Positions 1 to 20,223 of a DNA stretch of 20,223 nt are shown piece by piece. The notes under the pieces were generated by a model. That model saw only the letters and a list, made by a program, of their open reading frames with translations, ran no database searches and was not told the origin of the DNA. Made by a program: the position numbers and the translations under genes. This DNA comes from a virus, in the IMG/VR virus record IMGVR_UViG_3300027834_000109, positions 1 through 20,223 of that record; one strand, 5' to 3'. The stretch's first letter is position 1, and the number at the start of each line of letters is the position of its first letter.

Positions 1-35
1 AGTGCTGATCGCCCGCTTAGCGGACGATCAGCACT
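1..35. repeat. Perfect-arm hairpin spanning the stop codon of the cement gene
   Basis: An 11-base arm at 1-11 is exactly complementary to 25-35. A further four pairs (13-16 with 20-23) follow one mismatch, leaving a three-base loop. The TAA stop of the minus-strand DUF2190 gene (17-19) lies in the loop, so the last codons of that gene form half of the stem. Whether a T-tract follows on the minus strand cannot be seen because the window ends. It could be a terminator, an mRNA-stabilising stem or a processing site between the cement and major head genes. Confidence 0.6.
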
Positions 36-361
36 TCAATAAATTCACCGGCACCGCTGGCAGCATCCAGCGCCTTGGCCAGCACCTTCTCGCCACCCAC
101 CGCCGGGTTGGTGATCGCCATGGCGTTGGCGTCAGACACCACGTCATCGCCCACGCCCACCGCGCCGCCGGTCTCCACCACCGTGGTACCCATCACATCC
201 AGGCTCAGGTCGTCGCCATCCACGGCAGAGAAGTTAGCTACACCAAAGGCTTCCGCCCCAGCGGTATCCAGCTGGGCACCGTCAAAGCCCACGAAGCGAT
301 GGGCGGCCACCGCACCAGCGGCCACCGCTGTCAGCGTTAGAACAGGAATCTTCTGGCTCAT
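17..361 (-). CDS. DUF2190-type capsid cement/decoration protein
   Basis: This 114-residue protein is rich in Gly, Ala and Val and predicted to be beta-rich. It resembles the DUF2190 family of small capsid decoration proteins, which in Mu-like phages sit between the protease/scaffold and the major head gene. It has no signal peptide or membrane segment and no catalytic motif. The ATG at 361 overlaps the TGA of the protease/scaffold gene in an ATGA, so translation is probably coupled. The position fits: head protease upstream and, by Mu gene order, the major capsid gene beyond the window start. Such proteins stabilise the expanded shell from outside. The family call rests on overall sequence character and synteny; the exact capsid role is inferred. 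Confidence 0.78.
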   Translation of the reverse strand: MSQKIPVLTLTAVAAGAVAAHRFVGFDGAQLDTAGAEAFGVANFSAVDGDDLSLDVMGTTVVETGGAVGVGDDVVSDANAMAITNPAVGGEKVLAKALDAASGAGEFIEVLIVR

Positions 362-849
362 GCCTTGCCACCTCCGCGCTGCACGGCATTCACCGCCGTG
401 ACGTAGTCACACTCGTGCTTCTCTTGGTACGCCAGCGCTTGCGAGTGCAGGCGCGCCTTTTCCGGGTTGACCTGGTAGCCATCCGGGGCGTGGTACTGGC
501 CCGCATCGTCGGCATCGTCGCCGCCTGCGGCACGCTCGCTGTAATCCACTGCCACCGGCAGCTCTTTCAGGAACGTCTCCAGGAAGTCGCGTCCGGTCGT
601 TTTGGTGGCGTCCTTGCCTTCGCCAAACTCCAGCGCGCCCTCGCCATCCTGATTGGCCATAAACGCCACCAGGCCGTCACGGTGCTTGGGCAGTACGCGC
701 CCTTGCTTCACCAGGTCGTCGACCAGGGAGGCGCTCGCCTCGGCACGATACTTCTGCTCGCGCTCAGCAAAGTCGGCTTCCTGCTGTTTAATGCGCGCCT
801 CGCGGGCCTCGGCCTCTTGCTCGCGGCGCTCCAGTTCTTGCTTGTCCAC
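358..849 (-). CDS. Internal-start scaffold protein (Mu gpZ-like), in frame within the protease gene
   Basis: GGAGGTGA (855-862 on the minus strand), an almost ideal Shine-Dalgarno sequence, lies inside the protease gene. After GGAGG, eight bases precede an in-frame GTG at 847-849, codon 211 of the 373-codon gene. Initiation there would give 163 residues: the coiled coil that begins DKQELERREQEAEARE, plus the C-terminal scaffold domain. The site falls exactly at the junction between the Pro/Thr-rich linker and the coiled coil, the natural boundary between protease and scaffold. Mu makes its scaffold Z by internal initiation in gene I, so the interpretation has precedent. That the site is used is inferred. 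Confidence 0.72.
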   Translation of the reverse strand: MDKQELERREQEAEAREARIKQQEADFAEREQKYRAEASASLVDDLVKQGRVLPKHRDGLVAFMANQDGEGALEFGEGKDATKTTGRDFLETFLKELPVAVDYSERAAGGDDADDAGQYHAPDGYQVNPEKARLHSQALAYQEKHECDYVTAVNAVQRGGGKA

Positions 850-1479
850 GTCGGTCACCTCCGGGGTGGTTGGGTGGGGCGGGGTTGGCCGGGGCGTCTC
901 GCTGTAGGCGGACGACTCGGAACGGTCTTCAAGCGCTTCGATTTCCCAATCAGGCAGCACCTTGTCGGCAGCTTCCACGCCACCCTCGGCAATCAGCTTT
1001 TCACGCAGGGCGCGAAACAGGCGCTGCAGGATGCCGCCACGGATCTCGCCAAACTCAAGCTCGACAACGTCGCGCTCAGGCTCGCTAAACTCGATCTGTT
1101 TAAGGCCCTTGATGGCGGGCGGCTGGGCACCCAAAAAGCCCACATGGCGCAAGTAGTAAACGCCGGGCTTAGGGTTGGCGGGGGAGTCGGGGCGGTAGAA
1201 GCTGGCAGACACTTTCTTGAAGCGGCCAGCCGCCACCATTTCGGCAAACTGCGGCTCCACCTGGTCAGGGGTAGCCTCTAGGGTGTCGGCAAACGACAGC
1301 GACTTGACCCAGCCATAGGCGGGGTGGTCGTGGCGCGGATGCCCCACCACGATAGGCGCTTCATGCAACGCCGGATCGTAGGCGGCGGCGCTATCGCGCA
1401 GCTGCTGCTCGGTAAAGCCGATGGTCTCGCCAGACATATCGGTATGCTTGCCCGGCTTGAAAATTTCGATGCGCTGCAT
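358..1479 (-). CDS. Mu gpI-like head maturation protease with fused scaffold
   Basis: This 373-residue protein matches the Mu-like I protein family (peptidase U35 type). The N-terminal half carries the protease: a VVGHP motif with His47, and a KKVSASFY segment with Ser91/Ser93 as nucleophile candidates. A disordered Pro-rich linker (about 195-208) leads to a charged, Glu/Arg-rich coiled coil (about 211-250) and a C-terminal domain typical of scaffold. In Mu, gpI is the protease-scaffold and gpZ is the scaffold alone, made from an internal in-frame start; an internal ribosome site here supports the same arrangement (separate entry). The gene follows a 267-bp non-coding gap that appears to hold a terminator and a late promoter. 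It overlaps the cement gene by ATGA. ATG 1479 has GGGAGG upstream. Confidence 0.92.
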   Translation of the reverse strand: MQRIEIFKPGKHTDMSGETIGFTEQQLRDSAAAYDPALHEAPIVVGHPRHDHPAYGWVKSLSFADTLEATPDQVEPQFAEMVAAGRFKKVSASFYRPDSPANPKPGVYYLRHVGFLGAQPPAIKGLKQIEFSEPERDVVELEFGEIRGGILQRLFRALREKLIAEGGVEAADKVLPDWEIEALEDRSESSAYSETPRPTPPHPTTPEVTDVDKQELERREQEAEAREARIKQQEADFAEREQKYRAEASASLVDDLVKQGRVLPKHRDGLVAFMANQDGEGALEFGEGKDATKTTGRDFLETFLKELPVAVDYSERAAGGDDADDAGQYHAPDGYQVNPEKARLHSQALAYQEKHECDYVTAVNAVQRGGGKA

Positions 1480-1537
1480 AGCGGCCTCCCGTGTTCGTGG
1501 GGGCCAGTATCGGAAGCAAAGGGGGTGTGCGGTAAGC

Positions 1538-1553
1538 CGAAGGGCTTCAGCGG
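1538..1553 (-). repeat. 16-bp element shared with the other late leader (copy 1)
   Basis: The plus-strand sequence CGAAGGGCTTCAGCGG occurs here and again at 9457-9472. Both copies have the same orientation relative to the late genes, in the two largest gaps of the late region. This copy starts 59 bp upstream of the protease ATG. It contains a short GAAG/CTTC dyad. It could be an RNA element in the late leaders or an activator site; the function is unknown. Confidence 0.6.
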
Positions 1554-1612
1554 AAAGCCCAGAGTGCAGCAGGGGATCAGGGGAGAGAAAAGCACCCGCA
1601 ACGGGGTGGCAC

Positions 1613-1663
1613 CATATAACCAGCCCACGCGCAAAGGGGCAAGCTGTTTAAACCCTGTTTAAA
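1613..1663 (-). promoter_or_regulatory. Candidate late promoter for the head operon (Mu P_I position) with upstream direct repeats
   Basis: On the minus strand a TTGCCC -35-like hexamer (1637-1642) is followed after 18 bases by TATATG (1613-1618). Immediately upstream of the -35 lie two copies of CTGTTTAAA (plus-strand 1644-1652 and 1655-1663) with an 11-bp period, one of them inside the palindrome GTTTAAAC. Mu transcribes its head genes from P_I, a C-activated promoter between genes G and I, and Mor/C-type activators bind just upstream of a poor -35. Position and architecture agree with that. The match to sigma70 hexamers is moderate, and activator binding is inferred. Confidence 0.5.
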
Positions 1664-1680
1664 TCTTCGCAGGGGCGTGT

Positions 1681-1705
1681 AAAAAAAATCACGAGTAACA
1701 TCGTG
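1681..1705 (-). terminator. Intrinsic terminator after the gpG-like gene
   Basis: Read on the minus strand, CACGA (1701-1705) and TCGTG (1690-1694) form a 5-bp stem around a six-base loop, followed by A and a run of eight T (1681-1688). A second stem (6 bp, 1730-1735 with 1742-1747) lies just upstream at the stop codon of the gpG-like gene. The short stem makes it modest, but the T-tract is strong. It would end the terminase-portal transcript before the next promoter. Confidence 0.65.
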
Positions 1706-1746
1706 GCGGGTTAGGCGAACGACGCTCACAGCGGCTTACAGGCCGC

Positions 1747-2265
1747 TTATGCGCTACCCGCACCAGTGGGCATAGCATGCCTTGCCAGCACCTCGTCGAT
1801 CACCTGGCGATCCTCGCTGGAAAGCCCCAGGTAAGGGCGGGCAGGAATCGTGACCTGCTTGACCAGGGCAAAGGCCCCACCGGGCCGACCAATGGCCAGC
1901 GCGCCGCCGCCCTTGGCCTTCACGGTACCGCCCAGCTGATGAATCGCCCCATAGATTTTGTTGGTGCCTTGCTCCAGCACATCCTTGCCCGCCCGGTAGT
2001 GGATCGAACCACGCAGGCCGCTACCGCCGCTCTCGGTCAGGATCTGGTCGTTGCGCTTATTGGCCTTGGTGAAGTCGCTCAGCGGCTCCCAGGGCCTGCC
2101 CTCGGGGTCGGTCTCACTGCGAAAGCGCTCCTCGACAGCACCCTGCAGGTGCTCGCCAATCTCCAGCAGCGCCGGGCGCAGGTTTTCGACGTTGCGCCGC
2201 ATCCGCCCCAGCATGTCGGCCACTTCCTCATCGCGGATCTCGTGGCGTAACGCAATACCTGCCAT
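1747..2265 (-). CDS. Mu gpG-like virion morphogenesis protein
   Basis: This 172-residue protein belongs to the phage virion morphogenesis family (Mu gpG / P2 gpS type). Indicators are an N-terminal helical stretch, the segment RSETDPEGRPWEPLSDFT near residue 50-67, and a C-terminal IPARPYLGLS motif (about 141-150) that is typical of the family. In P2 gpS completes the tail; in Mu gpG acts in head/tail morphogenesis. ATG 2265 sits four bases after the TAA of the minor head gene, with a GGAG sequence upstream. It is the last gene before the terminator at 1681-1705, so it closes one late transcription unit. Length is usual for the family. Confidence 0.88.
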   Translation of the reverse strand: MAGIALRHEIRDEEVADMLGRMRRNVENLRPALLEIGEHLQGAVEERFRSETDPEGRPWEPLSDFTKANKRNDQILTESGGSGLRGSIHYRAGKDVLEQGTNKIYGAIHQLGGTVKAKGGGALAIGRPGGAFALVKQVTIPARPYLGLSSEDRQVIDEVLARHAMPTGAGSA

Positions 2266-2269
2266 GGGG

Positions 2270-3061
2270 TTACTCCAGGTCGTCGGGGGTTTCGCGCAGG
2301 GCGGCGCGCACCTCGGTCATCATGGCCGTGGCCAGCACGTCCGGCAGCTGGCTGCGCTTGCGCTCCACGGCCTCTCGCGTGCGGGCGGCCACACTGCGCC
2401 CTGGCGGGTAGTTAAAACCAGGGTCAACACCCTCCGGCACGTCTTCCTGGCGCGTCCCGGTCGTGTCTTGCCACGGCTCGCGCTGGGTGGCCGGGGCGGT
2501 ATCCGGGCCATCCTTGCCCATGCGCGCCAGGTCGCTCGGCCCCTTGGCCACCACCTTGCAGCTACACCCCCAGCCATTGGGCGGGTAGTGCTCATTCCAC
2601 CAGGGGTCGTCGGCAGGCAGCACCATCCGATCCCACTGCAGGTGCTCCTCACGAGGGTCGGCACTGCCGCCATGCAGGTACTGCCAGTAAGGCCGCACCT
2701 TGAGCAAATCCGGGTCGGTTAGCTGGGCATGCCGCCCGGCGGCATAGGCGGTGCGTAGGTTGGTTTCGTAAATGACCCGCGTACGCCACCCGCGCCCGCC
2801 TCGATACTCCCAGCCAGTGCGCGCCACGGTATCGTCGAAGCGCTCGCGGAACTGGGCCAAGGTGGTGCCGCTACTGATCGCCTCGTCGACAGCAGCGCGC
2901 AGGTCGTTCAGCAAGTCCGCCTTGGCCGCCCCGGCCACCATAAAGGCGCTGTCGTGGGCATCCTTCCACACGTCCGTCCAGCGCTCGCTGGGCATGTTGA
3001 CCTTGTTGCGAAAGAAGGCGATCGCCTCCTCAAACGGCAGATCCCGGTACTCGATAGCCAC
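2270..3061 (-). CDS. Mu gp30 (F)-like minor head protein, SPP1 gp7 family
   Basis: This 263-residue phage head morphogenesis protein has a helical N-terminus (PFEEAIAFFRNK), a RVIYETNLRTAYAAGR segment near the middle that is characteristic of the SPP1 gp7 / Mu F family, and a Cys-containing NGWGCSCKVVAKG segment around residue 165-175. These proteins associate with the portal in the procapsid and reach the DNA or the vertex. The start is GTG (3059-3061), overlapping the TAG of the portal gene by one base. No ATG nearby gives equally tight coupling. It is placed between portal and gpG as in Mu. Some family members carry C-terminal toxin domains; I see none here. Confidence 0.88.
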   Translation of the reverse strand: MAIEYRDLPFEEAIAFFRNKVNMPSERWTDVWKDAHDSAFMVAGAAKADLLNDLRAAVDEAISSGTTLAQFRERFDDTVARTGWEYRGGRGWRTRVIYETNLRTAYAAGRHAQLTDPDLLKVRPYWQYLHGGSADPREEHLQWDRMVLPADDPWWNEHYPPNGWGCSCKVVAKGPSDLARMGKDGPDTAPATQREPWQDTTGTRQEDVPEGVDPGFNYPPGRSVAARTREAVERKRSQLPDVLATAMMTEVRAALRETPDDLE

Positions 3062-4509
3062 TACTCGCCCTCGCTCACATCGGCGCGCCCGGAAAGCTCA
3101 GCGGCGGCGATGGCTTTCTGCATTGCCTTGGCCAGCTGCTCGCTGGGCATTTCGGCATACAGCGCCGCCATGCCGTCGCGCACCTCTTCAAGGCTCCCTG
3201 CATTCGCCAGCAGGCGGCGCACCGGTTCCATCATTTCGCCCCAGGCGGGCTCGGCTTCACGCTCCAGGCGGTCGGTCATCATGTCGCCACGCCGCTTGGC
3301 GCTGGCGTCATCACGCTCACTAAAGCCCAACGGTGCTGCCGGTGGTGGGCGGTTGTCCACTTCCCAGCCATCGCCATAGCGCTCCTGCACATAGCGCAGG
3401 TTGGGGCGATACCCTAGCCGCGCCACGCGCTCGTCGCGCTCGGCCAGCTTGTTGAGGTCTTCCGGCTGTTCCATCTTGCGCCACACGCGGGGCGTGGCGG
3501 CATTGGGGAAGTTCCATTCGGTTAGCCACTTGGCCACGCTGCGGTTGAAGCTCTCGCACACCACGTCTGCGTCAGCCTTGACGATATCGTCGCGCACGTC
3601 GCTGGCCATGTCCTCGCCACCCAGGCGGCCCGGCGCGCTCTCGCTGGAACCGGTATGCCCCAGGATCACCTTGGCGATAGCGCGATCCATGCGGTCATAC
3701 AGCGAGGTGTAGTCAGCGGTACCACTGCGCGCCGCCTCGATCAGCTCGATCTGCATGCCGTCAGGCACGATCACGCCGCTGTCGCTATGCACGGCCTGCA
3801 GCGCCTGCAGCAGCTTCTGCTTTTGCCCCTCGGTGCTGGACTGGGGAAACGTACCCTTGGCGGTGGGCTGGCCGAATTTGTCCAGGAACACCAGCCATAG
3901 CCGCAGCCCGTTACGCTTGAAAAACACCGGCCAGTAAAGCCAGTGTCCCAGCCCCTGGCCATAGGGCTCGTCGTCGTGATCGGCACCGGTGGCAAAGTGC
4001 CAGAACTTGCGGTCAGGCAGCAGCTCGCCATTGGGTTGGTCAGCCGTCAGCAGCCGCAGCCGCCCGGCACCGTCGAACCGAAAGCGGCGGCGGTTACGCA
4101 CGCGCAGCTGGTCAAGGGTCACAAAGCGGCCATCGCGCCCCCACAGGCACTCAGCCACCGCATAGCCGTAGAACACGCCGTACAGCATGCCCTTGGTAGC
4201 ACGGTCGAAACGGATAGCCTGCAGCTGCTCGCGCAGAAACTCCGCCGCCGCCTTATCCTGGCGGCGCGGGCCGCCGGGCTCCACCTCCCATTCGGCAGAC
4301 ACGGTGGCCAGCTGTCGCTGCGCCCAGGTGGCCTGCACCTGGTCGTCGCGCAGCAGCTCCTCATAAAGCCGCAGGTCGCCACCGCCACGGGCAGCCAGCA
4401 CCGTGTCGCTAGGCTGCAACAGCTGCAACGGCGACACATAGCCCCGCGTCATATCGCGGCCATCCAGCGTGGTGGCCACCTCCTGCATTTCGGGCTTAGT
4501 GCTTGCCAT
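3061..4509 (-). CDS. Portal protein, DUF935 (Mu gp29-like)
   Basis: This 482-residue protein belongs to the DUF935 portal family of Mu-like phages. Recognisable stretches include an N-terminal YVSPLQLLQPSDTVLAARGG, the central FFKRNGLRLWLVFLDKFGQP segment, and the LGHTGSSE region around residue 283-290, all typical of Mu gp29. The portal is the dodecameric ring at the unique capsid vertex through which DNA is packaged and ejected. ATG 4509 overlaps the terminase stop as TAATG. The C-terminus is acidic. Length agrees with the family, and no interruption is seen. Confidence 0.93.
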   Translation of the reverse strand: MASTKPEMQEVATTLDGRDMTRGYVSPLQLLQPSDTVLAARGGGDLRLYEELLRDDQVQATWAQRQLATVSAEWEVEPGGPRRQDKAAAEFLREQLQAIRFDRATKGMLYGVFYGYAVAECLWGRDGRFVTLDQLRVRNRRRFRFDGAGRLRLLTADQPNGELLPDRKFWHFATGADHDDEPYGQGLGHWLYWPVFFKRNGLRLWLVFLDKFGQPTAKGTFPQSSTEGQKQKLLQALQAVHSDSGVIVPDGMQIELIEAARSGTADYTSLYDRMDRAIAKVILGHTGSSESAPGRLGGEDMASDVRDDIVKADADVVCESFNRSVAKWLTEWNFPNAATPRVWRKMEQPEDLNKLAERDERVARLGYRPNLRYVQERYGDGWEVDNRPPPAAPLGFSERDDASAKRRGDMMTDRLEREAEPAWGEMMEPVRRLLANAGSLEEVRDGMAALYAEMPSEQLAKAMQKAIAAAELSGRADVSEGE

Positions 4510-6062
4510 TAAAAGCTCCCTGTATCCATGCTGCCGCCGATCGCGCCCCAGCCCACATCCTGGGTCACACGCCCACCCTCATAGCCGGTGCGCTGCACGC
4601 CGGTCGAACGAAAATCAATCTCCACCCCATCCTGGCGGGTGGCGTAGTGCGCCAAAGCCAGGGCGATGGCCGCATCGCCGTGGCGCTGCTGCTGGCCGGT
4701 GCTCTTGGGCAGGCGCGCCACCCCATTGACCAGCTTGAGCGCCCGCAGATCATCCAGCACATGCGCGTCTTTAGGGATAAGCAGGTCGCCATCCTCAAAG
4801 GCCGCTTTGAGCGGCGGCATGTGCTCGCGGTACCACCCCTCGGTAAACTGCACCTCATGGATGCGCGACCCATAGTGCTGGGTGGCCACCTCTGCCAGGT
4901 AGGCACCATTGCCCCGCGCATCCAGCGCGCCCACATGAAAGCGGGCCAACCGATCGCAAATATAAAACAGCACCTGGCGCTGCTGCTCGAAGGGCATGTT
5001 GCCCAGCTCCACCATGAACGGCACGCGGCGCGTCAAGTCAGCGCCCACCACCATCGGCACAATCACCGTCAGGTCAGACACGCGGCCAAAGTCTTCGCCC
5101 ACGCTCACCAAGAACTCAGCGGGCAGGCTCAACAGCAGCGGGGCCAGCTCACGCTCGCACCAGTCGCGGATCTCGGCCTCGCGCAAGTGCGGGGCCCAGT
5201 GCTTGAACTCGTCTTCCATCCGCAGGCGCAGCACCGGCGCACTGTCTACCATGCGCGCCTCAATCAGCGCACGCGACAGCCAGGCACCACTGCCCTGCGA
5301 GGGCACCACGTCCAACTCCTCGCTGGCCGCATCGCCGTAAAAGGCGTACACGCCCTCCATCCACTCTTGCTCGCCCTTGGCCGTCCACTCTTTACCCAGG
5401 CGCAAGCACACGCGGCGATACAGCCCCTGCTTAATCGCCTCTTTGAAGCTAATGCGCTGCACCGATCCCGCCCGCTTGCCTGCGCGGATATCGCTGATCA
5501 ACTCATTAAACGGGTTGCGCTCGCCATTGTGAGTGCTGATCACGCGCACCTTGCCGCCCCAAATCAGCAGCGCTAACGCCGCTTTCAGCAGCTCGCCCAG
5601 CTTGTCGTGGAAGGCCGCTTCGTCAATCACCACCACCCCTTGCTTACCGCGCAGGTTGGCGGGGCGACTGGAGAGCGCCACCACGCGGTGGCCACTGTCG
5701 GGGAACTTGATGGTAAACGTCTTGATATGCTTGTCGTCGCCATCGTCTTCCCACAGACCCTCCTCGACGGCGCTGGCCGCGTGATTGAACACCCGCGCCC
5801 ACATGCCGCACGCCTCGACGTACTCGATGGCCATGTCCTGGTTATAGCCAATGTAATAAACGTTCATGCCACCGGCGCTTTTGGCGGCAGCGGCAATCAG
5901 CACATCGTCCGCCGCCTCCGCCCAGGTCAGGCCGGTACGCCGCGATTTCTCGCTAACCTTCAGCTGGCTGTCGTCTGCGATCCACGCCTGCTGGTAGTCC
6001 AGCAGCACCGGTGGCGGGTCGGCATCGTGGGTGGCGGGCAGCTTGACGGGTACGCTACTCAT
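4509..6062 (-). CDS. Large terminase subunit (Mu gp28-like)
   Basis: This 517-residue packaging motor has both expected domains. In the ATPase, SRRTGLT at 40-46 is the degenerate Walker A typical of Mu-type terminases, VVVIDEAAF at 143-151 is Walker B with its adjacent Glu, and STHNG at 176-180 is the coupling motif. The nuclease domain follows, with acidic candidates Asp324 (GEDFGR), Asp380 (LDARGN) and Asp462 (GDAAIALALAHY). Mu packages by a headful mechanism starting near its left end and cutting in flanking host DNA. The gene overlaps the small terminase (ATGA at 6059-6062) and the portal (TAATG), so packaging subunits are made together. No frame disruption is seen. Confidence 0.94.
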   Translation of the reverse strand: MSSVPVKLPATHDADPPPVLLDYQQAWIADDSQLKVSEKSRRTGLTWAEAADDVLIAAAAKSAGGMNVYYIGYNQDMAIEYVEACGMWARVFNHAASAVEEGLWEDDGDDKHIKTFTIKFPDSGHRVVALSSRPANLRGKQGVVVIDEAAFHDKLGELLKAALALLIWGGKVRVISTHNGERNPFNELISDIRAGKRAGSVQRISFKEAIKQGLYRRVCLRLGKEWTAKGEQEWMEGVYAFYGDAASEELDVVPSQGSGAWLSRALIEARMVDSAPVLRLRMEDEFKHWAPHLREAEIRDWCERELAPLLLSLPAEFLVSVGEDFGRVSDLTVIVPMVVGADLTRRVPFMVELGNMPFEQQRQVLFYICDRLARFHVGALDARGNGAYLAEVATQHYGSRIHEVQFTEGWYREHMPPLKAAFEDGDLLIPKDAHVLDDLRALKLVNGVARLPKSTGQQQRHGDAAIALALAHYATRQDGVEIDFRSTGVQRTGYEGGRVTQDVGWGAIGGSMDTGSF

Positions 6063-6598
6063 TTGGCGATCCCCAGCAGCTCGCGGCGCAGGTCGTTCAC
6101 CATTTCGGCAGACAGGCCGCCGCGCTTGGCGATCTCGGTTGCCTTGTCCGCTGCCTTCTTGGCCATCTCGCTACGGATACGCAGCTCGCGCTCCATGCTT
6201 ACCTTATCGGCGCTGGCCAGATCCTTGATCGCCCCCGCCAAAAACATGATGTCCTTGGTGCTGATCTCGGCATCTTCATCGCCAGCGTTGGCCAGCTGCT
6301 GGAAGGCCACGGTGCGCAGCATCTCCGACAGCAGGCGGCCCACGTCGCCATCCGGATCTTCCTCCAGCTTGCCCACCCACACCTTGGCCAGCTCCTGAGC
6401 TTCGCGGTAGCGCTCCATTTGCTTGCGGGCCGACTTGACGTAACGCCCCACCGCGCTGCGGCTGGGGGCGTCATCGCCCATCATGGTATCGAGCTTTTCG
6501 ACGATCTGATCAATCGTGGCGCGACCGTCACGAATGGCACGATCCACGCTCTCACGAATACGCGGGTCTAACTTGGCAACACTGCTACGGCGGGCCAT
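6059..6598 (-). CDS. Small terminase subunit, DUF3486 (Mu gp27-like)
   Basis: This 179-residue DUF3486 protein has an N-terminal helical DNA-binding region (SVAKLDPRIRESVDRAI, then a helix-turn-helix ending SRSAVGRYVKSARKQ, about residue 1-60). A long helical C-terminal part follows, including KDIMFLAGAIKDLASADK. In Mu this protein pairs with gp28 and recognises the packaging signal near the left end. ATG 6598 lies three bases after the TAA of the gp26-like gene. It overlaps the large subunit gene by ATGA. Length matches the family. Confidence 0.92.
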   Translation of the reverse strand: MARRSSVAKLDPRIRESVDRAIRDGRATIDQIVEKLDTMMGDDAPSRSAVGRYVKSARKQMERYREAQELAKVWVGKLEEDPDGDVGRLLSEMLRTVAFQQLANAGDEDAEISTKDIMFLAGAIKDLASADKVSMERELRIRSEMAKKAADKATEIAKRGGLSAEMVNDLRRELLGIAK

Positions 6599-6601
6599 GG
6601 C

Positions 6602-6898
6602 TTACTCCCCCGGCATCGGTCGCTTAACACCGCGCACGCGGGCACGCCCCGCCGCCGCATCGCCGCCCCGCGCCGTCAGCTTGGCCACCGCCACGCTACC
6701 CACGTCCGTCACCGTGACCAGATCCTGCTCGGCCAACCAGTCCAGGTCGACCATCAGCCGATCCTGGCTAACGGCATGGCCCATGCTATCCAGGGCGCTA
6801 CCCAACAGTAGGGCACTGGCGCTATACCCTGCCGATTGTTCCAGCAGGCGCAGGATCTGCAGGCGGCGATCCTCGGTCAGAATGCGCTCATAGCTCAT
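6602..6898 (-). CDS. Mu gp26-like winged-helix phage protein
   Basis: This 98-residue protein begins MSYERILTEDRRLQILRLL, the hallmark of a small winged-helix family (often labelled ArsR-like) found between DUF2730 and DUF3486 genes in Mu-like phages. Residues 10-70 form a helix-turn-helix plus wing: DRLMVDLDWLAEQDLVT is the recognition region and the following VGSVAVAKLT is the wing. The C-terminal 25 residues are basic. Its role in Mu is not known. It could be a packaging or regulatory accessory, given its place next to the terminase. The start overlaps DUF2730 by ATGA (6895-6898). Confidence 0.85.
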   Translation of the reverse strand: MSYERILTEDRRLQILRLLEQSAGYSASALLLGSALDSMGHAVSQDRLMVDLDWLAEQDLVTVTDVGSVAVAKLTARGGDAAAGRARVRGVKRPMPGE

Positions 6899-7236
6899 TT
6901 GCGTTGCTCCAACAGGTGTTGATGAATCATGCCCAGCTGCTTGGCCAGCGCCTCATTGGTGGAGGTTGCCCGCACCAGCCCCTGGTTGGTCTCATCCAGC
7001 TTGCGCCACAGGTCGCGCAGCTCTTTGCTGCCAGGGCGGTGGCGCAGGTCGTGATCAACACCGTCCACGCGGCGCTCCAGTTCGTCCACGCGCTCGTTGA
7101 TCGTGTCGATCGCTTGCCCGGTGGCGCGGTGACGATTCACCCACCAGGCGTAGGCGGACACCGCCGCCAAGCCCGCCACCTGCACCAGGTCGAAAAAAAA
7201 GCGGGCCGCTGTCCAGTCGATTGGCTCTACCATCAT
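6895..7236 (-). CDS. DUF2730 membrane-anchored coiled-coil protein (Mu gp25-like)
   Basis: This 113-residue protein has one N-terminal membrane segment (about residue 13-33, FFFDLVQVAGLAAVSAYAWW). A heptad-rich coiled coil follows (TINERVDELERRVDGVDHDL) up to about residue 105. This layout is the DUF2730 family, Mu gp25. Its function is not established; the position beside lysis genes and a membrane anchor suggest a role at the inner membrane. ATG 7236 overlaps the preceding TGA by ATGA; a second Met follows directly. Confidence 0.85.
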   Translation of the reverse strand: MMVEPIDWTAARFFFDLVQVAGLAAVSAYAWWVNRHRATGQAIDTINERVDELERRVDGVDHDLRHRPGSKELRDLWRKLDETNQGLVRATSTNEALAKQLGMIHQHLLEQRK

Positions 7237-7469
7237 CCCCTCGCATAGCGTTTTTTAAGTTTGTCGTGATCTGTCTGGCAGGGCACGCAGCGCCGCGCAT
7301 TGGGCAGCACCGCCAGCCGCTCGGGCGGGATCTGCTCACCACACTCTTCACAGCAGCCATCCGGCGATGGCGCCGCATTGGCCATTTGCTCCCTGTGCCG
7401 CGCCAAGGCGGCCTCGCGCTCACGCTCACTCAGCGTGGCCGCCGTCTCGTATTGCTGCTCTGTCCACAC
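7233..7469 (-). CDS. TraR/DksA-type C4 zinc-finger protein
   Basis: The domain CCEECGEQIPPERLAVLPNA followed by RRCVPCQ is the zinc finger of the TraR/DksA family, preceded by a charged helix (SEREREAALARHREQMANA). Short phage members bind the RNA polymerase secondary channel and alter promoter output. The open frame reaches 7574, but its N-terminus lies inside the spanin gene and is not protein-like. I chose GTG 7469 (78 residues), giving a 44-base overlap with the spanin gene; ATG further in (MANAAPSP) would remove the helix. It ends in an ATGA overlap with DUF2730. Mu-like phages often carry such a gene at this place. The start is uncertain. Confidence 0.82.
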   Translation of the reverse strand: MWTEQQYETAATLSEREREAALARHREQMANAAPSPDGCCEECGEQIPPERLAVLPNARRCVPCQTDHDKLKKRYARG

Positions 7470-7821
7470 AGTCCTGACTCCATTCGCGTGACGCGGCGAC
7501 TCGCTTCCAGCCTGCCTTGCCCCATTGGTGCAGCGCGGTGGCGTAGGCGGCCACCTCGCGCTGCGTATAATCACCGCCGGGCGTTACCGGCTCTGTCTTC
7601 GTTTCAGTCATGCCCGCCGGTAGTGCGCACAGCACCACCGCGGGCAAAGGTTCGGGCGGCTCTTCAGGCTCTGGGGTGCCCGCGCAGCCGGTCAGCGTCA
7701 TCACCAAAAGCGCGACACATACCAACCACACCACGCACGGGCGGCCCGGCCACCAGACTAAGACGGCTAGCGAGGCGCACAGCACCAGGAAGTGCCAATA
7801 AGGCAGGATGACGACCGTCAT
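7426..7821 (-). CDS. Rz1-like outer-membrane spanin lipoprotein
   Basis: A lipobox LTGC (Cys46) follows a hydrophobic stretch (about 29-45). After it comes a Pro/Glu-rich segment (GTPEPEEPPEPLP), as in Rz1 o-spanins, then about 70 residues with two further Cys. The 131-residue frame also has an extra hydrophobic segment at 4-24 upstream of the lipoprotein signal. ATG 7821 overlaps the Rz stop by ATGA, which favours that start, but a GTG near codon 30 would give a conventional lipoprotein signal. o-Spanins join an inner-membrane partner across the periplasm and disrupt the outer membrane at lysis. Here Rz1 follows Rz instead of being nested in it. Confidence 0.75.
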   Translation of the reverse strand: MTVVILPYWHFLVLCASLAVLVWWPGRPCVVWLVCVALLVMTLTGCAGTPEPEEPPEPLPAVVLCALPAGMTETKTEPVTPGGDYTQREVAAYATALHQWGKAGWKRVAASREWSQDCVDRAAIRDGGHAE

Positions 7822-8195
7822 TGCAGTGCCTCCAGCGCATCACGCAGCACCGGCGCCACCGGGCCGTTATCGCTTTCAGGGGCCTGCTCGATGCGGCGCT
7901 GGCGATCTCGGTACCGGTCGCCGCTGTCAGCCAGCTCGGCCTGCAACTCACGTACGGCACGCTCGGCGTGTGCCTGCTCGGCAATGGCGGTGGCCAGGTC
8001 GTCGCGGTAGCGATCGGCTCGCGCCTGCCAGGCGTCGAGCCCCTTGCGTAGCACTTCGGCATCCGCGCGCGTCTCGCTCAGCGCAGACTCCAGCCGGGCA
8101 GTCTCGGACTGGTGCCACAGCCAGCCGCCGCCCACCACGGCCACCACCGCACCGACAGCCCACACCTTGGCGGGAACAAAGCGCAACAGCTTCAT
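7818..8195 (-). CDS. Rz-like inner-membrane spanin
   Basis: This protein has an N-terminal membrane segment (about residue 8-26, VWAVGAVVAVVGGGWLW). A long periplasmic coiled coil rich in Glu, Arg and Ala follows (SETARLESALSETRADAEVL onward), the usual architecture of the i-spanin Rz. I start it at ATG 8195 (125 residues) because this forms an ATGA overlap with the transglycosylase stop, as at other junctions here; an ATG two codons earlier (8201) is equally possible. It should span the periplasm with the downstream lipoprotein and fuse the membranes in the final lysis step. Confidence 0.82.
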   Translation of the reverse strand: MKLLRFVPAKVWAVGAVVAVVGGGWLWHQSETARLESALSETRADAEVLRKGLDAWQARADRYRDDLATAIAEQAHAERAVRELQAELADSGDRYRDRQRRIEQAPESDNGPVAPVLRDALEALQ

Positions 8196-8878
8196 GAGCA
8201 TGGCTCACCCCCTTGCCAGCCCGCCCGCGCATAGCGGGGCGTTAGCGTCAGCAGGATATGGCGCACGTAGTGGCGGTTCTCGCGCTTCGCCCAGCTAGCG
8301 CGGTTCGTGTAGCGCTCCACATGACCAAACCAGCGGGCGGCATCATCGCCCGCCGCCGTGGCCAAACGCCTGTCGCGGTTAACCCAGCCCAGCCCGCCGT
8401 TGTAGGCGCTCATGGCAAACGCCCAGTGCGCGCACTGGTCGGCGGTACCGCTTAGGCGCTGCCAGTGCCAGCGGTTGTAGCGGGCCTGGGCGCGCATGGC
8501 CCAGGTGGGCGAATAGGGGGCCGCTTGGCCCAGGTCGGGGTAAATCTCGGCAATCCACGCACTGGTGGATGGCATGAACTGGGAAAGCCCTTGCGCACCC
8601 ACCGGGCTATCGACATTGGCCCGCCAGGCACTCTCCTGGTGGATCTGTGCAGCGTGCAGCGCTACCGGCGCGGGCAGGCCAAACTCTTGCTGCACAATCC
8701 GGGTCAGTTCGCGCTGATACTGGGCCGCCTGCCCCGGAATACCTTGGGCCTGGGCCGCTTCGCCCAGCATCCAGCCCAGCAGCCACAACGCCAGCCCGGC
8801 GCGCAACAGGCCGCTCATGCGGCGCTGAACGCGGAAGTAGGTACGGTGATAGTACGAAAGACGGTAAGAACGGCTCAT
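8192..8878 (-). CDS. SLT-family lytic transglycosylase (phage endolysin)
   Basis: This 228-residue protein has a C-terminal soluble lytic transglycosylase domain. Catalytic Glu82 lies in AQIHQESAWR, followed by GAQGLSQFMPSTSAWIA, and the family's AYNGG signature appears as AMSAYNGGLGWV near residue 156-167. The reaction is non-hydrolytic cleavage of the MurNAc-GlcNAc bond with anhydromuropeptide formation. A basic N-terminus (1-20) and hydrophobic stretch (22-44) ending AQAQG form a signal peptide or signal-anchor. Export may therefore use Sec and the holin would trigger timing. Met21 could be the real start, but ATG 8878 overlaps the preceding gene by ATGA. It lies in a lysis cassette with holin and spanins. 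Confidence 0.9.
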   Translation of the reverse strand: MSRSYRLSYYHRTYFRVQRRMSGLLRAGLALWLLGWMLGEAAQAQGIPGQAAQYQRELTRIVQQEFGLPAPVALHAAQIHQESAWRANVDSPVGAQGLSQFMPSTSAWIAEIYPDLGQAAPYSPTWAMRAQARYNRWHWQRLSGTADQCAHWAFAMSAYNGGLGWVNRDRRLATAAGDDAARWFGHVERYTNRASWAKRENRHYVRHILLTLTPRYARAGWQGGEPCS

Positions 8879-9045
8879 GCGTCGGTCTCCTTTAACGCCA
8901 CCTCAGCCCGCGCCACTACATCCCGAAGGCGCAGGGTCAGGCGCAGCAGCTCCGGGCCTGCGTCAGGCTGGCCCGCCAGGGCGTCGGCATCGGCCACCAG
9001 CCGAAAGCCTTCCTCCAGCAGCACGGCGGCAGTATCCGCGCCCAC
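8875..9045 (-). CDS. Small 56-residue protein between holin and transglycosylase
   Basis: A GTG at 9043-9045, two bases after the holin TAG, opens a 56-codon frame. It begins MGADTAAVLLEEGFRLVADA, continues with a helical charged stretch (LLRLTLRLRDVVARAEVALK), and ends in TGA overlapping the transglycosylase ATG as ATGA. The overlap, the high-GC codon pattern and the filling of an otherwise empty 170 bases argue that it is real. It has no membrane segment. I do not recognise the family. The place in a lysis cassette suggests an accessory such as an antiholin or adaptor, but that is a guess. Confidence 0.7.
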   Translation of the reverse strand: MGADTAAVLLEEGFRLVADADALAGQPDAGPELLRLTLRLRDVVARAEVALKETDA

Positions 9046-9046
9046 G

Positions 9047-9382
9047 CTAGACCCCCAGGCCCAGCGCCAGAATGGCCGCCGCCATCACGCCCACGCGCCG
9101 CAGTGAGGCAAGGCCCGCCTGTTGACGCATATGGCGCGCACCGTTACGCAACCCCTGGGCATCCAGGCGGCTAGCAAGGTGGTAGAAGTCGTGGGGGCGG
9201 GCGTAGTGAAAGATCGTGCGGTCAACCCAATAACCCAGGTAGGCACCCAGGCACAGCTTGGAAAGCGACCACACCAGCACGCCCAGCTGGTAGGGGGCAA
9301 AATGGCCCACCGCCGCCGTGGCGACTAACGCCAACAGCAGCCAGGGAAAGGCGCGGAATTTATCGAGTAGCGTGGCAATCAT
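9047..9382 (-). CDS. Putative holin of Mu-like phages
   Basis: This 111-residue protein has hydrophobic segments at about 11-27 (FPWLLLALVATAAVGHF), 32-51 (GVLVWSLSKLCLGAYLGYWV) and 96-110 (VGVMAAAILALGLGV). A loop contains the DRTIFHYARPHDF motif that recurs in putative holins of Mu-like Pseudomonas phages. Holins form inner-membrane lesions that set lysis time. It is the first gene after the Mor-like activator gene and the 173-bp leader, that is, the promoter-proximal late gene, as expected for a P_lys-type unit. ATG 9382; the sequence upstream has CTGGAG. Confidence 0.78.
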   Translation of the reverse strand: MIATLLDKFRAFPWLLLALVATAAVGHFAPYQLGVLVWSLSKLCLGAYLGYWVDRTIFHYARPHDFYHLASRLDAQGLRNGARHMRQQAGLASLRRVGVMAAAILALGLGV

Positions 9383-9555
9383 GGCCGTCTCCAGTCGGGT
9401 CTCGGTAGTAATGGCTTGAGACTCGACGGTAACGGCCAGGGGGCGATACAGGCAGGCGAAGGGCTTCAGCGGTTAACGCCAGGGCGGCGTATCAGGCAGG
9501 AGGGTGCAGGTTAGCGCGCCCAGCGGGCGCGGTCTACTAGCAGTGACAACAAGGG
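9383..9555 (-). promoter_or_regulatory. Lysis/late leader region (Mu P_lys position)
   Basis: These 173 non-coding bases separate the activator gene from the holin, where an activator-dependent late promoter is expected by analogy to Mu P_lys. I see no convincing -35/-10 pair; TAGTAG (minus, 9534-9539) is the best weak -10 candidate. The region has a 7-bp GC hairpin with a three-base loop (9515-9531) just after the activator gene and one copy of the 16-bp element shared with the other late leader. A GGTTAACGCCAGGG segment (plus, 9471-9484) resembles GGTTACAGCAGGGA at 9554-9567. Confidence 0.45.
9457..9472 (-). repeat. 16-bp element shared with the other late leader (copy 2)
   Basis: The sequence is identical to 1538-1553 (plus-strand CGAAGGGCTTCAGCGG). 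It lies 75 bp upstream of the holin start, against 59 bp upstream of the protease start for the other copy. Finding the same 16-mer only in these two leaders is unlikely by chance in 20 kb. Confidence 0.6.
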
Positions 9556-9948
9556 TTACAGCAGGGAGTATTGGTCGCTGTTCGCGGCATCGTCCCGCGA
9601 TAGGATGGTATAGATCTGGCGCTCGGTCAGGCGGTAGCGCAACGCCAGCACCGCTGGGGCGTCGCCCTGGTCGCGCTCGTGGCGGATCTGGCGGTTACGC
9701 ACCCGGCGCAACGCATCCGCGCAGCGCGGCACCACCAGCTCCTCCATGGCAAACGCCGCTGACAAAGCAGCGGCGGCATCACGGCCCAGCCATTCGATCA
9801 GGCGGTGCTCATCACCCAGGCGCTCCGGCACGTACACGCGCACGCCGCCAGCGCTCTCCACCAGGGCCAACGTGGCCGCCAGGCCAATCACCTCTGCCAC
9901 ATCGACCAGCGACTGGGGCAGCTCCTCAATCTCCCTCACATCTAGCAT
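9556..9948 (-). CDS. Mor/C-family transcription activator
   Basis: This 130-residue protein matches the Mor transcription activator family. The N-terminal dimerisation domain is about 1-75 (ELPQSLVDVAEVIGLAATLALVESAGG, split helices and a strand YVPERL). The C-terminal helix-turn-helix is about 92-125, with the typical RNRQIRHERDQG then ALRYRLTERQIYTILSR. In Mu, Mor activates the middle promoter and its paralogue C activates the late promoters. Only one family member is visible here, at the end of the early operon and directly before the late leader, so it may do both jobs. ATG 9948 overlaps the upstream TGA (TGATG). Confidence 0.9.
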   Translation of the reverse strand: MLDVREIEELPQSLVDVAEVIGLAATLALVESAGGVRVYVPERLGDEHRLIEWLGRDAAAALSAAFAMEELVVPRCADALRRVRNRQIRHERDQGDAPAVLALRYRLTERQIYTILSRDDAANSDQYSLL

Positions 9949-10331
9949 CAGCGGCGCTCCTTTCGGCGTGAGCCAACGCCCAGCTCGCGCATCATCTCGG
10001 CTAGGCGCTGGCGGTTGCGGGCCACCTGGGCCTCACTCATGGGCGGCGCTGCCAGGCGCGGGCGCGGTGGCCGGGCAGGCATGGCCTCCAGCAGCTGACG
10101 AGGCACGGGCCAGCGGTCAGCCTCACGCGCCAGGCGGGCAAACGCGGCGCGCAGGCGCAGGGCGTCCTGCTCGGCATCCCACCCCACTGGTGCGCTCCAC
10201 AGGGTGTCGATCCAGGTCTGCTGGGTGTACTCGGCCTCGTCTTCCCAGGGGGCGCTGGGCAGGCGCAGCACCAGCAGGCGCGCCAGGCCGTTGAAGATCT
10301 CATCACGGAACCATTGGGCGGGCTGACTCAT
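9948..10331 (-). CDS. Unrecognised early phage protein (127 aa)
   Basis: The sequence is Trp-rich and helical: WFRDEIFNGLARLLVLRLP, then an acidic stretch (EDEAEYTQQTWIDTLWSAP), DALRLRAAFARLAREADRWP followed by VPRQLLEAMPARPPRPR, and a basic tail (LGVGSRRKERR). A DRWPVP...LL..MP.R pattern recalls short phage proteins beside replication genes, but I cannot name the family. ATG 10331 overlaps, in ATGA fashion, the stop of the alternative (frameshifted) reading of the zinc-ribbon gene upstream. The gene runs into the activator gene by TGATG, so it is part of the early/middle operon. Confidence 0.72.
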   Translation of the reverse strand: MSQPAQWFRDEIFNGLARLLVLRLPSAPWEDEAEYTQQTWIDTLWSAPVGWDAEQDALRLRAAFARLAREADRWPVPRQLLEAMPARPPRPRLAAPPMSEAQVARNRQRLAEMMRELGVGSRRKERR

Positions 10332-10788
10332 GATTGACGCCCCCGCTCCATGGCTTGCAGCGCCCGCATGACGCCCTTGGCCGGGCGTGACGGCGCGGCC
10401 TGCTCAGGCGTGGCGACCGACTCACCACGCCCACGCCGCGTGCGCCCAACGACTCCACCACCCGCTTCAGATAGTTGTGGTTGCGTAGCGGGCGGGTGTC
10501 TTCGCCGCTGTCACGCTTGGCGCGGATCGCCTCGACGGTTTCCGACAGCGCCGCGCCCACCAGCCCCATGTCGCCCGCCAAGGCCAGCGCCTCACGCGCC
10601 AGGCGCAACTGACGCTCATAGGCGGTCGCCCGCGTCTTGCCCCGGAACAGACCCACATACGCCACCAGCGGTCGCGACGTATCGCGGGGCAGGTCAGCCA
10701 GCAGGGCCATCATCTCGCGCAGCGCCTCATCCTCATTGATATGCTCAAGACCAAAGGTGGAATGACAGCAAGGGCAGCGAATATCCAT
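10303..10788 (-). CDS. Zinc-ribbon phage protein with a probable 3' frameshift
   Basis: The open frame gives 161 residues. It starts with a Cys cluster MDIRCPCCHSTFGLEH, as in a zinc ribbon, followed by helical sequence (ALREMMALLADLP, YVGLFRGKTRATAYERQLRLA) to about residue 110 (NHNYLKRVVESLG). The remaining tail is Arg/Ser/Pro-rich and runs 29 bases into the next gene. In the -1 frame the same DNA reads ESVATPEQAAPSRPAKGVM then RALQAMERGRQS and stops with TGA at 10328-10330, making the ATGA overlap common in this operon. A one-base deletion in the interval of about 10420-10462 is therefore likely (mutation or sequencing error). The family is not identified. Confidence 0.7.
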   Translation of the reverse strand: MDIRCPCCHSTFGLEHINEDEALREMMALLADLPRDTSRPLVAYVGLFRGKTRATAYERQLRLAREALALAGDMGLVGAALSETVEAIRAKRDSGEDTRPLRNHNYLKRVVESLGARGVGVVSRSPRLSRPRRHARPRASCGRCKPWSGGVNHESARPMVP

Positions 10789-10796
10789 CGTTTCTC

Positions 10797-10816
10797 CAGG
10801 GGTTACACAGGGGTTA
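10797..10816. repeat. Two 9-bp direct repeats with 11-bp period
   Basis: CAGGGGTTA occurs at 10797-10805 and 10808-10816 in the 36-bp gap after gemA. The 11-bp period equals that of the CTGTTTAAA pair at 1644-1663, and the two regions resemble each other (15 of 20 aligned bases when one is reversed). This is a possible activator-binding site; the repeat also covers the ribosome-site region of the downstream gene. Confidence 0.4.
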
Positions 10817-10824
10817 AAAGGCGC

Positions 10825-11394
10825 TTAACAGCTCGGGTCGAAGGTCTGCACGTAGCGAGCAGGCTCCGGCAGCACATCGGCCATCTTTTTCAACATGGCC
10901 AGGTTGCGCTCCCAGTGGGCGGGCAGCCGGTATCGCTGGGCCAGCGCGTCGCGATCCTGCCCCAGGCTCTCCAGGCATTCGTCAACGTAGGCCAGCAGGC
11001 TCCGCTTTTGGCGCTCCACGTCCAGCGCGGCAATCACGCCCCGGAACTGGGCCTCGGTGCGCAGCCAGTCGATGCGATCGATACCGGTCTGGCGCTTCGC
11101 AATCGCCCCGGCGTACTCCCAGGAAAGCGCCATCTCAGCCAGCAGCGCCTCGATCTTGGCCAACTGCTCGTGCTTGTTGAACGTGTTGGGCACACGCCCG
11201 GCCCGCTTGGGCGCTTTGGGCTGCCACCCCAAGCGGCGGAACTCGTGCAGCACGCCGCCCACGGTGCACTCGGTCAGCTCCTTGGCGCTGCTCACGCCAG
11301 CGGTGCGGGCCAAAATGGCCCGGTAGTCGTCATCGCTCAGCCCCAACTGCGCCTTGGCCACATGGATCTGGGCTAACTTGCGCTTGCTGATCAT
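10825..11394 (-). CDS. gemA: GemA-like regulatory protein (DUF1018)
   Basis: This 189-residue protein belongs to the DUF1018/GemA family. The N-terminal signature ISKRKLAQIHVAKAQLGLSD with DDYRAILARTAGVSSAKELT is diagnostic, and VLHEFRRLGWQPK follows near residue 50-62. The C-terminal half is helical. In Mu, GemA (gp16) alters host gene expression and DNA supercoiling-related functions; its mechanism is not settled. The frame continues upstream to 11445, but ATG 11394 forms an ATGA overlap with the upstream gene and starts exactly at the conserved MISKRK, so I chose it. It lies in the early block, two genes before the activator. Confidence 0.88.
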   Translation of the reverse strand: MISKRKLAQIHVAKAQLGLSDDDYRAILARTAGVSSAKELTECTVGGVLHEFRRLGWQPKAPKRAGRVPNTFNKHEQLAKIEALLAEMALSWEYAGAIAKRQTGIDRIDWLRTEAQFRGVIAALDVERQKRSLLAYVDECLESLGQDRDALAQRYRLPAHWERNLAMLKKMADVLPEPARYVQTFDPSC

Positions 11395-11837
11395 GCCTTG
11401 GCTCCTTTCATCTGGCGGCGCACTGCCTGGCACCAGCCACCGCACGGCTTGCCGTGGTTGTCGCCCTCGTGGCAGGCAAACACATGGCGATTCTTAACGG
11501 CGGCGGCAAAGTCGCGTCGCGTGTGCAGACTGACAGACGCCTCGCTGCCTTTCTGGGCAGCACAGCCACCGCACATGGGCACCGCGCCGCGCATCTCTTG
11601 GCGCAGGCGCTGGCGGGAAAGCCGCTCACGCGGCTGGGGCTGGTAGCTCAGGCAAGTAACACCAGCGCCTGGGTCGGTCACCCAGCCGCCCTCCGGCCAG
11701 GGCTTGCCCTCTTTCATCTCGATCATGCCCTCCAGCACATCGCAGCCCCACGCGTGGGCGCAGTGGGTGCAAAGCATGTCCAACGTCTCTCGCCATTCGG
11801 CCTTTACAGGCCGGTACGGAATGCGCTCCAGACTCAT
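11391..11837 (-). CDS. Cys-rich early phage protein, probable zinc binder
   Basis: This 148-residue protein has several Cys/His clusters: CTHCAHAWGC (23-32), MCGGCAAQKG (about 88-97) and HVFACHEGDNHGKPCGGWC (about 118-136). These are consistent with one or two structural zinc sites. I do not recognise a named family. Small Cys-rich proteins in the early region of transposable phages are often of unknown function. It is flanked by ATGA overlaps on both sides (11834-11837 and 11391-11394), so it belongs to the co-translated early operon. The C-terminus is basic (RRQMKGAKA), which could mean nucleic-acid binding; this is inference. Confidence 0.75.
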   Translation of the reverse strand: MSLERIPYRPVKAEWRETLDMLCTHCAHAWGCDVLEGMIEMKEGKPWPEGGWVTDPGAGVTCLSYQPQPRERLSRQRLRQEMRGAVPMCGGCAAQKGSEASVSLHTRRDFAAAVKNRHVFACHEGDNHGKPCGGWCQAVRRQMKGAKA

Positions 11838-12244
11838 GGCGTCACCTCATCCGCTTTCGCCTTAATCTCCAGGTCAGGAAAGTGCTTCTTGAGATGGGCC
11901 ACCGCAGCGCCCTCGGTACCAAAGTCCGGCACAAAGCCAATCACTTGCGGCGCCACCATCCGGTCAGCCTTCTTCTTGCCAAACACACGCTTCAAGTGCG
12001 GATACGCTTTTTTGCGATAGGCCGCCCGCCTCATTGGTCGCCAGAACCGGGCTTCAGGGTGAACCGGCGCGCCGTCTTCAGCCTTTGCCCACTCACCCTT
12101 GGCAACACCGTCCACGAACACGCGAACGAAGATCTTCTTGCCGTCATGCGCCTTGACCAACGACAGCGTGTAGCCGTCGGCCAGCAGTTCGACGGAACCA
12201 CCCAGGTGCGCCAAACGCTCTTTAATCTCTTTCCACTTATCCAT
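11834..12244 (-). CDS. Unrecognised early phage protein (136 aa)
   Basis: The N-terminal part (MDKWKEIKERLAHLGGSVEL, then YTLSLVKAHDGKKIFVRVFV) looks like a helix plus a small beta-sheet. The central part is strongly basic (RPMRRAAYRKKAYPHLKRVF then GKKKADR). It has a C-terminal VIGFVPDFGTEGAAVAHLKK segment. The basic middle suggests nucleic-acid contact. No family is recognised. ATG 12244 is preceded by GAGG at a good distance and by a 78-bp gap holding a strong hairpin, so this gene starts a sub-block of the early operon. It ends in an ATGA overlap with the Cys-rich gene. Confidence 0.72.
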   Translation of the reverse strand: MDKWKEIKERLAHLGGSVELLADGYTLSLVKAHDGKKIFVRVFVDGVAKGEWAKAEDGAPVHPEARFWRPMRRAAYRKKAYPHLKRVFGKKKADRMVAPQVIGFVPDFGTEGAAVAHLKKHFPDLEIKAKADEVTP

Positions 12245-12293
12245 TGCTTACCTCGCTGGCTGCTCATCAGTGCCGGGCCACCGCGCCCGACAG

Positions 12294-12316
12294 ACGCCCC
12301 GCCAGTGGCAGGGCGT
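12294..12316. other. Strong hairpin between two early genes
   Basis: Ten-base arms (12294-12303 and 12307-12316) pair with one G-T wobble around a three-base loop. On the minus strand no T-tract follows; on the plus strand TTTCGCTTT follows. It may act as an attenuator, an RNA-processing stem or a weak bidirectional terminator within the early operon. Confidence 0.5.
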
Positions 12317-12322
12317 TTCGCT

Positions 12323-12583
12323 TTAGCGCTTAACTGTTTGCGCTTCTTCCAGGGCGTTGCGCGCACGCATAAAAGGCTCTGCGTGCAGCGTTAAGCCGTC
12401 GAGGTCGCTATCTGCCAGCTCGCTCAAAAGCCCTTCCAGCGCCTCCTCTAGCTCTTGAGCAATCTTCAAGCGGTTGCCGTCAAAATCGACTGCCACCACC
12501 TGGCCACCTTGAAACTCGGTAGCCGCGCTGTAGCTCGGTTGAGCGCCTTCGGGAAAGCGAACAACGATGGTGTGTTCATTCAT
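12323..12583 (-). CDS. Small acidic early phage protein (86 aa)
   Basis: Residues 1-35 form likely beta strands (EHTIVVRFPEGAQPSY, then GGQVVAVDFDGN). An acidic helical half follows (IAQELEEALEGLLSELADSD) with a short tail. I do not recognise it. ATG 12583 overlaps the preceding TGA by ATGA. It is the last gene before the 78-bp gap with the hairpin at 12294-12316. Coding is supported by the overlap and by high-GC third positions, but function cannot be inferred. Confidence 0.7.
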   Translation of the reverse strand: MNEHTIVVRFPEGAQPSYSAATEFQGGQVVAVDFDGNRLKIAQELEEALEGLLSELADSDLDGLTLHAEPFMRARNALEEAQTVKR

Positions 12584-12816
12584 TGGGAACCTTCCTGCAT
12601 AGCCTTAATGGATTCGGTGAGTGCATTGGGCTGGCTGGCGGGCCGCACGCTGTTGGCGTTGACGTTGATCAGCCGACCGTTCTGAGCGCGAATAAACGCA
12701 ACATCACCCTTGATGCTGACAAGCATCCCCTTGCGAGCCGAAATGCTGATCTGATTGCCTTTGCGAACAGTGCGCGTGTAGCTCACGCGGTCGCCGCACT
12801 TGAGAGCCTCGCTCAT
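12580..12816 (-). CDS. Small SH3/KOW-like early phage protein (78 aa)
   Basis: The sequence CGDRVSYTRTVRKGNQISIS, then GMLVSIKGDVAFIRAQNGRL, reads as a small five-stranded barrel of the SH3 or KOW sort, often an RNA-, DNA- or protein-binding module. A short C-terminal helix ends NALTESIKAMQEGSQ. It is joined to its neighbours on both sides by ATGA overlaps and directly follows the Gam-like gene. No family name can be supported. Base composition is slightly less GC-rich than its neighbours, which may mean separate acquisition. Confidence 0.7.
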   Translation of the reverse strand: MSEALKCGDRVSYTRTVRKGNQISISARKGMLVSIKGDVAFIRAQNGRLINVNANSVRPASQPNALTESIKAMQEGSQ

Positions 12817-13349
12817 GCTGCCGCCTCGAAGCGCTCGGCATCTTCCAGTAGCTTGCTCACCAGCTTGTCCACTTCGCTGTCGGTGGGTTTGATCACCACC
12901 TGGTCATCGGCCTCCTCAACGGTCACACCCAGGCGCTTCAACTCGGTCACGGTCAGCTCGCTTAGCGCCTTGCGGATCGGCTCCTCACGCACGCGGATCA
13001 TCGCCTCACTTTGCTCGGGGAAGTGGCGACGAATCAGCTTCACTACCTGCCCCGCGTCTTCCCAGGAGAGCTTGCCTTTGCCTTTGGTCATGCCGACCCG
13101 CACCCCGGCAATCACCACCGTGCGGCGCTTGCCTTCCCATAGCTCCGGGTGGGTTTCGACGGCAGCGCGCAGGCGGTCGTGGGCTTCACTGGCGCGGCGT
13201 ACCGCATCGCGAATATCCGGCAGCGCCTGGCGCTTGGCGGTTTCCACTTGGCGCTCCAGCGCTTCCACCAGTTGGCACAGGCGGTCGCGCTCGGCCGAGT
13301 AGTCTTCGGCGCGCTTGTTAACGGTTTCCATGGGGGTTTCAGTGCTCAC
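12813..13349 (-). CDS. gam: Gam-like host nuclease inhibitor
   Basis: This 178-residue protein resembles the host-nuclease inhibitor Gam family of Mu-like phages. It has a long N-terminal helix/coiled coil (YSAERDRLCQLVEALERQVE then TAKRQALPDIRDAVRRASEA) and a core with VVIAGVRVGMTKGKGKLSWE, then a C-terminal helical part (IRKALSELTVTELKRLGV). Mu Gam binds linear DNA ends and blocks RecBCD-type exonucleases; it is related to eukaryotic Ku. The start is GTG 13349: AAGGAG lies seven bases upstream and the preceding TGA overlaps. The open frame upstream of it is antisense-like and was discarded. An ATG six codons in is possible. Confidence 0.8.
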   Translation of the reverse strand: MSTETPMETVNKRAEDYSAERDRLCQLVEALERQVETAKRQALPDIRDAVRRASEAHDRLRAAVETHPELWEGKRRTVVIAGVRVGMTKGKGKLSWEDAGQVVKLIRRHFPEQSEAMIRVREEPIRKALSELTVTELKRLGVTVEEADDQVVIKPTDSEVDKLVSKLLEDAERFEAAA

Positions 13350-13578
13350 GCTCTTGCTCCTTTTCGATCTCTTCGGTAACGGCCTGAATGGCCTGCATGT
13401 AGCGGGCGGCGTTGGGGCCGTGCAGGCACACCAACCCACCCAGGGTGTTGAAGTCTTCATCGCAAACGGTAATGGCCACTTGGCTTGCGCCCAGCCCGCC
13501 CATGTCTTGCAGCACTTGGCTAACAGGGCTGCTGCCGATCTCACTCAGGCTGGCCAGCCGTTGAATCATGGTGCTCAT
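13339..13578 (-). CDS. Small early phage protein (79 aa)
   Basis: The sequence MIQRLASLSEIGSSPVSQVL is followed by a compact hydrophobic segment (ASQVAITVCDEDFNTLGGLV) and a charged C-terminal helix (AIQAVTEEIEKEQEREH). ATG 13578 overlaps the upstream TGA by ATGA. The gene's own 3' end carries the ribosome site (AAGGAG) for the Gam-like gene, which it overlaps by about 11 bases. I do not recognise a family. Coupling to gam suggests a function in the same process, but there is no direct evidence. Confidence 0.7.
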   Translation of the reverse strand: MSTMIQRLASLSEIGSSPVSQVLQDMGGLGASQVAITVCDEDFNTLGGLVCLHGPNAARYMQAIQAVTEEIEKEQEREH

Positions 13579-14288
13579 GCCGCACTCCTTTGGGCTTGGC
13601 GGTGTAGGACGAAAGGCGCTAGGTAGGTCAGCAGCGCCTCGGTTTGCTCGCTATCCAGCGCCAGCTCGATCTCGCTGACGCACAGGGTCAGGGTGCCGTC
13701 GCTGGCCAGTGCGAAGCGGGGCTCCTCGTCGGCCTCGGGCAGCGTGCCGCCGGGCAGAAAGCCCAGCGATTCGCGCAGGTTGCTTAGCACGTCACTCAGC
13801 GTGGGCGGCGCTTGCTCGGCTGCCGGGGCGGTGGCAGGCACCACCGACCAGGCGCAGCGGCCATGGCCATCCAGGCGCATCTTGTCCACCAGGCCGTCAC
13901 GACCCAGGGCGTTCAGCGCTCGGGTGGCGGCCTTGCGATCCAGCTGCAGGTTGTGGGCGATCTGGCGCAGCGACAGCGGCTTGCCCATCTTGACCAGGTG
14001 TGCGTGCACGCGGCCCTTGATGGTTTTGGGCGTAACGCTGGGCGCTCCCTGCGCCAGCACGGGCAGGCGGTAGCAGCGGCCATTGGCACAGGGGTAGCTG
14101 ACCACCAGGCCGCGCTTGGCCATGGAGGCAAGCCGTGCGGCCACGCTGTGCCGCCCTTCGGCCAGCGCGCTGCGGGCGTAGATCTCGGCCACCGACAGGG
14201 TGTCGTCGGCATTGGCGAGGATCTGGCGAATCTCATCTTCCAGGGCGACTTCGATGTCGCTGGGCTCGGTCATGGCGCGCTCATTCAT
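13575..14288 (-). CDS. Double winged-helix early phage protein (237 aa)
   Basis: Two tandem winged-helix modules are visible. The first spans about residue 15-75 (EIRQILANADDTLSVAEIYA with a recognition region HSVAARLASMAKRGLVVSY, wing NGRCYRLP). The second spans about 87-150 (IKGRVHAHLVKMGKPLSLRQ with LDRKAATRALNALGRDGLVD). A linker rich in Ala/Pro leads to a C-terminal domain (about 185-230) with EPRFALASDGTLTLCVSEI. The role is probably DNA-binding regulation or replication support, located between B and gam. No family name is certain. ATG 14288 overlaps the preceding TGA (TGATG), and the gene ends in an ATGA overlap. Confidence 0.78.
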   Translation of the reverse strand: MNERAMTEPSDIEVALEDEIRQILANADDTLSVAEIYARSALAEGRHSVAARLASMAKRGLVVSYPCANGRCYRLPVLAQGAPSVTPKTIKGRVHAHLVKMGKPLSLRQIAHNLQLDRKAATRALNALGRDGLVDKMRLDGHGRCAWSVVPATAPAAEQAPPTLSDVLSNLRESLGFLPGGTLPEADEEPRFALASDGTLTLCVSEIELALDSEQTEALLTYLAPFVLHRQAQRSAA

Positions 14289-14686
14289 CAGGCGTTCCTC
14301 CGGGTGAAGTTACAGGCGGCGCTGCGCGGGTAGCGGTGATGGGCCAGCGGCTCAACAATCGCGCCATTGCGGCGCGGCAGGTGTGCCAGGGCACGCTCTT
14401 GGGCGGTGGTTTCTTCGCGCCAGCCCGCTACCAGCTCGCGCCAGTCTTGCCACTCCGCTTGCGAGGCGGTCGCGCTGGGCGCGTCCAGCCCGGTGTCTTG
14501 CTGCTGCCACAGCTTGAGCGCGGCGGCTTGCTGGGCAGGCAGCAGCGGCTCAGGCTCCAGCGCCAGGCGCTCAAAGCGGTCGATGTTGGCCAGGTACTGC
14601 ACCAGGTTGATGCCGTGGCGCGCTAACCGCAGGGCGATAAAGCGGTCGGCATAGTGCTCCAGGTGGGCGTCGCTATAGGCTTGCAT
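14288..14686 (-). CDS. Unrecognised early phage protein (132 aa)
   Basis: I chose ATG 14686, one base after the TGA of the upstream gene and with GGAG upstream. The open frame before it overlaps the neighbour in a non-protein-like way. The protein is helical: SDAHLEHYADRFIALRLARH, then YLANIDRFERLALEPEP, then QAEWQDWRELVAGWREET, with a basic C-terminus (HHRYPRSAACNFTRRNA). I do not recognise it. It lies between the B-operon genes and the double winged-helix gene, with which it shares a TGATG overlap. Confidence 0.72.
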   Translation of the reverse strand: MQAYSDAHLEHYADRFIALRLARHGINLVQYLANIDRFERLALEPEPLLPAQQAAALKLWQQQDTGLDAPSATASQAEWQDWRELVAGWREETTAQERALAHLPRRNGAIVEPLAHHRYPRSAACNFTRRNA

Positions 14687-14687
14687 G

Positions 14688-14999
14688 TCATTTCTCCAGG
14701 CGGGCCAGATAGGCCCGCTTGTCGGCTGGCCCCGGCGGGGCGTCGAGTAGGTCGATGGCCACCAGCGCCAGCGGCTCGCGGGTGCCGGTACGGCGGGCAT
14801 AGTCAGCGGCGGCAAACTGGTGCGCTTGGCGGGCATTCACGGCAGCCACTTCCAGCACCAGCCAGGCGGCCTCTAGGCCCTCCGGGGCGATCTCGACCCG
14901 GTACATACGCAGGTCACCGGCGCCGACGGTGATCGGTGACACGCCACCGAACAGGTCAGGGTGCAGCGGGCCGGGGATCTTCACGGTCTCGTGGTTCAC
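14688..14999 (-). CDS. Unrecognised early phage protein downstream of B (103 aa)
   Basis: The start is GTG at 14997-14999, in a GTGA overlap with the stop of B. The sequence has a Pro/Gly-rich beginning (VKIPGPLHPDLFGGVSPI). It then shows strands and helices (MYRVEIAPEGLEAAWLVLEV, then NARQAHQFAAADYARRTG) and an acidic/Pro segment near the end. No membrane segment, no Cys. The tight coupling to the transposition ATPase suggests co-expression with it. No family is recognised, and function is not inferred. Confidence 0.72.
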   Translation of the reverse strand: MNHETVKIPGPLHPDLFGGVSPITVGAGDLRMYRVEIAPEGLEAAWLVLEVAAVNARQAHQFAAADYARRTGTREPLALVAIDLLDAPPGPADKRAYLARLEK

Positions 15000-15964
15000 G
15001 CCTCACCTCCCAGGTCGTGCCAGGCATCGCGGATATGCTCGGCAGTCGGGCGGGCGGCACCGGTGGTGGCGGCAAACATGCTGGCCAGGCGCAGCGTTTG
15101 CGACAGGCCGCGCAGTGCGCCGGGGCGGCGGCCAATGTCCAGGCAAAGCTGGCGGGCGGGTTTCTCTTGGATCTGCCAGGCGTCTAGCAGCGCCAGCACA
15201 TCGGCATCCTTGGCGCGGGAAAGCCGCACGCGCTTGGCCACGCGGCTGAACAGCTGGGCAAAGCCCACGCTGCGGCTGCCGCCGGTTAGCTGGCTGTACA
15301 CCACCTCATTGCCCACCAGGGCCAGGCCGATTCCGGCGGCGTCATGAATGGAGCGCACGGCTTCCAGGGCGCGGTGGGTCAGGTGCTGGGCTTCGTCGAT
15401 CACCAGCAGGCCGCGTGTTTCGCGCACCCGCTCGATAATGTTGGCTTCCAGCATGTGCACCGCGCCGGTGGTGCGAATACCCAGCACCTGGGCAATGCGC
15501 GTCAGGATCGGGCCAGGGGCGGACACTGCTGGGGTGGCGGTCACCACCCACACGTTGGGGGCGCTTTGCTGGTAACGGGCAAGCGTGGTGCTTTTACCAA
15601 CGCCTGCACCGCCGTAGACCACCGACACGGCCTCAGCCATCTGGGCAAACGACAGGGCCGACATCACGGCGCGGGCGGTGGGCGTTTCCACCCAGTCGGG
15701 GGCGGCGGGCATTTGCCCCTCTAGCGCGGCGGATGCCTGGCGGCTTTCCAGCCAGCGGCGCACGCTCTCCTCAACGGCGGCCACATTGCCCTTGTAAGTG
15801 CCGCTTAACCACTGGTTAAGGCGGGCTTTACCCACGCCCGTTAGCTGGGCAAGCGCGGTTTGCGACAGGTTGTCGGCTTCCATGATCTGGCGCACTTCGC
15901 CAATCAGGGCATCGTTGTGGGCATTGCGGGTTTTGCTGAACTGGGTCACGTTTGAATCACTCAT
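14996..15964 (-). CDS. Transposition target-capture ATPase B (MuB-like)
   Basis: This 322-residue protein has an N-terminal helix-turn-helix domain (about 20-75, SQTALAQLTGVGKARLNQWL). An AAA+ ATPase domain follows: Walker A GGAGVGKST (118-126), Walker B LLVIDEAQH with Asp190/Glu191, and a sensor region ALVGNEVVY. MuB forms ATP-dependent filaments on target DNA, recruits the transposase-donor complex and gives target immunity. The gene follows A across an 80-bp gap with two hairpins. GGAG lies eight bases upstream of ATG 15964. The C-terminal domain (about 245-322) is helical as in MuB. No defect is visible. Confidence 0.93.
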   Translation of the reverse strand: MSDSNVTQFSKTRNAHNDALIGEVRQIMEADNLSQTALAQLTGVGKARLNQWLSGTYKGNVAAVEESVRRWLESRQASAALEGQMPAAPDWVETPTARAVMSALSFAQMAEAVSVVYGGAGVGKSTTLARYQQSAPNVWVVTATPAVSAPGPILTRIAQVLGIRTTGAVHMLEANIIERVRETRGLLVIDEAQHLTHRALEAVRSIHDAAGIGLALVGNEVVYSQLTGGSRSVGFAQLFSRVAKRVRLSRAKDADVLALLDAWQIQEKPARQLCLDIGRRPGALRGLSQTLRLASMFAATTGAARPTAEHIRDAWHDLGGEA

Positions 15965-15992
15965 CTGCTATACTCCATTTGCTTTTTGGAAA

Positions 15993-16040
15993 GGGCTTCG
16001 GCCCGTTGTTGGCTGGCCCTGGGCTCCACCCCAGGGCCAG
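15993..16040. other. Tandem hairpins in the A-B intergenic gap
   Basis: A perfect 11-bp stem (16013-16023 with 16030-16040, six-base loop) lies just after the A stop codon. It is followed on the minus strand by a GGGC/GCCC stem (16001-16004 with 15993-15996) with a CGAA tetraloop and then TTT. On the plus strand that loop is the stable TTCG. They could limit transcription from A into B or protect the A mRNA end. No long T-tract is present, so a full terminator is doubtful. Confidence 0.55.
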
Positions 16041-16044
16041 TGCT

Positions 16045-18018
16045 TTAAAGCTGGCGTTTCTTCCACTGGTCGAAGTTGCCACGCACCATCGAATCCCAGC
16101 TGTACTTCTCCGCGACGCTCTCGCTCTCCTCGTCGACCACCACGTCACTGCCAGCAACACGCTTGCGCTCGCCAAAGCTGCCGCGCACCACATCGGTTTG
16201 CAGCGGGGCGGTATCTTCCGGCTCCGGTGCGGGCATGTAGTCCAGGGTTTCCACTTCGCTCATGCGCTTCTCGGCCTGCACCTGCGCCTTGGCGGCCTTG
16301 GCGCGCTGGGTGCGGTTGCGCGCCCATTCGCGGGCGGCGCGGCTGTCGCCAAAGCCCACGGCAAACAGGCACTCGGCTTCACCGATATAGCGCCCGTCGA
16401 TCTGGTAGGCGTGCACCGACTCGTGCAGCGCATCGGGGTCGAAGCGCACTACTACCTTGCGACCGATATAGGGGATCAGCGCATCGCTGCCGTAGCGGTT
16501 CTTGCCGTTGGGGCCGCTGCCGATCTTTAGCGACAGGCTGCTGTCGCGCTGCACCGTGACCGCCTCGGCAGCCATCAGCCACATACGGCGCTGGGCTTGG
16601 GTGGGGCGGCGTACGCGGTCGGCACTGCGCTGGTAGCTTTCGTCGAACGCCTGGGCAAAGCTCATGCGCCCATCGCAAATCTCGGTGCGGCGGCCTTCCA
16701 TCTCGTTCCACTGGCGGATGGCATCGGCCAGCACCTGGCAGAACTCGGCAAAATCAATCGCGGTGCTGCCGTAGTTCTCGGGCTTGGCGGTGGGGTTGGG
16801 GCCGGTGTAGGCACCCCGGAACTCGTAGCGCTTGTCGGCATACTCACCCAGGCCGCCCACGCCAAAGCTGCGCTCTACCGGTTTAGCCTGGCCGTGACCC
16901 TTGCCCTTGAACACGCTTGTCCAGTGGATCTGGATGCCTAGCTGCGGCATCAGGCCAATCGGGTCTTCCTCTTTCACCTTGAAGCGGTAGCGGGTTTTAA
17001 CGCCGCCCGTCATCCACTTGTTGGCAGCGGCGCGGGTGTTGTCGATGGTGACGTGCTCGGGGATGCCAAAGCGCTCCAGCACATCGCCCAGCGACAGGCG
17101 GATCATGTCGGTGTGTTCGGTGCGGTCAGTGCGAAAGCCCACGATGCGGCGGCTGTATACGTCCTGCCAAAACCACGTTTTGGGGCGGTCGATCGTGCCG
17201 TCCGGGAACTTCACAAACACGTTGTGCTTGTAGCCATCGCCGTTCAGCCAGTACATGGCGTGCAGGTCGCGCACCGTGCGCTGCTGCGCGGGGTAAAGTC
17301 GCATTAATGCCTCCTCGCCTTCGCGGGTCAGTACGCGGGTAACAGTGGGTATTTCGTTGGCCCAGCGGGTCATGGTGCGCTTGCTGGGCAGTGTCCAGCC
17401 GTGCTGCTTGGCGGCCTCTTTGGCCCAGGCGTAGCAGGCGGCAATGCTGGGGGCTTCGGGGCGCAGGTATTGGGCCTTGAAGTATTCCCACGCTTCGGGG
17501 CTGCACTCGGCATTGGCACTGCGACCGCCGTAGCACGGCAGTAGCGCGGCCAGCCAGTCGCTGCGATCCACGCCCTTGACCTCACCCAGCCAGCGGTAGG
17601 CGGTGGAGCGCCCTTCGCCAAACGCCTTGGCGGCTTCGCTGACAGCCTTGGAGCGACCGCTGCCGCTGGCCACCAGCCGCTCCACGGCCTGCACCAGCTG
17701 CAGCTTGCGGGCGGCTTCGTCTTTCATGCCTTGTGGGGCGCGGTCATAGGCGGCCCACAGGCTCTCGCGATCCACCACTGCCGGGGTGCTGGGGGCACGG
17801 CGGGCGGTGGGCGGCGCCGGCTCGCTGGGGGCGGCGTGCTTCATCAGTGCGGCCTGGGTCTCCAGCGGCAGGGCATCGAACGCGTACTCCCTGCCACCGC
17901 CGCGCCCGGCGCGGGGGCGACTTTCCCAGTCGTCGCGCTTGGCACGGCGCACCACGGCGCTGTGCGTGTCGGGCATGCCGGGTAGGCCCGCTAGCTCTTT
18001 AGCGGTAAACCAGTTCAT
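16045..18018 (-). CDS. Mu-type DDE transposase A
   Basis: This 657-residue transposase has an N-terminal winged-helix domain (about 1-65, FTAKELAGLPGMPDTHSAVV), which in Mu binds the enhancer. End-binding helical domains follow (about 85-245) and then the DDE catalytic core. The triad is Asp261 (LNGDGY), Asp326 (TIDNTR) and Glu382 (AKPVERSFG). The spacings of 65 and 56 closely match Mu D269, D336 and E392. The C-terminal part includes a beta-barrel and an acidic/basic tail for B contact. I chose ATG 18018 (MNWFTAKE), with a G-rich ribosome site upstream; a GTG two codons earlier is possible. The triad is intact, so the prophage may be able to transpose. Confidence 0.95.
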   Translation of the reverse strand: MNWFTAKELAGLPGMPDTHSAVVRRAKRDDWESRPRAGRGGGREYAFDALPLETQAALMKHAAPSEPAPPTARRAPSTPAVVDRESLWAAYDRAPQGMKDEAARKLQLVQAVERLVASGSGRSKAVSEAAKAFGEGRSTAYRWLGEVKGVDRSDWLAALLPCYGGRSANAECSPEAWEYFKAQYLRPEAPSIAACYAWAKEAAKQHGWTLPSKRTMTRWANEIPTVTRVLTREGEEALMRLYPAQQRTVRDLHAMYWLNGDGYKHNVFVKFPDGTIDRPKTWFWQDVYSRRIVGFRTDRTEHTDMIRLSLGDVLERFGIPEHVTIDNTRAAANKWMTGGVKTRYRFKVKEEDPIGLMPQLGIQIHWTSVFKGKGHGQAKPVERSFGVGGLGEYADKRYEFRGAYTGPNPTAKPENYGSTAIDFAEFCQVLADAIRQWNEMEGRRTEICDGRMSFAQAFDESYQRSADRVRRPTQAQRRMWLMAAEAVTVQRDSSLSLKIGSGPNGKNRYGSDALIPYIGRKVVVRFDPDALHESVHAYQIDGRYIGEAECLFAVGFGDSRAAREWARNRTQRAKAAKAQVQAEKRMSEVETLDYMPAPEPEDTAPLQTDVVRGSFGERKRVAGSDVVVDEESESVAEKYSWDSMVRGNFDQWKKRQL

Positions 18019-18052
18019 GCACACCCCCGTTTGGGCTGTAATTCATTCATCG

Positions 18053-18529
18053 TCACGCCCTTTCAAACAGTTCAAGTTCTGGCGCACTGGCTTTCCGCAC
18101 GTTTTCGCGGTGGCCAGCGAGTTGCTTAATGGCTTGGGTAACGCCTTCCAGCGTTCCCTCTACGTCGTGTTGCTCGCGGTAAAAAAGGCTTAGGTGCTCA
18201 ACCGCCTTGTTCAGGCACGTTTGTAGATCCATCAGGTCGTGGTGGCTGCACGCCTTGCCTGCCGGTATATCGATCACCAGCTTTTGGGCGCTGCCTGCAA
18301 TCCACTGGGTGATGAACGTGGCACCACACGCAAACTCAAACGGGCGAATGCGGCGGGTGGGGATGCAGCCATCGGCAATCCACTTGTAAACCGTCCACTC
18401 ACTTACCCCGACCAGGTCGGCTATTTGCGCCACGCTGCGGTTGTGCTTGTGCAGCGCGTAGTCGGTGCATAGCCGGGTGGCATGCTCCAGGCTGTGCGGT
18501 TGGGCGGGCTTCCAGCGTTTACGGGTCAT
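18053..18529 (-). CDS. Helix-turn-helix early phage protein (158 aa)
   Basis: A helix-turn-helix near residue 28-60 (NRSVAQIADLVGVSEWTVYK, then WIADGCIPTRRIRPFEF) resembles MerR-like or excisionase-like DNA-binding modules. The C-terminal two thirds is helical with an amphipathic region (LMDLQTCLNKAVEHLSLFYR). It lies between ner and the transposase, a place where Mu-like phages of Pseudomonas also carry HTH proteins. It may regulate the early promoter or assist transposition; neither is shown. ATG 18529 follows a 104-bp gap with five GTGGC motifs. The stop is 34 bp before the transposase start. Confidence 0.78.
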   Translation of the reverse strand: MTRKRWKPAQPHSLEHATRLCTDYALHKHNRSVAQIADLVGVSEWTVYKWIADGCIPTRRIRPFEFACGATFITQWIAGSAQKLVIDIPAGKACSHHDLMDLQTCLNKAVEHLSLFYREQHDVEGTLEGVTQAIKQLAGHRENVRKASAPELELFERA

Positions 18530-18549
18530 TGGGGCTGTATCCTTGTCCA

Positions 18550-18615
18550 GTGGCTACAAACGTGGCGCTACTCTGTGGCTAGGCGACCTCTCTGGTGGCG
18601 GCTAACCTGAGTGGC
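18550..18615. repeat. Array of five GTGGC motifs upstream of the HTH gene
   Basis: GTGGC occurs at 18550, 18562, 18575, 18595 and 18611 (plus strand). Four are followed within a few bases by CTA (two GTGGCTA, one GTGGCGCTA, one GTGGCGGCTA). They fill most of the 104-bp gap between ner and the HTH gene. The GTGG core matches the arms of the palindromes in the early promoter. Probably binding sites for the repressor, Ner or the HTH protein. Confidence 0.5.
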
Positions 18616-18633
18616 ACATGAAGGGAGTTGACC

Positions 18634-18930
18634 CTATGCTGCTTTTCTATTGCTCTGCTGACAGTTCCGTTTATTGGCACCAGTGGTATCCTTGTTCGCG
18701 TAACGGCTCGGCCAAATGGTCATGGGGTCGGTACCAATCGCGTCGGCAATCAACCGCTCGCCTTTCGGCCAATGCCGATCAAGCGCAACGGTTAGCGTGG
18801 TCGCACATGAGTAGCCGTGGTGCGTGGCGAGCTTTCGCAGAGACCAGCCAGCTTTACGGACAGCGGCGACGATGTCGGCGCGATGCCAGTCTTCTGGACT
18901 GGCTTTTTTTGATGCGCTTTTTTCATTCAT
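18634..18930 (-). CDS. ner: Ner-like transcriptional regulator
   Basis: This 98-residue protein contains the Ner/Nlp winged HTH family core: SPEDWHRADIVAAVRKAGWS then LRKLATHHGYSCATTLTVAL and WPKGERLIADAIGTDPMTIW PSRY, all family hallmarks. In Mu, Ner dampens both the early and repressor promoters. The start is ATG 18930 (MNEKSASKK): the open frame reaches 19020, but the extra N-terminus overlaps the early promoter and is not family-like. Another in-frame Met is absent before the core. The gene is the first of the early operon. On the opposite strand its 5' part contains a perfect terminator-like hairpin (separate entry). Confidence 0.9.
   Translation of the reverse strand: MNEKSASKKASPEDWHRADIVAAVRKAGWSLRKLATHHGYSCATTLTVALDRHWPKGERLIADAIGTDPMTIWPSRYANKDTTGANKRNCQQSNRKAA
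18885..18910 (+). terminator. Perfect intrinsic terminator on the plus strand, inside ner (antisense)
   Basis: GCCAGTC (18885-18891) and GACTGGC (18897-18903) form a 7-bp stem with a five-base loop, followed directly by seven T (18904-18910). On the plus strand this is a textbook intrinsic terminator; on the minus strand (ner) the order is inverted and it would not terminate. It could stop plus-strand read-through into the control region and repressor. It overlaps a conserved coding part of ner (KKASPEDWHR). Confidence 0.7.
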
Positions 18931-18972
18931 GTGTAAAAGGCTCTTTGCTGCTTTCGGGTTAGTACATGAATG

Positions 18973-19001
18973 AATATAGCGCCACGAATGTGGATGGTCA
19001 A
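18973..19001 (-). promoter_or_regulatory. Early promoter (P_e-like) for ner and the transposition operon
   Basis: On the minus strand, TTGACC (18996-19001) and TATATT (18973-18978) are separated by exactly 17 bp: a near-consensus sigma70 promoter, 43 bp upstream of the ner ATG. The spacer contains the palindrome CCACGAATGTGG. A second palindrome-like element abuts the -35. This is the best promoter in the window and lies where the Mu early promoter does, divergent from the repressor. Confidence 0.85.
18982..18993. promoter_or_regulatory. Operator palindrome in the early promoter spacer
   Basis: CCACGAATGTGG is a perfect 4-bp-arm palindrome between the -35 and -10 of the early promoter. A bound repressor here would block RNA polymerase directly. 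It starts exactly 20 bp from the next related element (19002). Confidence 0.65.
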
Positions 19002-19013
19002 CCACGTTATTGG
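19002..19013. promoter_or_regulatory. Second operator element beside the early -35
   Basis: CCACGTTATTGG has the same CCA...TGG frame as the spacer palindrome and lies two helical turns away, directly upstream of the early -35. Flanking it are two GGTCAA repeats (18996-19001, 19015-19020). ACCACGTT at 19001-19008 is repeated in inverted form at 19040-19047. Confidence 0.55.
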
Positions 19014-19039
19014 AGGTCAATGTTCGGCATGCCTGTAAA

Positions 19040-19052
19040 AACGTGGTAATAA
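19040..19052. promoter_or_regulatory. Third operator element / repressor promoter area
   Basis: AACGTGGT (19040-19047) is the exact inverse of ACCACGTT at 19001-19008 and runs into TAATAA (19047-19052), an AT-rich -10-like sequence for the plus-strand repressor gene. I cannot define one clear -35 for that promoter. Binding here would autoregulate the repressor. Confidence 0.45.
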
Positions 19053-19091
19053 ATTATTAAAAACACTGAAATCAAGGGCTTAGGTGTAACT

Positions 19092-19583
19092 ATGACGCGT
19101 CAAACTTCTACGAACGAAGAGGTCAATGTTCAGGCCGCGAAGGTTGACGCGTTTGGGGAGCGGGTTTCCGTGGCCATAGATCGAGTGGGTGGCTCCACGA
19201 AAATGGCAGAAATAGCAGAAGTGTCCACTTCTGTGCTCAGCAAGTGGCGGCGTGGCGAGTCAGACCCGTCACGCTCAAGGCTCGTAAAGATGGCTAATGC
19301 AGCAGGCGTTTCGGTGGAGTGGCTAGCCACGGGTAAAGGCGCGCCAGACGGCACAGCAGAAGCGCCCAAGGCACCGCCCGCCGGGCCAAGCGAGGAGAAT
19401 CTGGCGTTACTGGAGGAGGTGGCAACGGCGGCGTTTGTGGAGCTTCAGGCGCGCAACATCCACCTGGAGCCCGCCGCCCAAGCGCGCCTGGTGCGCGTGC
19501 TATACCGCCATTTCGCCAGCAAAAACGAACGACCAGACCACGATACCGTAAGCAATATCATAGACTTAGCCGCATGTAGATAG
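19092..19583 (+). CDS. Xre/HTH_3-type prophage repressor
   Basis: This 163-residue protein has a lambda-Cro-type helix-turn-helix at about 17-75 (FGERVSVAIDRVGGSTKMAE, then VSTSVLSKWRRGESDPSRSR and ANAAGVSVEWLATGKG). A Pro/Ala linker leads to a helical C-terminal part (ENLALLEEVATAAFVELQAR). There is no S24/LexA-like peptidase domain, so RecA-stimulated self-cleavage is not expected. It is divergent from ner and the early promoter, the place of the Mu c repressor, but is a different fold from Mu c. ATG 19092 has AGGTG upstream. It is probably the lysogeny repressor that binds the GTGG/CCAC operators; specificity is inferred. Confidence 0.85.
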   Translation: MTRQTSTNEEVNVQAAKVDAFGERVSVAIDRVGGSTKMAEIAEVSTSVLSKWRRGESDPSRSRLVKMANAAGVSVEWLATGKGAPDGTAEAPKAPPAGPSEENLALLEEVATAAFVELQARNIHLEPAAQARLVRVLYRHFASKNERPDHDTVSNIIDLAACR

Positions 19584-19606
19584 CGGCACGCACTCAGGGG
19601 GCAGGG

Positions 19607-20134
19607 ATGAAAGACGAGTTACAGAAACAAATTGGCGAGATCTTGGACAAGGGGCAGCAAGGCAGGGGCGCAGCAACGGTACACATCAGCATAGGCGACA
19701 TCGTGAACAACCAGGGCACGGTGGTGATTGGCGGCGACGTGCGGCGCGAAGGCAGCGCCAGCAGCGAGGAGGACAGCGACAGCGAAGGCGACCCAGGCGC
19801 CCCAGCGCTTCGCCAGGAACTGCACGCATTGCGCGAACAGCTTCAGCATCTTAAGCGACTGTTAACGACCGTTTACCGATCCTTTTTAAACACCCGTAAA
19901 CGCCCGCCAACTGCGCCGTGCGCTTGTCCCAACTTAAATGGCACAAACCGCCATTCCCGCCCGGTTGTCCCAATTTGCCCCACCCGCCGCTTTTCCCGTC
20001 CCGCTCGCACCGCAACCGCCGCCAAGCCGCGCCACGCCGCACTTCCCGTCCCGTTATATCTTCCCTGCTGCCACCAAATCCCACTCCCCACTATGTCCCA
20101 TACCTACTGTCCCCCCTCAAGCGGTGATAGGTGA
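19607..20134 (+). CDS. Unrecognised protein beside the repressor; C-terminal half of doubtful coding
   Basis: ATG 19607 is preceded by GGGGGCAGGG and lies 23 bp after the repressor stop, so both are probably one lysogenic operon. Residues 1-90 look like a protein: a helix (MKDELQKQIGEILDKGQQ), strands (TVHISIGDIVNNQGTVVIGG), an acidic Ser/Glu/Asp stretch, and a helix or coiled coil (LRQELHALREQLQHLKRLL). After about residue 95 the frame becomes Pro/Arg/Cys/Ser-rich and its DNA C-rich and G-poor, like non-coding terminal DNA. It stops at 20134. The real gene may have ended near 19865 before a lost stop or indel, or may be completed by DNA outside the phage. No family is recognised. Confidence 0.55.
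   Translation: MKDELQKQIGEILDKGQQGRGAATVHISIGDIVNNQGTVVIGGDVRREGSASSEEDSDSEGDPGAPALRQELHALREQLQHLKRLLTTVYRSFLNTRKRPPTAPCACPNLNGTNRHSRPVVPICPTRRFSRPARTATAAKPRHAALPVPLYLPCCHQIPLPTMSHTYCPPSSGDR
19924..20113. repeat. GTCCC array in a C-rich strand; candidate phage left end
   Basis: GTCCC occurs at 19926, 19967, 19998, 20048, 20095 and 20109: six times in about 190 bp. They sit in related contexts: TTGTCCCAA twice (19924, 19965), TTCCCGTCCCG twice (19993, 20043), and TGTCCCA at 20094-20100. Reading inward on the minus strand, the motif at 20100 begins TGGGACA. Mu-like phage ends begin with TG, so 20100 is a candidate phage terminus with internal transposase sites behind it. This is inference. Confidence 0.45.
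19956..19981 (-). other. Canonical G-quadruplex motif on the minus strand
   Basis: On the minus strand, runs of GGGG, GGG, GGG and GGG are separated by loops of 6, 6 and 1 bases, satisfying the standard G3+N1-7 pattern. It overlaps one of the TTGTCCCAA repeats in the candidate end region. Confidence 0.5.
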
Positions 20135-20136
20135 CG

Positions 20137-20223
20137 TTAGTAAACCGACGGGGGCGTGGCCGCCGCTGGTGCGGTATCACCGTCGTCTTTAAAGCTGCTG
20201 GCCAACGCTTTCAGTGAGTTCAT
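20137..20223 (-). CDS. C-terminal end (or short ORF) of a gene entering from beyond the window
   Basis: A minus-strand frame from the last base of the window reads MNSLKALASSFKDDGDTAPA then AATPPSVY and stops with TAA at 20137-20139. The first codon seen is ATG at 20223, but the frame may continue upstream outside the window, so this may be a C-terminal fragment. It is convergent with the plus-strand frame ending at 20134, only two bases away. The helix plus flexible Ala/Pro tail gives no family. It could be a host gene flanking the prophage or a phage gene. Confidence 0.4.
   Translation of the reverse strand: MNSLKALASSFKDDGDTAPAAATPPSVY

Follow-up and report, generated by a model that had tools for sequence, protein, structure and literature searches.

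The two late leaders of the Mu-like phage analyzed here very probably each contain a late promoter of the Mu type, in which a 16-bp dyad would serve as operator of the Mor/C-family late transcription activator encoded by the same phage. The virus record comprises 20,223 bp (in the following the window, i.e. the whole stretch of DNA that was analyzed), and its late genes are located on the minus strand. One dyad, GCTGAAGCCCTTCGGC (1536..1551, minus strand, 6 of 7 arm pairs), is located upstream of a Mu I-like head maturation protease gene (358..1479, minus strand; phrog_976, E 2e-118), the first gene of the unit we call PI after its counterpart in Mu, and is conserved before the protease gene of relatives. 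The other, GCTGAAGCCCTTCGCC (9455..9470, minus strand, 5 of 7 arm pairs), precedes the holin gene (9047..9382, minus strand; PF13272, phrog_1528), with which the Plys unit begins, and in relatives is kept downstream of Mor. The activator gene itself is found at 9556..9948 on the minus strand (PF08765, E 6.6e-14; phrog_836, E 7.1e-37), and its product of 130 aa is predicted to bind both operators. Judged from sequence, these elements are best read as Mor/C-type operators, a known kind, with a half-site that is new and a regulon that has one activator.

The first-pass annotation had pointed to an identical 16-mer with a small dyad in both leaders. This duplicate is genuine: CGAAGGGCTTCAGCGG is present on the plus strand at 1538-1553 and 9457-9472 (CCGCTGAAGCCCTTCG on the coding, minus strand), and the distances of 59 and 75 bp to the start codons at 1479 and 9382 were given correctly, both genes being encoded on the minus strand. 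The dyad is real as well, but the symmetric elements (1536-1551 and 9455-9470) are offset by 2 bp from the 16-mer, which is exactly the part common to two imperfect 16-bp dyads, GCTGAAGCCCTTCGGC read from 1551 to 1536 and GCTGAAGCCCTTCGCC read from 9470 to 9455. Both can be divided into 5-bp arms and a G/C-rich 6-bp center (GCTGA-AGCCCT-TCGGC for PI, GCTGA-AGCCCT-TCGCC for Plys). With this division the arms are imperfect in the window (4 of 5 pairs for PI, 3 of 5 for Plys) and perfect in relatives such as L141, and the form seen in relatives is the near-perfect palindrome GCTGAAGNNCTTCAGC. No further copy of the 16-mer was detected in the window, even allowing up to three mismatches; in shuffled sequence 0.49 matches are expected, and two or more matches occurred in 8 of 100 shuffles. 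Between the leaders, 173 and 267 bp in length, the longest common word has 16 letters when the same strands are compared and 6 when opposite strands are compared; among 20,000 pairs of Markov-1 leaders of equal lengths, a common word of 16 was reached once and one of 12 by 199 pairs. As the whole window contains five repeated exact 16-mers, four of them besides the leader word, the repeat alone is modest evidence, and it is its position and conservation that make it strong.

Both dyads are followed by a weak -10-like hexamer, GATACT (1506..1511, minus strand) 24 bp past the PI dyad and TACCGT (9426..9431, minus strand) 23 bp past the Plys dyad, which agree with TATAAT at four and three of six positions, respectively; for PI, the spacing is 23 bp in most close relatives. 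A consensus scan of both leaders detected neither a sigma-70 promoter pair nor a recognizable -35 hexamer. With the +1 positions placed by the geometry of Mu Pm, transcription would start at about 1499-1500 for PI and about 9419 for Plys, and the predicted leaders of about 20 nt and 37 nt, respectively, would contain the ribosome-binding sites that can be read from the sequence before the ATGs, GGGAGG (1485..1490, minus strand) for the protease gene and GGAG (9389..9392, minus strand) for the holin gene. The last gene before the PI leader encodes a Mu G-like virion morphogenesis protein (1747..2265, minus strand; PF05069, phrog_26), and in the interval between this gene and the PI operator a terminator-like hairpin followed by a T-run (1690..1705, minus strand) probably separates the two late units. 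A transglycosylase endolysin (8192-8878), a cement protein (17-361) and a Mu F-like protein are also encoded in the window. At its very end (positions 1-35), the contig contains a near-perfect inverted repeat that surrounds the stop codon of this cement gene; the repeat is probably a contig-end fold-back because the related loci L018, L006, L080 and L004 continue past this point without the repeat.

The spacing between dyad and hexamer is a general feature of the relatives. A rule demanding at least 11 of 14 matches to GCTGAAGNNCTTCAGC and a hexamer at 22-24 bp was applied to 30 records (517,382 bp, some of the records being near-identical) and yielded 54 late-strand matches against 5 on the opposite strand, shuffled sequences giving 0.5 for each strand; five of the 54 are one and the same match recurring within the coding sequence of G. 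This operator-like match, located in the window at 2068-2083 (minus strand) with GATCCT at 23 bp and repeated in L018, L128, L019 and L139, is probably a consequence of coding conservation. When only late-strand dyads with at least 12 of 14 matches are considered (n=45), the hexamer is found at 23 bp in 27 and at 24 bp in 12 cases (39 of 45); any other spacing accounts for at most 5 of these dyads, and a hexamer at 23-24 bp is present in 2 of 45 opposite-strand cases.

According to the first-pass annotation, absence from the leaders of related phages would have spoken against a regulatory element, but in these leaders it is present. Among 96 loci, the 16-mer is present with up to two mismatches in both leaders of L004, L006, L018 and L080 and in one leader of L003, L005, L007, L019, L020 and L021, these being mostly fragments. 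Further matches with two mismatches in L008 (4767), L009, L067 and L094 were off-position and were therefore rejected as background. Variant letters agree within a phage: GAAGTCC is found in both copies of L004, and likewise in L018. In an alignment of PI leaders, GATACTGG is present in 8 of 8 sequences at constant distance, and the aligned Plys leaders share a block containing TACCGT or TAACGT. The row of L018, the Chromohalobacter phage YPCBV-1, represents the wrong stretch in the latter alignment, as this record apparently contains the holin start twice; its Plys operator is located at position 10513. The duplicated holin start (about 10605-10860), with N nearby and with overlapping genes annotated as 'membrane protein' and 'holin', is probably an assembly join.

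A scan with the activator alignment extended the comparison to 40 loci. In distant relatives (about 42-55% identity), a dyad near GCTGAAGNNCTTCAGC follows directly downstream of the activator gene and is perfect in L141. For 11 loci with a Mor-clade protein, a protease was found as well (tblastn); ten of them have operator and hexamer in both leaders, the exception being L159. The ORF adjoining the protease-side operator copies of L141, L007, L147, L148, L144 and L146 is a head maturation protease in 6 of 6 cases, assigned to a different PHROG (phrog_328) than that of the window. Within 420 bp after Mor, a site with at least 11 of 14 matches is present in 23 of 38 Mor-bearing entries, a score that is not rare, being reached in up to 0.2 of the other stretches of a locus. 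No operator was identified in L142, L150, L155, L158, L163 and L095. A degenerate operator pattern searched in all viral contigs gave, among the matches listed, mostly single and scattered ones, and we do not rely on it here. Repeated dyads were also searched blindly, with almost equal counts for real and reversed sequences (1516 and 1522), a control in which reversal preserves dyads and matches. As far as they are covered by this operator and a simple rule, the late promoters of many Mu-like phages can be found in raw sequence, and genes annotated as 'late transcriptional activator' can be linked to their target promoters.

The arrangement closely follows that of phage Mu (AF083977), in which Plys, a promoter activated by C, is located before the lysis gene, and PI between G and the protease gene I; the window leaders, one separating Mor from holin and the other the G-like gene from the protease gene, occupy the equivalent places. 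The Mu record and the window also share a predicted terminator in the interval from G to PI. All four annotated C-dependent promoters of Mu (Plys, PI, PP and Pmom) show the same 16 bp + 23 bp + hexamer layout, with the hexamers TAGACT, CAAACT, TATCCT and TAAGAT exactly 23 bp past the 16-mer when the latter is placed by its ATAA. The activators of Mu and of the window belong to the same Pfam family, but Mu encodes two of them (Mor and C), whereas the window encodes one. The half-sites differ as well, CTGA..TCAG in the window and TTAT..ATAA in Mu, so that the window dyads do not fit the TTAT-N6-ATAA pattern of the Mu C operator. The window element appears to work like the Mu C operator, but its operator sequence is not the same. 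A copy at PP, which is present in Mu, was not found in the closest named phage record, YPCBV-1.

The -10 hexamer of a promoter is conventionally placed at -12. According to two studies on the Mu middle promoter Pm (PMC4390567, PMC4287176), the Mor dimer binds a 16-bp site in which 5-bp inverted repeats enclose a G/C-rich hexanucleotide center, and replaces the -35 element; the dyad is located at -51 to -36 (PMC4287176). With the dyad at these positions and the hexamer at -12, the spacing on Pm would also be 23 bp, and as far as these accounts go Pm resembles the window promoters in its 16-bp element, its 5-bp inverted repeats, its G/C-rich 6-bp center and the lack of a -35 hexamer. In contrast to Pm, which drives the operon bearing C, no such operator is found ahead of the sole activator gene of the window, which would address the late genes directly.

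Among named phages, YPCBV-1 (OP380511), whose activator is 87% identical to that of the window, is most similar: both of its leaders contain GCTGAAGTCCTTCGCC, with the hexamers TACCGT and GATACT at 23 bp, and the dyad center differs from that of the window in one letter, alike in both copies; the operators are unannotated in the record. The Alteromonadaceae phage B23 (L285, KY939598) shows CCTGAAGGGCTTCAGG on the lysis side and CCTGAACTCCTTCAGG on the protease side, and the Pseudomonas phage MP22 (L286, DQ873690), a Casadabanvirus, shows GTTGAAGTCAATCATC and GTTGAACCCCTTCCCG, respectively, the MP22 operators having been picked by eye. Unlike the window, B23 and MP22 have predicted leaderless starts. 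For D3112-like phages, the accessible part of PMC4378225 gives promoters predicted with general tools and names no Mor operator, and in the open-access literature we found no description of the present operator or of leaderless late mRNAs in Mu-like phages.

A single Mor/C protein is encoded in the window and likewise in each of eight other relatives checked; the two activator matches in each of G046 and G047 are pieces of one frame and were counted as one. The activator profile matches Mu C in the PDB structures 9l0x and 9vw8. Across 30 phages, the distance between operators correlates with the distance between activator helices (r 0.64; 0 of 5,000 permutations), and the types of helix go along with types of half-site: TERQ-type helices are paired with TGAA, TERAIW with CCGAAC, TERSIW with CTGACG, SLRQIR with GTGCAG, and SEMRI/TEMRV with AAA-type half-sites, where the operators with new half-sites were chosen for their position and their symmetry, in some cases by eye. 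Since the rest of the activator correlates with operator distance equally well (r 0.67; partial correlation for the helix 0.37, 21 of 5,000 permutations), the covariation partly reflects common descent. These approximately 30 natural activator-operator pairs might be useful for studying how the Mor/C helix reads DNA. In the Thauera-type and related phages L103, L104, L106, L115 and L095, the activator gene directly precedes the protease gene and not the lysis unit.

The first-pass annotation had left open whether the 16-mer is an activator site, a processing site or a leader RNA structure. The conserved dyad geometry, the fixed spacing of 23-24 bp, the match to the geometry of Mu and the covariation strongly support a site of the Mor-like protein, and activation of the two promoters would proceed as follows. 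The activator gene, located at the end of the run of early-side genes, would be expressed together with this run; a dimer of its product would bind the 16-bp dyad about 36-51 bp upstream of the transcription start, where it would substitute for the missing -35 element. Aided in this way, the sigma-70 RNA polymerase of the host could initiate from the weak hexamers GATACT and TACCGT, and the lysis and head units would be switched on simultaneously. If the dyad were instead transcribed, it could act as a hairpin in both late mRNAs, controlling ribosome binding or serving as a processing site. There is indeed a dyad in each of the two leaders, and the 77-nt PI leader (z -1.61) and the 93-nt Plys leader (z -2.44) fold slightly better than shuffled sequences. 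However, a hairpin that lies downstream of the dyad contributes most of the folding energy of the Plys leader; on its own, the dyad stretch folds poorly, with 169 of 200 shuffles doing at least equally well, and a symmetric center of 2 nt makes a poor hairpin. The distance of the dyad to the -10-like hexamer is constant at 23-24 bp, and in many relatives only 35-36 nt separate the dyad from the first ATG, so that the dyad would be untranscribed if the hexamer is used. Rather than a stable, conserved hairpin inside the transcript, we found a dyad upstream of the predicted +1, in the Plys copy an unstable one, and because of this upstream position both a leader RNA structure and a processing site are disfavored; we regard such a role as highly unlikely.

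Slightly less probable still is that a host factor, i.e. a nucleoid protein or a host regulator, occupies the dyads in place of the phage activator. Dyads of this size fit many dimeric regulators, but the site is found in phages of Billgrantia, Chromohalobacter, Alteromonadaceae, Pseudomonas, Thauera and relatives, and it varies along with the phage activator. Nor does the element appear to be a common repeat of the host, which according to the first-pass annotation would have spoken against a phage element: in the one host-bearing genome searched, the 4.6-Mb genome that contains the Billgrantia prophage, a degenerate form of the dyad is rare, with three matches, two of them in the prophage. 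The least probable explanation, close to negligible, is a chance repeat or a recent duplication of a leader fragment. The four other repeated 16-mers in the window would be in line with it, but the sequences flanking the two copies differ, and relatives keep both copies with variant letters matched within the phage, as described above for L004 and L018; conservation of the element in both leaders of relatives leads us to reject chance. An operator of the Mor/C-family activator thus remains by far the preferred reading of the two dyads.

The position of the operators also bears on how the late genes of relatives are translated. Many relatives contain a cassette consisting of the 16-bp dyad, 23-24 bp, the hexamer, 6-7 nt and an ATG, and as an offset of 35 nt past the dyad corresponds to +1 in the geometry of Mu Pm, their late mRNAs are predicted to begin on the AUG or one base earlier. 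The first ATG is located 35 or 36 nt past the dyad in 23 of 78 distinct dyad, hexamer and ORF arrangements on the late strand, at least four of which (L086, L131 at 3532, L159 at 2894, and L163) look spurious, and any other distance between dyad and ATG occurs in at most 3 of the 78. On the opposite strand, 4 of 44 arrangements show a distance of 35-36 nt, and three of these are the same promoters in reversely oriented loci. An ATG 6-7 nt past the hexamer was seen at one or both late promoters of L130-L135, L139, L008, L143, L144, L147-L149, L007, L285 and others, and also in MP22. The holins of L130, B23, L008 and L139 begin at such an ATG, and their first residues align (by eye) with the start of the window holin. 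For L141, the true holin start may be internal, as the holin profile begins at residue 58 of the ORF. The clade of the window has the same operator as these leaderless relatives, yet has predicted leaders with ribosome-binding sites; with the operator in common, this contrast suggests a switch in translation mode. On balance, we consider it somewhat favored that a rigid cassette of dyad, hexamer and ATG gives rise to leaderless late head and lysis mRNAs, and that, for homologous genes of a single phage family, the mode of translation has switched. If true, this would be a clear example of leaderless late mRNAs of phages in Proteobacteria, and one that can be tested easily.

A third copy of the operator before a tail-side unit is present in some relatives. 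In the YPCBV-1 record (36 kb) there is no tail-side operator, and only the two leader copies and the match inside the G coding sequence were found; tail-side copies were detected in B23 (28421), in L040, L042 and L044, and in L046, L054 and L056. Among the tested ORFs on this side, the one of L040 has no PHROG match and the one of L046 matches a PHROG of unknown function, so that the designation as tail-side rests on position. The third operator of B23 (28421-28436) is located in a gap before a tail gene, a place resembling that of PP in Mu, and is followed after 24 bp by the hexamer CACCAT. YPCBV-1 has annotated genes of a diversity-generating retroelement, Avd and a reverse transcriptase, at its right end (34205-35938).

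Follow-up and report, generated by a model that had tools for sequence, protein, structure and literature searches.

Gene content and layout of the early control region

The window, as we call the whole stretch of 20,223 bp analysed here, is an IMG/VR virus record and contains the left portion of a Mu-like genome. Its genes and the elements between them are given in Table 1. An earlier note on this DNA had described the region as a Mu-type switch with an Xre repressor, and the domain content agrees with that description: a repressor with HTH_3 and Phage_CI_repr, its HTH being of the Xre/CI class, is found together with Ner (HTH_35), MuA domains and MuB. In the repressor, a leader spanning iterons b to d is followed by the HTH and then by a short C-terminal domain. 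Searches of viral and genome contigs with the repressor alone did not find relatives. The Ialpha domain of A is a homologue of the domain through which MuA binds its enhancer (1TNS).

Table 1. Genes and sequence elements of the window (coordinates in bp).
Feature	Position	Strand	Remarks
B (MuB)	14996-15964	-	
Transposase A	16045-18024	-	MuA domains including HTH_Tnp_Mu_1
Ialpha coding stretch	17809-18018	-	Predicted enhancer-binding domain of A
CII-like gene	18053-18529	-	
ner	18634-18930	-	Pfam HTH_35
Early promoter Pe	18973-19001	-	-35 TTGACC (19001-18996), 17-bp spacer, -10 TATATT (18978-18973)
Putative repressor operator 1	18982-18993		CCACGAATGTGG; within the Pe spacer; 8/12 symmetric positions
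Putative repressor operator 2	19002-19013		CCACGTTATTGG; abuts the Pe -35; exactly 20 bp from operator 1
Iteron a (O2-like)	19016-19025	+	GTCAATGTTC; intergenic
Putative repressor half-site	19040-19047		AACGTGGT; on the repressor-promoter side
IHF consensus	19070-19082	+	AATCAAGGGCTTA (WATCARNNNNTTR); between iterons a and b
Xre/CI-type repressor	19092-19583	+	Pfam HTH_3 and Phage_CI_repr
Iteron b	19099-19108	+	GTCAAACTTC; repressor codons 3-6
Iteron c (O1-like)	19122-19131	+	GTCAATGTTC; inside the repressor gene
Iteron d (O1-like, inverted)	19139-19148	-	GTCAACCTTC on the minus strand; inside the repressor gene

Other features were observed around these genes. A long inverted repeat (18914-18932 and 18964-18982; 19-nt arms, 89% complementary) surrounds the start of ner and the -10 of Pe, and inverted repeats of differing sequence occupy the position equivalent to window 18914-18982 in phages B23 and YPCBV-1; these repeats are possibly Ner sites. 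Near the left end, TGTCCCA repeats are present at 19925, 19966 and 20094, the first two being likewise 41 bp apart in YPCBV-1, and they are likely to be transposase end sites. The similarity between the window and L047 (fetched loci are numbered with an L) extends to about 20119, so the final ~100 bp may be host DNA. Downstream of the repressor, from 19607 onward in the window and from about 6746 onward in L002, there is a small ORF with the conserved ILDKG...GDIVNNQGTVVIGG, which is unannotated in YPCBV-1 and has no family match. The repressor CDS of B23 (L003:3393-3872) was deposited with its start at 3582, 63 codons later than the start at 3393 given by the comparison. In L021 and L047 (Halomonas saccharevitans) A has shrunk to a 71-aa ORF, in which Ialpha runs directly into the C-terminal 15 residues of B, at about 0.98-1.24 kb from site a; it is an internal deletion leaving a free Ialpha, with the candidate enhancer, the repressor and Ner retained.

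Palindromic elements at the early promoter

The TTGACC-17-TATATT of Pe is the only sigma-70-like match in 17500-20223, where shuffled sequences gave a mean of 0.8, and equivalents are present in YPCBV-1 (TTGCAA-17-TATATT) and B23 (TTGCAA-17-TATTAT). The earlier note placed a perfect palindrome inside the 17-bp spacer. The spacer does contain CCACGAATGTGG, but the palindrome is imperfect and of the form CCAC-N4-GTGG: its reverse complement is CCACATTCGTGG and only the CCAC/GTGG positions pair (8 of 12), against 10 of 12 in the version of the relatives, CCACGAACGTGG. The related element CCACGTTATTGG was confirmed at exactly 20 bp, against the -35, as was the inverted pair extending towards the repressor promoter, ACCACGTT (19001-19008) and AACGTGGT being exact inverted copies; AACGTGG is also found at the half-site position in L016, L024 and L055. 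By count alone the CCAC elements are weak, with 2 copies of CCACNNNNGTGG in the window against 0.7 expected and 10 of CCACGNNNNNGG against 6.4.

Conservation of the palindromes in relatives, which the earlier note had named as a check, was found only in part. Neither B23 nor YPCBV-1, the phage whose A is closest to that of the window (82% identical), has them, but all fetched loci with the same recognition helix do. These are four independent phages (the window, L016, L024, which equals L041 and L077, and L055), and the element is confined to them among the fetched loci; CCACGAAYGTGG occurs in L016, L024 and L055. The repressors of L016, L024 and L055 have the window-type recognition helix VSTSVLSKWRRGESDPSRSRL, and A of L016 is only 39% identical to that of the window. 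A scan of the viral collection with the two-element operator matched only L016 and L024. Repressors with other helices have other palindromes at this position, such as GCGTTTAAACGC in L049 and CTCTATAGAG in B23. Among 42 distinct loci, which are themselves related, Mantel tests gave a correlation of 0.64 between the similarity of the Pe region and that of the repressor HTH (partial r = 0.552, P = 0.001), with a small cross-correlation of 0.20 between operator and Ialpha. As the palindromes track the repressor and not the phage backbone, the CCAC/GTGG elements at Pe are likely to be operators of the repressor, and the comparison supports the earlier note on this point. They are dyad-symmetric sites over the promoter that would be repressed and they track the recognition helix, with an imperfect symmetry in the window.

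Iterons and the Ialpha domain of the transposase

A stronger feature than the CCAC elements, not listed by the earlier note, is a set of iterons. GTCAANNTT has four copies in the 20,223 bp, all within 133 bp (19016-19148), at 19016, 19099, 19122 and, inverted, 19140; one copy is intergenic and three lie in the first codons of the repressor gene. Positions 19013-19025 and 19119-19131 form an exact repeat of 13 nt, and the IHF consensus partly overlaps the ribosome-binding region. We did not find a description of these iterons in the open-access literature.

The window, YPCBV-1, B23 and L007 share exactly the same spacings (83, 23 and 18 bp). Searching the viral and genome collections with a pattern made of the DNA geometry of a, c and d alone brought up many Mu-like loci, and in the true pattern loci an Xre-type repressor gene begins at the expected place. 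Matches of the GTCAA pattern with no such repressor downstream were discarded as chance, one of them viral (L023) and the others from genomes (L034-L040, L042, L045, L046, L048, L050-L054 and L056-L061); a first, wrongly spaced TTTCAANNTT pattern gave two AT-rich chance matches. The total span of the iterons is 133 bp, compared with 129-132 bp in phages with S24-type repressors, and the 129-133 bp geometry is present in dozens of Mu-like phages with differing repressors. Of 21 distinct loci, 12 have a perfect IHF consensus and 20 have one with at most one mismatch, which in these 20 lies 50-52 bp before c.

A further search, of the DNA upstream of A, accepted any motif, provided that three 10-mers resembling one another had the a-c-d geometry and a correctly positioned IHF site. 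This motif-blind search was designed after the GTCAA set had been seen, and triples scoring at least 17 were not equalled in any of 200 simple dinucleotide-block shuffles. It uncovered TTTCAAGTTC in DMS3, MP22, L064, L069 and L071, GTTCTAGTTY in L070, GTCACAGTTA in L012 and TTCCKAGTTY in L137, as well as GTCCGTTT and TTCCTTTT types with the same layout in further Mu-like phages. The same search gave no triple in phage Mu or in several phages with an Ialpha-paralogue repressor, and no significant triple in L074, which has a similar Ialpha.

The presence of the iterons follows Ialpha and not the remaining part of A. They are present in L016, where Ialpha is 73% and the rest of A 37% identical to the window, and in L019, L022, L029 and L043 (53-63% and 26-28%, respectively), and absent from L073 (36% and 66%) and from L082 and L084 (40% and 56-57%). 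In DMS3, MP22 and their relatives, tblastn matches the A protein of the window only at about residues 2-62. Motif similarity showed a Mantel correlation of 0.775 with the recognition segment of Ialpha, against 0.061 with the catalytic domain of A. A partial correlation of 0.587 (P = 0.001) with the recognition segment was left given the catalytic domain, the rest of Ialpha and the repressor HTH; Mantel P values are optimistic here because the loci are related, and these tests do not replace a phylogenetic model. The corresponding value for 28 loci that had not been fetched by the motif was 0.681, given the catalytic domain and the HTH. Residue 22 of Ialpha is Ser with GTCA (16/16), Gln with NTTC (6/6) or Arg with NTCC (10/11, L028 being the exception), in classes that leave out two Lys loci and one Asn locus. 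The rule was then tested forward with a TTTCAANTTC geometry pattern, which retrieved five loci, all of them Gln22; two of these are close to DMS3. The sites, their fixed geometry and the way they covary with Ialpha or the repressor HTH are features of the sequences themselves.

A candidate enhancer separate from the putative repressor operators

The GTCAATGTTC iterons are situated at the repressor gene and its promoter, and a small partial correlation (0.19) is left between their motif and the repressor HTH, as would be expected if the repressor bound them as its operators and the CCAC palindromes were incidental. We consider this improbable: the iterons are unchanged while the HTH drops to 31-34% identity, they persist where the C-terminal domain of the repressor changes or an S24-type repressor replaces the short type, and the repressor helix is tracked by the CCAC sites instead. 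Identity values for the repressor C-terminus, in which gapped columns had been counted, were unreliable and played no part in this comparison. Still less probable is binding by Ner, which is encoded next to the iterons and would act at this control region. Ner was rejected as the iteron binder since the iterons do not track it: L064, L069 and L071 have a Ner 57-67% identical to that of the window and yet carry TTTCAAG iterons, L002 and L021 (Ner 56% and 65%, respectively) carry GTCAATG iterons, and no match to the Ner of the window was obtained at ten iteron loci, among them DMS3 and MP22.

It is hardly credible that the motifs reflect a conserved N-terminal peptide of the repressor (VNV..VDAF) instead of DNA sites. 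Iterons b to d do lie in coding sequence, and members of the GTCAA group have similar leader peptides, but iteron a, which is non-coding, has the same sequence at an exact spacing. In other groups, moreover, the sites are read in another frame: c and d lie in repressor frame 0, 1 or 2 depending on the phage, so that the encoded residues are unrelated. We give just as little credit to the picture implied by the earlier note, in which the CCAC palindromes, located at the early promoter as in Mu, would be operator and enhancer at once and also be bound by A. These palindromes are missing from YPCBV-1, and a nearly identical A (82%, with Ialpha 83% identical) would there lack such sites; the likely enhancer is formed by the separate and much better conserved iterons.

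The reading we favour, with a probability of about 0.8, is that the iterons form a transposition enhancer of the Mu type (O2-IHF-O1) that A binds and that is uncoupled from the operators of the Xre repressor. Two protein-binding systems, interleaved yet separate, would share 18973-19148. In one of them, iteron a and iterons b-c-d would flank a bend made by IHF, whose predicted site lies between the two halves at a conserved position, and would be read by the N-terminal winged-helix Ialpha of A while the other domains of A grip the phage ends, as in the three-site synapse of Mu. In the other, the CCAC/GTGG palindromes in and against Pe, together with the half-site, would allow the Xre repressor to shut off ner-A-B and perhaps to tune itself. 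We infer binding, IHF bending, the synapse and the link between the two systems from the sequence patterns described above. How repression and enhancer are linked had been left open by the earlier note, and distinct interleaved sites for two unrelated DNA-binding domains provide an answer in outline. The remaining link is likely to be steric, since the gap between operator 2 and iteron a is 2 bp and the repressor gene contains the O1 half. As the repressor has another fold and predicted sites of its own, immunity specificity could change with the enhancer kept.

For the Mu-like phages in general we lean, less firmly, towards a fixed-geometry O2-IHF-O1 scaffold that in many of them lies partly in the start of the repressor gene, with letters set by a residue-22 code of Ialpha (Ser = GTCA, Gln = NTTC, Arg = NTCC) and with repressor DNA-binding domains and operators swapped around it, the shared operator-enhancer of Mu being a special case and not the rule. 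If the code is true, S22Q in Ialpha would move the preference from GTCAANGTT towards TTTCAAGTT, which makes the enhancer-Ialpha interface directly testable, and the enhancers of uncharacterised Mu-like phages would be predictable from the N-terminus of the transposase. Unlike in Mu, the repressor could be swapped between viruses without breaking the transposition machinery. In the textbook view, the control of transposition is tied to lysogenic repression through the operator/enhancer shared in Mu; should many relatives retain the enhancer without this link, the link would be dispensable and immunity could evolve independently of transposition.

A few Xre-type relatives were also observed to carry an iteron copy in Pe. 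In L105, L116, L117, L131 and L134 the repressor has an Ialpha-like domain and the iteron occurs once or twice more in Pe with the same geometry; on this shared scaffold they resemble the coupled arrangement of Mu, and they are possible intermediates between Mu and the uncoupled arrangement.

In Mu, an IHF site lies within the enhancer, and the repressor binds the same sites as Ialpha through a DNA-binding domain paralogous to it, so that one sequence has both roles. The Mu enhancer is located between the repressor and ner and has several sites, which are bound by the Ialpha domain of MuA (PMC3562280; PMC3362531). The window resembles the O1-IHF-O2 of Mu in the location between repressor and ner, in several sites around a predicted IHF site and in a homologous Ialpha, with which its iterons covary as would be expected of a Mu-type enhancer. 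It differs from Mu in the sequence and spacing of the sites, whose exact geometry Mu does not have, and in its repressor, which has the Xre/CI fold (HTH_3/Phage_CI_repr) and putative palindromic operators of its own distinct from the iterons, and is not a paralogue of Ialpha. The enhancer of the D3112 group has been placed only by analogy with Mu (PMC5977238), and another account of the group gives end sites only (PMC4378225). The Pseudomonas phages DMS3 and MP22 of this group have an Xre-type repressor, the a-IHF-c-d layout, 2 bp shorter, and an A that matches the window in Ialpha only, and differ in the motif TTTCAAGTTC with Gln22, in the S24 type of the repressor and in the frame of the sites. 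Chromohalobacter phage YPCBV-1 (A 82% identical) and Alteromonadaceae phage B23 (58%) share the iterons and the 83/23/18 spacing with the window, and differ from it in having another repressor recognition helix and no CCAC operators.
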